From positions 77,743-139,452 of the forward strand of contig JAEPNO010000010.1 of the NCBI GenBank assembly GCA_017643365.1: a DNA stretch of 61,710 nucleotides, read 5' to 3'. The translations under genes and the position numbers were made by a program. Numbering within the stretch: position 1 is the stretch's first letter; every line of letters begins with the position of its first letter. The notes beneath the pieces are model-generated. The model ran no database searches, was not told the DNA's origin, and saw only the letters and a program-made list of their open reading frames with translations. The DNA is from Balneolaceae bacterium. GTDB lineage: Bacteria > Bacteroidota > Rhodothermia > Balneolales > Balneolaceae. This document shows, piece by piece, positions 1-61,710 of this stretch.

Positions 1-191
1 AATCTCGCATGCGATCTCATAATGAGTTGGGTACAAAAGGGTGGACGATAAAATACCGCCCGTGGGAAATCGTATTTACGGAATCGTTTGCAAGCAAGTC
101 CGAAGCAATGAAAAGAGAGCGCGAGCTGAAAACCGCCAAAGGTCGAGAGTATGTTTGGGAGCAAGTAACTCTCAAGTATAATTTAATATAG
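1..191 (+). CDS. GIY-YIG nuclease domain protein, 5'-truncated by the window edge (copy A)
   Basis: This is the 3' part of a small GIY-YIG gene. It is identical to positions 414-604 except for one base (T at 32, C at 445), so the missing start lies about 70 bases left of the window. The visible part covers the arginine-bearing helix and the conserved glutamate region (KSEAMKRERELK). The family consists of single-domain nucleases of 80-100 residues related to the UvrC N-terminal domain. The cellular role of the stand-alone proteins is mostly unknown. The reading frame is intact to its TAA stop. Confidence 0.7.
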   Translation, partial: SRMRSHNELGTKGWTIKYRPWEIVFTESFASKSEAMKRERELKTAKGREYVWEQVTLKYNLI

Positions 192-281
192 TCGGGCTCT
201 TATCCGCCGGTTGGCGGACGCAGGTTCCGCAAAATAGATTCCTTAAGAAGAATCCTAACTATCATCCGACCATTGGCGGAC
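1..281 (+). repeat. Tandem GIY-YIG cassette, copy A (partial)
   Basis: Positions 1-281 match 414-694 with a single substitution, a tandem repeat with an offset of 413 bases. The non-coding tail after the stop codon holds a perfect palindrome TCCGCCGGTTGGCGGA (203-218) and a related bulged one, TCCGACCATTGGCGGA (266-281), sharing the 3' half TTGGCGGA. Between them GATTC and GAATC form a weaker hairpin. Identity stops exactly after the second palindrome, which suggests it marks the cassette border. Confidence 0.85.
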
Positions 282-296
282 CGCCACTACATTAAA

Positions 297-330
297 GGCG
301 TCGTTTTCTTCAGAAAGCGACGCCTTTTTT
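297..330 (+). terminator. Rho-independent terminator between cassettes A and B
   Basis: A strong hairpin: GGCGTCG pairs with CGACGCC, and an inner TTTCT pairs with AGAAA across a two-base loop, followed by six T. It ends any transcript entering from the left. The corresponding stretch is missing between copy B and the decayed copy, where the spacing shrinks from 413 to 378 bases. It was therefore either inserted once or deleted once. Confidence 0.8.
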
Positions 331-343
331 ATTTGGGGGAATC

Positions 344-604
344 ATGTTCAAAGTATACGCATTGTACTCACCGGGGTACCATAAAATATATATTGGCTTT
401 AGTTCAGATTTGGAATCTCGCATGCGATCTCATAATGAGTTGGGCACAAAAGGGTGGACGATAAAATACCGCCCGTGGGAAATCGTATTTACGGAATCGT
501 TTGCAAGCAAGTCCGAAGCAATGAAAAGAGAGCGCGAGCTGAAAACCGCCAAAGGTCGAGAGTATGTTTGGGAGCAAGTAACTCTCAAGTATAATTTAAT
601 ATAG
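344..604 (+). CDS. Small GIY-YIG nuclease domain protein (copy B, complete)
   Basis: An 86-residue single-domain protein. The N-terminus MFKVYALYSPGYHKIYIG fits the GIY-YIG core (VYALY then IYIG). It is followed by the SSDLESRMRSHN segment with the usual arginine and histidine, then the helix SEAMKRERELK with the metal-binding glutamate. The length matches stand-alone UvrC-N-like family members. The start ATG is preceded by GGGGGAATC, a good ribosome site. The gene sits between a terminator and a palindrome pair, and is flanked by a near-identical copy on the left and a dead copy on the right. It probably cuts or nicks DNA. The target and role are unknown, and mobility is inferred only from the tandem copies. 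Confidence 0.8.
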   Translation: MFKVYALYSPGYHKIYIGFSSDLESRMRSHNELGTKGWTIKYRPWEIVFTESFASKSEAMKRERELKTAKGREYVWEQVTLKYNLI

Positions 605-694
605 TCGGGCTCTTATCCGCCGGTTGGCGGACGCAGGTTCCGCAAAATAGATTCCTTAAGAAGAATCCTAACTATCATCCGACCATTGGCGGAC
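414..694 (+). repeat. Tandem GIY-YIG cassette, copy B (part shared with copy A)
   Basis: Counterpart of 1-281. The palindromes recur at 616-631 and 679-694. With only one difference in 281 bases, coding and non-coding parts alike, the duplication is recent or is kept uniform by gene conversion. Confidence 0.85.
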
Positions 695-721
695 AGCCAG
701 GCCTTTATATTTGGTGGAATC

Positions 722-947
722 ATGTTTAAAATAAACGCTCTGTATTAGCCGGTGTACCAAAAAAATTTATAGGCTTTTGTTCCGATCTAGAATCTCGTAA
801 TTGATCTTATAATGAATGGGGTACCAAGCGGAGGATGATAAAATACCGTCTTGTGAAATTGTATTTACGGAATCGTTTGTAACAAAAACTGAGGCTATAA
901 CACAATAGCGTGAACAGAAATAGGCAAGCAAATGGTAAATAGAATGA
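722..947 (+). pseudogene. Decayed GIY-YIG gene (copy C)
   Basis: The sequence aligns with copy B from its start codon (ATGTTTAAAATAAACGCTC against ATGTTCAAAGTATACGC) through the C-terminal helix, and the preceding bases TATTTGGTGGAATC also match. It has an early TAG stop at the eighth codon, a one-base deletion in the stretch matching YHKIYIG, and several later stops. Clear stretches of identity remain, such as TTTACGGAATCGTTTG. It is an old member of the same tandem family. It shows that the array has expanded more than once. Confidence 0.85.
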
Positions 948-1434
948 TTTCGGTTTCTGTTTACTGCAATTTTAAGATTTAAGAAAATAATCTTAAGTGT
1001 AGTATAATCAATGGTAAGGTTGTTGAAAATTTTTTGGCGATTAGATATTTTGCAATAAAAATTTTCTGAAACGTTAAATATCACACACAACCGGAATCAC
1101 AATTAATTACTCGGTTCAGTATAAGTGGTTTGTTAAATACTCTGATTTTACTCTTGATTGTTTCCTAAATATGGAATATCGAGCGGTTAATTTTTATCAG
1201 ATGATTGTTGGAATTGCAATTGCAACTTAATAAGTTGTAAGCCTAATCGTGTTTAATTTAAAAGGAAGGACAGATTTGATTGATAAAATATCTTCAAATA
1301 CGTTGTTCCCGTTACTTATTAAACATTGAACATTTCAATTGTACTTAACTATTGAGTCAATTAAATTCATCTAATACTATTTAAGGTGGGAGTGATTCCA
1401 TCTGAAAACAAAAACCAAACATAAGAGGTCATCT
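948..1434. other. AT-rich intergenic region upstream of the SusC gene
   Basis: About 490 bases with no convincing gene on either strand. The open frame on the minus strand at 767-1090 runs through copy C and has no family features. The region must hold the promoter and leader of the susC-susD operon. Apart from the inverted repeat at 1220-1240 and an AGAGG ribosome site just before the ATG at 1435, no clear promoter box was identified. Confidence 0.6.
1220..1240. promoter_or_regulatory. Inverted repeat upstream of susC, possible operator or leader hairpin
   Basis: Nine-base arms TTGCAACTT and AAGTTGTAA with one G-T pair around a three-base AAT loop, 195 bases before the SusC start. No T-run follows, so it is not a terminator. 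An operator for a regulator of the uptake locus or an RNA leader structure are both possible. Confidence 0.35.
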
Positions 1435-4400
1435 ATGTTCAAAAAGCTACTAACATTGTTAGTTTTTGCCTTATTGTCTGGTAGTCTGTACGCACAAGTA
1501 TCCATTTCGGGTACTGTTACAGATGCTGAGACAGGGGAGACTCTTCCTGGTGTAAATATCCTGATCACAGAGTTGCAGAGAGGTGCAGCTACTGATGTTG
1601 ATGGAGATTACACTGTGAATAACGTTCCCGCGGGCACATATACAGTAAGAGCCACATTCGTTGGTTATCAAACTTTCACAGCGACTCTCCAAGTTGGCAA
1701 TCAAAATGTAGACTTCGACATTTCACTCGAAGCCGATGTATTCGGCCTAGACGATGTTGTTGTAACTGCTTTTGGTATTCAACGCGAGCGTCGGGCACTT
1801 GGCTACGGTGTTGCTGAAGTTTCTGCTGAAACTATCGAAAACAGAAGCGATCCTAACATCGCTCGTTCACTTTCAGGATCACTACCTGGTGTAGATATTA
1901 CATCATCTGGTGGATTAACCGGTTCTGGAACAGACATCGTAATTCGTGGTCTTACATCAATTTCAGGATCAAACCAACCATTATGGATCGTAGACGGCGT
2001 TCGTTTCGACGGCGGTTCTAACGAAACCAGTGGTGCATTTGAAGGTGGTGGTAGTCAAATTACTCCCAACCGTTTCCTTGATTTAGATCCTAATAACATT
2101 TCAGACATTACTGTACTTAAAGGATTAAGTGCGACTGTACTTTACGGTGAGCAAGGTCGTAATGGTGTTATCATCGTTACTACTAAATCAGGTTCTTTTG
2201 CCGCTGATGGCGATGCTCCTGCAGGTTTCTCTGTAACAGTTGATCAGTCTATCTACGCTACTGAAATTTCTTCTCGTCCTGACTACCAAGATACTTATGG
2301 TGGTGGTTTCGATCAGAACTTCGGTTGGTTCTTTAGTAACTGGGGACCTCGTTTTGATACTGACAACCCATCATTGTTTGGTTCAGATTATATCGGAACT
2401 GATGCTGACGGTACAATTCTTATCGAGCATCCATTACTTCAAAATGCTACTCAAGCTGAAGCATTCCCTGAATTAGTAGGTGTTGGTTACCGTTACGAAG
2501 CGAAACCAGATCCGCTAGATGCTTTCTTCCGAACAGGTATCGCATCTAACACTAGTTTAAATATCTCTGGTGGTACTAACGACATTAGAGTTAATGTAAA
2601 TTACTCTCACAGTGGAGAGGAAGGTTTCACACCGAATAACGACTTAACTCGTGATGCATTCTCTATTGGTGCTAATTACAAAATTAGCGAGCGTTTTAGT
2701 GCACAAACTACATTTAACTTCAGTTTAACTGATTTGAATACTCCTCCTAGTTCTGCCGGTGGTGGATCAGGTCCAGCAACAGGAGGTGGTACTCCGGGTA
2801 TATTCGGTTATGTAATGTTTACCCCTCGTTCTATCGATTTAGGTGGTATTCCTTACATCAACCCAGTAACTGGTGGTTCAGCTTACTATCGTTCTGGTAA
2901 TGATATTCCGAATCCACGTTGGATTGCAGAAAAAACTGGTTATAATAACCTTACCGATCGTTACTACGGTAAAACTGAATTGAATTTCAAAGCTGCTGAT
3001 GGTATCAATCTTGTTTACCGTCTAGGTTATGATAGCTACAATGAAGCTCAGGAATACTTCCAGGATGCTGGTGGTGTTGAACCTGCTGCTTTCATTAACG
3101 GTTATTACCAAACATCTAATCAACGAAGAGTAAGCTGGGATCATAACGTAAATGCGTTAATGTCATTCCAGGTAACTGATGATGTATCTGTTGATGCGAC
3201 TTTAGGTGCTCAGTACGTGACTGACAAGTATGAGCGTGATGGACTTGAAAGTGTTGAAATGATTGTAACTGGTTTCTTCAACCACAGAAACTTCCTAAAC
3301 ACTAGTGCTACAAACTCTCTAGGTGGTGGTTTCCAGACTCTTGTAGAGACTGAAAATGCCGGTGTATTCGCTGAAGCAACTATTGGTTTCCAGGATTTCA
3401 TCTACGTAAATGTTGCTGGTCGTAACGATTGGTTCTCTACGTTAGAAGCCGACAACCGTTCAATCTTCTATCCATCTGCAAGTGTTTCTTACGTATTATC
3501 TGATCACTTGGATATTACTTCTGATGCATTGACTTACTTAAAGATCTTTGCAGGTGTTGGTAGTTCAGCTGGTCAGCCAAGTGCTTACTCAACAAGAAGT
3601 ACTCTTGGTACTAATGCACGTGCATTTGCTTATAACGATGGATCTGTTGTTACAACGAACTTCACGTCTGACTTCCTAGGTAACCCAGACTTGAAGCCTG
3701 AGCTTCACACTGAGTACGAAGGTGGTGTTGACATTCGTTTCTTCAACGATCGTGTTGGTTTAAGTGCTTCTGCGTATGCAAGAACTACTACCGATCTTAT
3801 TACTAGAGCTGATCTTGATCCTGCAACAGGATTTACTTCAACTCTTACTAACATTGGTGAAGTACAAAACCAAGGTTTAGAATTAACATTAAACGCTACT
3901 CCTCTTCAGTCTGACCTACGTTGGGATATTCAAGCGAACTTCTTTACAAACAGTAGTGAAGTAACTGAATTAGGTGCTGGTCTTTCTCGTATCCAAATTG
4001 GTGATGGATTCAGTACTCGTGGAAACTTTGCGATTAAAGGCGAGCCTTATGGTGTAATGTTAGGTTCTAAAATTGAGCGTGTAACCGAAGATCTAAAGAG
4101 CAGTGATCCGAATTTTGCAGATGTAGCTGTTGGAACTCCTATTGTAGGTTCAACTGGTAACTATATCACGCAGAACGACATCGGAATTATTGGTGATCCA
4201 AATCCAGATTGGGATCTTTCAGTTAACAACACATTCCGTTACAAAGGTGCTTCTTTATCATTCCAGGTTGATTATCAACAAGGTGGAGACATGTTCTCTG
4301 TATGGATTAGTACACTTATGGCTCGTGGTTTAACTACCGATACCGATCGTGTTGATAGAAACAACACATTTGTATTGCCTGGTGTTAACGAATCTGGTGC

Positions 4401-4734
4401 TACCAACACTGTACAGATCTCACCAAGTGGTGTGTTCTTCAGTAACTTTGGTTTTGGTGCGGATGAACTACGTGTATATGATATGACTCATATTCGTTTA
4501 GCGAATGTTGCTCTTTCATACGATCTACCAACAACCTTGTTAGGTAATACTCCATTTAAGCAAATCACTTTATCTGTTACAGGTGATAACCTTTGGATGT
4601 ATGCTTTCAATGTACCTGAAGGTAGTGGATTCGATCCGAATGTTAACTCAATCGGTGGTAACTCACGTGGATTTGACTACTTAACTGGTCCTGCAGCTCG
4701 CAGATTCGGTGGTAGCTTAAGATTCCGATTCTAA
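1435..4734 (+). CDS. SusC/RagA-family TonB-dependent outer-membrane transporter
   Basis: A 1099-residue protein with signal peptide MFKKLLTLLVFALLSGSLYAQ. A CarboxypepD_reg-like domain (about residues 23-105: ISGTVTDAETGETLPGVN) is followed by a TonB plug domain (about 110-240, with DIVIRGLTSISGSNQPLWIVDG). The rest is a long beta-barrel ending in GGSLRFRF with the C-terminal phenylalanine typical of outer-membrane barrels. SusC proteins form the channel under a SusD lid and import oligosaccharides, peptides or other large nutrients using TonB energy. The cognate SusD follows at 4761. Codon choice (CGT, GGT, GTT, GCT) is strongly biased, suggesting very high expression. No glycoside hydrolase or regulator is adjacent, so the substrate cannot be read from context. 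Confidence 0.95.
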   Translation: MFKKLLTLLVFALLSGSLYAQVSISGTVTDAETGETLPGVNILITELQRGAATDVDGDYTVNNVPAGTYTVRATFVGYQTFTATLQVGNQNVDFDISLEADVFGLDDVVVTAFGIQRERRALGYGVAEVSAETIENRSDPNIARSLSGSLPGVDITSSGGLTGSGTDIVIRGLTSISGSNQPLWIVDGVRFDGGSNETSGAFEGGGSQITPNRFLDLDPNNISDITVLKGLSATVLYGEQGRNGVIIVTTKSGSFAADGDAPAGFSVTVDQSIYATEISSRPDYQDTYGGGFDQNFGWFFSNWGPRFDTDNPSLFGSDYIGTDADGTILIEHPLLQNATQAEAFPELVGVGYRYEAKPDPLDAFFRTGIASNTSLNISGGTNDIRVNVNYSHSGEEGFTPNNDLTRDAFSIGANYKISERFSAQTTFNFSLTDLNTPPSSAGGGSGPATGGGTPGIFGYVMFTPRSIDLGGIPYINPVTGGSAYYRSGNDIPNPRWIAEKTGYNNLTDRYYGKTELNFKAADGINLVYRLGYDSYNEAQEYFQDAGGVEPAAFINGYYQTSNQRRVSWDHNVNALMSFQVTDDVSVDATLGAQYVTDKYERDGLESVEMIVTGFFNHRNFLNTSATNSLGGGFQTLVETENAGVFAEATIGFQDFIYVNVAGRNDWFSTLEADNRSIFYPSASVSYVLSDHLDITSDALTYLKIFAGVGSSAGQPSAYSTRSTLGTNARAFAYNDGSVVTTNFTSDFLGNPDLKPELHTEYEGGVDIRFFNDRVGLSASAYARTTTDLITRADLDPATGFTSTLTNIGEVQNQGLELTLNATPLQSDLRWDIQANFFTNSSEVTELGAGLSRIQIGDGFSTRGNFAIKGEPYGVMLGSKIERVTEDLKSSDPNFADVAVGTPIVGSTGNYITQNDIGIIGDPNPDWDLSVNNTFRYKGASLSFQVDYQQGGDMFSVWISTLMARGLTTDTDRVDRNNTFVLPGVNESGATNTVQISPSGVFFSNFGFGADELRVYDMTHIRLANVALSYDLPTTLLGNTPFKQITLSVTGDNLWMYAFNVPEGSGFDPNVNSIGGNSRGFDYLTGPAARRFGGSLRFRF

Positions 4735-4760
4735 TCCAGACATTGAAAAATATTATTGAT

Positions 4761-6425
4761 ATGAAATTTAGAAATAGTTTATTCGTACTCGCATCATTAC
4801 TACTGTTTACAGTACAATGCGAGATTATCGGTGACGATAAGTTAGAAAGTCCGAATTCTCTACCTCCTTCGGCGGTAGATCCGGATTTCTTGTTGAACCA
4901 AATTCAAATTGAAGCTCGCTCGGTTTACCGTGCTGCCGCTTCAATTGGTGGAGAAATGACCCGTATGACCTATATGTTCGGTGACACGTATGCTAACGCA
5001 TTCTCACCTAACTCTTTTAACGGTATTTACGGAAATGCATATAACGATCAGTTCAAAGATACTGACAACCTTTTACCTATCGCTGAAGAGCGTGGATTTA
5101 CTATTCACGCAGGTATGGCGAAAATCTTAAAAGGTTACTCTTTACTAGTATTAGTTGATATGTTTGGTGATATGCCTTACTCAGAAGCATTAGATGCGAC
5201 AAACTTCAATCCATCTTTGGATAGTGGCGAGTCAATCTATGCAGAAGCTATTGCACTACTAGATGCAGGTATAGCTGATATCGACGCTGGTATTGATGCT
5301 GGTGCTCCAATTCCTGATAATGACTTCTATTACGGTGACGAAAGCACTGCTAATCAGTTGGCATACTGGAAAAGAGCTGCAAACACCTTCAAATTAAAGG
5401 CTTACCTAAATACAGGGAATAACGCAGGTGCAACTGCACTTGTTGCAGATGCAGCCAACTCATTAATTATTGATGAAGATCAAGACTTTGACTTCAAATA
5501 TACTTTAAATGAAGTTGATCCTGATTCTCGTCATCCTGAGTATTCTGGTAACTATGTAGACAATACTGGAGCCGGTGATTATATGGCGGTTAGTTTCATG
5601 AATATGTTACTAAACGACAAAGATGACATGGATCCACGTATGCGTTATTACTTCTATCGTCAGACAACTTCTGATACAGATGACATTAACGAAAATACTT
5701 GTATTGCTTCATTTCCTCCTCCACATTTCGATGCAGACGATCCATACTGTCTGTTAGGTGATGGATGGTGGGGTCGTGATCATTTGATTGATGACGGTAT
5801 TCCACCAGATGGAGAATTAAGAACTACTTGGGGTGTATACCCTGTAGGTGGACTATTTGATGGTTCTACCGGTGGTTCTGCTGACCGTGGTGACGGACTA
5901 GGTGGAGCAGGTTTCGAGCCTATCATGCTCTCTTTCTACACTCAGTTTATGATTGCTGAAGTTGAATTAACCATGAATAACGATCCTGTTGCGGCTAAAA
6001 CTGCACTTGATGCTGCTATGCAAGGTTCTTTCGACAAAGTAGCTGATTTCGGTGAAGATTTAGCGGATGCAACTCCTTTTGCGATTACAGCTGATGATGT
6101 AACTGATTACATCGCTGCTGTTACTACTCGCTGGGATGCTGCAAATAATAGCAACAAACTTCGCCAAATTATCCGTGAGTACTACTTCGCAGTATTCCCT
6201 AACGGTTATGAAGCTTACAACGCAATGCGTAGAACAGGATTCCCTGACAGAGATGATAACCTACAGCCTGCTCGTTCACCAAACCCAGGCAACTGGTATC
6301 GTTCAGTTCTCTATCCAGCTAACATGACTGAGAGAAATGACAATGTTGATCAAAAATCTAACAATGACATCCTACAAGGTCCTTTCTGGGATCCTGACAA
6401 AGGAAGTACAAAGTTTAATTTCTAA
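4761..6425 (+). CDS. SusD/RagB-family nutrient-binding outer-membrane lipoprotein
   Basis: A 554-residue lipoprotein. The frame is open from a TTG at 4743, but the ATG at 4761 gives a clean signal, MKFRNSLFVLASLLLFTVQC, with the lipidated cysteine at 20, so that start is chosen. SusD/RagB features include the helical SusD-like N-terminal part (LLNQIQIEARSVYRAAASIG), the KILKGYSLLVLVDMFGDMPY segment, and the C-terminal RREYYFAVFPNGYEAYNAMR-like block followed by NLQPARSPNPGNW. It forms the surface lid of the SusC transporter encoded 26 bases upstream. Codon bias is as strong as in susC, consistent with one highly expressed operon. Confidence 0.93.
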   Translation: MKFRNSLFVLASLLLFTVQCEIIGDDKLESPNSLPPSAVDPDFLLNQIQIEARSVYRAAASIGGEMTRMTYMFGDTYANAFSPNSFNGIYGNAYNDQFKDTDNLLPIAEERGFTIHAGMAKILKGYSLLVLVDMFGDMPYSEALDATNFNPSLDSGESIYAEAIALLDAGIADIDAGIDAGAPIPDNDFYYGDESTANQLAYWKRAANTFKLKAYLNTGNNAGATALVADAANSLIIDEDQDFDFKYTLNEVDPDSRHPEYSGNYVDNTGAGDYMAVSFMNMLLNDKDDMDPRMRYYFYRQTTSDTDDINENTCIASFPPPHFDADDPYCLLGDGWWGRDHLIDDGIPPDGELRTTWGVYPVGGLFDGSTGGSADRGDGLGGAGFEPIMLSFYTQFMIAEVELTMNNDPVAAKTALDAAMQGSFDKVADFGEDLADATPFAITADDVTDYIAAVTTRWDAANNSNKLRQIIREYYFAVFPNGYEAYNAMRRTGFPDRDDNLQPARSPNPGNWYRSVLYPANMTERNDNVDQKSNNDILQGPFWDPDKGSTKFNF

Positions 6426-6441
6426 AATCAGGATAATCGAA

Positions 6442-7452
6442 ATGAGAAAATTAAAGTATATAATCGCATCAATGTTGGTAGTTACCACATTGATACAATG
6501 TGATGCTCTTGTTGGTGATCCTGAGCTTCCAATCCCTCTGGATGAAACTCTGGCAAATACAGGAGCATTCTTAAGAGTGCTATCTGTTGAGTCATCAGGG
6601 TTTGACGTAGCTGACCTATCAGCTGCGGCTTACACATTCACTGGCGAACTTCAGGATGTTAACAACGGTGCTGATGTAGAGCGCGTAGATTTCTACGTTG
6701 CATTTAGACCAGCTGATCGTTCTAATCCCGGAGTAGATGAACCATCTAGCCCGGTAAAAACGTACACTTCAGATCAATTCACAACTCGTGAAGCTTCTGG
6801 TCTGCCAAGTGCATCTTTTAGTGTTACCCTTAACGAGATTCTTTCTTACCTAAACTTATCAGTTAATGATTTGGCTTTAGGTGATAATTTTGAAATTCGT
6901 TGGGTTGTAGTTACCAAAGATGGAACTACTTACACTAATACTGAAGCTAGCCCTGCTGTTACAGGTGGATTCTATCAGTCTCCATACTTCGCACGTGCAG
7001 GTGTAGTACAAAGTATTCCTGAGAATATCTTTGTAGGTGAGTATACATTCACTCAGTTAAATAATGGTGCTACTTTTAACCCATTATTTGGTGCTACTTT
7101 TGTTGGCGATATGCAAGTTAATCCTTCAAATGCGTTAAATGGCCGTGTTATCAATAGCGTGGCTTATTTACCACAGTTTGGTGGTTTTAACTTCGACATG
7201 CCATTTACATTCTTCAGATTTCAGGACTTCCAAGCTTTTACTGCGGCTGACAACTGGGTTTCATTCCCAGGCGTTGTTAACCCGTCGGTAGGTTGTGGTA
7301 TTGGTCTTGTGTTTGATAATGTGCCAGATCCAGCAAAATCATCTTTTGATGTTGATGATGATAGTCAATTTACATTTACTATTATTGACAACGCAAATAG
7401 CGATTGTGGTGGAGCTCCTGCAGAAGTTCAGTTCACTGCTACTAAGAACTAA
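6442..7452 (+). CDS. Lipoprotein of unknown function, third gene of the SusCD operon
   Basis: A 336-residue protein. The frame extends back to 6337 inside susD, but the ATG at 6442 gives the lipoprotein signal MRKLKYIIASMLVVTTLIQC and is preceded by a GGATAATCGAA spacer, so it is chosen. After the signal comes a region rich in beta strands with one or two immunoglobulin-like folds (DVERVDFYVAFRPADRS, DNFEIRWVVVTKDG) and a C-terminal half with a possible disulfide pair (GCGIG and DCGG). It lies 16 bases after susD and before a strong terminator, so it belongs to the same transcript. It probably sits on the cell surface and helps bind the transported substrate, as SusE/SusF-type lipoproteins do. 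No sequence identity to those families is claimed. Confidence 0.8.
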   Translation: MRKLKYIIASMLVVTTLIQCDALVGDPELPIPLDETLANTGAFLRVLSVESSGFDVADLSAAAYTFTGELQDVNNGADVERVDFYVAFRPADRSNPGVDEPSSPVKTYTSDQFTTREASGLPSASFSVTLNEILSYLNLSVNDLALGDNFEIRWVVVTKDGTTYTNTEASPAVTGGFYQSPYFARAGVVQSIPENIFVGEYTFTQLNNGATFNPLFGATFVGDMQVNPSNALNGRVINSVAYLPQFGGFNFDMPFTFFRFQDFQAFTAADNWVSFPGVVNPSVGCGIGLVFDNVPDPAKSSFDVDDDSQFTFTIIDNANSDCGGAPAEVQFTATKN

Positions 7453-7473
7453 TACGTACTTAGTAAACATTTT

Positions 7474-7507
7474 AAAAGCCTGTACACATTGTGTACAGGC
7501 TTTTTTT
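7474..7507 (+). terminator. Rho-independent terminator of the SusCD operon
   Basis: A perfect hairpin, AAAAGCCTGTACAC paired with GTGTACAGGCTTTT around ATT, followed by a T-run. It lies 21 bases after the lipoprotein stop codon and separates the operon from the second SusD gene. Confidence 0.92.
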
Positions 7508-7609
7508 ATGCAGTTAAATTCTTAGTATAATTGAGAGGTATGAGGCAATAAATAACAATTACCTGGGTTTAAAGATATAATAGGGCATCAAATTAAATAG
7601 ACTAAAATT

Positions 7610-9256
7610 ATGGGTACCAATAATCTCAAATATATACTACTATTTTGTTTTCTTTTTAATCTGCAATGTGATCTCATAAGTACAAATGAAAATCACAATG
7701 AGCTGGGTGTAATTGAATTACCTGATCCATCCTTTCTGTTAAATTCAATTCAATTAGAAGTAAAAACACTTTTCTCAAATACTTCAAAAGTTAGTGGTGA
7801 ATTAAGTAGAATGAATTTCATGATTGGTGACACTTATTCTGAAGCAATATCACCGTCATCATTGAATAGAATTTACGGTGATGCTTATAATGACATTTTT
7901 AAAGACTTCGAGAACTTGGAGAAAATTTCAATTGAAAAGGGTTTGTACGTTCATTTAGGTATAGCGAAAATATTAAAGGCTTACACCATGATATTATTGG
8001 TAGATATATTTGGTGATATCCCATATGAAAATGCAATTGATCCAACTAATTTTAACCCTGCTTTAGATGATGATGAAATTATATATCAGAAGGCACTGGA
8101 TTTACTAAATCAGGCTGCCAATGATCTTCATAATGAGAATAATAAAGGGTTTCCGGAATTAGACTTGTTTTATGCCGGAACTCAACAAAACATAATTGAT
8201 TCGTGGATTAGAACTGCAAATACAATAAAGTTGAAAGCTCATCTAAACATGAGAAATAAGAATGAGGTTAATGCATTAATTCAAGAAGAGAAATTAATAA
8301 CTGAAAATATCTACGATTTTCAATTCCAATATAGTTCGAACTCTGACTTTCCCAATTCTCGTCACCCAATGTATGAGTTTAACTATAGGGACAATGAACC
8401 TGCGTTTACTTCGATGTCCAATAGCTATTTGTATATGATGTTATCAGACAAAGATTCAGTCGATCCTAGAATGAATTATTACTTTTTCAGAGAGGCATTA
8501 TTAGATTCCTCATTAGATGTTAATGAATGGCCGTGTAGAGATTATTCTGCACCATCTCATTTCGATGAAGATGATCCATTCTGTATCCTACCTGACGGTT
8601 ATTTTGGTGAAAATCATTTATCAGTTCCAGTTTTACACCATTTACCTATTACTACTTATGGAGTTTATCCCATAGGTGGTTCATTTGATGAAGGAGAAGG
8701 GGGTAGACTGGACAACGGAGACGGACTAAATGGAGAAGGCATAGAGCCCATACTGTTATCATCGTTCACACACTTTATGATTGCTGAAGCCGAATTATCA
8801 TTAAATAATGATATTTCAGCTGCAAGGGCTGCTTTAGAGTTAGCAATACACCATTCATTTGCCAAGGTTCAATCCTTTGGTGAGATATTAGCAGAAGGCT
8901 CTGATTTCGAAATTACAGCATCAAAACTTAGCGAGTATAAGAATGTGGTGCTTTCTCGATTCGATAATGCGAATAGTATTGATGATAAGATGAGAGTTAT
9001 TGCTAAAGAATACTACTTTGCTTTATTCGGTAATGGATATGAAGCTTACAATTTGATGAGAAGAACCGGATATCCTGACAGAATGGATAATTTGCAACCG
9101 GCTTTATCTCCTGATCCCGGTAATTGGTTTCGTTCGCTTATTTATCCACATAATATGGTACATCGAAATGAAAGCATTGATCAAAAAACTGATCAGGATG
9201 TTTTAAATGGACCATTTTGGGATCCCAATCCCGGTTCTACTAAATTTAATTTCTAG
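7610..9256 (+). CDS. Second SusD/RagB-family lipoprotein without its own SusC
   Basis: A 548-residue protein with lipoprotein signal MGTNNLKYILLFCFLFNLQC. It aligns along its whole length with the SusD at 4761: FLLNSIQLEVKTLFSN, MIGDTYSEAISPSSLNRIYG, KILKAYTMILLVDIFGDIPY, and the shared C-terminal block NLQPALSPDPGNWFRS and GPFWDPNPGSTKFNF. It is therefore a diverged duplicate. Codon use differs sharply: AGA, AAT and ATA are common here where the first copy uses CGT and AAC. It lies past a strong terminator and has its own start region. It may bind an alternative ligand and dock on the neighbouring SusC, or be a weakly expressed relic. The intact frame and conserved motifs argue for function. 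Confidence 0.88.
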   Translation: MGTNNLKYILLFCFLFNLQCDLISTNENHNELGVIELPDPSFLLNSIQLEVKTLFSNTSKVSGELSRMNFMIGDTYSEAISPSSLNRIYGDAYNDIFKDFENLEKISIEKGLYVHLGIAKILKAYTMILLVDIFGDIPYENAIDPTNFNPALDDDEIIYQKALDLLNQAANDLHNENNKGFPELDLFYAGTQQNIIDSWIRTANTIKLKAHLNMRNKNEVNALIQEEKLITENIYDFQFQYSSNSDFPNSRHPMYEFNYRDNEPAFTSMSNSYLYMMLSDKDSVDPRMNYYFFREALLDSSLDVNEWPCRDYSAPSHFDEDDPFCILPDGYFGENHLSVPVLHHLPITTYGVYPIGGSFDEGEGGRLDNGDGLNGEGIEPILLSSFTHFMIAEAELSLNNDISAARAALELAIHHSFAKVQSFGEILAEGSDFEITASKLSEYKNVVLSRFDNANSIDDKMRVIAKEYYFALFGNGYEAYNLMRRTGYPDRMDNLQPALSPDPGNWFRSLIYPHNMVHRNESIDQKTDQDVLNGPFWDPNPGSTKFNF

Positions 9257-9292
9257 TAATGACCTTGATTAAAAAAGTGGAACAAAGTATTG

Positions 9293-10708
9293 TTATAAAC
9301 TATCGGTCAATATTTGACCTGTGAGCCATAATTGCTTTTGCCGATACTCTAGATTAAAATAATCCGGCGTTCGATTTAAAATGTAATAATCAAACGGATA
9401 GTATTTACTACGTTGTTTTGGTTTGAAAAAGAAAAAATTGGATTCAAAATCATTAACATCGTATGAATAACCCCACGACATGCGGCGAACTCTTTCATCA
9501 ACATACCATGGCTGCCCAAACAGGATATAGATCATTCCCATATCGGTTTTCCATCCTTCTTTATAACTCGAAAAGAGTTTATTAGCTTGTTCAACTCTGT
9601 CGTAATATTTCTGGATAACTTGCTTCGCGATATTTGGGTTTCCGATATTTTCTAACCAAAAACGATCAACTTCTTGTTTCAATTTTCTAGGGTTCTCTAT
9701 ACTCATTAATTCGCGATATTCTTTGTTGTTCATTAAATAAGACAATGGGGCCGCTAGTTCCTTAACGTTGCTAAGTACCGGGTAGTTATTACTTTTGATA
9801 CTGAAGTCACGTGCTTGGTAGATCTCTTCACCACCTGAGTTTTCAGTAACCACTTCAAAACGATAATTTCCGCGTTCTAAATTCGGATAGGTAAACTCGA
9901 TATACACACTACCCGGCTGCGTTAATCGCCTTGTAGTAGTTGCAATTTCTTCATTGTCTCTGTAATCAATGCCTTTATACCGTAGCGAACCAACCGAGTA
10001 ATTATTATAACTCATTGGTTGGGCCGGAAGTGTATCTGTGGCAAAACGTATGAGTTTTGCACGTATCATCAATGGATCTTTCGAATCGTTATTGGTGGCT
10101 TGAAATTCGAACCTAAGGCTATCCATTTTTGCCGGTACATCGTAGGTTGTTGTTGGATAATACCCATCTGCGGCACTTTCAGCATCTTTTGTGAGCAGTA
10201 AAATGCTCGTTAAATTAACCGAAGGATTGGCAGGATCTGGAATCGAAGTCTCTGTTCTAATGGATATATCTTTCTGAGAATTGTTATCGGTTACCGTGGC
10301 GTACACCTCATAAAAACCTGGGTCTACTTGAAAATTCTTTTGTATTTGAAAGCTGTCTAGACCCGAGGCTCGAAGCTCTTCGTTGTCGGTAACATTTATG
10401 GTTTCGGAGTAATTGTATAAAGCACCTGTTTCTTTATTTATAACTCTTATTTCGAGTAGAACTTCGGCCACACGTTCATTATTAATATTTTTGAAAATGA
10501 ACGTGTTAATGATGAGCTCAGTAGCTGTACTAATGATTGGTTGATCGTCATCTGTAATTACACCAATGGCAGAAAGACGAATTTCCGGGTAACCAACCCT
10601 GAAAGTATATCCGCTACCACGTTCTATATTTTGCTGTGTGGTAGAACATCCCGAGAGGATGCTTAAGATTGTTACCAGTAGGAGAGAAATGATTAATTGT
10701 GTACGCAT
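9293..10708 (-). CDS. GWxTD domain lipoprotein (second of a tandem pair)
   Basis: A 471-residue protein. The frame opens at a TTG (10714), but the ATG at 10708 gives the lipoprotein signal MRTQLIISLLLVTILSILSGC. The C-terminal part carries the family hallmark GWKTDMGMIYILFGQPWYV (about residue 385), preceded by the helical segment ELMSIENPRKLKQEVDRFWL and followed by a beta stretch (SKYYPFDYYIL). The N-terminal two-thirds look like beta-sandwich repeats. GWxTD proteins are common in Balneolota, Rhodothermota and relatives, and their function is not established. It lies 57 bases after the homologous gene at 10766-12217 and was probably made by tandem duplication. An envelope location is inferred from the lipid signal. 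Confidence 0.85.
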   Translation of the reverse strand: MRTQLIISLLLVTILSILSGCSTTQQNIERGSGYTFRVGYPEIRLSAIGVITDDDQPIISTATELIINTFIFKNINNERVAEVLLEIRVINKETGALYNYSETINVTDNEELRASGLDSFQIQKNFQVDPGFYEVYATVTDNNSQKDISIRTETSIPDPANPSVNLTSILLLTKDAESAADGYYPTTTYDVPAKMDSLRFEFQATNNDSKDPLMIRAKLIRFATDTLPAQPMSYNNYSVGSLRYKGIDYRDNEEIATTTRRLTQPGSVYIEFTYPNLERGNYRFEVVTENSGGEEIYQARDFSIKSNNYPVLSNVKELAAPLSYLMNNKEYRELMSIENPRKLKQEVDRFWLENIGNPNIAKQVIQKYYDRVEQANKLFSSYKEGWKTDMGMIYILFGQPWYVDERVRRMSWGYSYDVNDFESNFFFFKPKQRSKYYPFDYYILNRTPDYFNLEYRQKQLWLTGQILTDSL

Positions 10709-10765
10709 AGGCAAAGCTTTTTATAGTAACTACAAAACAACCGCTTTATTACAAAATCCGAAATC

Positions 10766-12217
10766 TTACAAATTGTCTCTTAATATTGAACCGGATAACC
10801 AGTTTTGTATTTGTTGATAATGAATACTGAAATACTGCTGATTTCTTTGAAGAATGTAATTATCAAATGGGTAAAACTTACTTTTTACTTTAGGGTTTCT
10901 AAAAACAAAATTTGTCTCAGGGTCTGCCAAATTCGTTGAATACGACCACATAACATCATTGATTGAGGTTGTTACATATCTTGGCGGCCCAAAAAGGATG
11001 TACATCATTCCCATATCTGTTTTCCAGCCCTCTTTAAAATTGGAAAATTGTTTATTCGCTTCCTCAACACGTTCGTAATACAATTCAATTACATTTTGAG
11101 CAATACGTTGATTCTTGATGTTATTCAGCCAAAATCGATCTATTTCTTTTTTAAGTTCGTTCGAGTCTGAGATAGACATGAGTTTTTCATGGTCATCCTT
11201 CTCCATTAAGTAAATCAAAGGGGCAGCTAGTTCTTTTGGCGTTCTAAGTGAAGGATAATTTTTACTTTTTAAACTGAACTCTCGAGCTCGATAAAGGTTG
11301 GATTCGCCTTCTTGTTCATCGGTATACACTTCGAAACGATAATTGCCCCTTTCCAATCCGGGGAAGTAAAATTCGATACTTACATTGCCATTTTGAGAAA
11401 TCAAGCGAGTTGATGTTGAAACTACATCATATTTACTATAAGTAATCCCAATATAAGGTAAACTCGAAGGCGTATAATTTGGATAGCTCAGTGGTCGAGC
11501 AGCAGAAGTATCAGATCGGAATTTAAGCAGACGAGTATTCAGCAAAAGTGGCTCGCCGGATTTGTTGTTAGTTACCTGAAATCGAAATAAAAGGGAGTCG
11601 GCAGTTTGTGATAAATCGTAAGAAGTAATGGGCGCAAATGATTTTGAATCAGTAGATTCTTTTGCAAAAATTTGAATGTTGGTGATGTGTGAGATATCAT
11701 CGCTAGGATCAGGAATGTAGGCTTCGGTGGTTCTTATAGTCTGTTTATTCGTGCTTAGATCGGTTACCGAAATATTCACTTTATAATCGCCGGGTGGCGT
11801 TGGGTATCGTTTGTTAACAATAAAAGTCTGATTGCTAGTCGAGGTTCTTTGATTTTGAAGTGTTGCAGTAAGCGGATATTGGTAATTTGAACCAATTTCG
11901 TCTTCATTATCTTGATCGTAGATTGAAATCTCTAATAAAATATTAGCTTCGTAAGCTGGCCCCATTCTTTTGAATATCAAACTGCTGTAAACTACTTCAA
12001 CAGTGAGTTCTATAAAGGTACTATCGGTAATTTCATCAACAATGCCAGCCGTTACACCGGTAACTTCAGGAAAGCCCTGATTGTATTCGTAGGTACCGGC
12101 TCTGTCTATTCCTTCAACGTATCGATTTGAACATTGAATGAGAAATAGGCTCAAAAGTAGAAAAATCGTACCTTTACTACTCGGTGTGTTAAATATTATT
12201 GTTAATACACGGTTCAT
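10766..12217 (-). CDS. GWxTD domain lipoprotein (first of a tandem pair)
   Basis: A 483-residue protein with a long N-terminus leading to the lipobox region FLLLSLFLIQC (cysteine near 29). It shows the family motif GWKTDMGMMYILFGPPRYV and the same layout as its downstream neighbour, including ELAAPLIYLMEKDDHEKLMS, which parallels ELAAPLSYLMNNKEYRELMS. The two proteins align end to end at moderate identity. It is divergent from pyruvate kinase, with 131 bases between them that must contain both promoters. No function can be given from sequence. A cell-envelope role is inferred from the signal. Confidence 0.85.
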   Translation of the reverse strand: MNRVLTIIFNTPSSKGTIFLLLSLFLIQCSNRYVEGIDRAGTYEYNQGFPEVTGVTAGIVDEITDSTFIELTVEVVYSSLIFKRMGPAYEANILLEISIYDQDNEDEIGSNYQYPLTATLQNQRTSTSNQTFIVNKRYPTPPGDYKVNISVTDLSTNKQTIRTTEAYIPDPSDDISHITNIQIFAKESTDSKSFAPITSYDLSQTADSLLFRFQVTNNKSGEPLLLNTRLLKFRSDTSAARPLSYPNYTPSSLPYIGITYSKYDVVSTSTRLISQNGNVSIEFYFPGLERGNYRFEVYTDEQEGESNLYRAREFSLKSKNYPSLRTPKELAAPLIYLMEKDDHEKLMSISDSNELKKEIDRFWLNNIKNQRIAQNVIELYYERVEEANKQFSNFKEGWKTDMGMMYILFGPPRYVTTSINDVMWSYSTNLADPETNFVFRNPKVKSKFYPFDNYILQRNQQYFSIHYQQIQNWLSGSILRDNL

Positions 12218-12348
12218 TTATAGAGGTGCTAAATACTTAAATGCGAAACTGAAAATGTTTGCTAAACATATTAATAAAGGTTAGGCATTTAAATTATTTT
12301 AAGTATTTATATAAACAAAACATTCACTCACAAGAAATATTAGTCTTT

Positions 12349-13782
12349 ATGACACCAGTTCGACGAACTAAGATAGTGTGTACCATAGGGCCATCCACGA
12401 ACACTCAAGAAACCATCGTAAATCTATTGTTACATGGTATGAATGTGGCTCGCATTAATTGCTCGCACGGTACTCACGAAATTCACGCACGAAGTATAAG
12501 TTATATCCGAAAAGCAGCAAGAGAATATGATTACAGTATTCCGGTTTTGATGGATCTTCAAGGCCCAAAAATACGCGTGGGCCAAATGAAAGATGACGGC
12601 CAAATGCTTAAGGATGGCGATATAATCACTATTACAGGTGAAGATGTAGAAGGAACGAGTTCAGTAATTCCAATCGATTATGAAAAATTGGTTGATGAGG
12701 CTGAAATTGGAAATTCCATTTTATTGGATGATGGATTACTCGAATTTAGAATTACCGGCAAAGATGGGCGCAATCTGGAAGCCGAAGTAGTTGTTGGTGG
12801 GTTGCTGAAATCAAGAAAGGGAGTAAATCTGCCCAATGTGAAAATCTCGATACCGGCTCTTACCGAAAAAGATATCGAAGATTTGCAGTTTGCCATCGAA
12901 CAAGATGCTGATTACGTAGCCCTTTCGTTTGTTAGAACTGCAGCAGAAGTTTATGATCTTAAAAAACGCTTAGAAGATGGCGGAAGCCAGGCAAAGGTTG
13001 TTGCCAAAATTGAGAAGCCTGAAGCTATTGAAAATATCGATGAGATTATTGAAGCTGCCGATGCAATTATGGTTGCCCGCGGCGATTTAGGAATCGAAAT
13101 TGCTACCGAAGAAGTACCGATTATCCAGAAAATGATCATCCAAAAATGCCGAAAAGAAGGAATTCCGGTAATTACTGCAACTCAAATGTTGGATTCGATG
13201 ATAGGAAATCCACGTCCGACCCGAGCCGAAAGTTCTGACGTTGCAAATGCAGTGCTTGATGGAACTGATGCAGTGATGCTTTCTGGCGAAACTGCCGCGG
13301 GTAAATATCCGATGGAAGCAGTTAATGTAATGGACAGAATCTGCAGAAAAGTAGAAGAAAAGTCGATAGCACTTTACAACAGTCTCGACTACCGGAAGCC
13401 GGAAGACGAAGAGAAACAAATCATTGAATCGATTTCGCACTCTACCATATTTATGGCAAATAATGTGGGCGCTAAAGTTATTAGCACCATTACGCATAGT
13501 GGAAGTACGGCACGCCGAATTGCTAAATTCCGTCCGAAAGTTCCAATTTTTGCTTTTACAGAATCCCAAAAAATACGACGCCAGTTAAACTTAGTATGGG
13601 GTGTACGTTCGGTTCGGCTCGACAAGCTTTTTGATACCGATAAAAGTGTAGCTATCATGGAAAACTATCTAAAAGATGTTGGCCAAGTTAAACCTGGCGA
13701 ACGCATCGTGATAGCAACAGGAATTCCACTAGCTAAACGCGGACACACAAATATGATTACAGTAAGTACCATTACTGAATAA
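12349..13782 (+). CDS. pyk: Pyruvate kinase
   Basis: A 477-residue enzyme that converts phosphoenolpyruvate and ADP to pyruvate and ATP, the last step of glycolysis. The N-terminus RRTKIVCTIGPST, the loop NCSHGTHE, the substrate and metal motif KIEKPEAIENIDEI, MVARGDLGIEI, and the signature ATQMLDSMIGNPRPTRAE followed by MLSGETAAGKYP are all present. The C-terminal regulatory domain is complete. An upstream extension of 30 codons is open but rich in aromatic and lysine residues and lacks family similarity, so the ATG at 12349 is chosen. The length is normal for bacterial enzymes without extra domains. Confidence 0.95.
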   Translation: MTPVRRTKIVCTIGPSTNTQETIVNLLLHGMNVARINCSHGTHEIHARSISYIRKAAREYDYSIPVLMDLQGPKIRVGQMKDDGQMLKDGDIITITGEDVEGTSSVIPIDYEKLVDEAEIGNSILLDDGLLEFRITGKDGRNLEAEVVVGGLLKSRKGVNLPNVKISIPALTEKDIEDLQFAIEQDADYVALSFVRTAAEVYDLKKRLEDGGSQAKVVAKIEKPEAIENIDEIIEAADAIMVARGDLGIEIATEEVPIIQKMIIQKCRKEGIPVITATQMLDSMIGNPRPTRAESSDVANAVLDGTDAVMLSGETAAGKYPMEAVNVMDRICRKVEEKSIALYNSLDYRKPEDEEKQIIESISHSTIFMANNVGAKVISTITHSGSTARRIAKFRPKVPIFAFTESQKIRRQLNLVWGVRSVRLDKLFDTDKSVAIMENYLKDVGQVKPGERIVIATGIPLAKRGHTNMITVSTITE

Positions 13783-13814
13783 CAGACGTTGTGAGCAAGG
13801 AATAAATTGATCGA

Positions 13815-16562
13815 ATGAGGAAGCTTTGTTTTTTATTGGTATTGGTGATAGGAATATCGGGTTGCAAAACCACGTTTAAATCTAATTTCAGGGATTTTAA
13901 CGCCTATTATAACACCTATTATAATGCCAAGAAAAGTTACAATTCGGGGCTTAAGAAAAGTCTGGAGCAAGCCAGAACGTATAACACTTTGCAACCCATC
14001 AGAGTGTATGAAACCCCGAAAGGTGCCGGAGCTTCCGACTTTGGCAATGCTATTGATAAAGGCGCAAGTGTACTGCGTAAATACAAAGAAACGAAATGGG
14101 TGGATAATGCACTCGAGATAATCGGTAAATCGTACTTTTATCGAAGCGAGTACTTTAATGCCATCCAAAAGTTTGATGAGCTCTACATCACCGCCGAAAA
14201 TGAAGAGCTGAAACAACAATCCGTTTTTTGGAGAGGGAGAGTTTTATTAGAGTTGAAAGCCTTTGCAGAGGGGATTCAATACTTGAATGAGCAGCTTTCG
14301 CTCTTAGAAGGAGAGTGGATTGGGTCGCTCGAATATCAAACCAAAACCATACTAGCCGAGCATTACATAGAACAAGAAAACTATGTGAATGCATTGGATT
14401 TGCTCTCAGAAAGTGCCGGAGAACTGCCTGAACGTGCTCAAAAAGAACGTGCATATTTCCTCTTAGGACAGTTGAACGAAATTTTGGGAAATCCCGAAGC
14501 TGCTTTTGATGCGTACGATCAGGTTGAGCGTTTTTATTCAAATTACGATCTCCAGTTTGCAGCCAAAAAGAAAAAAGCGGAAGTAGCACGCGATTTAGGT
14601 AATACTAGAGAGGCTATAAAAGTATTTTCAAGTATGGTTCGCGATGATAAAAACACAGAATTTATATCGGAATTAAATTACGAGCTAGGGCGAACGGAGC
14701 AAATACAAGGGAATGCCGAAAAGGCCGAGCGAATTTATCTGGATTTACTCAGAAATCAGCGCAATAAACCGAGTGCCAATATTAAAGCACTAACCTATAA
14801 TGGGCTGGGCGAGTTATATCAATATGATTTTGACGATTACACGCTAGCAGCTGCGTATTATGATTCTTCTGCGCGGATGAACATCCCCGAAAATCAACTG
14901 CCGGAATCGTATAACGCTCGCGAACTGGCTCAATCGTTTGGCGAATACGCTGATCTTAAATTCCAAATCTACGAACAGGATAGTTTGCTTTGGTTGGGGT
15001 CGTTATCGGAAGAAAAATTCGATTCGGTGCTGAAAGAAATTGAATCACGTAAAATTGCCGAGCTTGAACAACTGCAACGCGAGCAGGAAGAACGCAGAAA
15101 TACGATGGTAAATGTGGATGCGTCTGATCAGGAAACCGAAACAACGAATTCTAGAAGTGGCTTTCTGAATATTCAGAATCCGCTTCTAATCGCAGATGCA
15201 AAGGAACAGTTTAGAGCAGTGTGGGGCAACCGGCCACTAGTGGATAATTGGAGATTTAACCAATTAATGCAAAATACGGTAATAGAAGACAGTGCGTTGG
15301 TTGAAAACACGAATGTTGTGAGCAGTGAGCAAAATCTGGCATCACAGGTTACCATCGATCTGAGTCGAGTTCCATTTACACCAAAAGAACAAGACTCTGT
15401 TAGAGCTATAAAAAGTGAAATGTTCTACGAGCTAGGCAATTTGTTCTTTTTGTCTTTGAATTTACCCGATAGTGCCATCCATTATTTTGAAAAAGTAATT
15501 GATGGAAATGCTAAAAACGATATAAAAGCAGTGACGCTGTACTCGCTTACAGAACTGCACGACGCGCAGGGGAACACAAATAGCGCTATAGCCTATGCAA
15601 ACGACTTGATTGAGCTTTTCCCCGGCAGTGAGTATACCGGACGCGTAGTGGAGAAATACGAGCTTCAGCGTCCTGAAATAGTTGGTTATACCGAAGCCAA
15701 TCCGCGCGACGAATATCGAGCATTAACTGCAAACGAATTTCTGCCCGATCCTATAAAAGCAGAGCAACTTGCATCGCTCGCTATTGCTCATAAAGGTGAA
15801 GCATTCAGCCATCGAGCATTGTACGATGCTATCACGATTTATATAAATCTTGGGAAATCCGATTCTGTTTTTAAAGCTAATTATCCTATTTGGGTTGCAG
15901 AAAAAGCAAACTGGGAATCAACGAAACAAGAATTTTCAATACTTCAGGATTCACTGAGAGAGGCATTTACAGACACTACATTACAATTATCGGTGGCAGA
16001 CAGTGTGTACTATGAAACTATGCTAGATTCTACATTAACAGAGCCGGATATCGATCAATACTTTCCATACCAAGGCGCTTATTGGGATTCTACCAGAACT
16101 CAAATAGAAACATTTACGAAAGAGTTTACTTCTTCCAATTTTATAAAAACGGTTCGAATCTGGCAGCAAGAATTTAAAGTTCCGGAACCCGAGGTTGAAG
16201 AGATTATCATCGAAAACGAACCCGTAGCTACTGATAGCACGCAAGTTAGCTTACTCGACGAATCGGGTTACATCAACTGTACAGAACTTGAAATAGAACC
16301 TCAAATACGAGGAGGTATAGCCACCTTTAATCAGGTTTTAAATGTACCTGATGGCACAGAAGAGGAGTTCATTACCTTTCGATTTTTAATCAATCAACGA
16401 GGAATTGTTGATGAATTCGAACTGGCTTCAGAAACTGAAAACGAACGGTTGGTCACTGCTTATCAAAATGCCATCGAATCATTTATTACTTTTGAGCCGG
16501 TACTCTTTGAGGGCGAAGCGCAGATGATAGCATGCAACATCGACTTTGTAATCCCTAAATAA
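13815..16562 (+). CDS. Large TPR lipoprotein, SprE/PorW-like, with C-terminal TonB-like domain
   Basis: A 915-residue lipoprotein with signal MRKLCFLLVLVIGISGC. After the cysteine comes an FNAYYNTYYNAKKSYNSG segment, then tetratricopeptide repeats (about residues 70-370: WVDNALEIIGKSYFYRSEYF, LLGQLNEILGNPEAAFDAYDQ), a charged linker, and a second TPR group (about 530-640). The last 90 residues resemble a TonB C-terminal fold (EFITFRFLINQRGIVDEFEL). Layout and size resemble SprE/PorW, lipoproteins of the type IX secretion and gliding apparatus. The assignment is by pattern only, and a YbgF-like or BamD-like envelope role is an alternative. It starts 32 bases after pyk and may be cotranscribed with it. 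Its stop codon directly abuts the stop codon of pyrD. Confidence 0.75.
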   Translation: MRKLCFLLVLVIGISGCKTTFKSNFRDFNAYYNTYYNAKKSYNSGLKKSLEQARTYNTLQPIRVYETPKGAGASDFGNAIDKGASVLRKYKETKWVDNALEIIGKSYFYRSEYFNAIQKFDELYITAENEELKQQSVFWRGRVLLELKAFAEGIQYLNEQLSLLEGEWIGSLEYQTKTILAEHYIEQENYVNALDLLSESAGELPERAQKERAYFLLGQLNEILGNPEAAFDAYDQVERFYSNYDLQFAAKKKKAEVARDLGNTREAIKVFSSMVRDDKNTEFISELNYELGRTEQIQGNAEKAERIYLDLLRNQRNKPSANIKALTYNGLGELYQYDFDDYTLAAAYYDSSARMNIPENQLPESYNARELAQSFGEYADLKFQIYEQDSLLWLGSLSEEKFDSVLKEIESRKIAELEQLQREQEERRNTMVNVDASDQETETTNSRSGFLNIQNPLLIADAKEQFRAVWGNRPLVDNWRFNQLMQNTVIEDSALVENTNVVSSEQNLASQVTIDLSRVPFTPKEQDSVRAIKSEMFYELGNLFFLSLNLPDSAIHYFEKVIDGNAKNDIKAVTLYSLTELHDAQGNTNSAIAYANDLIELFPGSEYTGRVVEKYELQRPEIVGYTEANPRDEYRALTANEFLPDPIKAEQLASLAIAHKGEAFSHRALYDAITIYINLGKSDSVFKANYPIWVAEKANWESTKQEFSILQDSLREAFTDTTLQLSVADSVYYETMLDSTLTEPDIDQYFPYQGAYWDSTRTQIETFTKEFTSSNFIKTVRIWQQEFKVPEPEVEEIIIENEPVATDSTQVSLLDESGYINCTELEIEPQIRGGIATFNQVLNVPDGTEEEFITFRFLINQRGIVDEFELASETENERLVTAYQNAIESFITFEPVLFEGEAQMIACNIDFVIPK

Positions 16563-17594
16563 TCACTGCTTAGGCAACGCTTTTTTTATCTCTTTGATAA
16601 GCCCGGGACCTTTGTAAACCATGCCGGTATAGATTTGCAGGAGATTTGCTCCGGCTTCAATTTTATCTAATGCAGACTGTGCATTGTTGATTCCACCCAC
16701 GCCAATAATCGGCTTTTTGCCTTGCAAAAACTCATTCAACCAACCAATTACCTTGGTACTCTTCTTATGGATAGCAGCTCCACTTAACCCACCGTTACCA
16801 ATTTTGGTAAGTGTATCAGCATCGGTCGTAAGTTCAGATCGGTCGGAAGAGGTGTTCGTTGCAACATACCCATCAATTGAATACGACTCACAGATTTCCA
16901 CTAGTTTTTCAAGATCTGATTTTGCGGTATCTACCGAGAATTTAACCAAGGTAGGTTTGCGGTCGTTCTGATTTAATGGCAATCCTTTTAGTAAGGCTTC
17001 CAATGCAGCAGGATTTTCGAATGTCTTGCCTTCGCCGGTATTGGGGCAAGAGATGTTTACGGTGATATAATCGGCAACTTCAGCAGCTTTTTGATAGCTG
17101 TACGCGTAATCTTCAACTGCTGCATCACCATGAATTGTGGCATCATTGGTTTTAGCGATATTGATTCCTAACGGAATCGATAAGTTTAGGGTTTTTAAGC
17201 GATCGGTTATTACATCTGCACCTTCATTATTCAAGCCCATTCGGTTTATCAACGAGTGATCCTCAGGCAACCTGAATGCTCTCGGTTTTGGATTGCCTTC
17301 AGCGGCTTTTGCGGTAATACTTCCGATTTCAACAAAGCCGAAACCCATGGCTTGCATGGCGATAGGTGTGACGCCATTCTTGTCAAAACCGGCGGCTAAT
17401 CCAACCGGGTTCGGGAATGTTAACCCAAAATACTCTTTTCTCAACCCGGCATCATTTCCACCATACATCATCCTGCAAATTGAAAGCAGTGCAGCAGATT
17501 GCGAAGTTCGTTGCGCCCAATCAACTGCAAGTTCGTGAGCGCTTTCAGCGTCTTTATTGAATAAATAGGGCTTGAGGATGGTAGAGTAGAGCAT
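16563..17594 (-). CDS. pyrD: Dihydroorotate dehydrogenase, quinone-type (class 2) fold
   Basis: A 343-residue flavoenzyme oxidising dihydroorotate to orotate in pyrimidine synthesis, normally at the membrane with quinone as acceptor. The start at 17594 gives MLYSTILKPYLFNKDAESAHELAV, the usual class 2 N-terminal helix for membrane association. Twenty upstream in-frame codons are rejected. FMN-binding motifs are present: GLAAGFDKNG, GFGFVEIGSITAKA, NRMGLNNEGAD, GVGGINNA and LLQIYTGMVYKGP. The catalytic-base loop reads NISCPNTGEGKTF, with cysteine where class 2 enzymes usually have serine. The gene is convergent with the TPR gene, with no bases between the stop codons, and is divergent from pabB. 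Confidence 0.93.
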   Translation of the reverse strand: MLYSTILKPYLFNKDAESAHELAVDWAQRTSQSAALLSICRMMYGGNDAGLRKEYFGLTFPNPVGLAAGFDKNGVTPIAMQAMGFGFVEIGSITAKAAEGNPKPRAFRLPEDHSLINRMGLNNEGADVITDRLKTLNLSIPLGINIAKTNDATIHGDAAVEDYAYSYQKAAEVADYITVNISCPNTGEGKTFENPAALEALLKGLPLNQNDRKPTLVKFSVDTAKSDLEKLVEICESYSIDGYVATNTSSDRSELTTDADTLTKIGNGGLSGAAIHKKSTKVIGWLNEFLQGKKPIIGVGGINNAQSALDKIEAGANLLQIYTGMVYKGPGLIKEIKKALPKQ

Positions 17595-17673
17595 GCGATT
17601 TTTTGTTTTTGATGATACGAAAACACATAAAAGAAAACCGAAAAGCCTTATCATTCAGCCCGAATAAATTCAG

Positions 17674-18936
17674 ATGCCAAGAATACCCATTCAAATAGAG
17701 GAATTAATAACTGCACTACCGCAAACGGTAGAGGTGGTGATACTTGAGTCGCAAAAAATCGATCATTCTGCCAGCAAAAAATCATATGTGGCAATTAAAT
17801 CGCGATCCTCAATAAAGGCATATCAGGATAACATCATTGTTACGAAAGACGGATTTCAAAAAACGTGGACGGAAAACCCTTGGATTGCTTTAAAAGAATT
17901 CGCAGATGACACCTCTGACTGGCTTTTTGGTTTTCTGGGATATGATCTGAAATCATTTATCGAAGATGTTGCCTCCTCGAATAAATCTTTGATCGAGGTG
18001 CCGGATCTATATTTCATGAACCCTGAGATTTTAATCGAAATTACGGCCACCGGTGAGGGGATTTTTTTAAAAGGAACAGTTAGCGATTTAGAAAATTTGC
18101 TTGAACCTACTGATACCCAGCCTTTCGGTATTCATCAACAAAAAAGCATCGATAAAAAGCAGTTTATTGAAGATGTAAAACGCATTAAGCACCGGATTTA
18201 TGAAGGCGATGTGTATGAAGTAAATTACTCATATGCGCACCAGTTTGAATGTGAAGGCAATTCTTATGAATTGTTTCAGCAGATGAGGGAGCGGGGTGAG
18301 GTGCCGTTCGCGGCGTACATGCAATTTGAAGGTATCAACGTTTGTTGTTCATCGCCTGAACGATTTTTGAAAAAAGAGGGCAGAAGTCTGTTTTCTCAAC
18401 CCATTAAAGGCACCATCCCCAATAATGAGTCGCACAGTTTAGCAGATTTGACATCCGAGAAAAATCGTGCAGAAAACTTGATGATTGTAGATCTGGTTCG
18501 CAACGATTTGAACCGTGTTTCGGAACCGGGAAGTGTGCAGGTTGAATCGCTGTTTGAAGTGCAGAGTTTTAAAACGGTGCATCAATTGGTTTCTACAATT
18601 ACCGCTACATCTAAAAACAATGTTCATCCCGTTGATTTAATTGAGGCTTGTTTCCCTATGGGTTCAATGACCGGAGCGCCAAAAATTGCAGCCATGGAAA
18701 TAATCGAAGAAATCGAGCATTATAAACGTGGATTGTACTCGGGTGCGATCGGATATTTTACACCCGATCAGGATTTTGATTTAAATGTGGTGATCAGAAC
18801 TGCTATAATCAACAAGAACACATTGGTTTACCCGGTTGGTGGTGCAATCACAGCTGACTCCGATCCGGAAGATGAATGGCACGAAACTTTGGTTAAAACC
18901 GAAGCACTCAAAAATACTTTAGAAATATTGGATTAG
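17674..18936 (+). CDS. pabB: Aminodeoxychorismate synthase component I
   Basis: A 420-residue chorismate-binding enzyme that aminates chorismate for p-aminobenzoate and folate synthesis. The C-terminal chorismate-binding domain is complete: YEVNYSYAHQFE, the loop PIKGTIPNN (about residue 242), MIVDLVRNDLNRV, and SMTGAPKIAAMEIIEEIE. The lysine in PIKGT is the PabB hallmark; anthranilate synthase TrpE has alanine there. The N-terminal domain is shorter than in enteric PabB. No glutamine amidotransferase (PabA) or lyase (PabC) gene is next to it. It is divergent from pyrD with a 79-base gap. Confidence 0.88.
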   Translation: MPRIPIQIEELITALPQTVEVVILESQKIDHSASKKSYVAIKSRSSIKAYQDNIIVTKDGFQKTWTENPWIALKEFADDTSDWLFGFLGYDLKSFIEDVASSNKSLIEVPDLYFMNPEILIEITATGEGIFLKGTVSDLENLLEPTDTQPFGIHQQKSIDKKQFIEDVKRIKHRIYEGDVYEVNYSYAHQFECEGNSYELFQQMRERGEVPFAAYMQFEGINVCCSSPERFLKKEGRSLFSQPIKGTIPNNESHSLADLTSEKNRAENLMIVDLVRNDLNRVSEPGSVQVESLFEVQSFKTVHQLVSTITATSKNNVHPVDLIEACFPMGSMTGAPKIAAMEIIEEIEHYKRGLYSGAIGYFTPDQDFDLNVVIRTAIINKNTLVYPVGGAITADSDPEDEWHETLVKTEALKNTLEILD

Positions 18937-18993
18937 GGTTGAATGATATCGTTCGTGGATAAGTTGTATTGATAACAAACTCAACAGGTGAAA

Positions 18994-20499
18994 ATGACTA
19001 GTACAAAGCCAAGTATTTCAACATTAGGTGAACTGAAGGCAAGTGGGTGGAAATCAATCTCGGTAAAAGATGAACTTCGTAAAAACTTAATTGCATCCAT
19101 GAAATCGGGTGCTCCGATTTTTGAAGGAATTCTTGGGTATGAGAAAACCGTGTTGCCTCAAATTCAACATGCCATACTTTCCCGACATGATCTGATTTTA
19201 CTTGGATTAAGAGGTCAGGCGAAAACGCGAATTTTACGGTCTTTAGTTAATTTTCTGGATGAGTACATGCCCGTGATAGCAGGGTCAGAGATTAATGACG
19301 ATCCTCTAAATCCACTTTCTAAATTTGCGTTAAATCTTATCGCAGATAAAGGGGATGAAACCCCAATCGATTGGGTACATCGGAATCATCGCTATGGCGA
19401 AAAGTTAGCCACTCCCGACACTACCGTTGCCGATCTGATAGGAGACATCGACCCGATAAAAGCAGCTACCAACAAATTGAATTTGGCCGATGAGAATGCC
19501 ATCAATTTTGGGCTTATTCCCAGAACCAATCGTGGGATCTTTGTGATCAATGAATTGCCCGATCTCCAGCCGAGAATTCAGGTAGCGTTGCTTAACATCA
19601 TGCAAGAGCGTGATATTCAAATTCGTGGGTTTAATGTGCGCATCCCTTTAGATATTTCGATGGCGTTTTCAGCAAATCCCGAAGATTACACCAATCGCGG
19701 TAATATTATTACGCCGTTAAAAGATCGAATCGATGCTCAGATTATCACGCATTATCCGAAAGAGTTGGAAATCGGAATAAAGATTACACAGCAAGAAGCT
19801 TGGCATCAACGCGAAGATTCTGTACAGGTTCATGTACCTGATGTGTATCGAGAAATTATCGAGCGAGCAGCTTTTGAAGCCCGTGAATCGGAATATGTGG
19901 ATCAAAAAAGTGGGGTGTCTACAAGAATGACGATCACTGCGATGGAGCAAATACTTTCATCGGCAGAGCGTAGAGCCGTGTTGAATGGTGAAGGAGAAGC
20001 GACCGTACGTATTGCTGATATCTATCATATGGTTCCTGCACTAACCGGGAAGCTGGAATTGGTTTACGAAGGTGAGCAAGAAGGGGCAATCAGCGTTGCG
20101 AAACACATAGTTGGCAAAGCAATTAGCAAAACTTTTAAAGCCTATTTCCCTGATCCACAAAACCGAAATGGTGATGGGAAATCGAAGTATGAAGCCATTA
20201 TTGAATGGTTTACTAAGGGCAACGAAATAAATTTACCCGACGTGCTGCCAACCAAAGAGTATAAACTTGCTCTTGACAGTGTGGAAGGTCTCAAACCATT
20301 GGTGGTTTCTCAATTAAATAAACCAAAAAAAGTTGAAATGTATGCGATGATGGATCTGGTTCTGGAAGCATTGCATCAAAATTCGATGCTAAGTAAAGAA
20401 GATTTAGACGACCATACGACCTATTCTGATATGCTTGGGTCCATGTTTTCATCGATTAATAATATAGATGATGATGACTTTGATGAATTTGACATATAG
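18994..20499 (+). CDS. MgChl-I-like AAA+ ATPase
   Basis: A 501-residue protein. The ATG at 18994 follows an AACAGG ribosome site, and a GTG two codons earlier is less likely. The AAA+ core is related to the magnesium chelatase I and MoxR group: nucleotide-binding segment ILLGLRGQAKTRILRSL (about 70), a Walker B-like region around GIFVINELPDLQPRIQVALL, and sensor region AFSANPEDYTNRGNIITPLKDR. It ends in an acidic tail. Such ATPases usually act with a von Willebrand-factor-type protein on metal insertion or complex remodelling. None is adjacent here; the next gene is ribosomal protein bL31. Not a photosynthetic chelatase by context. Confidence 0.8.
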   Translation: MTSTKPSISTLGELKASGWKSISVKDELRKNLIASMKSGAPIFEGILGYEKTVLPQIQHAILSRHDLILLGLRGQAKTRILRSLVNFLDEYMPVIAGSEINDDPLNPLSKFALNLIADKGDETPIDWVHRNHRYGEKLATPDTTVADLIGDIDPIKAATNKLNLADENAINFGLIPRTNRGIFVINELPDLQPRIQVALLNIMQERDIQIRGFNVRIPLDISMAFSANPEDYTNRGNIITPLKDRIDAQIITHYPKELEIGIKITQQEAWHQREDSVQVHVPDVYREIIERAAFEARESEYVDQKSGVSTRMTITAMEQILSSAERRAVLNGEGEATVRIADIYHMVPALTGKLELVYEGEQEGAISVAKHIVGKAISKTFKAYFPDPQNRNGDGKSKYEAIIEWFTKGNEINLPDVLPTKEYKLALDSVEGLKPLVVSQLNKPKKVEMYAMMDLVLEALHQNSMLSKEDLDDHTTYSDMLGSMFSSINNIDDDDFDEFDI

Positions 20500-20565
20500 T
20501 GATTGATATCACGGAAAGAACATCGTATATTTAAAGCCTTTCGCAAAATTGAATATAGCCAAGAC

Positions 20566-20775
20566 ATGAAACAAGGTATTCATCCAGATTACAAAGAAGT
20601 TACTGTTGTACTGAGCGATGGCTCAGAAATCAAAACAAGAAGTACAATTAACACCAAAGATGGTGTGTACAAAACGGAGATTGATTCAAAAAATCACCCG
20701 TTTTATACTAAAAAAGCGTTCACCGCCAAAGCTGGTCGTGTGGATCGTTTCAAAAGAATGTACACGAAGAAATAA
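20566..20775 (+). CDS. rpmE: Ribosomal protein bL31
   Basis: A 69-residue large-subunit protein. The frame is open from 20503, but the ATG at 20566 gives the family start MKQGIHPDYKEV. Characteristic segments are SKNHPFYTKKAF and GRVDRFKRMYTKK. There are no cysteines, so it is a zinc-free variant. It is followed after 21 bases by a terminator. The gap of 66 bases after the AAA gene could hold its own promoter. Confidence 0.93.
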   Translation: MKQGIHPDYKEVTVVLSDGSEIKTRSTINTKDGVYKTEIDSKNHPFYTKKAFTAKAGRVDRFKRMYTKK

Positions 20776-20796
20776 TCCTATTTCTCCATGGATTTC

Positions 20797-20831
20797 AAAA
20801 GGATGTATCATATTGGTGCATCCTTTTTTTT
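20797..20831 (+). terminator. Rho-independent terminator after rpmE
   Basis: GGATGTA pairs with TGCATCC (one G-T pair), the stem is extended by flanking A and T, and a run of eight or more T follows. Confidence 0.8.
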
Positions 20832-20842
20832 ATAGCTGAACA

Positions 20843-21478
20843 ATGAAGATAGAAATATTCGAAGTTGGTCCCTTTCTTGAGAATACCTATCTGCTGGAGC
20901 AGAACGGGGAGGCTATTTTATTTGATCCCGGTTTTTCTTCCGTATCAGAGTTTCAGCGTTTTACAACTCATCTTGAGCAAACAGGTTCAAAGCTTATTGC
21001 TATCCTGTTAACTCATTCGCACGTAGATCATGTGCTAGGGCTTCAGCAAGTGCTCAAACACTTTGATGTGCCTGTGTATCTAAACACAGATGATCTGTTC
21101 TTGTGGGAGAACTTTGGCAATCAGGCTACTATGTTTGGCTTACGCCAAGTGGGCTTTAGTTTCACACCCAATTCGCTTCCTGTTGATGCTCCATTTGAGA
21201 TCGGATCATTCAACTTCGAGTGTTTATACACTCCTGGGCATTCTCCTGATCACACCGCGTTTTATGTGAAAGAAGAGAAATTTTGTATTGCCGGTGATGC
21301 TCTGTTTAAAGAAAGTGTAGGTCGTACCGATTTATATGAAGGTTCTTTAGATGTGCTTTCAGAATCTATCAAAACGAAATTGTACTCGTTGCCTGATGAT
21401 ACCACAATTTATCCCGGGCACGGACCTTCAACCACCATCGGTCACGAAAAGAAATTCAACCCGTTTGTAAGAGGCTAA
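20843..21478 (+). CDS. Metallo-beta-lactamase fold hydrolase, glyoxalase II-like
   Basis: A 211-residue protein with the full metal site: HSHVDH (about 57-62), HSPDHTAF, GDALFKESVGRTDL and YPGHGPST. The GRTD and PGHG forms put it with the glyoxalase II/YcbL group of thioester hydrolases rather than lactamases. The true substrate cannot be told. The stop codon overlaps that of the convergent gene at 21475 by four bases. It follows the rpmE terminator closely, so its promoter must lie within or just beyond it. Confidence 0.88.
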   Translation: MKIEIFEVGPFLENTYLLEQNGEAILFDPGFSSVSEFQRFTTHLEQTGSKLIAILLTHSHVDHVLGLQQVLKHFDVPVYLNTDDLFLWENFGNQATMFGLRQVGFSFTPNSLPVDAPFEIGSFNFECLYTPGHSPDHTAFYVKEEKFCIAGDALFKESVGRTDLYEGSLDVLSESIKTKLYSLPDDTTIYPGHGPSTTIGHEKKFNPFVRG

Positions 21479-22080
21479 TCCTTTTTTAGGTCTTCAATTT
21501 TCTGTTGATACTCGGTAGCTTTTTCTTCATCAGAAACAACCAAACGCTCATACATTTTAATCGCTTCCTTCTTGTTGCCCTGTGCTATATGAATCTTAGC
21601 TAGGGTTTCAGAAACAATGTCTTCGATGTTGTTCGCATCTGAGCTCAGATCTTCAACTTCACCATCATCATCCAGAGGAATTTGAATGCGCTGCGTTTCA
21701 ACTGCTTCCAGCATTTCGATCAATCGATCCAAATCTAACACCGGAGAGCGTCGAGAGCCTTGAGTAAAAGAAGTTTTTTCGGAGTACCTGCTTGCGGGAA
21801 CTTTAGCATCAAACTTTTCGGGGTGCACCAAAAAATAATGCAGATGCTCCATAAGCGGACTTCCGGGAGCATAATTTTTTGCAATCAATGCCTCTTTAAT
21901 GGCTGACTTCTGATCATCTTTTAAATGATAGAACCAAGCTAATAAAAAATGACCAACTGCATCCGGGTCGCGTTTTTTTACCTGTTTTTGAAGCTTTAGA
22001 ATTGCTTTTTCCTGATCGGACTCAAAAATATCTACGAACGAGGATAGCGACTGCGGTATGTTAAAAGGAATCTGCTGCAT
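21475..22080 (-). CDS. Uncharacterised protein with C-terminal TPR-like helices
   Basis: A 201-residue soluble protein. The start at 22080 (MQQIPFNIPQSLSSF) is preferred over the open extension to 22101. The N-terminal third resembles a helical repeat (DPDAVGHFLLAWFYHLKDDQ). The C-terminus has a TPR-like unit (ETLAKIHIAQGNKKEAIKMY). An acidic linker lies between. It is the last gene of a minus-strand run starting with the sigma-54 activator and lptE, 41 bases after lptE. The family is common in Bacteroidota-type genomes as a hypothetical protein. Confidence 0.75.
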   Translation of the reverse strand: MQQIPFNIPQSLSSFVDIFESDQEKAILKLQKQVKKRDPDAVGHFLLAWFYHLKDDQKSAIKEALIAKNYAPGSPLMEHLHYFLVHPEKFDAKVPASRYSEKTSFTQGSRRSPVLDLDRLIEMLEAVETQRIQIPLDDDGEVEDLSSDANNIEDIVSETLAKIHIAQGNKKEAIKMYERLVVSDEEKATEYQQKIEDLKKD

Positions 22081-22121
22081 GTGGATGCAATAATACAGCA
22101 CCTGCTATTATTAAACAATGT

Positions 22122-22640
22122 TTACCAGCTACTTACTGCCTCGTTGAACATATTATTTGCAATCTGTTCAAGAGCTTCATCTGCGGCGTTATCTTCGCCT
22201 TCGATTGGATCGTCGGTTGGGTCGAAGGTGAAAGTGCCGGAAAAACTTTTGTTTTCCCATTCGCTTTCTGCATTCATTCGATAAGAGAATGTCGCTCGAA
22301 CTTGTATCTGAACTTGATTCTGATTGGCTTGTTCATTGCCACCAATACTAAACGGGCGATTACTATAGCTAACGATTTGTCCGGTTAAAATGGCGTCGGC
22401 ATCTTGCTCATTATTCGCCAGTGATAGCTTACTTTCGTTCACAAATCGTTGCAACAATACGTCATTTAAACGATCAGAAAGATCACCAATTCCCGAGTTC
22501 GATTGATCAGGGAAAAACGGAATGAAAATAGTATTCACACCTTCCGGAATAGAAGTACCGGTAAAGCTGTAACGCAAACAACCAGAGTTAATAAGGCACA
22601 TGGTAAACAGAAGTAAGAATAAACGCTTATGCAAGGCCAT
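22122..22640 (-). CDS. lptE: LptE-like LPS assembly lipoprotein
   Basis: A 172-residue lipoprotein (signal MALHKRLFLLLFTMCLINSGC). It has the Bacteroidota LptE pattern: CLRYSFTGTSIPEGVNTIFI at the N-terminus, then LSDRLNDVLLQRFVNESKL, a beta strand pair around ADAILTGQIVSYSNRP, and a C-terminal helix ALEQIANNMFNEAVSSW. LptE plugs the LptD barrel and guides lipopolysaccharide to the outer leaflet. The start codon lies 14 bases inside the end of the sigma-54 activator gene, so the two are translationally coupled. Confidence 0.88.
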   Translation of the reverse strand: MALHKRLFLLLFTMCLINSGCLRYSFTGTSIPEGVNTIFIPFFPDQSNSGIGDLSDRLNDVLLQRFVNESKLSLANNEQDADAILTGQIVSYSNRPFSIGGNEQANQNQVQIQVRATFSYRMNAESEWENKSFSGTFTFDPTDDPIEGEDNAADEALEQIANNMFNEAVSSW

Positions 22641-23934
22641 ATTGGTCTAATTTACGGTAAAGTGTTCGTTCACTGATTCCGAGTGCTTCCGACGCTTTAC
22701 GTCGATTTCCATCGTACTTTTCTAACGCTTTTTTGATCAAAAATTGTTCGGTGTCTTCGATGGAAGGAATTTCATCAGAGCTAAAAAACTCTTCAATTTC
22801 GGAGCTTTCTTCGTACACTTCTGGTTCTGTTTCCTCATTATCATCCGGCAAGTTACGCATGCCAAGTGGAGTCTCGATATCAGGACTGTACTTAATTAGC
22901 TGCTCGGTAGCTGCTTGCAGTCCACTGGTCGAAATTTCAGGCAATGCAGGCAACTGTTTGTTCGAATTTGAAAATGAACTGTATAAGAATTTGGCGAGCA
23001 TCTTCTTAACATCACCGATATCGTTACTTAATTCAACCAAAGCACGGTAGATCAACTCCCGATCACGTTTGCTAAAACTTTCTTCGAAATCTCTGCTATC
23101 ACTTTCTTTTTTATCAGCAACCATCGGAAGATTATCTGCAGAACCACTGCGTTGGCGCCCTTTCAGATATTTCTGTAATCGTTCTGCATCAATAAACTGT
23201 GATTTCTCTAACACTACTAACTGCTCGGCTACATTGCGAAGCTCACGGATGTTTCCGGGCCAGCGATAGGAAACCAGCAATTCTCTGGCTTCATCAGAAA
23301 AGCCTTTAAACACAGAATCGTAACGAGTTGAAAATTCTTGCACAAATTTTCTGAATATCTCGATGATATCTTCTTGTCGATCTCTTAGTGGTGGCAGAAG
23401 AATTTGAACGGTATTGAGGCGATAGTATAAATCTTCTCGAAAGGAATCTTCTTCAACTAATTGCCAAAGATCTTTATTGGTGGCGGCAATAATCCTCACA
23501 TTGGTGGTTTGCACTTTGCTCGATCCAACCCGAAAGAACTCACCATTCTCTAAAACTCGAAGTAGTTTTACCTGTACATTTTTTGGTGTATCCCCAATTT
23601 CATCCAGAAAGATAGTCCCGCCATCTGCTTTCTCGAAATATCCTTCCCGACTTTCATTAGCACCCGTAAATGCGCCTTTTTCGTGCCCAAATAATTCGCT
23701 TTCGATAATTCCTTCTGGGATAGCCCCACAGTTGACAATCACTAGATTGTGGTGTTTTCTTGAGCTTAATCCATGAATAGCGCGCGCGGTTACATCTTTA
23801 CCAACACCGCTTTCTCCCTGTAATAAAACAGTGATATCAGCTTTAGAAACCTGCATGATCTTATCGACCACCTGTTTCATGGAGTCCGATTTACCTAATA
23901 ATCCAAATTGTTCTTGAAATACTTCTCTGTCCAT
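22627..23934 (-). CDS. Sigma-54-dependent activator (AAA+ and Fis HTH, no receiver domain)
   Basis: A 435-residue bacterial enhancer-binding protein. It starts almost directly with the AAA+ domain: Walker A GESGVGKD (40-47), the sigma-54 contact loop GAFTGA (87-92), Walker B GGTIFLDEIGD, and the R-finger region around YRLNTVQILLPPLRDR. A long acidic linker follows (about 260-390), then a Fis-type helix-turn-helix (NRRKASEALGISERTLYRKL). The absence of a sensor or receiver domain means control is by level, by the linker or by a partner. It is cotranscribed with lptE, pointing to an envelope-stress or outer-membrane regulon. Bacteroidota-type genomes often pair this regulator with lptE. Confidence 0.92.
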   Translation of the reverse strand: MDREVFQEQFGLLGKSDSMKQVVDKIMQVSKADITVLLQGESGVGKDVTARAIHGLSSRKHHNLVIVNCGAIPEGIIESELFGHEKGAFTGANESREGYFEKADGGTIFLDEIGDTPKNVQVKLLRVLENGEFFRVGSSKVQTTNVRIIAATNKDLWQLVEEDSFREDLYYRLNTVQILLPPLRDRQEDIIEIFRKFVQEFSTRYDSVFKGFSDEARELLVSYRWPGNIRELRNVAEQLVVLEKSQFIDAERLQKYLKGRQRSGSADNLPMVADKKESDSRDFEESFSKRDRELIYRALVELSNDIGDVKKMLAKFLYSSFSNSNKQLPALPEISTSGLQAATEQLIKYSPDIETPLGMRNLPDDNEETEPEVYEESSEIEEFFSSDEIPSIEDTEQFLIKKALEKYDGNRRKASEALGISERTLYRKLDQYGLA

Positions 23935-23995
23935 AATTTATATGTGTATCTATTTGTGATACGAGGTGGAGATTATTCTTTTTATGACCGTTTAA

Positions 23996-24475
23996 TTATT
24001 TAATCATCTCCGTTGCCTGTTCAATCGGTAGTTTTCGTGTTTCTTTAAAACTTGATAATACTAAGTTTGAACGGGTTTTATCCACTCCGGACCAAGATTG
24101 AATACGCGATAATAATTGCTCGAACGATGACGTGTTTTTAGTCCGAACTTTTAATAAATGCGAACCTTCGCCTGTAATCGAATGGCATTCAAGAATCTCG
24201 GGCTCATCTTGCACTTTTTCTACAAAACTCGGGTAATTTTCAGAACCATCAATTTGTACAAACAGAAAGGCGCTGATGTCGAAGTTGAAGTTACGGGCGT
24301 TTAACACCGCATAATATCCTTCGATCAAGCCTTTTTCTTCCAGCTTTTTCATTCTCTCTGAAACAGAGGGTACAGACAGGTTCACCATTTCAGCGATTTT
24401 ATTCCGCTGTGCCCGCCCATTTTCTTGAAGGTGATTTAAAATCGAAATGTCAATTTCGTCAAGCATATTGCTCAT
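23996..24475 (-). CDS. Lrp/AsnC-family transcriptional regulator
   Basis: A 159-residue protein. The N-terminal winged helix is typical (LDEIDISILNHLQENGRAQR, VNLSVPSVSERMKKLEEKGLI). The C-terminal ligand-binding RAM domain includes AFLFVQIDG and CHSITGEGSHLLKVRTKN. ATGs at 24475 and 24466 both fit. It likely binds an amino acid and acts as an oligomer. It is divergent from serS, and a strong palindrome lies 45 bases before its start. Confidence 0.92.
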   Translation of the reverse strand: MSNMLDEIDISILNHLQENGRAQRNKIAEMVNLSVPSVSERMKKLEEKGLIEGYYAVLNARNFNFDISAFLFVQIDGSENYPSFVEKVQDEPEILECHSITGEGSHLLKVRTKNTSSFEQLLSRIQSWSGVDKTRSNLVLSSFKETRKLPIEQATEMIK

Positions 24476-24519
24476 GATCTACTCACTATTTCCTAAAATT
24501 TCTAACAATCATTAAAAAT

Positions 24520-24538
24520 AACCTAAATAATTTAGGTT
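24520..24538. promoter_or_regulatory. Candidate Lrp-family operator palindrome
   Basis: A perfect 19-base palindrome AACCTAAATAATTTAGGTT (nine-base arms, one central base), with an AT-rich centre and CTA/TAG flanks as in Lrp-type sites. A weaker relative (CCTAAAATTTCTAA) lies at 24492-24505, about 30 bases away. It is located between the divergent lrp-like gene and serS, so autoregulation is the simplest reading. Confidence 0.55.
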
Positions 24539-24624
24539 GGCAATGGCGATGCGGTGATTTTTACAATCAAAAGCACGGTAGAGTTTTTAGCTAAAAATGA
24601 TTCAAAACGAAGTGAAAACTGCTG

Positions 24625-24632
24625 TATCTTTG
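24625..24632 (+). promoter_or_regulatory. Bacteroidota-type -7 box upstream of serS
   Basis: TATCTTTG fits the TAnnTTTG -7 consensus used by primary sigma factors in Bacteroidota. It lies 32 bases before the serS start. No clear -33 TTTG was found at the expected distance. Confidence 0.4.
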
Positions 24633-24663
24633 ATGAGAAAATAAATCGAAAAAACTCTCAGAA

Positions 24664-25932
24664 ATGCTCGACATAAACTTCATCAGAGAAAACGTTGAAA
24701 TCGTTAAACAAGGAATGATCGATAAAGGTGAAAAAGAACCTGGTATTGTTGATCAGGTGCTCGCCAAAGATGAAGAATGGCGTTCTTTCGTGCATAAACT
24801 GGATACTCTTCGCAGCGAAAATAATGCCAAAGCTAAGCAAATTGGTATGTTGATGGGGCAAGGGAAAAAGGAAGAAGCTCAAGCCATCATCAAAGAAACA
24901 GGGCAGTTTAAAGAAGAAGTGAAATCACTTGAAGAGAAAGAAAAAACACTTTCTGCCGAACGTGATGAGTTGTTATATAGAATTGCAAATGTGCCTCATC
25001 CAAGTGTGCCTGTCGGGCATACCGAAGAGGACAATGAAGTTTTTGCAACGTGGGGAGAGCCAAATAACGAAGAATGGAGAAAGCCCCATTGGGAAATTGT
25101 AGAGCGTTACGGTTGGGTTGATTTCGAGCGAGGAGTAAAGGTTACCGGTGCCGGATTTCCGTTTTATGTTGGACCGGTGGCACAGCTTCAACGAGCACTG
25201 ATCAATTATTTTATTAATGAAGGGAATGCAGCCGGGTTCACCGAATTACAAGCGCCCTATTTCGTAAACGAAGATTCTGCCCGAGGAACGGGGCAAATTC
25301 CTGACAAAGAGGACATGATGTACACAATTCCTCGCGACGAGTTTTTTGCAATTCCTACTGGCGAAGTTCCGGTCACTAATTTCCATCGTGATGAGATTCT
25401 GAAAGAAGAAGATCTTCCGATCAACTACGTGTGCCACACTCCATGCTGGCGACGTGAAGCCGGTTCTTATGGTAAAGATGTGCGTGGATTGAATCGACTC
25501 CACCAATTTGACAAAGTGGAGATTGTGAAGATTGTGAAGCCTGAAACTTCTTATGATGAACTTGAGAGTCTTCGCGAGCATGCCGAGAAACTACTTCAGG
25601 ATTTGGAATTGCCGTATCGAACGTTATTAATGTGCACCGGAGATATGGGCTTTACTCAAACTAAAAAGTACGATTTAGAGGTTTGGAGTCCGGGACAGCA
25701 ACGTTGGTTAGAAGTGAGCTCGTGCTCTAACTTCGAAAGTTTTCAGGCTCGACGTATGCAATTGAGATATCGAAAAGATGGTAAATCTACCGAAATGGTG
25801 CATACACTAAATGGTTCTGCCTTGGCTTTGCCGAGAATCGTATCGGCTGTTCTTGAAGCTTATCAGGAAGAGAACGGAAAAGTTCGAGTTCCGGAAGTGT
25901 TAAAGCCGTTTTTTGGAAGGGATTATTTGTAG
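24664..25932 (+). CDS. serS: Seryl-tRNA synthetase
   Basis: A 422-residue class II synthetase charging tRNA-Ser. The N-terminal coiled-coil arm for tRNA binding spans about residues 25-105 (charged, starting MLDINFIRENVEIVKQGM). Motif 2 is at CWRREAGSYGKDVRGL (about 260) and motif 3 at the C-terminus (HTLNGSALALPRIVSAVLEA). The serine and ATP site segment EVSSCSNFESFQARRM is intact. The length is normal. It stands alone, with repeats downstream. Confidence 0.96.
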   Translation: MLDINFIRENVEIVKQGMIDKGEKEPGIVDQVLAKDEEWRSFVHKLDTLRSENNAKAKQIGMLMGQGKKEEAQAIIKETGQFKEEVKSLEEKEKTLSAERDELLYRIANVPHPSVPVGHTEEDNEVFATWGEPNNEEWRKPHWEIVERYGWVDFERGVKVTGAGFPFYVGPVAQLQRALINYFINEGNAAGFTELQAPYFVNEDSARGTGQIPDKEDMMYTIPRDEFFAIPTGEVPVTNFHRDEILKEEDLPINYVCHTPCWRREAGSYGKDVRGLNRLHQFDKVEIVKIVKPETSYDELESLREHAEKLLQDLELPYRTLLMCTGDMGFTQTKKYDLEVWSPGQQRWLEVSSCSNFESFQARRMQLRYRKDGKSTEMVHTLNGSALALPRIVSAVLEAYQEENGKVRVPEVLKPFFGRDYL

Positions 25933-25936
25933 AAGT

Positions 25937-25967
25937 GAGCAATGAGCAATGAGCTATGAGCTATGAG
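25937..25967. repeat. Heptamer tandem repeat (GAGCAAT/GAGCTAT)
   Basis: Four consecutive seven-base units, GAGCAAT twice and GAGCTAT twice, then GAG, just after the serS stop codon. Between here and 26050 no gene is seen. Confidence 0.8.
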
Positions 25968-26050
25968 GGGAAAAAATAACTCTTGAGAATCTCAGACCCA
26001 GAGAATTGGAAATTAAAGAAAAATGAAGTGTGTCTTTAATGACTCCTTTT

Positions 26051-26078
26051 CTCAAAACTCAAAACTCAAGGCTCAATG
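26051..26078. repeat. Heptamer tandem repeat (CTCAAAA-type)
   Basis: Units CTCAAAA, CTCAAAA, CTCAAGG, CTCAATG. The array reaches into the last codons of the small gene at 26073. It has the same period as the array at 25937 and a roughly complementary motif (CTCA against TGAG). Confidence 0.7.
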
Positions 26079-26273
26079 CTTCTTAGCGAAGTACCAAATC
26101 GCCCAGATGATACCTACAAAGGCGAGTGCGATTCCGATTCCACCTAAAAAAGCGTAGAGTAAATAGGGGATGATCATCGAAATTACGATGGCGGCAATGG
26201 TTTTTACAGGAGCTGAAGCAACTCCCGCTGCTCCAAATAGTGAGGCGATAATTCTTCCGATTCTAGCTAGCAT
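26073..26273 (-). CDS. Small two-helix membrane protein, function unknown
   Basis: A 66-residue protein with two hydrophobic segments (about 10-35 and 38-60) around a glycine pair, and a basic end (WYFAKKH). It begins MLARIGRIIASLFG. It has good coding character: continuous hydrophobic pattern, ATG start and upstream AAGAGAAGAAT purines. It stands alone between two minus-strand spacers. It may be a stress-type small membrane protein. No family was recognised. Confidence 0.65.
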   Translation of the reverse strand: MLARIGRIIASLFGAAGVASAPVKTIAAIVISMIIPYLLYAFLGGIGIALAFVGIIWAIWYFAKKH

Positions 26274-26338
26274 ATTCTTCTCTTTGATTAGTTAACTGCG
26301 AGTGCAGTACGAGGATAATTCCGAAATGATACAGTGCT

Positions 26339-26379
26339 GAACAATTAAGAATTGTTCAATGATCAATTAAGAATGATCA
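26339..26379. repeat. Pair of short inverted repeats downstream of the lipocalin-like gene
   Basis: GAACAATTAAGAATTGTTC (26339-26357) is a perfect hairpin with eight-base arms. TGATCA flanks a second CAATTAAGAA core directly after it. No T-run follows on either strand, so termination is not assured. The shared core CAATTAAGAA suggests a local duplication. Confidence 0.5.
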
Positions 26380-26405
26380 ACTTTTATGCAGAACTAGCTC
26401 CGAAA

Positions 26406-26804
26406 TTATTGGATTCGACGATAAACTATTTCCGGTCCATCTGATGCAGCCCAACTGATTGCAAACATGTCTTCATTAACTCCCCATTGTGAACTTGTAA
26501 AGTACCCGGAAATTGAGTCAACGCGTACTAATTCATCATTTTCATAAAATTCTATAAACCCATTGGAATCGAAAATGAGCGTTTTAAATATTCCAGTTGA
26601 TTTAGGTGTTCGAACACTTGGTTTCCCATCTACCGTGAAATAATAAGTTTCTCGAACCCAATCCCATTCACCAGTAAGTAGGGTTGGGTCGTCATCGAGT
26701 TCCTCGAAGTTTATCGGCTCAGGATATTCAGTTGAGGTTACCGCTGTGCAAGAAAAAAAGGTAAAAGTGAAAGAGAGCAAAAGTGCACAAATAATTTTTT
26801 TCAT
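26406..26804 (-). CDS. Lipocalin-like lipoprotein, function unknown
   Basis: A 132-residue protein. The ATG at 26804 gives signal MKKIICALLLSFTFTFFSC with a lipobox cysteine; the seven upstream in-frame codons are rejected. The mature part begins with a GEWDWVRETYYF motif and continues with short beta strands (KTLIFDSNGFIEFYENDELV), the pattern of small lipocalin-like domains common in Bacteroidota lipoproteins. The ligand is unknown. Monocistronic by spacing. Confidence 0.7.
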   Translation of the reverse strand: MKKIICALLLSFTFTFFSCTAVTSTEYPEPINFEELDDDPTLLTGEWDWVRETYYFTVDGKPSVRTPKSTGIFKTLIFDSNGFIEFYENDELVRVDSISGYFTSSQWGVNEDMFAISWAASDGPEIVYRRIQ

Positions 26805-26907
26805 TTCAATTTTCCCGCTTATCAATTATTAAATGGAAGATTGTTCTTATAAACTGTCAACATGATTAATTGTTGTTTCGCTCATTAGAATCAATCATTA
26901 ACCAACC

Positions 26908-27897
26908 CTAAACCACCGCAAAGAACTCTTCTTCTTTGTAATTGAGCAGAATTTCGAGGATGGGATCCATGGTGTCGTATTTCATGAGTTCGAGACGGAG
27001 TTTCTTTCCATTTCTGATGCCCTTTAAATATTGGCCATAGTGCTTTTTCATGATGATGACGCCGTATCGTTCACCTTGGTGGGCAACCGATTTTCGTAGC
27101 TGTTCGGCGGTAAGTTCAAGTCGATCTTGTAGCGTCGGTTCAGGTAGCAATTCGCCCGTTTCCAGATAATGACGAGTTTGTTCAAAAATCCATGGGTTTC
27201 CGATGGCACCGCGTCCAATCATCACCCCATCCACACCGGTTTCTTCAAACATTTGCTTAGCAAGTTCCGGGGTAGTTACATCGCCATTTCCGATAATCGG
27301 GATTTCGAGTCCGGGAGTATTTTTTAGTTTCTTGAGCCATTCCCAACGTGCCTCGCCTTTGTACTTTTGTGCACGTGTTCGGGCATGCACCGTTAGCGCT
27401 TTCACACCCAGTTTTTGCAGCATCAAAGCAACTTCTTGGATTTTGATGGTGGAATCGTCCCAACCTAAGCGAGTTTTCACTGTAACCGGCTTGCTTTCTA
27501 CGGCATCAACTACCGTTCCGGCCATGCGCTCCATCATCCCCAAATCTTTTAAACAAGCGGCACCAGCGCCTTTATTCACCACTTTGTAAACAGGGCATCC
27601 AAAATTGATGTCCACCAAATCAGGATTGTTGTTCTCGGCCACCTTTGCAGCGCCATACATGGCTTCCTCTCGTCCTCCAAAAATCTGGATTCCAAGAGGG
27701 CGTTCGCTCTCAGTATAGCTCATCTTGTGCAGGGCTATATCGGAGTCGCGAATGAGTGCTTCGGAGCTAATAAATTCTGTGTAAACGATATCTGCTCCTT
27801 TTTCGCGACAAATTTGTCGGAATGGAGAATCAGAAACATCTTCCATCGGAGCGAGGAAAAGCGGTTTCTCAGGAAGTTCTATTGGGCCTATGTGCAT
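26908..27897 (-). CDS. dusB: tRNA-dihydrouridine synthase
   Basis: A 329-residue FMN enzyme reducing uridine to dihydrouridine in the tRNA D-loop. The start MHIGPIELPEKPLFLAPMEDVSD, the catalytic cysteine in DINFGCPVYKVVNKGAGAAC (about 96), TVKTRLGWDD, ALTVHARTRAQKYKGEA, IPIIGNGDVTTPE and GVMIGRGAIGNPWIF are all in place. The C-terminal helical RNA-binding domain is complete. Segment order fits DusB. It is divergent from the aldolase gene. Confidence 0.93.
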   Translation of the reverse strand: MHIGPIELPEKPLFLAPMEDVSDSPFRQICREKGADIVYTEFISSEALIRDSDIALHKMSYTESERPLGIQIFGGREEAMYGAAKVAENNNPDLVDINFGCPVYKVVNKGAGAACLKDLGMMERMAGTVVDAVESKPVTVKTRLGWDDSTIKIQEVALMLQKLGVKALTVHARTRAQKYKGEARWEWLKKLKNTPGLEIPIIGNGDVTTPELAKQMFEETGVDGVMIGRGAIGNPWIFEQTRHYLETGELLPEPTLQDRLELTAEQLRKSVAHQGERYGVIIMKKHYGQYLKGIRNGKKLRLELMKYDTMDPILEILLNYKEEEFFAVV

Positions 27898-28001
27898 GGT
27901 TCATCAAAAATTTATAAAAGATACGGATTTTGTGGCGTTTCGATAAAATAAATCACGAATTGGAGCAGAAAGGCAGTAGTAGTTCCACCGATTATCTGCT
28001 A

Positions 28002-28009
28002 TATTTTTG
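28002..28009 (+). promoter_or_regulatory. Bacteroidota-type -7 box upstream of the aldolase gene
   Basis: TATTTTTG matches TAnnTTTG and lies 31 bases before the start codon, in the 143-base spacer between dusB and the aldolase gene. Confidence 0.4.
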
Positions 28010-28040
28010 CACCAAATGATTAATCACAAATAAGAAAGAT

Positions 28041-29117
28041 ATGTCACTTGATACAGCCAAAATTGCAGAGTACTTAGGCGATGAAGCTTCAGGCCTGCTA
28101 GAGCACGAATGTAAAACAATTAGTAAAGATCGCTTAGCGTTACCATCAGCGAATTATGTAGATGAAGTATGGTACCACTCTGATCGAAATAATAGAGTGT
28201 TGGGGAATTTGCAATGGTTAATGGAAGCGGGACGTTTAGGGAAATCCGGTTACGTTTCAATTTTACCTGTTGATCAGGGAATTGAGCACTCAGGTGGCGC
28301 TTCTTTCGCAAAAAACCCGGATTACTTTGACCCGGAAAATATCGTAAAACTTGCCATTGAAGCAGGTTGTAACGGTGTTGCTTCTACTTTTGGAGCACTT
28401 CGATCTGTGTCGCGCAAGTATGCACACAAGATCCCGTTTATCGTGAAAATCAATCACAACGAGTTGCTTACTTACCCAAATACTTTCGATCAGATCATGT
28501 TTGGATCAATTGATCAAGCATATGATATGGGAGCTGCTGCAGTTGGAGCTACCATCTATTTCGGATCAGACGAATCAAATCGCCAGATTCAGGAAGTAGC
28601 GCAAGCATTTGCATATGCGCACGAATTAGGCATGGCAACCATCCTTTGGTGCTACACTCGTAATAATGCGTTCAAAGTTGATGGCGTTGATTATCACACT
28701 TCAGCTGATTTAACCGGTCAAGCTAACCACATTGGTACTACCATTGGCGCAGATATCATCAAGCAAAAGCAACCAACCAACAACGGTGGTTACAAAGCGT
28801 TGAATGCCGGCGATTCTAGCTATGGTAAACTTGATGAGCGTATTTATAGTGAACTTACTTCTGATCATCCAATCGATTTAACTCGCTACCAAGTAATCAA
28901 CTGTTTTGCAGGCCGCGCAGGTTTGATCAACTCAGGTGGAGCATCCGGTTCAAACGATTTTGCGGACGCAGTAAAAACTGCAGTAATCAACAAACGTGCC
29001 GGTGGCATGGGCTTGATTAGCGGTAGAAAAGCGTTTCAACGTCCACTTGCTGAAGGCGTTAAGCTTTTAAATACCATTCAAGACGTTTATTTGAATGATG
29101 ATGTAACGATTGCGTAA
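28041..29117 (+). CDS. fbaB: Class I fructose-bisphosphate aldolase (DhnA/FbaB type)
   Basis: A 358-residue Schiff-base aldolase splitting fructose 1,6-bisphosphate in glycolysis and gluconeogenesis. Family segments are [18 protein letters not shown], the lysine strand [41 protein letters not shown] and the phosphate loop region [15 protein letters not shown]. The length is in range. It is monocistronic with a -7 box before it and a strong terminator after it. Biased codon use suggests high expression. Confidence 0.92.
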
Positions 29118-29138
29118 ATTCGCATCGAAACGAAAATG

Positions 29139-29166
29139 AAGCCACGCACGTCGTGGCTTTTTTTTT
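29139..29166 (+). terminator. Rho-independent terminator after the aldolase gene
   Basis: AAGCCACG pairs with CGTGGCTT around a five-base loop, followed by eight T. Confidence 0.9.
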
Positions 29167-29173
29167 ATATTTG
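29166..29173 (+). promoter_or_regulatory. -7 box directly after the terminator
   Basis: TATATTTG fits TAnnTTTG exactly and starts at the end of the terminator T-run, 18 bases before the TTG start at 29191. The leader would be only about ten bases. Confidence 0.4.
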
Positions 29174-29190
29174 ATTTCCATTTCTCGCCA

Positions 29191-30264
29191 TTGAGTACAG
29201 ACGGAATAAACATACAACAGCCCAAAAGCTTTATATCCAAAAGGTATATCGCGCTCTCCCTCTCGTTAAGTTTACTTACGATGGCAGGGGTGATTTACTA
29301 TACCTACACGCCGGGCATTTTAACTCACTTGGCGCCAAAGCGAATGCCGGGCTTGTTTATTGCTTTAGTAGTTTCATTTTTACGAGTGTGGGCTACCGCG
29401 GCTAAATTCAGAGTTCTTTCGGAGCGAACCGTTAGCTGGCTGGGTGCTTTTCGCATCACACTAACCTGGGATTTCACCTCTGCTGTTACCCCTTCAACAA
29501 TCGGTGGCGCGCCCATGGCTACATACGCCATGACTAAAGAAGGACTTAAACTCGGCGAAGCAACCGCTATCATTTTATACAGTGTGCTACTCGATCAGAT
29601 TTGGTTTGCGCTGGCCATTCCCATTTTATTGATTTCTGGAATTTACTTTGAAGTTGTTCCTCCGCAGGCCGGGATGATCGGCGAAGCTTCGATGATTATT
29701 CTCTACATATTTCTGTTAAGTTACGCCGGTTTGTTGGCTTATGGCGTGTTAGTGAATCCTGCTGCTATAAAAAAAGTAGTGAAGTTTGTATTCCGACTTC
29801 CACTTCTTAATCGATGGGAAGAAAAGATAAATGCCGAAGCGGAGAATTTGGAGAGTTACGCGCATCAGTTACGCAAAAAACCATTTTCATTCCTGTTGAA
29901 GGCGTTTTTGTATTCCACTAGTTCATGGATTTGCCGGATTGCGTTGCCAACAATTGTGATCCTGAGCTTACTCCCTGCACCAGAAATCTTATCGCTGCTA
30001 CGTAGTTTGGCGATGAATCTTACTTTCCTTGTGGTTCCAACTCCCGGTGGCAGTGGTGGGGTAGAAGGTTTATTTGTGCTATTTCAAGGACCGCTTTTAT
30101 TTATGTCGCCATCCGAAATTGCCATGGAAGTGCGTGAGTCGTTTATCGGGTTATCTCTGTTTTTATGGCGCGTGATTAGCTATTACATCGCAATTGGCGT
30201 TGGGCTGGCAGCTACTACCTTTTACATCAATAAGCAGGTGGAAGAAATTCAACAGAAGGATTGA
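29191..30264 (+). CDS. UPF0104 (LPG synthase TM/AglD-like) membrane protein
   Basis: A 357-residue inner-membrane protein with about eight hydrophobic helices. Family motifs include WDFTSAVTPSTIGGAPMATY (about 93), ATAIILYSVLLDQIWF and the late VVPTPGGSGGVEGLF. Members resemble the flippase half of lysyl-phosphatidylglycerol synthase and are thought to move lipids or lipid-linked intermediates. The only start that keeps the first helix is TTG at 29191. The stop overlaps the radA start (TGATG), so the two are coupled. Confidence 0.85.
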   Translation: MSTDGINIQQPKSFISKRYIALSLSLSLLTMAGVIYYTYTPGILTHLAPKRMPGLFIALVVSFLRVWATAAKFRVLSERTVSWLGAFRITLTWDFTSAVTPSTIGGAPMATYAMTKEGLKLGEATAIILYSVLLDQIWFALAIPILLISGIYFEVVPPQAGMIGEASMIILYIFLLSYAGLLAYGVLVNPAAIKKVVKFVFRLPLLNRWEEKINAEAENLESYAHQLRKKPFSFLLKAFLYSTSSWICRIALPTIVILSLLPAPEILSLLRSLAMNLTFLVVPTPGGSGGVEGLFVLFQGPLLFMSPSEIAMEVRESFIGLSLFLWRVISYYIAIGVGLAATTFYINKQVEEIQQKD

Positions 30265-31613
30265 TGGCAAAGACAAAAATTCAATTCGAATGCTCATCCT
30301 GCGGAAATACTTCCCCAAAATGGTTGGGAAGTTGTCCTAGTTGTGGCGAGTGGAACACCTATTTGGAAGTAACCACTGCCAAAAAAGAAGTGGAGCATAA
30401 AGCTAAAGTAGCCGGTATTGAAGCGGCAGGTGCTCCTAAGAAATTAGGAGATGTCGAGACATCTGAAAAATCCCGTTTTCTTAGCAATATATCAGAATTT
30501 GACCGCGTGCTTGGCGGTGGATTTCTGCCCGGTGCCTATATTTTGATTGGTGGTGAGCCGGGAGTGGGAAAGAGTACACTCACGCTGCAAATCGCGAAAT
30601 CGAATCCCGATTTAAAAATTCTGTACTGTGCCGGCGAGGAATCAGCAGGACAAATAAAACAACGAGCGCAACGGCTGGGAGTGCAATCCGAAAACCTGTT
30701 GATTTACAACGAAACGCAGGTGAATCTCATCATTGAAGAAGCCCAAAAAGTTGATCCGGATTTATTGATTGTCGACTCTATCCAGACTGTATATCGAACT
30801 GAGTTATCGAGTATGCCGGGATCCATTCAACAAGTGAAAGAATGTGCGGCTTTGTTCCAGCAAGTTGCCAAAAAGAAGAACATCACTACGCTGGTGATCG
30901 GGCACGTAACCAAAGAAGGAGATATTGCAGGACCTCGTGTACTCGAGCACATGGTTGACACTGTTCTTCAATTCGAAGGAGATAAAAACTACACTTATCG
31001 ACTTCTAAGATCTCTAAAAAACAGATTCGGTCCGGCGCAGGAAGTGGGCGTTTTCGAAATGTTCGAACATGGACTTCGGGAAGTTTCTAATCCATCTGAA
31101 CTGTTTTTATCGGATAAAACAGAAGGTGTGAGTGGTAATGCCATTGTCTGCACGATGGAAGGCTCCAGACCTCTGTTAATCGAAGTTCAGGCCTTGGCTA
31201 CGCCCACAAGTTTCGGAACGCCCCAACGAACAGCCAATGGTTTCGATCGGAATCGATTGCTGTTATTATTGGCAGTGCTTGAAAAACGTGCCGGTTTCAG
31301 TTTTGCGAATCAAGATGTGTATTTGAATGTGGCCGGTGGTTTTCGGCTCAGCGATCCTGCCGGTGATTTAGGCGTTTGTTGTGCGCTAGTTTCTAGCTTA
31401 ATTGATCGAGCCATTGATCAACGAGTAGCATTTGTGGGCGAAGTGGGATTGGCAGGAGAAGTTCGAACGGTGCCGCATATCGAGCAGAGAATTAAAGAAG
31501 CTGCGAAATTAGGGTTTTCACAAAGTATATCGCCAATTTCGAAAAGTGGAGTGGGGATTCGCTACTTACGTGATGCCATAAAAAAAGCCCTCCCGATGAA
31601 TCGAGAAGGCTGA
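30264..31613 (+). CDS. radA: DNA repair protein RadA
   Basis: A 449-residue RecA-like motor for branch migration in recombinational repair. It has an N-terminal four-cysteine zinc finger (CSSCGNTSPKWLGSCPSC, residues 9-26), Walker A GGEPGVGKST (about 96), the RadA-specific KNRFG motif (about 251), and a C-terminal Lon-type domain (VYLNVAGGFRLSDPAGDLGV). The ATG at 30264 overlaps the upstream stop codon. The last codons form the terminator of the convergent rpsU gene. Confidence 0.95.
   Translation: MAKTKIQFECSSCGNTSPKWLGSCPSCGEWNTYLEVTTAKKEVEHKAKVAGIEAAGAPKKLGDVETSEKSRFLSNISEFDRVLGGGFLPGAYILIGGEPGVGKSTLTLQIAKSNPDLKILYCAGEESAGQIKQRAQRLGVQSENLLIYNETQVNLIIEEAQKVDPDLLIVDSIQTVYRTELSSMPGSIQQVKECAALFQQVAKKKNITTLVIGHVTKEGDIAGPRVLEHMVDTVLQFEGDKNYTYRLLRSLKNRFGPAQEVGVFEMFEHGLREVSNPSELFLSDKTEGVSGNAIVCTMEGSRPLLIEVQALATPTSFGTPQRTANGFDRNRLLLLLAVLEKRAGFSFANQDVYLNVAGGFRLSDPAGDLGVCCALVSSLIDRAIDQRVAFVGEVGLAGEVRTVPHIEQRIKEAAKLGFSQSISPISKSGVGIRYLRDAIKKALPMNREG
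31580..31611 (-). terminator. rpsU terminator embedded in the radA coding end
   Basis: Read on the minus strand, AGCCTTCTCGA pairs with TCGGGAGGGCT around TTCA (eleven pairs, three of them G-T), followed by a run of T. All of it lies within the final codons of radA, so the sequence serves both the protein end and transcript termination of rpsU. Confidence 0.8.
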
Positions 31614-31630
31614 ATTCGTGAAACAACGAA

Positions 31631-31825
31631 TTAGTAATTGTCGCGCTGACGGCGACGTTGTTCGCGTACGGCTTTTTTCATAGCCTCTCGCTTCAAAATA
31701 GATGGCTTTGTAAACTGTTGACGATCCTTGTATTCATTCAAGATTCGTGAACGAGTCACCATTTTTTTGAAACGATTGATTGCGCGTTCAACACTTTCGT
31801 TGTCTTTAACTTCAACGCCTAGCAT
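31631..31825 (-). CDS. rpsU: Ribosomal protein bS21
   Basis: A 64-residue small-subunit protein, MLGVEVKDNESVERAINRFK, with the basic C-terminal tail REAMKKAVREQRRRQRDNY. Length and pattern are typical. It is convergent with radA, 17 bases apart. Confidence 0.95.
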   Translation of the reverse strand: MLGVEVKDNESVERAINRFKKMVTRSRILNEYKDRQQFTKPSILKREAMKKAVREQRRRQRDNY

Positions 31826-31911
31826 TGGAGTCTCACATCCTTTCGTTTATTTTTTGTTTCCCATTATTGGGAGCACTAAATATAAGAATTTTGAGGAAGA
31901 ATTGATAGAGG

Positions 31912-31939
31912 GGTTACTGGTTGCTGGTTGCTGGTTATT
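31912..31939. repeat. Heptamer tandem repeat (GGTTGCT-type)
   Basis: Four seven-base units: GGTTACT, GGTTGCT, GGTTGCT, GGTTATT. It lies in the spacer between rpsU and the GxxExxY gene. It is the third heptamer array in the window, with a motif unlike the two near 26 kb. Confidence 0.75.
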
Positions 31940-31990
31940 GACGTAGCTAATTTTAAGTCTTTGTTTTTAGAACATGATTTATTTGATTGA

Positions 31991-32431
31991 ATGATTAGTA
32001 AGATGAAAAATCAATACAAATATTCTGATCTGACCGGAAGCATAATTAAGGCTGCAATGACTGTGCATTCAACACTTGGAAATGGTTTTCAGGAGGTTAT
32101 TTATCAACGCGCACTTCAAATAGAATTAAAAGATGTTGGTTTGTCGTTTGTTAGAGAACAAGAAATGCCGGTTTATTACAAAAATATTCCGATCGGCAAG
32201 CGTAGAGTAGACTTTTTTGGTGAAGATAAAATCGCCTTAGAAATTAAAGCCGTTTTAGAACTGCAAGACGTACATATTGCACAAGCAATCAATTATTTAG
32301 AAGCTTTTGATCTAGAGGTTGGTCTATTGATAAATTTTGGTTCAAGAAGCCTTCAATTCAAACGCGTATATAACAAGTCTTTCAAGCAAAAGGCTCAAGG
32401 TAATCCGCTTACAAAACGAACAAGTAACTAA
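31991..32431 (+). CDS. GxxExxY-family protein
   Basis: A 146-residue protein; ATGs at 31991 and 32003 are both possible. The family motif GNGFQEVIYQRAL (about 34) is followed by a PD-(D/E)XK-like pattern: GKRRVDFFGEDKIALEIKAV. Those acidic and lysine residues suggest a nuclease fold, but activity of this family is unproven. These genes often sit alone at variable spots such as rRNA loci and beside repeats, as here next to a heptamer array. Confidence 0.85.
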   Translation: MISKMKNQYKYSDLTGSIIKAAMTVHSTLGNGFQEVIYQRALQIELKDVGLSFVREQEMPVYYKNIPIGKRRVDFFGEDKIALEIKAVLELQDVHIAQAINYLEAFDLEVGLLINFGSRSLQFKRVYNKSFKQKAQGNPLTKRTSN

Positions 32432-32457
32432 TCTTGATCATCAGTTAATCAGATTAA

Positions 32458-33291
32458 TCATAGTAAGCCGTTCACATAATAACTCTCATCAACAAGTTCC
32501 GAGCGTACTCCTAGCCCAAATAGGGCGTAATCATATTTTGCGGGATCTTCAGGGTCCAGCACACGGAGTTTTCCCATAAGCTCTAGCACCGATTTCCAAT
32601 CATTTTGATGACGGGATAAGATTCCCAATGCTCGAGCTTGACGTGCAACGTGAACATCGAGCGGGACTTTCAATTCGGATGCAGGCATAAACGACATCGT
32701 GCCTAAATCCACTTCACTTTTTCGAATGCACCACCGCAGATACATATACAAGCGTTTTGCTGAGCTATTCTTGTCTGGGTTCGCGATGTGTTTTCGAGAT
32801 CGTTGAGGAGTTTCGGGGTAGAATTCAAAAAATCGTTGATGAAACACAGCCATTAATTCGCGTTGTTCCCTTTTGGCTTGCTGGTAACAATCCGACCAAA
32901 ATCCTTCAAAGGAACCAAACTCAGAGGCCGCTTTTTTGATTGCCTTAATCATCCAATAAATATCTTCCGATTTAAACGTCCGGTGCTTGAAACCATCGAG
33001 TGCGTCGGCATCGGAATCAGAAAAATTAGTGATGAATTCAGCAGGTCTATAGTTCATTCTGTTTAATAAATCGTCAACCTTCGCAATCACAATATCACGC
33101 CGACCCCAGGCCATAATAGCTGCAAAAAACCCGGCTAACTCCTGATCATTCTTGTCCTCAAAAGCATGCATGAACTGTATAGGATCCGATTCTATATAGC
33201 TCGGCACTTCAACCTGCTCCACGATAGAATCTAGGTACGGTTTTAATTCCAGTAGCTTCTTTTTGGAAAGTTTTTTGAGCTTTTTCGGCAT
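32458..33291 (-). CDS. TIGR02757-family protein
   Basis: A 277-residue protein with recognisable family segments: FAAIMAWGRRDIVIAKVDDLL, KHRTFKSEDIYWMIKAIK, AKRLYMYLRWCIRKSEVDLG and a C-terminal KYDYALFGLGVRSE. It is helical and soluble, with a basic N-terminus (MPKKLKKLSKKKLLELK). A distant relation to helix-hairpin-helix DNA glycosylases has been suggested for such proteins from the GxG pattern near the end. The function is not known. Confidence 0.85.
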   Translation of the reverse strand: MPKKLKKLSKKKLLELKPYLDSIVEQVEVPSYIESDPIQFMHAFEDKNDQELAGFFAAIMAWGRRDIVIAKVDDLLNRMNYRPAEFITNFSDSDADALDGFKHRTFKSEDIYWMIKAIKKAASEFGSFEGFWSDCYQQAKREQRELMAVFHQRFFEFYPETPQRSRKHIANPDKNSSAKRLYMYLRWCIRKSEVDLGTMSFMPASELKVPLDVHVARQARALGILSRHQNDWKSVLELMGKLRVLDPEDPAKYDYALFGLGVRSELVDESYYVNGLL

Positions 33292-33321
33292 TTTTATTTC
33301 AAATAATTAGGCAATTAGAAA

Positions 33322-33723
33322 CTATTTTGAGACCAATTCCCAGAATTGACGAGGAGTCAGAATCTTCGGCTTTTTTATCTGATCAGTTAGTACCAAAAGA
33401 TCCTTGTCTCCGGTAATCAAAATATCTGCATTTGAGTTAATTGCTGACTGCAACACCCAACGATCATCTTCATCCCTGTCCTGTATCTCTGATTTGGTAT
33501 CAGGCATTGGTTCAATACTGTGCTGCCGAAGTAGGTTTTCTGCATCCAATACAATGCTTTCATGTACTTTCAATTTTTTTAACAGTACCCGTCTAAGTTC
33601 AGCTAAAACAAATTCACCAATTATTAATTCGTGATCTGCTAAAATTAATTGAAATATATCAGCACTTAAACCACGAGTCGCAAATGCGCTTACCAAAAAG
33701 TTTGTGTCTGCAAAAACTTTCAC
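33322..33723 (-). CDS. PIN-domain ribonuclease toxin
   Basis: A 133-residue PIN protein with acidic catalytic residues in MKVFADTNFLVSAF (aspartate 6), ELRRVLL, RDEDDRWVLQSA and ITGDKDLLVL. PIN toxins cleave RNA when freed from their antitoxin. The start is GTG at 33723 and overlaps the antitoxin stop by four bases (GTGA), the usual coupling. Confidence 0.88.
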   Translation of the reverse strand: MKVFADTNFLVSAFATRGLSADIFQLILADHELIIGEFVLAELRRVLLKKLKVHESIVLDAENLLRQHSIEPMPDTKSEIQDRDEDDRWVLQSAINSNADILITGDKDLLVLTDQIKKPKILTPRQFWELVSK

Positions 33724-33938
33724 GAAATTTCGCGCCAGATGTCTTCGTCCGTTAGTAAACCTTGAGACTCAGCAAATGGAAGAATCTTATTTCTGATTTG
33801 TTGAAAAGCATCAATTGAAAGCTGTCGTTTTAAAGCTTCGCGAACAATTTCACTTTTAGGCCGACCTGAATTTTTTGAAACACGATCTAGCATTGCTTCT
33901 AATTCAGTATCTATTCGAATGGATATAGTTGTACTCAT
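33720..33938 (-). CDS. Ribbon-helix-helix antitoxin
   Basis: A 72-residue protein with a CopG-type RHH domain: beta strand TTISIRIDTELEAML, then NSGRPKSEIVREALKRQL. The C-terminal acidic part (LTDEDIWREIS) would wrap the PIN toxin. It is first in the operon, the normal order for autoregulated modules. Confidence 0.88.
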   Translation of the reverse strand: MSTTISIRIDTELEAMLDRVSKNSGRPKSEIVREALKRQLSIDAFQQIRNKILPFAESQGLLTDEDIWREIS

Positions 33939-33967
33939 AATAAACGTGTTGTACTACAATGTAATAC
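33930..33967. promoter_or_regulatory. Candidate operator of the toxin-antitoxin operon
   Basis: TGTACT or TGTAAT occurs at 33930, 33950 and 33960, i.e. at intervals of 20 and 10 bases (whole helical turns). The 33950 copy is part of a small palindrome TTGTACTACAA. The first copy overlaps the antitoxin start region. RHH antitoxins bind such in-phase short repeats. Confidence 0.45.
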
Positions 33968-34024
33968 GCATTTTTATCTAATTCAAATTAAGGAGTAACT
34001 AAGCTACGATGATCTTTTTATTCG

Positions 34025-35107
34025 TCATTCGTCATTCTCTCTCTCCATCAACTTCTCCGTCAGCTTCTTATTGGCTTTGGGGAATGGGAATTGTTCTAAT
34101 TCTGAAATATCAACCCATCGGATTTCCTGGCTGGATTTAGCGCTCGGTTTACCGGAAACTAATCGACACAAATAGGCATGCATTGTAATAGAAAAATGAG
34201 AGTAGACATGCTTTAGCTTCATGAACTCTTCATAGGCATTGACTTCAACACCAAGTTCTTCACGTAACTCCCGCTCAACGGTTTGTTGGATGCTTTCGCC
34301 TTCTTCCTGTTTGCCCCCGGGGAATTCCCACAATCCGCCTAACATCACATTTTCGGGTCGGAGTGCTATGAGCACCTTTCCATCTTCTCGTTCGATGATT
34401 CCAACTCCAATATGTTTATGCGGCTTTTTCTTTGCAGGGGATTTGTAGGGAATGGTGTCTGTTTTTGCTGATTTGTTAGCTACACAATTGAAGGAAATCG
34501 GACAAGACAAACAATCAGGATTGGTTGGTTTACAAACCGTTGAGCCAATTTCCATCAAGCCTTGATTGAAATCAGCAGGCCGATCGGTACTAATCAATCC
34601 ATCTACATGAAGTTGAACTTGTTTAGTGGTTCGGGTTGATCGTACATCGTCTTCAATCCCAAAGTAACGCGTAATTACACGAATTACGTTTCCATCCACC
34701 ACAGCATTGGGTTTACCGAAAGCGATGCTAGTAATAGCTGCTGCGGTGTAGGGTCCAATTCCTTTCAACTTTATGATTTCATCATAATCCACCGGCAGTT
34801 TCCCACCAAAATCATCCACAATCATTTTTGCAGCGGCGTGAAGACTTCGGGCGCGACTGTAATACCCAAGCCCTTCCCAAGCTTTCATTACTTGTTGTTG
34901 CTCAGCTTTTGCTAAGTCGAAAACGGTTGGAAACTCCCCTATAAATCGTTCAAAATAAGGCCAGGCTTGATCAACTCGAGTTTGCTGGAGCATGATTTCA
35001 GAGATCCAAATCTTGTAAGGATCGTTGGTCTCGCGCCATGGCATCGGGCGCTTATGTTCGGCGTACCAATCTAAAACTGCTTCTGTAAATCTATTATCTG
35101 AACTCAA
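34025..35107 (-). CDS. mutY: A/G-specific adenine glycosylase
   Basis: A 360-residue base-excision enzyme removing adenine opposite 8-oxoguanine. The order is: MPWRETNDPYKIWISEIMLQ (catalytic glutamate), the helix-hairpin-helix LKGIGPYTAAAI with the catalytic aspartate in NAVVDGNVIRV, the 4Fe-4S cysteines in CKPTNPDCLSCPISFNC (spacing 6-2-5), and a C-terminal NUDIX-like recognition domain (LWEFPGGKQEEGES). The start is TTG (35107), as no ATG precedes the conserved N-terminus. It lies nine bases after the gene at 35117. Confidence 0.94.
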   Translation of the reverse strand: MSSDNRFTEAVLDWYAEHKRPMPWRETNDPYKIWISEIMLQQTRVDQAWPYFERFIGEFPTVFDLAKAEQQQVMKAWEGLGYYSRARSLHAAAKMIVDDFGGKLPVDYDEIIKLKGIGPYTAAAITSIAFGKPNAVVDGNVIRVITRYFGIEDDVRSTRTTKQVQLHVDGLISTDRPADFNQGLMEIGSTVCKPTNPDCLSCPISFNCVANKSAKTDTIPYKSPAKKKPHKHIGVGIIEREDGKVLIALRPENVMLGGLWEFPGGKQEEGESIQQTVERELREELGVEVNAYEEFMKLKHVYSHFSITMHAYLCRLVSGKPSAKSSQEIRWVDISELEQFPFPKANKKLTEKLMERENDE

Positions 35108-35116
35108 AAATTATGC

Positions 35117-36643
35117 TTATTCTCCTCGTGAAATATTGATCACGTTGTAAGTGATTTCAATTGATGAAGCCGTGCCTTGTTCGTCGGTTGCCACAATCCG
35201 AAACGTTTGTTCACCAATCTGTCGTTCGTTGGGAGTCCAGTTAAATTCACCGGTTTGCTCGTTTAGAGTAGATCCTTCGGGTAAGTCCACTCCCAGATAA
35301 CGAATTAAGCCACTCGATGGATTTTCAGGATCGATTGCGTTAAAAGTGATTTCGTAAGGATCATTAACTGCAACCGTTGATCCACGAACTGGGCTGAATC
35401 GAGGAGGAGCGTTGAACGTTCGTACTTCAACCGTGAAACTAGTGCTGTCGATCTGTCCCTTACTGTTTGATCCAATGATGGTAAACGGCGTAATTCCAAC
35501 CTGATTTACAGATGGTTGCCAGTATAAACCCTGTTTTTGAATCCGTGCATTCGCTACCGGCGATTTATAGGTGAACGAAACATCGCTGTGATCGCCCGAC
35601 TCAAGCTCGATGGCAGTTAGCAAAGGTTGGGGAAAAGTGAGTGTTTTATTACCAATGGCTTTGATTTTGAAGTTCTCTGAACCTGAAGAAGGATTTGAAG
35701 TTGAAATTTCGTTACTACCATTTTGTAACGGACTAACTTTATCGAAGATAGAAATCCAGAGTGCATCGGCACTTTTAGTGATAAAGTTTCCGGCCTGAGA
35801 TTCTGCCTGCCACAACCGAAGTCCACCATTATTTTCTGAAATCCAAAGCTGTCCATTTTGGGTGCGAACAAACAGCGTGTTTTCATATTCAGTTACGTTG
35901 GCGATTTTTGCATTTACAGTCCCAACACTTCTTCCCAATCCATTTGTGGTTACCGTATAAAGCTCACCGCTTGTGGTTGCGCCCCAAATCTTCTCATTTT
36001 GTATGAATAAGTCTTCGATTGATTCACCAAGAGTTAAAGTAGCGATAGATTCCAATCCGTCTTCGCCTAATTGAAAGGAGTGAATTTTCTCATCTCCTGT
36101 TAGTACAAACAGCTGGTTTGATAGGATCGAAGAAACGACATCTAAAACAGCAACCCGACCTATGGTTCCATTGGCAACAATATTGGCGTCGGTATCAAAA
36201 TCATCCGGCGATGTTAGTGGGAGTTCACCAAGGCCTTCATCACCTAAAGCCACAAATAATTTGTCGTTTAAACGAGCAACTCCTTTTGGCGAAACCGGGA
36301 GCTGAGTTGATGAAAATACGCCTAACACTGATGTAGGCTCAAGAACGGTTAGTCGCCTTGAATCACCATATAAGTAAGCGAACCGAATGTCTGAATCAAT
36401 CTTATTACCTCGACGTTGCATCCCCGAAGAAGTGTAGAGCCATTGCAAGGAATCCCCATAAACGCGGAAAACGGCCATTCCTTCCAGTTCGGATAGGACG
36501 TATAAATGAGCATCCGAGGCTTCCATCGCTTTAATGTTAGGAATCTCGATCAGATTTTGATAATCCTGCGACCATTGCGCCTCTGATCGAACAGAAAACG
36601 ACAACAAGAATAAAAATAGAGATATTGTAATGAGTTTTCGCAT
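35117..36643 (-). CDS. Secreted protein with WD/PQQ-like repeats and cadherin-like Ig domains
   Basis: A 508-residue protein with signal peptide MRKLITISLFLFLLSFSVRSEAQ. The first 290 residues have loose beta-propeller-like repeats (LYVLSELEGMAVFRVYGD, LFVLTGDEKIHSFQLGED). The C-terminal 200 residues hold two putative Ig/dystroglycan-type domains, the last with FNAIDPENPSSGLIRYLG, LNEQTGEFNWTPNERQIG and FRIVATDEQGTASS. It is probably periplasmic or exported. No lipobox or sorting tail is seen. It precedes mutY on the same strand, which is probably chance operon membership. Confidence 0.75.
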   Translation of the reverse strand: MRKLITISLFLFLLSFSVRSEAQWSQDYQNLIEIPNIKAMEASDAHLYVLSELEGMAVFRVYGDSLQWLYTSSGMQRRGNKIDSDIRFAYLYGDSRRLTVLEPTSVLGVFSSTQLPVSPKGVARLNDKLFVALGDEGLGELPLTSPDDFDTDANIVANGTIGRVAVLDVVSSILSNQLFVLTGDEKIHSFQLGEDGLESIATLTLGESIEDLFIQNEKIWGATTSGELYTVTTNGLGRSVGTVNAKIANVTEYENTLFVRTQNGQLWISENNGGLRLWQAESQAGNFITKSADALWISIFDKVSPLQNGSNEISTSNPSSGSENFKIKAIGNKTLTFPQPLLTAIELESGDHSDVSFTYKSPVANARIQKQGLYWQPSVNQVGITPFTIIGSNSKGQIDSTSFTVEVRTFNAPPRFSPVRGSTVAVNDPYEITFNAIDPENPSSGLIRYLGVDLPEGSTLNEQTGEFNWTPNERQIGEQTFRIVATDEQGTASSIEITYNVINISRGE

Positions 36644-36660
36644 ATGCTGATTCTATATGT

Positions 36661-37638
36661 CTACAACCAATTATGATTTTTGTACCAACGGATAGTGCGA
36701 GAAATACCTTCTTCTAAGCTGGTGCCGGGCATATACCCAAGTTCTTTCTCGGCTTTTGCTGATGAACACACCCATTCGTGCGTCATTTCTCTGGCTTTTT
36801 CTTCGTTTAAAACGGGATACTTTCCAAGTATTCCGGCGCCCTTTTCAACGGCAGTAGCGATTTTTTTAATCCACCTTGGTTTTAATTTCAAAGGGATGGG
36901 TTTCCAGCCTGTAACAACTGAAGTTATTTCGCGAATTTGATTCCAGGAATACGCTTCTTTTGGCCCGCCCATAAAATAGGTGTGTGATCCTGTTTTTGTA
37001 AATACCGCCGCTTTCATTATTCCTTCAACTAAATCCTTCACATATACCATCGATAATTTCGGATGGTTCCCATCACCCACCATCGGGCATATTCCTAGCT
37101 TAAAGGTTTTGAAAAAGGTATAAATGTCTGCTTCGCGTGGACCATAAACTGCCGGTGGACGAATAATTTTAATACTTTCTTTTTTTGATGCGGCACTTAA
37201 AATAATTTCTTCCATTTCCTTTTTCGATTCACCATACATACTCACTGGACGAAGTTGCGCAGATTCAGTAAGTGGGGCTCCGTTACTTGGACCTGTTGCA
37301 GCCAACGAAGAAAGCATCACTATATTGGTGATTCCTTTTTTTTGAGCTATTCGGAGCAGGTTTTCGGTGGCATCAACATTAGCACGTTTAAACTCCGACC
37401 ACTTTGGAGCACGAACAACTCCTGCAATGTGAAAAATCACGTCTACACCTTCTAGGGCGGAACTTAATACTTGTAAATCGGTTAGATCGCCTTTAACACG
37501 AGTAAAGGCTTTTCCGGTTAACCACTTGTCAGAGCTTCTAACCAAACATAATACTTCAGAATATTGATCGGATTCGATCAGCGCATCAACCAGATGACTG
37601 CCAACAAAACCGGTACCGCCGGTAACAAAGGCTCTCAT
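36661..37638 (-). CDS. Extended-SDR NAD-dependent epimerase/dehydratase, candidate ceramide-reductase type
   Basis: A 325-residue enzyme. The nucleotide motif TGGTGFVGSHL is at the N-terminus. The serine-tyrosine-lysine triad is visible in MLSSLAATGP and YGESKKEME (about 140). The substrate domain includes IIRPPAVYGPREADIYTFF. Its place next to glycosyltransferases, an SPT-type enzyme and a GNAT gene suggests a role in sphingoid or sulfonolipid formation, like the CerR reductase of bacterial ceramide synthesis. A sugar-nucleotide epimerase is the main alternative. It is divergent from the GT4 gene, with 99 bases between. Confidence 0.8.
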   Translation of the reverse strand: MRAFVTGGTGFVGSHLVDALIESDQYSEVLCLVRSSDKWLTGKAFTRVKGDLTDLQVLSSALEGVDVIFHIAGVVRAPKWSEFKRANVDATENLLRIAQKKGITNIVMLSSLAATGPSNGAPLTESAQLRPVSMYGESKKEMEEIILSAASKKESIKIIRPPAVYGPREADIYTFFKTFKLGICPMVGDGNHPKLSMVYVKDLVEGIMKAAVFTKTGSHTYFMGGPKEAYSWNQIREITSVVTGWKPIPLKLKPRWIKKIATAVEKGAGILGKYPVLNEEKAREMTHEWVCSSAKAEKELGYMPGTSLEEGISRTIRWYKNHNWL

Positions 37639-37737
37639 AAATGTGTATATTTATCGGATTTTTGAAAATTGGTTAGCGCAAAGTTGAATAGTCGCACAGC
37701 CCCGAAGATACAAATCTACGAACTGCTTTTAAACTGA

Positions 37738-38895
37738 ATGAACGAACTGAGAGTAGCATTATTTACCGGCAATTATAACCACATCAGAGATGGTGTGTCG
37801 CTTACACTAAATCGATTGGTTTCCTATTTAGAGAGTCAAAACATTCCGGTGTTAGTTTTTGGGCCCAGCATTAAAAACCCACCCATTGATCATTGCGGTG
37901 AACTTGTGGTTACGCCATCTATTCCGATGTTAGTTCCAGGCAGAACCGAGTATCGAATTGCCACTCACTTTCCGGGCTGGGCAAAAAAACGTCTTGAGGA
38001 ATTCAACCCAACTTTGATTCATATTGCAACGCCCGATGGGTTGGGTAGCGGCGCAATGAAATGGGGAAAGAAACATGATGTGCCGGTTGTGGCAAGTTAT
38101 CACACCCATTTTTTAAGTTATGCGGGCTATTATGCTGCGTTTTTAATGCCGATTTTTCTCCCGGCCAAATGGCATATGAAATCGTTTTATAAAAAAGCGA
38201 TAGAAACTTATGTGCCATCACAATCGATGATAGATGAGCTGGAAGAAATCGGGCTGCAAAGTAACATGAAAATCTGGGCTCGCGGAATCGATCTCGAGAG
38301 ATTCAATCCTAAAAAAAGGGATATGGAATGGCGACGTTCGGTCGGGTTAAAAGATGATGAAATAGTAGTGAGCTTTGTCTCGCGGTTGGTTTGGGAGAAG
38401 GAGTTGCGGACGTACATTAAAGCAGTAAAAAATGTGCAAGCTATTCATCCAAACGTTCGAGCTTTAATTGTGGGTGACGGTCCGGCTTTGGATGAGACGA
38501 AAGAATTGTTACCGGATGCACATTATACCGGTTTTGCAAAGGGCGAAGATTTGGCAAGAGCATATGCAAGCAGCGATATTTTCATGTTTCCATCGCACAC
38601 CGAAACTTTCGGAAATGTAACACTGGAAGCTATGGCAAGTGGACTCCCATGCGTGGTGGCGGATGCCATTGGGAGCAAATCGCTGGTTGAGGACGGAGAA
38701 AACGGATTTTGGGCAAAACCTAAAAACGAAGATGATTTCACCGAAAAGTTGAAAAAGATTGTTGAAAACGACGAGTTGAGAACGGCGATGGGGAAAAAAT
38801 CGCGAGAATTTGCGATGAATTATCAATGGGAATCCATCAACGGTGGCTTGGTTGAGAATTATAAATCAGTGATTAAAAACTACTCCGGCTCGTGA
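37738..38895 (+). CDS. GT4-family glycosyltransferase (lipid glycosylation type)
   Basis: A 385-residue GT-B enzyme. The N-terminal acceptor domain starts LRVALFTGNYNHIRDGVSLT and includes LIHIATPDGLGSGAM and VASYHTHFLSYAGYY. The C-terminal donor domain has VSFVSRLVWEKELRTYIKA, HYTGFAKGEDLARAYASSD and the EX7E motif MFPSHTETFGNVTLEAMASG. It resembles SqdX- and MgtA-type transferases that put a sugar on diacylglycerol or related lipids. The stop overlaps the next gene start (GTGATG). Confidence 0.88.
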   Translation: MNELRVALFTGNYNHIRDGVSLTLNRLVSYLESQNIPVLVFGPSIKNPPIDHCGELVVTPSIPMLVPGRTEYRIATHFPGWAKKRLEEFNPTLIHIATPDGLGSGAMKWGKKHDVPVVASYHTHFLSYAGYYAAFLMPIFLPAKWHMKSFYKKAIETYVPSQSMIDELEEIGLQSNMKIWARGIDLERFNPKKRDMEWRRSVGLKDDEIVVSFVSRLVWEKELRTYIKAVKNVQAIHPNVRALIVGDGPALDETKELLPDAHYTGFAKGEDLARAYASSDIFMFPSHTETFGNVTLEAMASGLPCVVADAIGSKSLVEDGENGFWAKPKNEDDFTEKLKKIVENDELRTAMGKKSREFAMNYQWESINGGLVENYKSVIKNYSGS

Positions 38896-40028
38896 TGAAG
38901 ATTTTGTACATATCGCATTTACATCCCCCAAAAAATGCACCGCTCAAAAGCATCGGCGGTATGCAGCGTGTGAGCATGCAATTAGTAGATGAGTTAAAGA
39001 AGAAACCGGGTGTTCAAATTAAAACCATCATACAGCATGCTCCCTGGAAGGGAATTGAAGCCCGAACAGCTGTATTTTTGTTTAAACTCATCCGCAAGCT
39101 CCCCAAAATTGTAGACGATTATCAGCCGGATGTGATCCTGTTTTCCTCGATGGTAACGGCAACGTTGGCAAAGTTCACACGATCAAAAATTTCTGTGCCT
39201 ATGGTTACAATCAATCATGGTCAGGACGTGAAAATGCCCATTGGGATCTACCAGAACTTTGTTCCTAAAGTATTTGAGGCGTTGGATGGAGTAATTTCAG
39301 TATCACGCGCAACTCGCGAAGAATGTATTAAACGAGGAATGCATCCAGAAAAAGGAATCGCGCTACCTAATGGTTTCGATATGGCGCATATCGAAGAAAC
39401 ACCGGAAAAAGAGTCTGCTCGTAAAGATTTGGAAAAAGCTTTTGGCTTTTCCTTAGAAGGGAAAAAGCTTTTACTAACGGTTGGCCGGCAGGTGAAGCGA
39501 AAAGGGCATGAATGGTTTATTACCGATGTTTTTTCGAAAATTAAGTCGGATGTAATTTATCTGGCGATAGGTGAAGGCCCTGAACATGAACGATTATTGC
39601 AAGTAAGGGACGGTCTGACTTTTAAAGATGCACTACATTTTGTGGGAAAACAACCGGATGAATTACTTCGAAAATCGTATGCAGCGGCAGATGTATTTGT
39701 AATGCCTAACATCCCGGTAGAAGGAGATATGGAAGGCTTTGGAATTGTGATGCTTGAAGCAAATTTGGCTTCAACTCCTGCTGTGGCAGCCGATTTAGAA
39801 GGTATAAAAGATGTAATTAGCGATGGTGAAAATGGCTTCAAAGTAGAAGTGCGTGATGCCGACACTTTTGCAGCTAAGATTGATGAGGTTTTAACAACTG
39901 ATTATTCTACCTTAAGCGAAAGCAGCAGGAACTATGTAGAGCAAAATTTTGCTTGGGAACGAGTCGCTGACAGATATATTTCTTATCTTGGCGAGGTTAT
40001 AAAAGATCACAGCACTCATAATGGCTAG
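38895..40028 (+). CDS. GT4-family glycosyltransferase
   Basis: A 377-residue GT-B protein. The ATG at 38895 shares a base with the upstream stop; a GTG one codon before is less likely. Key segments are GGMQRVSMQLVDEL, TINHGQDVKM, LTVGRQVKRKGHEWFI and the EX7E-type PVEGDMEGFGIVMLEANLAS. It lies between the first GT4 and the SPT-type gene, so it may add a second sugar to the same lipid. The acceptor is unproven. Confidence 0.87.
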   Translation: MKILYISHLHPPKNAPLKSIGGMQRVSMQLVDELKKKPGVQIKTIIQHAPWKGIEARTAVFLFKLIRKLPKIVDDYQPDVILFSSMVTATLAKFTRSKISVPMVTINHGQDVKMPIGIYQNFVPKVFEALDGVISVSRATREECIKRGMHPEKGIALPNGFDMAHIEETPEKESARKDLEKAFGFSLEGKKLLLTVGRQVKRKGHEWFITDVFSKIKSDVIYLAIGEGPEHERLLQVRDGLTFKDALHFVGKQPDELLRKSYAAADVFVMPNIPVEGDMEGFGIVMLEANLASTPAVAADLEGIKDVISDGENGFKVEVRDADTFAAKIDEVLTTDYSTLSESSRNYVEQNFAWERVADRYISYLGEVIKDHSTHNG

Positions 40029-40100
40029 TTGGTAAATTTGAATGAATTTCAATACTAGCTATATTCAACGTTATTCGATTATTTGGACAGGACGGATCGC

Positions 40101-41333
40101 ATGAGCGAAACAAAAAATTTGGCCACTCAAGACATATTTCATAAAGCACACAGTTTCACTCGGGCTGATGAAGTAAAAGCAATGGGTTTATACCCATATT
40201 TTAAACCACTCGAGGCCACCGATGGTACGATAGTAGAGATTGAAGGCCGAAAAGTTATCATGGCCGGTTCCAATAACTATCTTGGTTTAACAAATGATCA
40301 GCGTACCATAAAAGCGGCTCAAGATGCCCTTACTAAATATGGCACTGGCTGTACCGGTTCGCGCTATTTAAATGGAACATTGGATATCCATTTGGAACTG
40401 GAAGAAAAGCTTGCTGATTTTATGGGCAAGGAAGGCTGCGTTCTCTTTAGCACCGGCTACCAAACCAATGAAGGAGCCATTCAAACCATTGCGGGAAGAA
40501 ATGATCTGATTTTTTCCGATCGCGATAATCATGCATGTATTGTAGTTGGCACACAGGTTTCTAATGCCAAGACTATTCGCTACAAGCATAACGATATGGA
40601 TCAACTGCGTAAGTTTTTAGAGCAAGCAGATCCGAATGCAGGTAAAATTATTGTAACCGATGGCGTTTTTTCAATGTCAGGTACATTAGCAAAAGTGCCA
40701 GAGTTGGTAGCTTTAGCAAAAGAATTTAACGCACGTCTTTATTTGGATGATGCACACGCCGTAGGTGTAGTTGGAAAAGGTGGGCGAGGATCTGCATCTG
40801 TTTTTGATTTAACCGACGAAGTTGACCTGATCAGTGGAACTTTCTCCAAATCGTTTGCCTCTTTAGGTGGCTTTCTTGTTGGTGATAGAACGGTAATCGA
40901 GTATATCCGCCATCACTCACCGGCACATATTTTTAGTGCATCCATGCCTCCGGCAAATGTTGCTACCGTTCTTACTGCACTTGAAATTTTGAAAGAAGAA
41001 ACCTGGCGTTTAGATCGATTAGAAGAAATTTCGGTGTACATGCGTACCGAACTTGAGAAATTGGGTTTTAACGTTTGGTCTAGCCAGTCTCCAATCATAC
41101 CGGTTGTAATTGGCGATATGATGGATTGCTTTAAATTCTGGAAAGATCTTTTTGAAGAGGGCGTTTACGCAAACGCAGTAATTCCACCGGCGGTACCACA
41201 AGGTCAGTCGCTTTTGAGAACTAGTTATATGGCTAGCCATACCGATTCGCACTTAAATCGTATTCTCGAAGCTTTCAGAAAAGTGGGATTAAAGCACGGA
41301 ATTATCGATAATAACGGACACTCAGCCAGCTAA
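40101..41333 (+). CDS. Serine palmitoyltransferase-type alpha-oxoamine synthase
   Basis: A 410-residue PLP enzyme. The ATG at 40101 is used; the frame is open from a TTG at 40083. Signature parts are SNNYLGLTNDQR, GTGCTGSRYLNGTLDIHLEL, the stacking histidine in DRDNHACIV, LDDAHAVGVVGKGGRG, and the PLP lysine in GTFSKSFASLGGF (about 250). The family also contains BioF, KBL and ALA synthase, but the NGTLDIHLELEEKLA pattern and the GNAT neighbour point to serine palmitoyltransferase, or to cysteate acyltransferase making sulfonolipids. It condenses an amino acid with a fatty acyl thioester at the start of sphingoid synthesis. Confidence 0.87.
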   Translation: MSETKNLATQDIFHKAHSFTRADEVKAMGLYPYFKPLEATDGTIVEIEGRKVIMAGSNNYLGLTNDQRTIKAAQDALTKYGTGCTGSRYLNGTLDIHLELEEKLADFMGKEGCVLFSTGYQTNEGAIQTIAGRNDLIFSDRDNHACIVVGTQVSNAKTIRYKHNDMDQLRKFLEQADPNAGKIIVTDGVFSMSGTLAKVPELVALAKEFNARLYLDDAHAVGVVGKGGRGSASVFDLTDEVDLISGTFSKSFASLGGFLVGDRTVIEYIRHHSPAHIFSASMPPANVATVLTALEILKEETWRLDRLEEISVYMRTELEKLGFNVWSSQSPIIPVVIGDMMDCFKFWKDLFEEGVYANAVIPPAVPQGQSLLRTSYMASHTDSHLNRILEAFRKVGLKHGIIDNNGHSAS

Positions 41334-41342
41334 TAATAGGAT

Positions 41343-42464
41343 ATGGATACTACGGGGATCACTATCGTCACGACCGATGACGAGAAAAAGAAATTTCTGG
41401 AATTCCCCTATTCGCATTATCAAAACGATCCTCACTTTGTTCCTCCTTTGCGGATGGATCAGAAAAAACTTATCGACACCAAGAAAAATCCGTTTTATAA
41501 AAATGCAGACATCGCATTATTCATAGCTGAACATAACGGTGAAATTGCCGGCAGGATATCAGCGACGGTAGACCATCGTTTTAACAATTACCACAATACT
41601 AAGACCGGCCATTTTGGTTTTTTCGAGTGTATCGACCATCAACCTACGGCAAACTTACTATTTAGGGTAGCTGAAGATTGGCTTCGCGATCAGGGAATGA
41701 CCAAAGTTCTAGGTCCGGCTAGTCCCGGGATGATGGATATGATAGGGCTATTGAGCGATGGATACGATCGTGACCCTTTTGTAATGATGCCATATACCAA
41801 GCCTTATTATTTAAAATTGGTTGAAGCTTGCGGCTACGAAGTAGAGATGGAGTTATTGGCATTTATGATTTCTCAAGATGATGTTGCTAAGGATCGAATG
41901 CAACGTGCTAAAGAGATCGTTCATAAACGAAATCCGGGCTTGAGTTTTCGTCAGGTTAACATGAAAAGGATTAAAGATGAGGTCGAAATAGTTCGCGAAA
42001 TCTATAATCAAGCATGGAAAGATAATTGGGGATTTCTACCATTAACCAAAGAAGAACTCCAAGCAACAGCAGATGATTTTAAGCTGATTTTGGATGCAGA
42101 TGTTGCACATATTGCCGAAATAGACGGCAAACCGGTTGGATTTTCCATATCCATTCCAAATCTTAATACGCTTTTCAAAACCATGAATGGGAATCTTTTC
42201 CCGTTTGGCATATTTAAATTACTTTTTGGAAGAAAGAAAATAAATGAACTTCGCACTGCTTTAATGGGAGTGTTACCCGAATATCAAGGAAGAGGAATTG
42301 AAGCGTTGTTAAATCAACGAACAATTGAACGAGGGGAAACAAAAGGCTACGACCGATCAGAAATAAGCTGGGTGCTTAACAATAATGTTGATATGGTACG
42401 AGTAGCCGAACGCCTAGGTGCCAAAGTTGATAAGAAGTATCATATGTACACAAAGGCTCTTTAG
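41343..42464 (+). CDS. Large GNAT-fold acyltransferase, candidate bacterial ceramide synthase
   Basis: A 373-residue protein of the large GNAT-like family. The N-terminus FPYSHYQNDPHFVPPLRMDQ and IAGRISATVDHRFNNYH, and the C-terminal acetyl-CoA-like fold (MGVLPEYQGRGIEALLNQRT) are typical. Bacterial ceramide synthases that N-acylate the sphingoid base belong to this type and occur near spt genes. It starts nine bases after the SPT-type gene, so cotranscription is almost certain. Substrate assignment is from context. Confidence 0.82.
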   Translation: MDTTGITIVTTDDEKKKFLEFPYSHYQNDPHFVPPLRMDQKKLIDTKKNPFYKNADIALFIAEHNGEIAGRISATVDHRFNNYHNTKTGHFGFFECIDHQPTANLLFRVAEDWLRDQGMTKVLGPASPGMMDMIGLLSDGYDRDPFVMMPYTKPYYLKLVEACGYEVEMELLAFMISQDDVAKDRMQRAKEIVHKRNPGLSFRQVNMKRIKDEVEIVREIYNQAWKDNWGFLPLTKEELQATADDFKLILDADVAHIAEIDGKPVGFSISIPNLNTLFKTMNGNLFPFGIFKLLFGRKKINELRTALMGVLPEYQGRGIEALLNQRTIERGETKGYDRSEISWVLNNNVDMVRVAERLGAKVDKKYHMYTKAL

Positions 42465-42567
42465 TCTTCATATCTTGTTCATACTGAACCAAGATGTTAT
42501 GGTATCATGCTTAGTGCGAGATAGAGCATATGATCAAAAATTTTAGATTAATAGAATACATAAAATT

Positions 42568-43956
42568 ATGAGCGATTACAGGATCGAGAAAGATAGTATG
42601 GGCGAAGTTAAAGTGCCCGTTAATGCACTTTATGGTGCACAAACTCAACGTGCTAACGATAATTTTCCAATTTCAGGGATTCGATTTAGTCGTGAATTTA
42701 TCGAAGCTCTTGGTACCGTAAAAAAAGCGGCTGCTTTGGCTAATAAAACGTTGGGCTTACTTGATGATTCAAAAGCCGACGCGATCATGGATGCGGCTAC
42801 AGAAGTGATTGATGGCAAACATGACGATCAATTTGTGATCGATATTTTTCAAACCGGATCGGGTACTTCGAGTAATATGAATTCGAACGAAGTAATTAGC
42901 CACATCGCAAATGAGGGTAAAGAAGGGGAGGATCGAATCCATCCAAACGATCACGTAAATTTTGGCCAAAGTTCAAACGATGTAATTCCAACTGCCATCC
43001 GAATTGCAGCTGTATTATCCGTTCAAAGAGATTTAATTCCGGCTTTAACGCATTTAAAAGATGCTTTTTTAGCAAAAGGAGCTGAATACGCTCATGTAGT
43101 GAAAACCGGGCGCACGCACCTGATGGATGCAATGCCAGTGACCATCGAGCAGGAATTTGGTGGCTATGCGCGCCAATTAGAACTCGGTATTGAACGAGTA
43201 AAAGCAGCACTTGAACGAGTAAAAGAACTACCTCAAGGAGGAACTGCTGTTGGAACCGGTATTAATACTCACTCAGATTTCGGAAAAACTTTTGCTGCTA
43301 CCGTAAGTGATTTAACCGGTGAGGCATTTGAAGAAGCCTCCAATCATTTTGAAGCACAGGCCACAGTTGATGCACCCGTTGAGTTAAGTGGTCAGCTAAA
43401 AACCATAGCAGTTAGTTTGATGAAAATTTCGAACGATTTACGCTGGATGAATTCGGGACCAAACTCCGGAATAGGCGAAGTACAACTCGCAGCCTTACAA
43501 CCAGGCTCGTCAATCATGCCGGGTAAAGTGAATCCTGTTATCGAAGAGTCGGTAAACATGGTTTGTGCTCAGGTAATTGGTAACGATGCAGCCATCACTG
43601 TTGGTGGGCTAAATGGAAACTTCGAGTTGAATGTAATGTTGCCAATGGTAGCACATAATTTACTCGAATCGATTAAGATATTAGCAAATGCTTCTCGAAA
43701 TCTTGCCGACCGATCGGTTTCAAAACTTACGGTACGAGAAGACGTGATTGCTGAAAAAGTGGGTAAGAACCCAATATTGGTAACCGCTTTAAATCCTATT
43801 ATCGGATATGATCTGGCGGCGAAAATTGCCAAAAAAGCCTATGCCGAAAACCGCGCTTTATTGGATGTAGCATTAGAAATGACCGATCTTTCGGAGCAAG
43901 AATTGAAAGATGCTTTAGACCCAATCAAAATGACAAAAGGTGGTTTTACTGATTAG
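42568..43956 (+). CDS. fumC: Fumarate hydratase class II
   Basis: A 462-residue iron-free fumarase, interconverting fumarate and malate in the citric acid cycle. It begins YRIEKDSMGEVKVP and has TGSGTSSNMNSNEVI, the catalytic-site segment VKTGRTHLMDAMP, and the superfamily signature GSSIMPGKVNPV (about 315). Aspartase and argininosuccinate lyase share the signature, but the N-terminal pattern is fumarase. It has its own upstream spacer of 103 bases. Confidence 0.94.
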   Translation: MSDYRIEKDSMGEVKVPVNALYGAQTQRANDNFPISGIRFSREFIEALGTVKKAAALANKTLGLLDDSKADAIMDAATEVIDGKHDDQFVIDIFQTGSGTSSNMNSNEVISHIANEGKEGEDRIHPNDHVNFGQSSNDVIPTAIRIAAVLSVQRDLIPALTHLKDAFLAKGAEYAHVVKTGRTHLMDAMPVTIEQEFGGYARQLELGIERVKAALERVKELPQGGTAVGTGINTHSDFGKTFAATVSDLTGEAFEEASNHFEAQATVDAPVELSGQLKTIAVSLMKISNDLRWMNSGPNSGIGEVQLAALQPGSSIMPGKVNPVIEESVNMVCAQVIGNDAAITVGGLNGNFELNVMLPMVAHNLLESIKILANASRNLADRSVSKLTVREDVIAEKVGKNPILVTALNPIIGYDLAAKIAKKAYAENRALLDVALEMTDLSEQELKDALDPIKMTKGGFTD

Positions 43957-44098
43957 ATTAAACAATTAATTTAATTAGTTTTAAAGCATAAATCGGGCTT
44001 TGAAATATCGATTCTCCGCTTTAATCTAAGCAGTCGAAATCGTATATTGGAAGCCCTTTCACAGTTACCAATTAGTCAAGTAAGTACAAACCATTGCC

Positions 44099-46519
44099 AT
44101 GATAGAAGTTAAGCCAAAGACCCGACGTAAATTCTCCGCCGCTCAAAAGAAGGAGATTCTCGCCGATTACCGACTAGGTTGGACCAGTCGGTATATGTCG
44201 CTTATTGGCCGAAAAGAAGTTCTATCTGGTAAGGCAAAGTTTGGAATTTTTGGTGATGGCAAAGAAGTGCCTCAAATTGCACTATCAAAAGTGTTCAGAA
44301 ATGGTGATTTCCGTTCGGGTTATTACCGCGATCAAACCTTGATGATGGCCATAGGAGGCGTTACTGTTGAGCAATTTTTTGCACAACTCTACGCAGATCC
44401 TGATTCTAAAGCAGATCCTAATTCTGCCGGTAGACAAATGAATTCTCATTTTGCCAGCAAATTAGTTGATAAGGATGGTAATTGGATTGATCAAACTAAG
44501 AATAAAAACACATCTAGTGGAATCTCTCCAACGGCCGGACAAATGGCTCGGTTGGTTGGCTTAGCTCAGGCTTCTAAAGTTTATCGAAATGAAGCCAAGC
44601 TGAAAGGAAAAGAATGGAAGAAATTTTCGAACAACGGTAACGAGATCGCTTTCGGGACTATTGGTGACGCTTCTACTTCAGAAGGTGTTTTCTGGGAAGC
44701 AATTAATGCTGTTGGGGTTTTACAACTGCCAATGGTGATGTCGGTTTGGGATGATGGATACGGAATATCTGTTCCCAAAAAGTATCAAACCACAAAAGAA
44801 AGTATTTCAAAAGTTCTTGCAGGTTTCCAAAGAACAGAGGATGAGCCCGGTTATGAAATCCTGACTGCAAAAGCATGGGATTATCCTCAGTTGCTTGCTA
44901 CCTACGAAAAAGCAGAGGAAATCGCTCGTGAGCAACATGTACCTGTGCTTGTTCATGTTGAAGAGGTTACGCAACCACAGGGGCATTCATCTTCAGGTTC
45001 TCACGAACGGTATAAATCGAAAGAGCGCTTAGAATGGGAAGTTGAATACTGCTGCTTGAACCAATTAAGAAAGTGGATTCTTGCTAAAAAGATTGCCACC
45101 GAAACTCAATTAGATGAAATTGAAGCTTCAGCACTTGAAGAGGTTACTGAGGCAAAAGCTAAAGCATGGTCGAATTATATCGACCCTATGAAGAAAGAAA
45201 AAGCATTTGTTCTTTCTAAAGTTAGCGAGTTGAAAAAGGAATTAAATGACGATCGTTTCAACGATTTGGAACGAAAACTGAAGTCATCGCCAAATGCTAT
45301 TCGTAAGGATATTCTCCCGGTTGCTAAAAAAGCAGTTAGATTTTCAATTGGATCTGATCACTCGGCTCGGAAAGAGTTAGTGAACTGGCTTGAAGAAAAT
45401 AAACCGGTAAATGCTGAACGCTACAATAGCCATTTATTAAGTCAGACTCCGAAATCACCTATGAAGCAAGAACATGTTGCTCCGGTTTTTTCTGATAAGT
45501 CTGATATGGTTGACGGTAGAATTGTTCTTCGAAATAATTTTGACAAACTGTTTGCCCAATACCCAAATTTACTCACATTTGGTGAAGATGTTGGAGCATT
45601 AGGTGATGTGAATAAAGGGCTTGAAGGCTTACAGGAAAAATATGGGAAGCTCCGCATTACTGATACAGGCATTCGCGAAGCCACTATTCTTGGTCAAGGG
45701 ATTGGAATGGCTCTACGTGGACTTCGTCCAATTGCGGAAATCCAGTATTTAGATTATCTGTTGTATTGTTTCTACGTATTAAGCGATGATTTAGCAACAT
45801 TACGTTACCGAACTAAAGGCCGACAGGCTGCTCCTGTTATCGTCCGAACTCGTGGACATAGATTGGAAGGAATTTGGCACTCCGGTTCACCAATGGGCGT
45901 AATTTTAAGCGGAGCCAGAGGTATGCATTTATGTGTGCCAAGAAATCTCACCGAAGCTGCTGGTTTTTATAACCTGTTACTTAAAGGTGATGATCCTGCC
46001 ATCGTAATTGAGCCGTTAAATGGATATCGATTAAAAGAAAAACAACCCGACAACATTGGTGAATTTACCACGCCATTGGGAATTCCTGAGATTGTACATC
46101 AAGGCAAAGATATAACCATAGTTTCTTACGGCTCTACGTTTAACATCATTGAATCTATTATCCCACAACTTGAAGAAGTAGGCATTAATATCGAATTAGT
46201 TGATGTGCGCACACTTATGCCGTTTGATATCAATAGCATGATTGCTGAATCTGTAAAAAAGACAAATCGATTACTGATTGTTGATGAAGATGTACCGGGA
46301 GGAGCTTCAGCTTATATTTTACATAATGTGCTACAAACTCAAAATGCATATTACTATCTCGATTCAGAACCACGCTGTTTAACAGCTAAGGAGCACCGTC
46401 CGGCGTACGCATCCGATGGAGATTACTTTAGTAAGCCAAATGCAGAAGATATTTTCGACGAGATTTATTCAATGATGCGAGAATGTGAGCCATCTAAGTT
46501 TCCATCTATCTACGAATAA
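44099..46519 (+). CDS. 2-oxoacid dehydrogenase E1, fused alpha and beta subunits
   Basis: An 806-residue protein. Residues 1-370 form the E1 alpha part, with the thiamine diphosphate segment GDASTSEGVFWEAINAVGVL ending in WDDGYGISVP (DD in place of the common NN). Residues 460-806 form E1 beta: LLTFGEDVGALGDVNKGLEG, GIREATILGQGIGMALRGLR, GHRLEGIWHSGSPMG and LIVDEDVPGGASAYIL. The fused form is common in Bacteroidota and relatives. It probably decarboxylates branched-chain 2-oxoacids, though pyruvate is possible. No E2 or E3 gene adjoins. Confidence 0.9.
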   Translation: MIEVKPKTRRKFSAAQKKEILADYRLGWTSRYMSLIGRKEVLSGKAKFGIFGDGKEVPQIALSKVFRNGDFRSGYYRDQTLMMAIGGVTVEQFFAQLYADPDSKADPNSAGRQMNSHFASKLVDKDGNWIDQTKNKNTSSGISPTAGQMARLVGLAQASKVYRNEAKLKGKEWKKFSNNGNEIAFGTIGDASTSEGVFWEAINAVGVLQLPMVMSVWDDGYGISVPKKYQTTKESISKVLAGFQRTEDEPGYEILTAKAWDYPQLLATYEKAEEIAREQHVPVLVHVEEVTQPQGHSSSGSHERYKSKERLEWEVEYCCLNQLRKWILAKKIATETQLDEIEASALEEVTEAKAKAWSNYIDPMKKEKAFVLSKVSELKKELNDDRFNDLERKLKSSPNAIRKDILPVAKKAVRFSIGSDHSARKELVNWLEENKPVNAERYNSHLLSQTPKSPMKQEHVAPVFSDKSDMVDGRIVLRNNFDKLFAQYPNLLTFGEDVGALGDVNKGLEGLQEKYGKLRITDTGIREATILGQGIGMALRGLRPIAEIQYLDYLLYCFYVLSDDLATLRYRTKGRQAAPVIVRTRGHRLEGIWHSGSPMGVILSGARGMHLCVPRNLTEAAGFYNLLLKGDDPAIVIEPLNGYRLKEKQPDNIGEFTTPLGIPEIVHQGKDITIVSYGSTFNIIESIIPQLEEVGINIELVDVRTLMPFDINSMIAESVKKTNRLLIVDEDVPGGASAYILHNVLQTQNAYYYLDSEPRCLTAKEHRPAYASDGDYFSKPNAEDIFDEIYSMMRECEPSKFPSIYE

Positions 46520-46683
46520 GATAGCATTGTAACTTTTTGGATCATTCTAGAAGTTGAAATATTTAAAGCTTCTGTATGAGTAATGTAGAAAAGGATCGAA
46601 GGGTAATAATAAGAGCCTGTGCATTCTAGGTATCGAAGATTTAGAATTCAGAGATGTGCTTCGACTTTTCGTGGCCGATTAGA

Positions 46684-48015
46684 CTAGATCAAGGCACGGG
46701 CTTTCAGTTCCAGATACTTATTGATTGCATTGATCGATAACTCCTTTGGCGGGGTATAAATACTATGGATTCCGTAGCTATTTAGTGATTTGATAATCTG
46801 CTTTTTCTCAAAACTGAACTTTTCTGCGATTGTTTTAAGGTAGATATCCGATACATTTTCTGAATCTTGCTGTGTGAGCGATGTAAGTTCAGTATTTTCA
46901 AAAAAGATGGTTACCAGCAGATGATCTTTGGCAATCTTTCGCAAGTACGGTAATTGCCTTTCCATACTACTCAGCGTTTCGAAATTTGTGTACAATAAAA
47001 CCAGGCTTCTTTGTTTGATATGCGACTTTAACCCAACCAAGAGCTTGTCGTAATCCGACTCCATAAAGTTGGTTTCGATATTATAAAGTGCCTGCTGAAT
47101 CTTACGCACATGCGTTCTTTTTTTATCCGGTGGCACAACCGTTAGTTTATCGTTCGAGAAAGAAATTAATCCCGCTTTATCCTCTTTAAGCACAGCTATA
47201 TTCGAAAGAACTAAACTCGTATTGATGGCATATTCTAGCAGCTGAAGTCCATCAAAAGGCATCTTCATCACGCGCCCCAAATCAACCATATTGATGATTT
47301 GCTGAGATCGCTCATCTTGATACTGATTAATCATCAAATGATTACTGCGAGCAGTAGCTTTCCAATTGATCGAACGAATATCATCTCCGCGTACATACTC
47401 TCGAATCTGATCAAATTCCATCGTATGCCCAAGCCGACGTACTTTTTTAACGCCTAGATCGGTAAGTCGATTTGAAATGGCGTACATCTCAAATTTGCGC
47501 ATTTGAATGTAAGATGGATACACGGGAACTGTTTGGTGTGCAGCTACTGTAAACCGGCGCTTGAACAACGAGAGATTCGTATTTACGAAAATATTGATCG
47601 ATCCGAAATCAAAATCACCACGATTTACCGGAGTAAGTTTGTACGAAAACTGATGTTCAGAGAATTGAGTAAATTTTTGATGGATTGAAAAATTCCGAAT
47701 CTGAAATTGTATCGGGATTTCGTCGATAATCTCAACCGAAGTAGAAATGCCATAATTCGACTTCACTAAAAGTTTGATAGTATTCTCATCGCCATTAGAG
47801 AGCCGATTTGGGGCAATCCGAGTAGCTTCTATACCCGACCGTTTGCTATATAGAAGCAAAAGATCGACCAAACAGATAACAACAACTCCTATAGATGCAA
47901 TTTCTGCGATGGCGATGACTACATCCACAAAAAAGCCAATCGTAAACAAAACAGCTATCGAAAATAATGCAAGGTAAAAACGAGCCGCTATGTATAAACT
48001 TCGGATAATCTGCAC
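46684..48015 (-). CDS. DUF58-domain protein with two N-terminal membrane helices
   Basis: A 443-residue protein. N-terminal helices (about 10-50) lead into a beta region and the DUF58 core, with MEFDQIREYVRGDDIRSINW (about 200) as its signature, then a von Willebrand-like fold (IINMVDLGRVM). The start is GTG at 48015, overlapping the MoxR stop (TAGTG). DUF58 proteins work with MoxR ATPases in envelope or complex assembly. Confidence 0.88.
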   Translation of the reverse strand: MQIIRSLYIAARFYLALFSIAVLFTIGFFVDVVIAIAEIASIGVVVICLVDLLLLYSKRSGIEATRIAPNRLSNGDENTIKLLVKSNYGISTSVEIIDEIPIQFQIRNFSIHQKFTQFSEHQFSYKLTPVNRGDFDFGSINIFVNTNLSLFKRRFTVAAHQTVPVYPSYIQMRKFEMYAISNRLTDLGVKKVRRLGHTMEFDQIREYVRGDDIRSINWKATARSNHLMINQYQDERSQQIINMVDLGRVMKMPFDGLQLLEYAINTSLVLSNIAVLKEDKAGLISFSNDKLTVVPPDKKRTHVRKIQQALYNIETNFMESDYDKLLVGLKSHIKQRSLVLLYTNFETLSSMERQLPYLRKIAKDHLLVTIFFENTELTSLTQQDSENVSDIYLKTIAEKFSFEKKQIIKSLNSYGIHSIYTPPKELSINAINKYLELKARALI

Positions 48016-49016
48016 TAGCGAGGCACTTCAACTTTGTTTGCTAATTGCTTAAGCACGGTATCGGGAGTGATTCCTTCCATCTCTTTTTCGGGTGTTAAGG
48101 AGATACGATGGCGAAGAGCAGGCACAAAAACTTCTTTCACATCTTGGGGTGTGATGAAGTCTCTTCCCTGCATGGCTGCCCAAGCTTGAGCTGCTTTCAT
48201 TACATACACCGAAGCACGAGGTGAAGCTCCAATCAATATCGAAGCAGAGTTGCGGGTTTCGTGTACTAATTGAGCGATGTAGCCCATGATTTCTTTCTCA
48301 ACATGTACTTCTTGTACTCTCCGGCGCTGTTGAGTTAATTCATTTGAAGTAATTACGGCTTCAATTTGTTGGGTATCAGGGGCGGCTTTTCGGCGATAAC
48401 TTCCATTCAAAATGGCAACTTCATCTTCAACCGATGGATATCCCACATCAATTTTGAACAAGAATCGATCAAGCTGAGCTTCCGGTAACCGGTACGTGCC
48501 TTCATGTTCGATGGGGTTCTGGGTGGCAATTACCATAAAGGGATCATCCATAGGATAGGTATGGCCATCAACTGTGATTTGCTGCTCCTGCATCACCTCA
48601 AATAACGCAGATTGAGTTTTTGCCGGTGACCGATTGATTTCGTCGATCAGAACCAGGTTTGAAAAAATCGGCCCTTTTTTGAATTCAAAATCACTGTTCT
48701 TTGAGTTGAAAATCGTGGTTCCGATGATATCAGCCGGCATTAAATCGGGCGTAAACTGAATTCTTGAAAATTCAGTATCGATGGTCTTTGCCAAAATCCG
48801 AACGGTAAGCGTTTTAGCAACTCCGGGAACGCCTTCAACCAACACATGTCCGTTGGCAAGTAAGCCGCAAATAAGTAAATCAATAAACTCATTTTGGCCG
48901 ATAATCACCTTGCGAATTTCTGCCCGGATACGATCTACCATCTTATCGAGTTCGGTTAAATCGATGCGGTTTTTGAAGGTCTCTTCGTTTGGCGAATTTG
49001 TCGATGTATCTTCCAT
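48015..49016 (-). CDS. MoxR-family AAA+ ATPase
   Basis: A 333-residue ATPase. The ATG at 49016 overlaps the upstream stop codon; an open extension to 49043 lies inside the upstream gene and is rejected. It has Walker A GVPGVAKTLT, Walker B LVLIDEINRSPAKTQSALFE, sensor MVIATQNPIEHEGTYRLPEA, and a C-terminal lid with GASPRASVYVMKAAQAWA. It is likely a chaperone-like remodeller acting on the DUF58 partner encoded directly downstream. Confidence 0.93.
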   Translation of the reverse strand: MEDTSTNSPNEETFKNRIDLTELDKMVDRIRAEIRKVIIGQNEFIDLLICGLLANGHVLVEGVPGVAKTLTVRILAKTIDTEFSRIQFTPDLMPADIIGTTIFNSKNSDFEFKKGPIFSNLVLIDEINRSPAKTQSALFEVMQEQQITVDGHTYPMDDPFMVIATQNPIEHEGTYRLPEAQLDRFLFKIDVGYPSVEDEVAILNGSYRRKAAPDTQQIEAVITSNELTQQRRRVQEVHVEKEIMGYIAQLVHETRNSASILIGASPRASVYVMKAAQAWAAMQGRDFITPQDVKEVFVPALRHRISLTPEKEMEGITPDTVLKQLANKVEVPR

Positions 49017-50215
49017 CAGCGTTGGGAATGTTTGTAGAACCAATCTATTTGATCGGTTACTTGTTTAAGTTGTTCGGTTGAAATTTCGGTGTTCGTTTGG
49101 GTCGACCGAATCATAGAAAAAAGTGTTTGAATTTCCGATGGAGCCAGTCCTGATCGGTGAGCTACTTGTTCTGCATCGGATTGCTCGAAGTCCGTAGTAA
49201 CGCCGATATTTGTTCGGAGATACTCTTTAAAGAATAGCAGTTTCTTAGCCAATAATTCGGCATGAGTACCATTATTTAGGTAGAGATTTGCGATAGTAGC
49301 TGCAAATTCAATACTGCTGTTTTTTACCGGATTAATTTGAGGGATGATTCTTTGTTTACGTTTAGAACCAAAAATCAGATAGATGATTAAACCAAAAAGA
49401 GTAACAAACCAAGCTATCCTAAGTGTTGGCTGAGATGCAAAATATGCCATCGGGCTGTTAAATTGTTGGCGCCCAATTTTATAATATTCGTCCCACACTG
49501 TTGGCTGTTCCGGTAGATAAGAAAGCGCTTTAAAAGAATAGTCGAAACGGTTTTCATCACGCAGAAAATAATTAGTAAATAAAAAGGGATTTGAGTGAAT
49601 GTAAAAAGCACCTTCCCCTAAATTATATTTAATGAAATTCACTCGTTTTGCACCAACATCGCCCAGTACTACCGTTTGTGATGTATCAAATTTCGAAATA
49701 TAGGTTTCGATAAGTCCGGCAGGAAAATTCCAACCTAAGGGATTATTGATGTTAGGATTCGAAAAGTCAACTCTGCGTTGAGTGAGAGAATCTAGTGAAT
49801 TGATGCTTGGGTTTATACCCGGGAAACCATTCATGAATGCAATATTTAAACTATCTGCCAGCGCGCCTTGAAAGTTCCAAGTGGCCATAAATACATTGCT
49901 TCCTGCATTTACTTTATCGAGCAAAATTTGAGCTTCAAATTCGTCGAACATGAGCGACTGATTAACGAAGATGTAATTTGCACGCGTGGTATCCATGATT
50001 AATTCAAATACCGGATTCAGGTTTGTGTTGATGGCATCATCAGGAAAAAGGGTGGGTAATTCATTAAATAAAATATAGCCACCAAAGGGTTTCTTTTCGG
50101 AGGCCGAATAACCCTCAGACCAATCGATTGGGGCAGGGCGTAACAATCTAATGGTGATGGCGATCAGAGTGATTGCAACTAACCCGATGATATATTTACG
50201 CTCCGATTTACTCAT
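49016..50215 (-). CDS. DUF4350-domain membrane protein
   Basis: A 399-residue protein. An N-terminal membrane helix (IIGLVAITLIAITIRLL) is followed by a periplasmic domain with the DUF4350 start (SASEKKPFGGYILFNELP). A second helix (about 275-295: IAWFVTLFGLIIYLIFGSKR) leads to a cytoplasmic tail. It stands between DUF4129 and MoxR genes and overlaps both by a few bases, so it belongs to the same operon. Confidence 0.85.
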   Translation of the reverse strand: MSKSERKYIIGLVAITLIAITIRLLRPAPIDWSEGYSASEKKPFGGYILFNELPTLFPDDAINTNLNPVFELIMDTTRANYIFVNQSLMFDEFEAQILLDKVNAGSNVFMATWNFQGALADSLNIAFMNGFPGINPSINSLDSLTQRRVDFSNPNINNPLGWNFPAGLIETYISKFDTSQTVVLGDVGAKRVNFIKYNLGEGAFYIHSNPFLFTNYFLRDENRFDYSFKALSYLPEQPTVWDEYYKIGRQQFNSPMAYFASQPTLRIAWFVTLFGLIIYLIFGSKRKQRIIPQINPVKNSSIEFAATIANLYLNNGTHAELLAKKLLFFKEYLRTNIGVTTDFEQSDAEQVAHRSGLAPSEIQTLFSMIRSTQTNTEISTEQLKQVTDQIDWFYKHSQR

Positions 50216-50915
50216 TCAACGTTGAATTTATCCGATCATACATCGACTGATATCGGTTAAATTGAGTAGCATTTATTTCGAAATCCCCATATTCAACATA
50301 TTCGTAGGTATTGGTTAGCGAAACAAAATCTTCCTTTATGGGATGTCCGGTTAATTCACGGATGAAATCGAGATTCGTCTTTTCCAGCGACCACGTTATT
50401 AAACCTCGTTTAGCCAGCTTTTGAAGGGAAATCAAATACACAAAGCGCGTTGCGGCATGATAATCGTTTTGTTGAAGAGCTTGTTTCAAAAGCTCTTCAT
50501 AATCAGTTTTGATGAGTTCTTCTTTCTCGATACCAAGCGAAAATCCTTTATTCTTGTCCTTGCTAAAAAGCGTTACTAATTCGCCGCCCATCAGCTGATT
50601 GATGAGAGCCAGCACTAAACCAATTACTGAAGCAATAAGTATCAGATAGACAAAAAATTCGCCCAACGGGTTGTTTAAAATGCGAAACAGAGTGTTTATC
50701 AAAAAACTAAAAATACGCTGGCTAAGAGAATTTGGGTTCTCAGCTACTCCTTGATAGATAAAATCCGAATCGTTGGCATAAGCTTCAATTACGTCATTAC
50801 CGGGTAATCGAATATCAACCGTTGAAGAGGTATCAACTTGTATTTCCTGAGCAGACGCTGAAAATGAAATCAAGAATAAAGATAGAAACAGAAAGAAAGT
50901 AGCTGATTTGTGCAT
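50208..50915 (-). CDS. DUF4129-like membrane protein
   Basis: A 235-residue protein with signal or anchor MHKSATFFLFLSLFLISFSASA, a membrane helix (about 88-112) and a C-terminal cytoplasmic part (LLKQALQQNDYHAATRFVYL, GDFEINATQFNRYQSMYDRI) matching the DUF4129 pattern. In related genomes such proteins sit in this same MoxR operon. Overlaps DUF4350 by eight bases. Confidence 0.8.
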   Translation of the reverse strand: MHKSATFFLFLSLFLISFSASAQEIQVDTSSTVDIRLPGNDVIEAYANDSDFIYQGVAENPNSLSQRIFSFLINTLFRILNNPLGEFFVYLILIASVIGLVLALINQLMGGELVTLFSKDKNKGFSLGIEKEELIKTDYEELLKQALQQNDYHAATRFVYLISLQKLAKRGLITWSLEKTNLDFIRELTGHPIKEDFVSLTNTYEYVEYGDFEINATQFNRYQSMYDRINSTLNE

Positions 50916-50918
50916 CCG

Positions 50919-51752
50919 TTATTCTACCAAATCCTCAATTTTTGATCGTAGACTTCCACCTTCTTTACGCTCCACTAAATTGTAATATTGAAGTGCAATC
51001 CCAATAAAGATTATAGTGGATAGGAGGGAAGCCACAGCTGTAAATATTCCATTTATCACCAGAAATATATTACCAAGTAAACTGCTACCCGTTGTAGCAG
51101 CACCTGTTTCAATCACTAAAAATGATAAAATCGAAATTGGGAGGAGTATCGCATAACTAACCAGCATCATTAAAAAATACATCACCAAAACAACCCCAAA
51201 GGTAGACCACCAGTGATTCGCAGTTAATTCCCAGGATCTTCGCATAGATCCGGTTACGGTTTCATCTTCCAAAATTAATGCAGAGAAGCTCAAGCAGAAT
51301 TTAACTCCGAAGTAAAAGAATGGAATCACAAAAAAGAAAATTGAAATCCCCAACATAAAGGATAACAGAAAATACAAACCGATGTATTTAAGCACATTTG
51401 GCACGATATCGACCAATATTTGCTCAGGGGTTGCATCATAACCGTGCTCTGTAAGTTGTAGATGTTTAAGAGTTACTACTGTAAGAGTTGAGCTGGCAAT
51501 TACGGAAACGACTATACCTAGTAAATAGCGACCATTAAATATCGAACCAATTGCATCAAAGTTATTGGCTTGAATATTTCCAAGAAGCTGATCGGTGTAT
51601 CCTTTAAGCAGAAAAAACTGAATGATGTATAAAGGCAATACAAAGAAGAGTAAGGCTTTACCAAGCGATTGATAATGCTCGCGAATGTACAGGAATGAAT
51701 CGGTGATGATATCGCCGATATCACGAACTTTATGATGTATAAATGATTGCAT
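50919..51752 (-). CDS. Polytopic membrane protein of the MoxR operon
   Basis: A 277-residue protein with about six hydrophobic helices and a cytoplasmic N-terminus (HHKVRDIGDIITDSFLYIRE). The pattern recalls membrane domains of glycerophosphodiester phosphodiesterase-like proteins (GYDATPEQILVDIVPNVLKY), without a catalytic part. It overlaps the SpoIIM-like gene by 23 bases. The function is unknown, with a structural role in this complex suggested by operon position. Confidence 0.75.
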   Translation of the reverse strand: MQSFIHHKVRDIGDIITDSFLYIREHYQSLGKALLFFVLPLYIIQFFLLKGYTDQLLGNIQANNFDAIGSIFNGRYLLGIVVSVIASSTLTVVTLKHLQLTEHGYDATPEQILVDIVPNVLKYIGLYFLLSFMLGISIFFFVIPFFYFGVKFCLSFSALILEDETVTGSMRRSWELTANHWWSTFGVVLVMYFLMMLVSYAILLPISILSFLVIETGAATTGSSLLGNIFLVINGIFTAVASLLSTIIFIGIALQYYNLVERKEGGSLRSKIEDLVE

Positions 51753-52713
51753 GTGATTGTTTTCGTTTTAAGTAAATGCGGATGGGAAGAGCAAAATAAT
51801 ACCATCCGATGAAAATAAAAGAACCAAAAATGATAAAAAGACTCAACCAAATGGGCATATCGGTATAGCGAGTAACATAGCTTTCGATAAAGCCGGCAGC
51901 AATAAAAACCGGAACCAAGCTAATAAGCATTTTAAGTCCATCTTTTACGCCTTTTGCTAAAGCCGTGGAGCGTTTTAACGTGCCGGGGAATACGTAACTA
52001 TTACCAAGTACAAAGCCGGCAGCACCCGAAATTGTGATAGCGCTAAGCTCCAGTGCACCATGGATAAAAATTACGAGCATTGCATCCGACAATAAATCGT
52101 AACCGGCAAAGAAATTGATAAAAGCCCCAACCATAATGCCGTTTTTAAGCATAATCCAACCGGTTCCAAACACGGTAAAAATGCCCAACACAAAGTTTAT
52201 GAACGACACGCGGATGTTGTTAAAAGTAATGGCGAAAAACATATTGAGCTGTGTATGCGATTTGTAAACCGCAAGAGGATCACCTTCCTGAATATTATTA
52301 ATCGACATATTCACATAAGCATCGCCTAAAATAGAACGCGCAAAAGAGGGATCGTTTTGCTGAGATACCACACCAATGCCACAAAAAAGAATAAAAACTA
52401 TAACTGCAGCCGCGAGTTCTTTCAAGCGATATGAAAATACCTCGGGCACTTCTTCGGTCCAGAAAGTAATAATTCTGCGATTACTCTCTTTTTTATTTTT
52501 ATAGATAGTGTTGTGTGCTTGAATCGACAGGTCGTTGAGGTATTGCGCAGTTTTGCTCGTTGGGTAGCAACTTTGAGCATAGGCTAAGTCATTATTCAAT
52601 TCGATGTAGAGTTCCGACAGACGATCGCCATTGTAATTCTTATGATTTCTAAGAATCTGCTCGAACTCTTTCCATTTATCGGCGTTTTTTCTTAAAAATG
52701 TGACTTCGCGCAT
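51730..52713 (-). CDS. SpoIIM-family (stage II sporulation M-like) membrane protein
   Basis: A 327-residue protein with a soluble N-terminal helical part (REVTFLRKNADKWKEFEQIL) and five or so helices with the DUF95/SpoIIM pattern: FAITFNNIRVSFINFVLGIF and FIHGALELSAITISGAAGF. The organism is not a sporulator by its other genes, so the name reflects homology only. It is the first gene of the minus-strand operon. Confidence 0.87.
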   Translation of the reverse strand: MREVTFLRKNADKWKEFEQILRNHKNYNGDRLSELYIELNNDLAYAQSCYPTSKTAQYLNDLSIQAHNTIYKNKKESNRRIITFWTEEVPEVFSYRLKELAAAVIVFILFCGIGVVSQQNDPSFARSILGDAYVNMSINNIQEGDPLAVYKSHTQLNMFFAITFNNIRVSFINFVLGIFTVFGTGWIMLKNGIMVGAFINFFAGYDLLSDAMLVIFIHGALELSAITISGAAGFVLGNSYVFPGTLKRSTALAKGVKDGLKMLISLVPVFIAAGFIESYVTRYTDMPIWLSLFIIFGSFIFIGWYYFALPIRIYLKRKQSHAIIYTS

Positions 52714-52804
52714 TCGCTGTTTCCGGGACTTATTTTCTGTAGATAAATGCTGTATCTTTTTTAAGATACTAACAATTTTCAGGCTTAATTAGAATCAATT
52801 TTAT

Positions 52805-53554
52805 ATGCAATCGATTGGAGTTGAAACCACCCAACACGTACAACTTGCGTACAACCCGGCATCGGTAGGCGAGCGTTTACTAGCATTTTTACTCGACGGT
52901 TTTGTGTTGTTGGGCTATTTTTTGTTGATGCAAATGCTGATCGGAGCTCTTGAGGAATCTGATTTTGTGAGCAACGAAGTAATGGAAAGCAAAGGGTGGA
53001 TATTTGTGATCATCTACTCAATTGTGCCATTTTTCTATCACTTGGCAAGTGAAGTGCTCTGGAACGGTAAATCTTTTGGAAAGTGGACGATGGGTCTTCA
53101 AGTTGTTCGAACCGATGGAACCAGTCCCTCGTTTGGTAATTATTTAATTCGATGGTTATTCCGCTTAGTCGAAATCACCTTATCAACTGGCTTGATTGCA
53201 TTCATGACTGTTTTATTAAATGGAAAAGGGCAAAGATTGGGAGATATCGCTGCAAAAACCGCAGTGATCAAAACCCGACGGAAAGTAAAACTAAGCGACA
53301 CTCTATATTCGGAATTGGATACTGACTACGAGGCTAAATATCCCCAAGTGAGAGATTTATCCGATAAAGACATCACAACCATTAAAGAAGTGCTGGCATC
53401 TCGAAAAGGATATGAATACGCCACTTGGTTTGTGATGGTGCAACGGACAGCTAATATTATCCAAATGAAAATGGATATTAAAAAATTAGAAGTAAATGCG
53501 GATGATTTCTTAAAACAGGTGATTAGTGATTATAATCACGTTCATCAAAATTGA
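52805..53554 (+). CDS. RDD-family membrane protein
   Basis: A 249-residue protein. The RDD domain (about residues 18-160) has GERLLAFLLDGFVLLGYFLL, WNGKSFGKWTMGLQVVRTDG and GQRLGDIAAKTAVI. The hydrophilic C-terminus (about 165-249) is charged. It is divergent from the SpoIIM gene, with a shared 91-base promoter region that holds a TATCTTTT box. It is part of the same functional block. Confidence 0.87.
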   Translation: MQSIGVETTQHVQLAYNPASVGERLLAFLLDGFVLLGYFLLMQMLIGALEESDFVSNEVMESKGWIFVIIYSIVPFFYHLASEVLWNGKSFGKWTMGLQVVRTDGTSPSFGNYLIRWLFRLVEITLSTGLIAFMTVLLNGKGQRLGDIAAKTAVIKTRRKVKLSDTLYSELDTDYEAKYPQVRDLSDKDITTIKEVLASRKGYEYATWFVMVQRTANIIQMKMDIKKLEVNADDFLKQVISDYNHVHQN

Positions 53555-53556
53555 TC

Positions 53557-54459
53557 TTAAAGCAAGCGATCAACAAATAAGATCACCCAAAAAAGTGGTA
53601 AGTATGCAATGGATGCAAACATAAGTTTACGGGCATTATCGAGCGAGCGATCTTTTGCGAAAATTACGCAATACCACAGGTAAAGTAGGGCTAATGCCAT
53701 GCTGAAAATCAAAAATGGCATGCCGGCTAATTCAAAAAAGTAAATGGCGTAGGTTGCAGGAAAAAGAAGCAAAGTACATAGAACTGCATAAAAAGCAGTT
53801 TTTGTGCCTTTTAAATCATTTTTCGGAAGCATTTTGAAACCGGCACCGAAATAATCGTCCTTGTATTTCCATGCGATTGCCATAACATGTGGGATTTGCC
53901 AGAATAAAACGATAGTATACAACAACCACATCCCAGGATCAGAGATATTGCCGGATGCTGCAGCCCAACCGCCCACCGGAGGCAACGCACCCGGTACAGC
54001 TCCCACTAAGATATTAAATGCAGAAACTCGCTTTAATGGAGTGTAAGCTGCCAGATAAATAAGCGTTGTTGCAAACGAAACCAATCCGGCAACGGGATTC
54101 ACAATCAAAACAAGGTAAGTAAGCCCGGTGAAGATGAGCACTAACGAAAAAATCATTCCGTTTTTTGCCGAAATACGCTGTTGTGGAAGCGGACGTTGCT
54201 CGGTTCGCTTCATCATGCTGTCATAATTGCGCTCCATAAACATATTGTGAGCACTTGTCCCGGCTGCAATTAAGTACGTTCCAAAAATCGCATGAAGCAT
54301 TAAAATCAGATCAACACTACCATTGCTGCCAATAATAAAGCCCATCAACATACTCATGAGCACAGCCATAGCAATGCCGGGTTTAGTAAGCTGGAAATAA
54401 TCGGCAATTACGGCCTGGAAAGAACGCTCTTGAACGATATTATCTTGAGTTGAATTCAT
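53557..54459 (-). CDS. ctaB: Protoheme IX farnesyltransferase (heme O synthase)
   Basis: A 300-residue UbiA-family enzyme adding farnesyl to heme b for cytochrome oxidase. It has about nine helices. The prenyl-diphosphate site is at HNMFMERNYDSMMKRTEQRP (about 75), with a second conserved loop around YTPLKRVSAFNILVGAVPGA and WAAASG. It is divergent from ctaA with 74 bases between. Both act in heme A synthesis. Confidence 0.93.
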   Translation of the reverse strand: MNSTQDNIVQERSFQAVIADYFQLTKPGIAMAVLMSMLMGFIIGSNGSVDLILMLHAIFGTYLIAAGTSAHNMFMERNYDSMMKRTEQRPLPQQRISAKNGMIFSLVLIFTGLTYLVLIVNPVAGLVSFATTLIYLAAYTPLKRVSAFNILVGAVPGALPPVGGWAAASGNISDPGMWLLYTIVLFWQIPHVMAIAWKYKDDYFGAGFKMLPKNDLKGTKTAFYAVLCTLLLFPATYAIYFFELAGMPFLIFSMALALLYLWYCVIFAKDRSLDNARKLMFASIAYLPLFWVILFVDRLL

Positions 54460-54494
54460 GTATTTAATTGGGTAGAAACGTATTTTTCAGCGCC

Positions 54495-54502
54495 CAAAAA
54501 TA
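54495..54502 (-). promoter_or_regulatory. -7 box for ctaB
   Basis: On the minus strand TATTTTTG matches TAnnTTTG, 36 bases before the ctaB start. A TTG lies about 22 bases farther upstream, close to the expected -33 spacing. Confidence 0.45.
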
Positions 54503-54533
54503 AGGATTTTAAAACTTTTTTTCGCAATTCTTC

Positions 54534-55592
54534 ATGAAATTAAACATTTACCAAAAAGTGGCAATAGCCACCGTATTTGCAACTCTGTTTTTAATACTTG
54601 TGGGAGGGTTGGTTAGAGCTACCGGAGCCGGAATGGGATGCCCCGATTGGCCTAAATGTTTTGGCGAATTTATACCGCCAACGAGTGTAGATGAACTTCC
54701 TGAAAACTATAAGGAAGTATTTGTAGAGCAACGTATTGAGAAAAATCAAAAGATAGTACGATACCTGAATTCTTTAGGATTTACAGAATTAGCATCGACC
54801 ATTGAGAACGACCCTAATGTTAGAAAAGAAGAGGAATTCAATCCAGTAAAAACCTGGATTGAGTACATAAATCGTTTGGTAGGCGCTATTATCGGGATAT
54901 TAGTGTTGGCTACGTTTATTACTTCATTGCGATATTGGAAGTCGGATAAAGTAATTCCTATCACAGCATTTACTGCTTTGATTTTAACGCTGTTTCAAGC
55001 TTGGTTAGGGTCGATAGTAGTTAGTACTAATCTTTTGCCCGGCACCATTACTATACATATGGTATTTGCAATGATAATTGTAACGGTGTTGCTTTATGGA
55101 GCATTTCGTGCTACAAAAGATATGTTTTTAATTGAGATAGATGAACAAGTCCGCAAAAAAATATATTGGTCGGGGATAGTACTTTTGATATTTACCACAG
55201 TGCAAATGGTGCTAGGAACTCAAGTTCGAGAAGCAGTTGATGCTGTTAAATTGGCAACCGAAATCGAACGATCGGGCTGGCTAGACCAAGCAGGTGCAAT
55301 TTTTTGGATTCATCGCAGCTTTTCTTGGATTATTTTGATTGCCGGAGTGTATTTGATAGGCATTTTAAGGAGCAATAAAATCGATGGGGTGCTTTACAAA
55401 CTCGGATTAGCAAATTTTGCACTGATTATTACTCAGATAATGGTGGGAGTTGGATTGGAATATTTAAGTATGGCAGCCCCACTTCAGGTTATTCACTTGG
55501 TTGGAATCGCGCTTATGATTTGTGCTCAATTCTTGCTGATTTTGATGGTATCAAATTCCGGAGAGACTAAAGTTTCTCAAGCAGCTGGTTGA
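54534..55592 (+). CDS. ctaA: Heme A synthase (COX15/CtaA family)
   Basis: A 352-residue membrane enzyme oxidising heme O to heme A. It has eight helices. Key segments are GGLVRATGAGMGCPDWPKCF, EYINRLVGAIIG, the histidine in TIHMVFAMIIV, WIHRSFSWIILIAG and QVIHLVGIALM. The histidines are the expected heme ligands. Its 3' end overlaps the convergent MerR gene by 26 bases. Confidence 0.93.
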   Translation: MKLNIYQKVAIATVFATLFLILVGGLVRATGAGMGCPDWPKCFGEFIPPTSVDELPENYKEVFVEQRIEKNQKIVRYLNSLGFTELASTIENDPNVRKEEEFNPVKTWIEYINRLVGAIIGILVLATFITSLRYWKSDKVIPITAFTALILTLFQAWLGSIVVSTNLLPGTITIHMVFAMIIVTVLLYGAFRATKDMFLIEIDEQVRKKIYWSGIVLLIFTTVQMVLGTQVREAVDAVKLATEIERSGWLDQAGAIFWIHRSFSWIILIAGVYLIGILRSNKIDGVLYKLGLANFALIITQIMVGVGLEYLSMAAPLQVIHLVGIALMICAQFLLILMVSNSGETKVSQAAG

Positions 55593-55893
55593 GGAAAACT
55601 TTCATCTCGGTGAGATCTTTTTTGATGTCGGAGGATACAGATTTGTTTACAACAACGGCTTCATTTTCGCCTGAAAGCACCTTTTTAACCCCTTCACTGG
55701 TGAATTTCTTTTCTTCAAGCAGATCTTTGATCTTGAATATCAATTGAACTTCTTCGTCTTTATAAGCTCGATTACCGGCACTGTTTTTTTTAGGCTTAAG
55801 CTGCGAATAAGTCTTTTCCCAATTTCGAAGTACATGTGGGGCTAAGCCTGTGAGTTCACTCACTTCCCCCATCGAGTAATACAATTTTTTCAT
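55567..55893 (-). CDS. Short MerR-family regulator
   Basis: A 108-residue protein with an N-terminal MerR winged helix (YYSMGEVSELTGLAPHVLRN, AYKDEEVQLIFKIKDLLEE), followed by a coiled-coil-like helix and no ligand domain. This short form is common in Bacteroidota-type genomes and is thought to act as a dimer on DNA. The gene is head-to-head with the GT2 gene, 19 bases away, and tail-to-tail overlapping ctaA. Confidence 0.88.
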   Translation of the reverse strand: MKKLYYSMGEVSELTGLAPHVLRNWEKTYSQLKPKKNSAGNRAYKDEEVQLIFKIKDLLEEKKFTSEGVKKVLSGENEAVVVNKSVSSDIKKDLTEMKVFLNQLLEKL

Positions 55894-55912
55894 AGATAAC
55901 AGAAAGTGTATT

Positions 55913-56926
55913 TTGTCGTCAATTCAATCTACAGAAAGTAAACCAATTCAACCGTTTTTTAAAGCAGGCATTTTGCAGAAAACAGATCATTCAATTCAAA
56001 CTGAGGTATCCATCGTGGTGCCTCTCTATAACGAGGCTGAATCGCTACCCGATCTAGTTTCCGAAATTGAAAAAAGCCTATCTGGAAAATACGAATATGA
56101 AGTCATATTTGTTGACGATGGTTCGAACGATGGCTCTTGGGATGTTATATCTACCTTGGCTGAAACAAAATCATACATTCAAGGAATTTCCTTCAGAACC
56201 AATCAAGGGAAAAGTTCTGCTTTACAAGCCGGTTTCGAACATGCAAAAGGCGAGTTTGTGGTAACTATGGATGCCGATTTACAGGACGATCCAAACGAAG
56301 TACCCGAAATGATTGCGATGTTAAAAGCCGGAAACGACATTGTAAGTGGATGGAAAAAAGAACGATATGATCCAATTTCGAAAACGGTGCCTTCAAAGTT
56401 CTTTAATTATGTCACCAGAATCTCATCAGGTATTAAACTGCACGATTTCAACTGTGGCTTAAAAGCCTATCGTAGCGAAGTTGTGAAGAATATTTATTTA
56501 TATGGAGAGCTTCATAGATACGTACCTGTGCTCGCTAAGCGGCAAGGATTTGATCGTATTGTAGAAAAAGTAGTGAAGCACCATCCAAGAAAATACGGTA
56601 CCACTAAATTTGGCTTGTCTCGCTTTATTAATGGCTTTTTGGATCTGATTACAATTTTGTTTGTACAACGCTATTTACAAAAACCGATGCATTTTTTCGG
56701 CAGCATTGGTTTACTGTTGTTAATCGTTGGAGGTGCAATCAATATATATCTGGCATTCATTAAATTGATAATGAATGTCGGAATCGGAAACCGTCCGCTG
56801 CTATTTTTAGGGATTTTGCTGATGGTTCTCGGAGTTCAATTTTTTAGCACAGGATTGCTAGGTGAACTGATTAATCGAAATCATGTAGAAAAACAGAAGC
56901 CAAATGTGAAGGCGCAAATTAAATAG
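55913..56926 (+). CDS. GT2 glycosyltransferase with two C-terminal membrane helices
   Basis: A 337-residue enzyme of the DPM1/GtrB type. The GT-A domain has VSIVVPLYNEAESLPDLV, VIFVDDGSNDGSW, and the metal motif TMDADLQDDPNEV. Two helices near residues 265-320 hold it in the membrane. Such enzymes charge polyprenyl phosphate with a sugar. The next gene encodes a GtrA flippase-like protein, which usually partners with this type. The start is TTG at 55913, since no ATG precedes the conserved part. Confidence 0.9.
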   Translation: MSSIQSTESKPIQPFFKAGILQKTDHSIQTEVSIVVPLYNEAESLPDLVSEIEKSLSGKYEYEVIFVDDGSNDGSWDVISTLAETKSYIQGISFRTNQGKSSALQAGFEHAKGEFVVTMDADLQDDPNEVPEMIAMLKAGNDIVSGWKKERYDPISKTVPSKFFNYVTRISSGIKLHDFNCGLKAYRSEVVKNIYLYGELHRYVPVLAKRQGFDRIVEKVVKHHPRKYGTTKFGLSRFINGFLDLITILFVQRYLQKPMHFFGSIGLLLLIVGGAINIYLAFIKLIMNVGIGNRPLLFLGILLMVLGVQFFSTGLLGELINRNHVEKQKPNVKAQIK

Positions 56927-56966
56927 ACGATTTGGTGAGAATTACTGATTAAGTGAAAAGATGTAA

Positions 56967-57455
56967 CTAATCTTTATCAGTAGTAGATGTTCTGAAATTA
57001 TCTAATCTCTTTCGTTCGAATGCAAAGCGTTTAGTATAAAAGTTATACAAAAACATGATACCGGTAACGATCACTTTAGTTAAGAATAGGTATTCAAGAA
57101 AAAAAGTAAACTGGCTGAACAAATATATAAGTGTGCTACTAATCACTAATCCCATCAAAGAAAAAGAAACTGAGAGCTGAAAGGTTTTAGAAATTGTTCT
57201 TTTTAACTCAAAGACAAAGCTTTTTTGAAGAAAAAAATTGGTGAGGAGTCCACAAGAATAAGCCAATACTTGAGCAAGTGTAGTGTAATTTACTGTTAGC
57301 AAATGAACTACGGAAAAAAACACAAAATAGTCGACTGAAGTAGCTACTGCTGCTGAAGCTCCATATTTTAACTTCGGTACAATAAAATCTTTAATTCTCG
57401 CTTTAGTAATCAAAATAAAAGAAGTACTCCTGATTTGAATAGACGTAAAGTACAC
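56967..57455 (-). CDS. GtrA-family membrane protein
   Basis: A protein of up to 162 residues with four hydrophobic helices and the GtrA pattern: LKYGASAAVATSVDYFVFFS and CGLLTNFFLQKSFVF. GtrA proteins are thought to flip polyprenyl-linked sugars made by GtrB-like GT2 enzymes. The start is uncertain: GTG at 57455 overlaps the next gene start; TTG at 57413, after an AGGAG, would give 148 residues and is equally likely. It is convergent with the GT2 gene. Confidence 0.8.
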   Translation of the reverse strand: MYFTSIQIRSTSFILITKARIKDFIVPKLKYGASAAVATSVDYFVFFSVVHLLTVNYTTLAQVLAYSCGLLTNFFLQKSFVFELKRTISKTFQLSVSFSLMGLVISSTLIYLFSQFTFFLEYLFLTKVIVTGIMFLYNFYTKRFAFERKRLDNFRTSTTDKD

Positions 57456-58268
57456 AGATTTTTTATCGCATTTCTATATTTGATCGCGTTCAATAGCAAT
57501 TTATTCGGTCAGATAAATCAAGAAGATGCAATCGATGATGCATATCCGTACTTCGAACCTTGTGTTGGTGAAGTTCTTTATCAATCCGACCAAATTAAGA
57601 CAGCTCAAGGGCAGATTAAAGAGATAGATTTTCTTAAAACACACTTAGATGATTGTGGCGAATCTAGCACAATTACTCGAAGGTTAGCTTTACGACTTCT
57701 GGAGTTGGGAGATACAAATTACGATGATGTAGGAGTAGATTTAGAACAAGATAAACGGGAAATATTTGAGGAAGCACTGGTATTATCGCGCAAAGCTCTA
57801 AAACAAGATACTACAGAGCATTTAAACTACGAGCAGATGTCGATGGCTTATGCCGCAATAATTTCGGTTTCACGATTAAAGGGCAAGGCAGTACTAGCAG
57901 ATTCCGTTAGATTATATGCAGAAAAGGCCGTAGAGATCAATCCTAAGAACGACCGAGCATACCATATTTTAGGAAGATGGCATTTTGAAGTATCTCAGTT
58001 GAGCTGGTTTCTTCGAAAGTTATCGAAACTAATTTTTCGGACTTCACCCGAAGGCTCATTTCAACTAGCTATCGAATACTTTAATAAAGCGTTGGAATTA
58101 GATAATATACCGGTTCATCGATACTGGTTGGGGATGGCTTATCTTAGATCAGGAAATGAAGAAGAAGCTGTAGTCCATTTCAGGCAAGTATTAGAACTGG
58201 AAAATGTTCAACACAACGACGATTATTTCAAAAGAGAAGCTCAACGTCTTATCGAGAAGCATGGGTAA
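57435..58268 (+). CDS. Exported TPR protein, RMDN-like
   Basis: A 277-residue protein with signal peptide MNRRKVHRFFIAFLYLIAFN (TTG start at 57435). The mature protein is helical, with TPR units (about 110-270: AEKAVEINPKNDRAYHILGR, AIEYFNKALELDNIPVHRYW). The block HILGRWHFEVSQLSWFLRKL is the pattern seen in the RMDN family of TPR proteins. It overlaps the Omp85-type gene by eight bases, so the two are coupled and may act together at the outer membrane. Confidence 0.75.
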   Translation: MNRRKVHRFFIAFLYLIAFNSNLFGQINQEDAIDDAYPYFEPCVGEVLYQSDQIKTAQGQIKEIDFLKTHLDDCGESSTITRRLALRLLELGDTNYDDVGVDLEQDKREIFEEALVLSRKALKQDTTEHLNYEQMSMAYAAIISVSRLKGKAVLADSVRLYAEKAVEINPKNDRAYHILGRWHFEVSQLSWFLRKLSKLIFRTSPEGSFQLAIEYFNKALELDNIPVHRYWLGMAYLRSGNEEEAVVHFRQVLELENVQHNDDYFKREAQRLIEKHG

Positions 58269-59397
58269 TAAAATCTTACCACTGCTTGTTTTTGTTTTCT
58301 TTACTGCAACAACTTTTGCCCAAGAGTCGCAGAATACGGGAAAAAAAATTATACCTATTCCTGAATTCTCTTACAGTTCTGATTTCGGGCTAAAAGTGGC
58401 CGGGGAAATCCTTGTTTATGATTATGGATTTAATTCAAAAACACCTTTCGAAACGTTTAATCGATATAGATTATCCTACTCCACTGTTGGAGCGTTCGCA
58501 ATGCATTATATCTCGAAAAGAACCGATCCATTTAGTGAGGGTTCAAGAATTGAGTGGTATGGGTTCATCACTCGAAATATATCAGACTACTTTTTAGGTA
58601 ATACTGCAGAAAATGAATTTGATGACTTAAAATTCGATGAAAACGAATTTTATCATTTTAAAATGGATAGGATTGATTTGAAAGCTCTTATTAGATTACC
58701 AGTTGGAAATTGGGATGATGATAAATTTCAATCAAAGGTGGGGTTAAATTTTATCTATGAGAGGCCTTTTGATCTGTCAGAGAATCAATTTTTAGAGGAT
58801 GAAAATATCGAAGGTAAAAATGGAGCTCTGCTTTCTGTTTTAGAATCAGGAATAGTTATTGATAAAAGGAATTCTGAATTTAGAGCGAGTAAAGGTTATT
58901 TGATTGATTTTGGCGTTCGATGGGCTCTCCCTTTTGTAAGCAAATATCATAATGTTCAAAATTCATTGAATCTACTTAGCTTTTTGCCAATTTATGATGG
59001 TCTATTCTTCACTTCACTTGCATCAAGAATTACACTCACACAGTCATTTGGAGAGCTACCTTACTGGCAATATCCGGCACTTGGTGGATCAGGTACCATT
59101 CGCGGTTTTATGTATCGTAGATTTACCAGCGAAAATACACTTTCTTATTCCTTAGAAGCTCGATCATGGTTTTTTAAATTACCCTATAAAAATATAGAGT
59201 TGGGTGGGCAAGTTTTTGTTGATGGTGGTAAGGCATTTACCAACGAAAATTGGGATTCGTTATTTTTAGAGCATAAGACTGCATTGGGTTTCGGTGGTGT
59301 TATGTCTATCTTTACACCCGACTTTATCATGAAGGCAGAAATCGGTTTTTCGGAAGATGGAACTGGTGTTTATCTAGGTACAGGGTATTCTTTTTAA
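58261..59397 (+). CDS. Barrel-only Omp85/BamA-type outer-membrane protein
   Basis: A 378-residue protein. The ATG at 58261 gives signal peptide MGNKILPLLVFVFFTATTFA; an open extension upstream is out of context. It contains the Omp85 barrel signature GGSGTIRGFMYRRF (about 280), the strand LSYSLEARSWFF and the C-terminal strand EDGTGVYLGTGYSF ending in phenylalanine. It has no POTRA domains, unlike BamA or TamA. It resembles small surface-antigen-type barrels. It may serve export of a lipid or glycan made by adjacent genes. This is inference. Confidence 0.82.
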   Translation: MGNKILPLLVFVFFTATTFAQESQNTGKKIIPIPEFSYSSDFGLKVAGEILVYDYGFNSKTPFETFNRYRLSYSTVGAFAMHYISKRTDPFSEGSRIEWYGFITRNISDYFLGNTAENEFDDLKFDENEFYHFKMDRIDLKALIRLPVGNWDDDKFQSKVGLNFIYERPFDLSENQFLEDENIEGKNGALLSVLESGIVIDKRNSEFRASKGYLIDFGVRWALPFVSKYHNVQNSLNLLSFLPIYDGLFFTSLASRITLTQSFGELPYWQYPALGGSGTIRGFMYRRFTSENTLSYSLEARSWFFKLPYKNIELGGQVFVDGGKAFTNENWDSLFLEHKTALGFGGVMSIFTPDFIMKAEIGFSEDGTGVYLGTGYSF

Positions 59398-59448
59398 ATA
59401 TTTTGACTATTCAATTGAACATTTTATCAGGCGAGGCATAATAAGTTA

Positions 59449-60930
59449 ATGTTGCAATCTCCCATCCCAGAAATAATTCTATTTCTTTTTGCAATCGCAG
59501 TTTTACTTATAACCATTTATACATTTGGTGAAATTCACCTTGGTTATATCATCAGTACAAAGAAAAAGCGGCAAAAATATCTTCCAAAGTTACCGGATTT
59601 CGAATATAGCGAACTTCCTCATGTGACCGTTCAATTGCCAATGTATAATGAAAGATATGTAGCAAAGGCTGTTATTGATGCTTCCGCTAAGTTGAATTAT
59701 CCTAAAGAAAAGCTTGAAATTCAGGTTATTGATGATTCAGATGATGATACCATCAACATTGTTGACGACAGAGTCACGTTTTGGAAAGAGCAAGGTATAG
59801 ATATTAAATCTTTGAGAAGAACTCATAGAAAAGGCTACAAAGCCGGCGCATTAGCGGAAGCAACAAAAGTAGCAACAGGTGAATTTTTAGCGGTATTTGA
59901 TGCCGATTTTAGACCAAATTCAGATTTTTTATTGCGATCTATCCCTTATTTCTCGGATAAGGAAGTCGGAATTGTCCAGGGTAGATGGGGACATGTAAAT
60001 CGTGAATATTCTATCCTCACAAAGTCACAATCTTTGTTTTTGGATATGTTTTTTATGGTTGAGCAGAGTGCAAGAGCTTTGGCTGGATATTTCTTACGAT
60101 TTAATGGTTCAGGCGGCGTTTGGAGGAAAAAAACAATTGAAGAAGCAGGTGGTTGGTCGGATGATACTCTGTCAGAGGATTTAGATCTTGCCTTTCGTGC
60201 ACAATTGATCGATTGGAAAGTGATATATGATGATACTTTAGAGGTTCCAGCAGAAGTGCCGGTTAACATTTTAGATTTTAGAGCTCAACAATACCGCTGG
60301 ACAAAAGGTAAGGCACAAGTAATAAAAAAATTAAGTGGTAGGCTGTGGCGGAAAAAGATGCCCTTAATCAACAAACTGCATGTGTTTTTTGATCTGTACA
60401 ATATATTTGTAATTCCGGCACTGGTTGTAATAGCCTTTATTAGTATACCTATCATGTTTTTAATGATAGAAACTGCTGTGTACAATAAATATTTAGCTTG
60501 GGGTACTATTGGGTTATTAAATATATTTTTATTGCCTTGGTTTTTATCTCGAGTGATTAGCAGATATCACACTTCTAAATGGAAAACATTAACTGAGATT
60601 GTTAAATCTATTTTTCCATTAGCATTTCTGTTGCTCGGCATAACTTTTCTACAATTAGTTTCAATCTTTGATGCTTATCTAACTAACAACAAGGTTTTTC
60701 ATCGAACGTCTAAGTACAATATTGTAGGGAAGGAGGGTACGACAAAAGATAAAATATATAGGCCTCGTAAAATATCACCAACTACATGGATTGAAGCACT
60801 ATTGGTAGTGTATTATAGTTGGGGATTATATTTAGGTATTGAAAATCAATCTTATGGCTTCTTTCACTTCCACATCGTTTTAGTGATTAGTTTTGCCTAT
60901 TCAGTAATTAGCTCTATAAAAAGGACATAA
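59449..60930 (+). CDS. Processive GT2 glycosyltransferase, cellulose-synthase-like
   Basis: A 493-residue membrane enzyme. An N-terminal helix (10-30) precedes the GT-A domain with TVQLPMYNERYVAKAVID, VIDDSDDDT, the metal motif FDADFRPNS, the catalytic base in TLSEDLDLAFRAQ, and the QxxRW-type QQYRWTKGKAQ (about 282). Four C-terminal helices follow. The set of D, D, D and QxxRW is typical of CESA/beta-glucosyl transferases, including those making glycolipids. Product unknown. Confidence 0.9.
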   Translation: MLQSPIPEIILFLFAIAVLLITIYTFGEIHLGYIISTKKKRQKYLPKLPDFEYSELPHVTVQLPMYNERYVAKAVIDASAKLNYPKEKLEIQVIDDSDDDTINIVDDRVTFWKEQGIDIKSLRRTHRKGYKAGALAEATKVATGEFLAVFDADFRPNSDFLLRSIPYFSDKEVGIVQGRWGHVNREYSILTKSQSLFLDMFFMVEQSARALAGYFLRFNGSGGVWRKKTIEEAGGWSDDTLSEDLDLAFRAQLIDWKVIYDDTLEVPAEVPVNILDFRAQQYRWTKGKAQVIKKLSGRLWRKKMPLINKLHVFFDLYNIFVIPALVVIAFISIPIMFLMIETAVYNKYLAWGTIGLLNIFLLPWFLSRVISRYHTSKWKTLTEIVKSIFPLAFLLLGITFLQLVSIFDAYLTNNKVFHRTSKYNIVGKEGTTKDKIYRPRKISPTTWIEALLVVYYSWGLYLGIENQSYGFFHFHIVLVISFAYSVISSIKRT

Positions 60931-60931
60931 A

Positions 60932-60963
60932 AAAAGCCGATTAGCAATGCTAACCGGCTTTTG
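60932..60963. terminator. Bidirectional terminator between the GT2 gene and the tRNA cluster
   Basis: AGCCG-A-TTAGC pairs with GCTAA-C-CGGCT around AAT with one mismatch. The minus strand has seven T after the stem, serving the tRNA transcript. The plus strand has four T, a weaker stop for the GT2 gene. Confidence 0.82.
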
Positions 60964-61036
60964 TACCGCGTACGGGATTCGAACCCGTGCTACCGCCGTG
61001 AAAGGGCGGCGTCCTAGGCCCCTAGACGAACGCGGC
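60964..61036 (-). tRNA. tRNA-Glu (anticodon TTC)
   Basis: A 73-nt cloverleaf on the minus strand. The acceptor stem GCCGCGT pairs with ACGCGGT, the anticodon loop is CTTTCAC, and the T-loop is TTCGAAT. CCA is not encoded. It is nearly identical to the second copy at 61268-61340. Confidence 0.95.
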
Positions 61037-61055
61037 GTAGGAAATCAATAATTGG

Positions 61056-61130
61056 GGAGCCTGATGGGAATCGAACCCACGGCCTCTAGTGCCACAAACT
61101 AGCGCTCTAACCGACTGAGCTACAGGCTCC
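61056..61130 (-). tRNA. tRNA-His (anticodon GTG)
   Basis: A 75-nt cloverleaf with the anticodon loop TTGTGGC between CTAGT and ACTAG. The extra 5' G pairs with discriminator C, the identity element of tRNA-His. The encoded sequence continues with CCA (61055-61053). Confidence 0.93.
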
Positions 61131-61132
61131 AT

Positions 61133-61252
61133 CTACTTCTTATCGTCAGAATCATCATCGTAATGGGCATTCGTCATGGTTATTAATAACCAATATCCGA
61201 AAGTGCATATTACAAATACTACGAGTATAAAATAAAGTATAAACGTTGGCAT
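61133..61252 (-). CDS. 39-residue single-helix membrane peptide inside the tRNA cluster
   Basis: From the ATG at 61252 the frame encodes an N-terminal hydrophobic helix (PTFILYFILVVFVICTFGYW) and a polar, acidic tail (TNAHYDDDSDDKK). The open frame extends upstream to 61447 through two tRNA genes, which is clearly an artefact. The gene lies 15 bases after tRNA-Glu and ends two bases before tRNA-His, in the same direction. It would be carried on the tRNA precursor and exposed to RNase processing. No family recognised, and the ribosome site is weak. Confidence 0.5.
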   Translation of the reverse strand: MPTFILYFILVVFVICTFGYWLLITMTNAHYDDDSDDKK

Positions 61253-61267
61253 GATTCTGATAAAATG

Positions 61268-61340
61268 TACCGCGTACGGGATTCGAACCCGTGCTACCGC
61301 CGTGAAAGGGCGGCGTCCTAGGCCTCTAGACGAACGCGGC
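61268..61340 (-). tRNA. tRNA-Glu (anticodon TTC), second copy
   Basis: A 73-nt cloverleaf differing from the copy at 60964 by one base in the D-arm region (CCTCTAG against CCCCTAG on the plus strand). Same anticodon loop, CTTTCAC. Confidence 0.95.
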
Positions 61341-61390
61341 ATCAGTAAATTCAATGAACAACATGTCGAGCAACCAAACCCGAATGTTTG

Positions 61391-61461
61391 AGGCGACAGG
61401 CGGATTCGAACCGCCGTACGAGGTTTTGCAGACCTCTGCCTAGCCACTCGGCCATGTCGCC
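61391..61461 (-). tRNA. tRNA-Cys (anticodon GCA)
   Basis: A 71-nt cloverleaf. The acceptor GGCGACA pairs with TGTCGCC, discriminator U. The anticodon loop CTGCAAA lies between GAGGT and ACCTC. No CCA is encoded. Confidence 0.95.
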
Positions 61462-61474
61462 TTTAAAGTAGTAG

Positions 61475-61548
61475 TACGCCCATCAGGACTCGAACCTGAA
61501 ACCTACTGCTTAGAAGGCAGTTGCTCTATCCAGTTGAGCTATGGGCGC
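61475..61548 (-). tRNA. tRNA-Arg (anticodon TCT)
   Basis: A 74-nt cloverleaf. The acceptor GCGCCCA pairs with TGGGCGT (a G-U first pair). The anticodon loop is CTTCTAA. It is first of the cluster in transcription order. Its first eight bases are part of the 93-bp-period repeat just upstream. Confidence 0.94.
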
Positions 61549-61617
61549 TCAACTAATACTATTCAAAATGTCAATTTGGTTAGGCTACAAAACGGAGTTT
61601 TGAAACCGTTCCCTAAA
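61541..61617. repeat. Tandem repeat unit 1 overlapping the tRNA-Arg 5' end
   Basis: These 77 bases recur exactly at 61634-61710 with a period of 93. In minus-strand reading the unit ends with the first eight bases of tRNA-Arg (GCGCCCAT). It includes a TTGACA, and the hairpin AACGG/CCGTT (61600-61620 region). It is therefore a duplication of the tRNA promoter flank plus a tRNA fragment. Confidence 0.9.
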
Positions 61618-61633
61618 GCTGTGCGACCAGCGA

Positions 61634-61710
61634 ATGGGCGCTCAACTAATACTATTCAAAATGTCAATTTGGTTAGGCTACAAAACGGAGTTTTGAAACC
61701 GTTCCCTAAA
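61634..61710. repeat. Tandem repeat unit 2, continuing past the window edge
   Basis: Identical to unit 1. In place of the rest of tRNA-Arg it is followed by a 16-base linker (61618-61633). The match is still perfect at the last base, so more of the unit, and perhaps more units, lie beyond the window. Confidence 0.9.

Follow-up and report, generated by a model that had tools for sequence, protein, structure and literature searches.

Tandem GIY-YIG nuclease genes with palindrome-marked tRNA remnants in a Balneolaceae bacterium: an apparently undescribed family of cassettes beside specific tRNA genes

Introduction

Integrative elements that use tRNA genes, such as tyrosine-recombinase islands and tycheposons, preserve a whole tRNA and leave part of a second copy at their other end. 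A closer parallel to the locus described here is offered by a nuclease gene of phages. SegB, a phage endonuclease of the GIY-YIG type, cuts within tRNA genes and is enriched near tRNAs, and its nuclease activity is needed for the tandem amplification of tRNA-Tyr together with segB (PMC13096335). Its motif is RAWTSGAAC, it shows no tRNA isotype preference, and palindromes are unmentioned in the account of that system (PMC13096335). GIY-YIG domains also stand alone in proteins of the Slx1/UPF0213 type (PMC1564403).

In this study, we analyzed a stretch of 61,710 nucleotides (“the window”) from a Balneolaceae bacterium (contig JAEPNO010000010.1; G000:C1:77743-139452), which opens on tandem copies of a small GIY-YIG gene. 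An initial annotation, made from the sequence alone, had described a nuclease-plus-palindrome unit with palindromic borders, comparable to REP elements and their RAYT enzymes. We report that this unit is built on a tRNA gene, which the annotation had missed, and that it belongs to a family of tiny, selfish-looking cassettes that lie beside specific tRNA genes in Bacteroidota and neighbours. The family is apparently undescribed; our literature search, whose coverage stopped short of subscription papers and preprints, returned no account of a chromosomal tRNA-linked GIY-YIG family.

Results

A tandem array at the start of the window

The window opens in the middle of the array. The features, in window coordinates, are:

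1..191, + strand: GIY-YIG copy A, 3' part (62 residues of the 86-aa protein), with its 5' part across the upstream N gap
191..288, + strand: psi-tRNA-Met A, a truncated initiator-type tRNA-Met, reading GTCGGGCTC-TTA-palindrome-CGCAGGTTC...CGCCACT, with extra insertions in the T arm and acceptor part
203..218, no strand: 16-nt palindrome TCCGCCGGTTGGCGGA, which replaces the 3' anticodon stem of psi-tRNA A
265..280, no strand: second, imperfect palindrome TCCGACCATTGGCGGA, in the acceptor part of psi-tRNA A
294..331 (arms 294-309 and 312-327), + strand: terminator-like hairpin and T run, a copy of the terminator 3' of the intact upstream tRNA-Met
344..604, + strand: GIY-YIG nuclease gene copy B, intact, 86 aa
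604..702, + strand: psi-tRNA-Met B, equal to psi-tRNA A up to 281 (A) versus 694 (B)
616..631, no strand: 16-nt palindrome TCCGCCGGTTGGCGGA in psi-tRNA B
678..693, no strand: second palindrome TCCGACCATTGGCGGA in psi-tRNA B
722..932, + strand: decayed GIY-YIG copy C, with an in-frame stop at codon 9 and further stops

The coding part of copy A (3-191) is truncated by the window edge. Stretches 1-286 and 414-699 are spaced by 413 bp and have mismatches at position 32 and next at 282, which bears out the earlier count of one difference in 281 bases; as had also been seen, the identity ends at a palindrome, stopping one base past the second one. Copy B is indeed an intact gene for an 86-residue GIY-YIG protein, and the third copy (~722-932; 74–80% identical and stop-interrupted) had rightly been called wrecked. 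A fourth, partial nuclease copy lies outside the window, upstream of a scaffold gap. This gap (~99 N at G000:C1:77644-77742) abuts the window start and was probably caused by the near-identical units; the copy number of the array is a minimum. The array units encode the GIY-YIG nuclease only and no other gene.

An adjacent initiator tRNA gene and its palindrome-marked remnants

An intact tRNA-Met(CAT) gene is located at G000:C1:77367-77440, ~300 bp upstream of the window and beyond the assembly gap, and the element starts there. We take this tRNA to be of the initiator type, as its first base pair is unpaired and its anticodon stem has three G-C pairs. It is the single tRNA-Met(CAT) gene of that type here, and its terminator hairpin recurs ahead of every intact nuclease gene in the array. 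On the 3' side, each nuclease gene is followed by GTCGGGCTCTTA-TCCGCCGGTTGGCGGA-CGCAGGTTC..., which is the tRNA from the anticodon arm onward with a palindrome for the 3' anticodon stem. The palindrome occupies the exact place of that stem within the truncated copy (GGGCTCATA / TCCGCCnnnnGGCGGA / CGCAGGTTC, slashes marking the junctions). In a sister species (G002), the remnant is almost undamaged except for the palindrome. At the named loci the junction consensus was GGGCTCATA / TCCGCC-N(2-4)-GGCGGA / CGCAGGTTCGA (120 hits), with the same ten bases replaced in many host classes. This constant junction lies inside the tRNA remnant, so the palindromes mark the interior of truncated copies of the neighbouring tRNA and are not the borders of a free unit for which they had been taken.

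When the locus was compared with Rfam, the intact tRNA alone was significant, and the remnants and palindromes matched no family. A group I intron was considered and rejected: no intron family was among the Rfam matches of the locus, and the adjacent tRNA is uninterrupted. In Niastella caeni (L236), seven Met-type palindrome junctions were observed within 3.2 kb of sequence that is interrupted by a run of N.

Linkage to tRNA genes across the phylum

A profile made from 18 relatives was searched against 394 genomes of the phylum, and ~60 further regions were retrieved. Of the 394 genomes, 217 had matches at E ≤ 1e-12, a part of which are weaker GIY-YIG genes. Tandem arrays were common and reached five copies in single-contig genomes (G315 and G258), in keeping with the original description of nuclease and palindrome as a self-contained, recurring unit that is copied in tandem.

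For 110 loci that scored at least 75 bits against the protein profile, a tRNA was found on the same strand within 300 bp in 92 (76 before the gene and 16 after it), and on the opposite strand within 300 bp in none. By our own estimate, based on ~45 tRNA genes per 3.5 Mb, such proximity would arise by chance in ~0.4% of cases. Several of the remaining loci were at contig ends or had tRNA remnants only. The weaker-scoring GIY-YIG genes were without a tRNA link, decayed copies excepted. In 86 of 94 loci, the tRNA was accompanied by a second, truncated copy of itself, versus 0.4% in a mismatched-isotype control, which is valid for this 94-locus set and uninformative for the Met set described below, nearly all loci there being Met. 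The usual geometry was either full tRNA, gene and 3' remnant, or 5' remnant, gene and full tRNA. From this arrangement, it looks as if the gene had been inserted into a tRNA gene, one half of which was then completed. A terminator-like hairpin separates the tRNA and the gene in 43 of 60 loci. Hairpins were also found in 64 of 86 remnants versus 6% of shuffled remnants, but 27 of 94 intact tRNAs have one as well, which weakens this test.

The palindrome of one Asp array contains the stop codon of the nuclease gene. At an Asn locus (L028, G015:C4, 1700-2760), the interval between tRNA-Asn and a single nuclease gene contains a tandem series of eight ~137-bp units, each made up of a tRNA-Asn remnant with its palindrome and a terminator.

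Isotype specificity of nuclease and palindrome

The family uses ~13 tRNA isotypes, and the nuclease phylogeny follows the tRNA isotype across host families. The protein tree required 22 isotype changes compared to a mean of 63.8 after shuffling, and none of 200 shuffles gave as low a number. Palindrome type also tracks isotype (excess mutual information 1.00; 0/2000 shuffles as high); its link to host family was not significant (p = 0.13).

A second set of 74 loci was chosen solely by Met-type protein similarity, via a Met-only alignment. Of these, 59 were within 300 bp of a tRNA, and this was Met(CAT) for all except two (57/59). The Met-type loci span at least six classes (Chitinophagia, Cytophagia, Bacteroidia, Sphingobacteriia, Balneolia, Ignavibacteria and others), and TCCGCC..GGCGGA was present in 47 of the 56 remnants of the set. 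The Met-type tree, which is weakly resolved, has 22 host-class changes, the minimum being 7, and the proteins partly cluster by host class.

Presence, absence and selection

Comparison of filled and empty sites, a check that the initial annotation had suggested, revealed that the Ser(gga) and Met loci are occupied in some relatives and empty in others. At the Ser(gga) locus, G002 has a cassette and the window's genome (G000) has none, and the tRNA is identical. Several relatives have an empty Met locus, and in one of them (G007) the tRNA is identical to that of the filled G000. That the presence of a cassette alters the tRNA sequence is thus excluded for Met and Ser. At the Gly locus, G000 has the cassette and G002 has a remnant only, which bears a different palindrome, TCACGCAGTGGCGTGA. 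The initiator anticodon arm was intact in 17 of 17 genomes tested, carriers and non-carriers included. Median dN/dS was 0.09, indicating purifying selection, and was low between tandem copies too. The genes were also considered as phage or plasmid cargo, which was rejected as no near copy turned up among phage, plasmid or viral-contig sequences.

Other sites in the window's genome had remnants alone. At one locus (L057, G000:C44, ~1551-1750), tRNA-Asn has two palindrome-marked tRNA-Asn remnants before it, and the stretch that was read contains no nuclease gene; the matching locus of G002 is occupied by a nuclease cassette. Another locus (L060, G000:C48, ~1430-1530) has a degenerate, tRNA-like sequence that includes a palindrome; no nuclease gene was noticed close by, and the sequence is possibly a relic.

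The genome-wide search for the palindrome that the annotation had called for returned ~46 forward and 43 reverse matches at ≤1 mismatch, versus 0 and 1 in the control. In this genome, the 16-nt palindrome also forms the loop in two or more intergenic hairpin repeats that are unrelated (for example at L014, L017, L051 and L055), GTCATCCTGA-palindrome-GAAGGATCT and GGGGAGTRCCG-palindrome-TGGCGAGGGG.

The nuclease protein

The window protein belongs to the GIY-YIG superfamily, as it matches PF01541 (E = 2.9e-15) and has the conserved Tyr, Arg and Glu; in 87 sequences, Y5, Y16, G18, R26, H30 and E63 were invariant or nearly so. Its AlphaFold2 model has a mean pLDDT of 96.9. The protein is the catalytic domain alone, without a DNA-binding tail, and its best sequence and fold matches were Slx1 and UPF0213 (1zg2, 1ywl, 6seh), with I-TevI marginal only. 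There was no match for the window protein in PHROG and none above cut-off in NCBIfam. PADLOC gave no match either, and the reading of the gene as part of a defence system was dropped.

Discussion

We favor the interpretation that the array is a chromosomal, isotype-specific, homing-type selfish cassette that targets a tRNA gene, and we consider this probable, with some reserve. Its basis is the tRNA linkage, the isotype specificity, the constant junction, the tandem arrays, the pattern of presence and absence, and the purifying selection. Such a cassette would comprise a minimal GIY-YIG gene and a truncated copy of one tRNA, with a loop or arm swapped for a 16-nt palindrome, and would adjoin the intact tRNA gene on the same strand, each nuclease lineage being specific to one isotype. 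The nuclease would recognize its tRNA gene and break the DNA inside it. Repair from a carrier copy would then install the nuclease together with tRNA sequence, with one complete tRNA kept and the rest left as the remnant. In the remnant, the palindrome would supplant the target and act as a scar that is poorly re-cut and poorly recombines back. Rare renewed cutting, and recombination between the repeated tRNA parts, may produce the tandem copies, as for SegB in phage T6. The terminator between the tRNA and the nuclease gene probably keeps expression low.

The weak point of the homing interpretation is that carriers keep an intact target, yet classical homing destroys its site, which implies either that recognition needs more than the tRNA or that expression is very low; the role of the palindrome as a cut-resistant scar is thus putative. 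Also against homing are the lack of a DNA-binding tail and the fact that the nearest kin are Slx1 and UPF0213, and not I-TevI or SegB. The clustering of Met-type proteins by host class argues in the same direction, and long vertical inheritance with loss may be an alternative.

The initial annotation had raised the possibility that the nuclease acts on the palindromes. In that case, an Slx1-like enzyme would cut the palindrome or hairpin as its own substrate and so drive the spread and tandem copying of tagged remnants, and the dispersed palindromes would be solo ends, as REP is for RAYT. Several observations are consistent with this, as palindrome type goes with nuclease lineage and not with host, palindromes are dispersed in the genome, palindrome-bearing remnants exist without a nuclease gene, and the nearest folds are those of the branched-DNA nuclease Slx1 and of UPF0213. 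In addition, carrier genomes contain more copies of TCCCGAnnnnTCGGGA (median 5, against 0 in the others; 14 against 0 within family f26, p = 4e-8), although these counts are confounded by phylogeny and the comparison covers some families only. We nonetheless think it unlikely that the palindrome is the substrate, as its dispersed copies fill the loops of unrelated hairpin repeats that have no tRNA or nuclease gene, its loop sequences vary, and the Y1 transposase (RAYT-type) genes in the genome could handle palindromes. We are similarly doubtful of a new class of minimal mobile element, in which isotype-specific GIY-YIG nucleases would be seeded on tRNA genes, structure-selective cutting of the 16-nt palindromes (as remodelled tRNA arms) would drive spread and tandem growth, and the dispersed palindromes would be solo relics.

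It is quite improbable, in our opinion, that these are ancient host genes that are linked to tRNAs and serve tRNA-gene or recombination biology, the tandem copies being ordinary slippage duplications and the palindromes a product of decay. Strong purifying selection and partial clustering by host class would suit a host gene, and tandem duplication needs no special enzyme. However, presence is patchy within a genus with the tRNA unchanged, ~13 isotypes are used, and decay would not yield one and the same replacement at the junction in unrelated hosts. An artefact of assembly or segmental duplication, which the annotation had named as a way for its proposal to fail and which the ~99 N scaffold gap beside the array might suggest, is hardly credible, since the same architecture occurs in named isolates, one complete chromosome record and single-contig genomes, whose arrays of up to five copies rule out misassembly as the sole cause.

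Matches to the family are present in roughly half of the genomes sampled from the phylum. If the homing interpretation is correct, the family would amount to a large natural collection of small nucleases, each of which apparently belongs to one tRNA gene, the single-copy initiator tRNA included, and homing at tRNA genes would reach beyond phages to bacterial chromosomes. The family also suggests an origin, open to testing, for the tRNA remnants that bear palindromes and, possibly, for part of the dispersed palindromes of Bacteroidota.

Comparison with known systems

UPF0213 and the prokaryotic Slx1-like proteins have the same single-domain fold as the window protein; the tRNA linkage, isotype-specific lineages and tandem arrays seen here were not found described for them in PMC1564403. 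With SegB and the other free-standing GIY-YIG homing endonucleases of T-even phages, the cassettes share a small nuclease gene beside tRNA genes and the tandem amplification of nuclease and tRNA. The SegB motif reads GTTCSAWTY on the other strand, which is T-loop-like, and the T-loop is interrupted in many of the Ser, Gly and Asp remnants. SegB is phage-borne, whereas the present genes are chromosomal, isotype-specific and reduced to the catalytic domain, and, unlike segB, they are nearly always paired with a truncated tRNA remnant that is mostly palindrome-tagged. Membership of the SegB family was rejected on the lack of a PHROG match and on the nearest PDB sequences, which are UPF0213 and Slx1. 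In its mode of action, SegB is nevertheless the nearest analogue of the proposed homing cassettes.

The comparison with REP/RAYT systems holds for the palindromic character: there too, short palindromes are dispersed in one genome and tied to a dedicated enzyme, and dispersed intergenic palindromes were found in the window's genome. It does not hold for the enzyme, which is GIY-YIG here and a Y1 transposase there, or for the position, the element being anchored to tRNA genes with its palindrome in a tRNA remnant beside the intact tRNA. Membership was rejected as the unit encodes the GIY-YIG protein only, the Y1_Tnp genes being elsewhere in the genome. Compared to tRNA-integrating islands, the cassettes are units of only ~300–450 bp, with a palindrome-altered remnant and with both 5' and 3' remnants; they contain no site-specific recombinase gene, which excludes them from that group. 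The SegB, RAYT and tRNA-island families each fail a defining test, and the cassettes may best be placed as a free-standing, tRNA-targeting GIY-YIG selfish gene.

Follow-up and report, generated by a model that had tools for sequence, protein, structure and literature searches.

The bacterial systems closest to the one described here are those of Caulobacter crescentus and E. coli BL21, in which three kinds of enzymes are recognized, encoded by spt, aca (bCerS/YghO) and epi (CerR). In Caulobacter, CC_1154 is required for dihydroceramide, and YghO of E. coli BL21, which is called aca, is listed as its counterpart (accessible portions of PMC9386255). The CerR/epi reductase of Caulobacter is periplasmic (PMC11087976). 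Moreover, the ceramide of Caulobacter is glycosylated by two GT4 enzymes acting in sequence (excerpts of PMC6445935). The genes of these enzymes, Sgt1 and Sgt2 (ccna_00793 and ccna_00792), are away from spt (ccna_01220), as judged by locus number. In Bacteroides fragilis, the alpha-galactosylceramide synthase BF9343_3149 is also a GT4 enzyme that acts on ceramide (partial text of PMC9692976).

The window analyzed in this study is a stretch of 61,710 nucleotides from a Balneolaceae bacterium of marine type. Similar to Caulobacter and E. coli BL21, it encodes an SPT-type enzyme, a tandem GNAT and an extended SDR. Different from those systems, however, its SPT is of the Bacteroidota kind and has no acpR/aasR genes beside it, and its two GT4 genes are in the spt unit. 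The likeness of these GT4s to BF9343_3149 is one of GT4 family, not of sequence comparison. Judged from its genes, the locus is probably (about 0.8) one for dihydroceramide biosynthesis, whose two GT4 enzymes would probably lead to a glycosylceramide.

Gene order and its conservation

What was read directly from the sequence is the identity and order of the genes, their clades and co-occurrence, and the state of the active site. The contiguity of an SDR, two GT4s, an SPT-type enzyme and a GNAT, as proposed in the sequence-only reading, was borne out by five intact ORFs with matching Pfam domains (Table 1). GT4a and GT4b overlapped by 4 bp and SPT and GNAT were separated by 9 bp, while the gap between GT4b and SPT was 54 bp, or 72 bp if SPT starts at the ATG at 40101.

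Table 1. Features of the locus, with positions in the window
Feature	Position	Strand	Basis	Proposed role
Extended SDR	36661..37638	-	Pfam Epimerase/3Beta_HSD; GxxGxxG residue 7, YxxxK residue 135	
Divergent intergenic region, 99 bp	37639..37737		Coordinates	Presumed promoter region for both units
GT4a	37738..38895	+	Pfam Glycos_transf_1 + Glyco_transf_4; EX7E residue 289	Candidate first ceramide glycosyltransferase
GT4b	38892..40028	+	Pfam Glycos_transf_1 + Glyco_transf_4; EX7E residue 281	Candidate second ceramide glycosyltransferase
SPT, Bacteroidota type	40083..41333	+	Pfam Aminotran_1_2; PLP residues His150, Asp222, His225, Lys256; Ala286	
Tandem GNAT, bCerS/aca/YghO type, clade A	41343..42464	+	Pfam Acetyltransf_1	Candidate ceramide synthase (N-acyltransferase)

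The arrangement with SDR on one strand and GT4a, GT4b, SPT and GNAT on the other was complete in 21 of the 24 Balneolales-type loci (L011-L034), and the three incomplete ones (L012, L020, and L022) were cut upstream by contig ends. Thus, this five-gene order is not due to chance. Outside the class, an SDR of the window kind was found by SPT in 13 of the 14 SPT loci fetched (L095-L108). No such SDR was found within about 5-7 kb on each side of the SPT-GNAT pair in four sister-family loci (L109, L110, L111, and L113). The ORF filter used on fetched loci can miss genes, such as the GNAT of L097, which was placed there by genome search, and the SPT of L109-L111. SPT, GNAT and SDR genes were also found on a Rubrobacter plasmid, in that order, and on an Aureispira plasmid (SDR, SPT, and GNAT), neither with GT4 genes between them.

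Identity of the SPT, GNAT and SDR

The SPT-type enzyme was placed in an AOS alignment and tree of 90 sequences, whose references included bioF and kbl of E. coli and spt of BL21. The window enzyme grouped among the SPTs, with BioF and Kbl of E. coli and the 40 cysteate fatty acyltransferases (CFATs) outside. The sequence-only reading had named a grouping with BioF or KBL as evidence against itself; the tree places the enzyme with SPTs, which rules out either identity, and the BioF of this genome is a different gene. The PLP residues (His, Asp, His, and Lys) were intact in 90/90 sequences and are common to the window SPT and the SulA/CapB/CFAT enzymes (PDB 7u7h, 28eh), which belong to the same enzyme family. 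At the column of Lys281 of SulA, a marker position for SPT versus CFAT (according to the available text of PMC9304779), all 47 SPT-class sequences had Ala and all 40 CFATs had Lys. The window SPT has no equivalent of this Lys but Ala286, similar to the SPT of Sphingobacterium multivorum (PDB 8guh, 3a2b), the closest solved SPT, which it matched with 410 bits in a PDB search compared with 216 bits for CFAT 28eh. Of 13 NCBIfam models, NF047600 (SerpalmtaseCFB) scored best, with 501.3 bits; since its curated cut-off of 640 was not reached, the enzyme is not filed as an equivalog of that model. By clade and active site, the window enzyme is a serine palmitoyltransferase.

The same residue and clade argue that the locus is not a route to capnine. 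It had been suggested that in marine relatives a cysteate-using version would make capnine-type sulfonolipids instead. This suggestion was half right: it does not hold for the window SPT, but a CFAT is encoded separately in this genome (G000:C32, L003), and CFAT was found in all 19 sampled genomes of the host's family. A search for cysteate synthase, also proposed earlier, found a similar gene in this genome that scored below its cut-off. That the window enzyme itself is a CFAT and the locus directs capnine-type sulfonolipid synthesis would accord with the presence of these genes. They are, however, different genes on other contigs, and Ala286, the position outside the CFAT clade and the PDB scores rule out the use of cysteate by the window SPT, which makes this explanation highly improbable. 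On these sequence grounds, capnine is not made by the window SPT, and a separate cysteate-type enzyme is encoded elsewhere.

Over its full length (376 alignment columns), the window GNAT shared 36% identity with the YghO of E. coli BL21, and it is on this comparison that its homology with the bCerS/aca/YghO family is based. When YghO was used as the query against the host genome, the window GNAT ranked first with 250 bits, compared with 154 bits for the next match. Its predicted structure was a tandem GNAT fold with a mean pLDDT of 89.8. Compared with solved structures, the model had a best Z of 24.7 with an rmsd of 3.4 A over 305 residues, and N-myristoyltransferases matched it at a Z of about 16. 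When the GNAT was searched against the PDB sequences, no match was better than E 0.059, and NCBIfam has no model for GNAT clade A or clade B. Among 148 genomes, SPT and clade A GNAT were both found in 107, SPT alone in 2, GNAT alone in 3 and neither in 36; these are raw counts, uncorrected for shared ancestry, and include a truncated clade A gene in G097 and an SPT cut by a contig end in G129. The window GNAT is thus a candidate ceramide synthase, predicted to N-acylate the sphingoid base.

The SDR was the best match in its own genome of epi of BL21 (106 bits versus 34 bits for the next), to which it was only 29% identical, and is a candidate ceramide/ketosphinganine reductase of the CerR/epi type by sequence. 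The earlier assignment of the ceramide trio of SPT, GNAT ceramide synthase and epimerase-like reductase is thus well supported by sequence.

From these features we infer which reactions take place, in what order, and which lipid accepts the sugars. SPT would form 3-ketosphinganine by condensation of L-serine and a long-chain acyl thioester, the sphingoid base would be N-acylated by the tandem GNAT, and the divergently transcribed SDR would reduce the 3-keto group. GT4a and GT4b, made from the SPT-GNAT unit, would then probably add two sugars in turn to yield a glycosylceramide. The order of N-acylation and 3-keto reduction is disputed for Caulobacter, and the window SDR may act before or after the GNAT.

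Lipid acceptor of the GT4 pair

The EX7E motif was found in 22/22 GT4a and 23/23 GT4b sequences of Balneolales, with a pattern that also fixes FG within the motif, and GT4a was found in all 37 genomes of the class Rhodothermia in the sample. The best NCBIfam models for GT4a were those of GlcN-PG synthase (154 bits) and MGlcDAG synthase (124 bits), a phosphatidylglycerol and a diacylglycerol glycosyltransferase, both far below cut-off. In 6 of the 11 sister-family loci fetched, GT4b adjoined GT4a away from SPT, and in 8 of the 11 the GT4 genes were beside a gene of ~840 aa, which was MMPL in the one examined (L137). The NCBIfam models and the sister-family loci speak for an explanation in which the ceramide trio is real and GT4a and GT4b are mere neighbors that act on a glycosyl-diacylglycerol or a glycosylated phospholipid. 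Against it, GT4a, GT4b, SPT and GNAT are tightly packed and kept so in every untruncated Balneolales locus examined, the ceramide of Caulobacter receives its sugars from two sequential GT4 enzymes (excerpts of PMC6445935), and in one sister-family locus (L111) SPT is immediately preceded upstream by a glycosyltransferase of a different kind (PF13528). We regard action on another lipid as possible, at somewhat less than even odds, and glycosylation of ceramide by GT4a and GT4b as plausible. No other family of the class has the GT4 pair close to SPT, so that the link of the pair with ceramide may reflect a single translocation. Since the pair is SPT-adjacent only in Balneolales and the acceptor is not readable from sequence, the coupled glycosyltransferases and complete route of the sequence-only reading stay inferred.

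GNAT clades and a possible role in sulfonolipid N-acylation

The GNATs of this family fell into paralogous clades, in a tree that leaves out 13 near-identical Balneolales rows. Presence of SPT, CFAT and GNAT was assigned by score cut-offs, which for the GNAT clades were chosen once the score gaps had been seen; with these, clade A was found in 0/32 CFAT-only genomes, whereas another GNAT of the family was found in 29/32. Eleven CFAT-only genomes had no more than such another GNAT, and at least six of them had it in clade C (G007, G076, G080, G111, G126, and G146), by a tree that omits the GNATs of the other five (G045, G072, G114, G122, and G138). Three CFAT genomes (G041, G053, and G064) had no GNAT of the family by this search. 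Of the 24 genomes with both clade B and cfat, 8 had the two genes side by side; five of these had them no more than about 120 bp apart, and four had clade B next to a cfat-capA pair, whose CapA passed its curated cut-off in the one genome tested. A strict rule that clade B means CFAT is not supported: clade B was found in 11 CFAT-less genomes (G014, G019, G031, G035, G039, G047, G051, G062, G070, G082, and G124), and 30 CFAT genomes were without it. In G033, clade B adjoined an SPT-like gene and an SDR.

The portions of PMC12927429, PMC10191378 and PMC9304779 that were available name no gene for sulfonolipid N-acylation. We give about an even chance to a division in which clade A pairs with SPT to make ceramide while the cysteate enzyme has clade B as its partner (together with clade C outside these families), which would act as capnine N-acyltransferase, the missing last sulfonolipid step, with Balneolaceae running both pathways in parallel. 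Seven of the 22 genomes with SPT and CFAT had a single GNAT of the family, of clade A (G026, G038, G050, G061, G065, G096, and G139), as would be expected if one GNAT were shared by both branches and N-acylated both the sphingoid base and capnine. The absence of clade A from CFAT-only genomes and their possession of another GNAT, however, argue against such sharing, as does the finding of two or more GNATs in 15/22 genomes with SPT and CFAT compared with 15/87 SPT-only genomes, and we consider it unlikely.

Searches for literature joining Balneola with sphingolipid gave nothing relevant by title or abstract start. The window locus is a candidate source of the 'unidentified glycolipid' that a taxonomy table lists for species of Balneola (PMC5167729, seen in part). 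With regard to sulfonolipids, the GNAT tree provides a directly testable candidate for the N-acylation step under the division of clades A and B. In sphingolipid-producing Bacteroidota, the three ceramide genes are said not to be near each other (an excerpt of PMC11334938, citing an earlier study). In this study, SPT and clade A GNAT adjoined in 59 of the 107 Bacteroidota genomes having both, which makes gene order a means of finding producers.

Conservation of the five-gene locus

By its sequence, the window locus is a genuine, conserved ceramide operon of a known kind in a new arrangement, of which glycosylation would form a part. All five genes described in the sequence-only reading were intact and lay where it had placed them, and its domain assignments agreed with the Pfam domains. 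GT4a and GT4b overlapped by 4 bp, and a gap of 9 bp separated SPT from the GNAT gene. Of the 24 Balneolales-type loci examined (L011-L034), 21 had the full block, SDR(-), GT4a, GT4b, SPT and GNAT(+), and the remaining three were broken by contig ends. The assembly of the window's own genome (G000) had 51 contigs, 3.77 Mb and 99.8% completeness. In the Balneolales loci extending that far, the gene for a 508-aa protein lay between mutY and the SDR gene; the protein had a putative Ig domain at its C-terminus and matched PorZ weakly. A flippase-like LPG_synthase_TM protein, possibly a lipid flippase, was encoded ~7 kb upstream of the window locus, and in L143 a member of this Pfam family was near a GT4a-like gene.

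Features of the window locus and of related loci
Locus	Position	Strand	Feature
window	29191-30264	+	LPG_synthase_TM protein
window	35117-36643	-	508-aa Ig-domain protein
window	36661-37638	-	SDR, diverging from GT4a over 99 bp
window	40083-41333		SPT
window	41343-42464	+	GNAT, clade A
L053	8720-9856	-	GNAT, clade B
L053	8254-8733		FabA/FabZ-like
L053	6971-8311		FabF-like
L053			GT2
L055-L062 (G134, G057, G103, G130, G118, G068, G142, G025)		convergent	clade-B GNAT and cfat
L074 (G033)	~5.3-8.7 kb		SDR, clade-B GNAT, SPT-like
L040 (Bacteroidales MAG)	2182-4323	divergent	clade-C GNAT, classical SDR
L048 (plasmid 1)	8668-12035		SPT-GNAT-SDR trio
L111 (G008)	7748-8878		PF13528 glycosyltransferase

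When G000 was searched with Epi of E. coli BL21, the window SDR ranked first (106 bits; next 34), at an identity of only 29%. Outside Rhodothermia, an SDR of this kind was by SPT in 13 of 14 fetched loci (L095-L108, absent from L101), on the opposite strand in 10; in L106-L108 the two genes were co-oriented. ORF calls placed both SDR and GNAT by SPT in 12 of the 14 loci; the GNAT of L097 was missed by the ORF filter and was placed there by the GNAT search. No such SDR was found near SPT in the fetched stretches of the sister-family loci L109, L110, L111 and L113. In Caulobacter, the order of reduction and N-acylation is described as disputed (PMC11087976).

The window GNAT was 36% identical to BL21 YghO and 37% identical to a Sphingomonas homolog, on whose plasmid an SPT-kind aminotransferase-class enzyme, an acyl carrier protein and an NAD(P)H-binding protein are encoded nearby. 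The nearest named relatives of the window GNAT were from Balneolaceae metagenome genomes (top identity 91%), and on this ground the organism is assigned to Balneolaceae. According to a paper on rhodobacterial sphingolipids, yghO is the counterpart of CC_1154, one of five genes that Caulobacter needs for dihydroceramide (PMC9386255). A YghO search of G000 ranked the window GNAT first (250 bits; runner-up 154). Its predicted structure was a confident tandem GNAT (mean pLDDT 89.8), whose top match among solved structures was also a tandem GNAT (Z 24.7, rmsd 3.4 Å, 305 aligned); N-myristoyltransferases matched the model at Z ~16. This common fold alone gives the modeled protein no function.

Among 148 Bacteroidota genomes, with ancestry ignored, SPT and the clade-A GNAT were both present in 107 and both absent from 36; two had SPT only (G024 and G033) and three the GNAT only (G067, G079 and G097). 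The two genes were adjacent in 59 of the 107, again ignoring ancestry. Adjacency was found in 23 of 23 Balneolales genomes, in 11 of 14 others of the class (the exception being the three genomes of family f4) and in several more distant families, but family f16 showed it in 0 of its 28 genomes with both genes. An SPT-GNAT-SDR trio was also found on an actinobacterial plasmid, that of Rubrobacter radiotolerans; CRISPR-associated genes with a type I-D annotation lay a few kb away.

Condensing enzyme and the sulfur branch

From its tree placement and active-site residues, the window condensing enzyme is assigned as an SPT. A tree of 90 alpha-oxoamine synthases put it within the SPTs; E. coli Kbl and the BioF proteins, grouping with which would have refuted the sequence-only reading, were outside, as were 40 cysteate fatty acyltransferases (CFATs). 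Lys281 of the CFAT SulA is reported as the sole active-site difference from SPT, which has alanine there (PMC9304779). In our alignment, this column was Ala in 47/47 SPT-class sequences, Lys in 40/40 CFATs and Ala286 in the window enzyme, which also retained the PLP residues His150, Asp222, His225 and Lys256. The enzyme's match to Sphingobacterium SPT reached 410 bits, compared with 216 bits for a structurally solved cysteate enzyme. It scored below the cut-off of NCBIfam NF047600 (501 vs. 640 bits); thus, it is called SPT by clade and active site and not as a member of that equivalog. The cysteate-using, capnine-making alternative of the sequence-only reading is contradicted by Ala286, the tree placement and the two scores: the locus is not a sulfonolipid locus.

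G000 holds three alpha-oxoamine synthases, namely the window SPT, one BioF and L003. The latter scored 464 bits against the CFAT 28eh, 424 against SulA (7u7h) and 226 against SPT, and carried the CFAT-type Lys. The proposed search for a cysteate synthase gene yielded one candidate, the PALP enzyme L005, on a different contig from L003. CapA was its top model, at 463 bits and below the cut-off of 600, and cystathionine beta-synthase reached 436 bits, so that L005 is only a likely cysteate synthase. No CapA-like gene adjoining L003 was found by eye along its 13.9-kb contig. The window organism probably makes sulfonolipids as well.

Acceptor of the two glycosyltransferases

GT4a and GT4b each had GT4 domains and EX7E motifs. 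In Caulobacter, two sequential GT4 enzymes add two sugars to ceramide (PMC6445935), and in B. fragilis one GT4 enzyme makes alpha-galactosylceramide (PMC9692976). Unidentified glycolipids are on record for Balneola species (PMC5167729). At the cut-off used, GT4a was matched in 37/37 genomes of the class and 2/111 others. Both genes adjoined SPT only in Balneolales; in 6 of 11 fetched sister-family loci they were together but away from SPT, and in 8 of 11 an ~840-aa gene was beside the GT4 gene(s), the single one tested (L137) being an MMPL. Ceramide glycosylation by the pair is thus a good guess; quite possibly the pair instead acts on another lipid. In one sister-family locus, L111, a different glycosyltransferase gene was directly upstream of SPT-GNAT.

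Paralogous N-acyltransferases

Unexpectedly, G000 had a second GNAT of the YghO-type family, on contig C51 (L053), followed by FabA/FabZ-like, FabF-like and GT2 genes; this arrangement recurred in G123 and was rearranged in G073. Trees divided the family into clade A (SPT-linked), clade B (including this paralog) and clade C. YghO was closest to clade A in one tree, and its position was not firm in another. In eight genomes of family f19, clade B adjoined cfat on the opposite strand, with a spacing of ~100-120 bp in five and a small ORF between in three. Four of these eight loci had capA flanking cfat on its other side, and the CapA tested in one locus passed the curated cut-off (650 vs. 600). 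None of 32 CFAT genomes without SPT had clade A; 18 had clade B, 11 had just a different member of the family, and three lacked the family altogether. At least two GNATs were found in 15/22 genomes with SPT and CFAT vs. 15/87 with SPT only (Fisher p 8e-6). Against this pairing, clade B was present in 11 genomes without CFAT, seven SPT+CFAT genomes had clade A only, clade B adjoined an SPT-like gene in G033, and clade B and CFAT were on separate contigs in G000.

In G033, the SDR, clade-B GNAT and SPT-like genes were consecutive, where L106-L108 have clade A, and clade B seems to have replaced clade A. In a Bacteroidales MAG, a clade-C GNAT gene was divergent from that of a classical SDR; the SDR scored above the NF004825 cut-off and may be a reductase partner.

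The sulfonolipid route is described as cysteate synthase, CFAT and ketocapnine reductase, with N-acylation given without a named gene in these accounts (PMC10191378, 2023; PMC11211663, 2024), and our literature search, which covered few subscription journals, found none. The cfat-adjacent clade-B GNAT is, from gene neighborhood and distribution, a candidate capnine N-acyltransferase, and this testable split of the N-acyltransferase family is the most useful outcome of the analysis.
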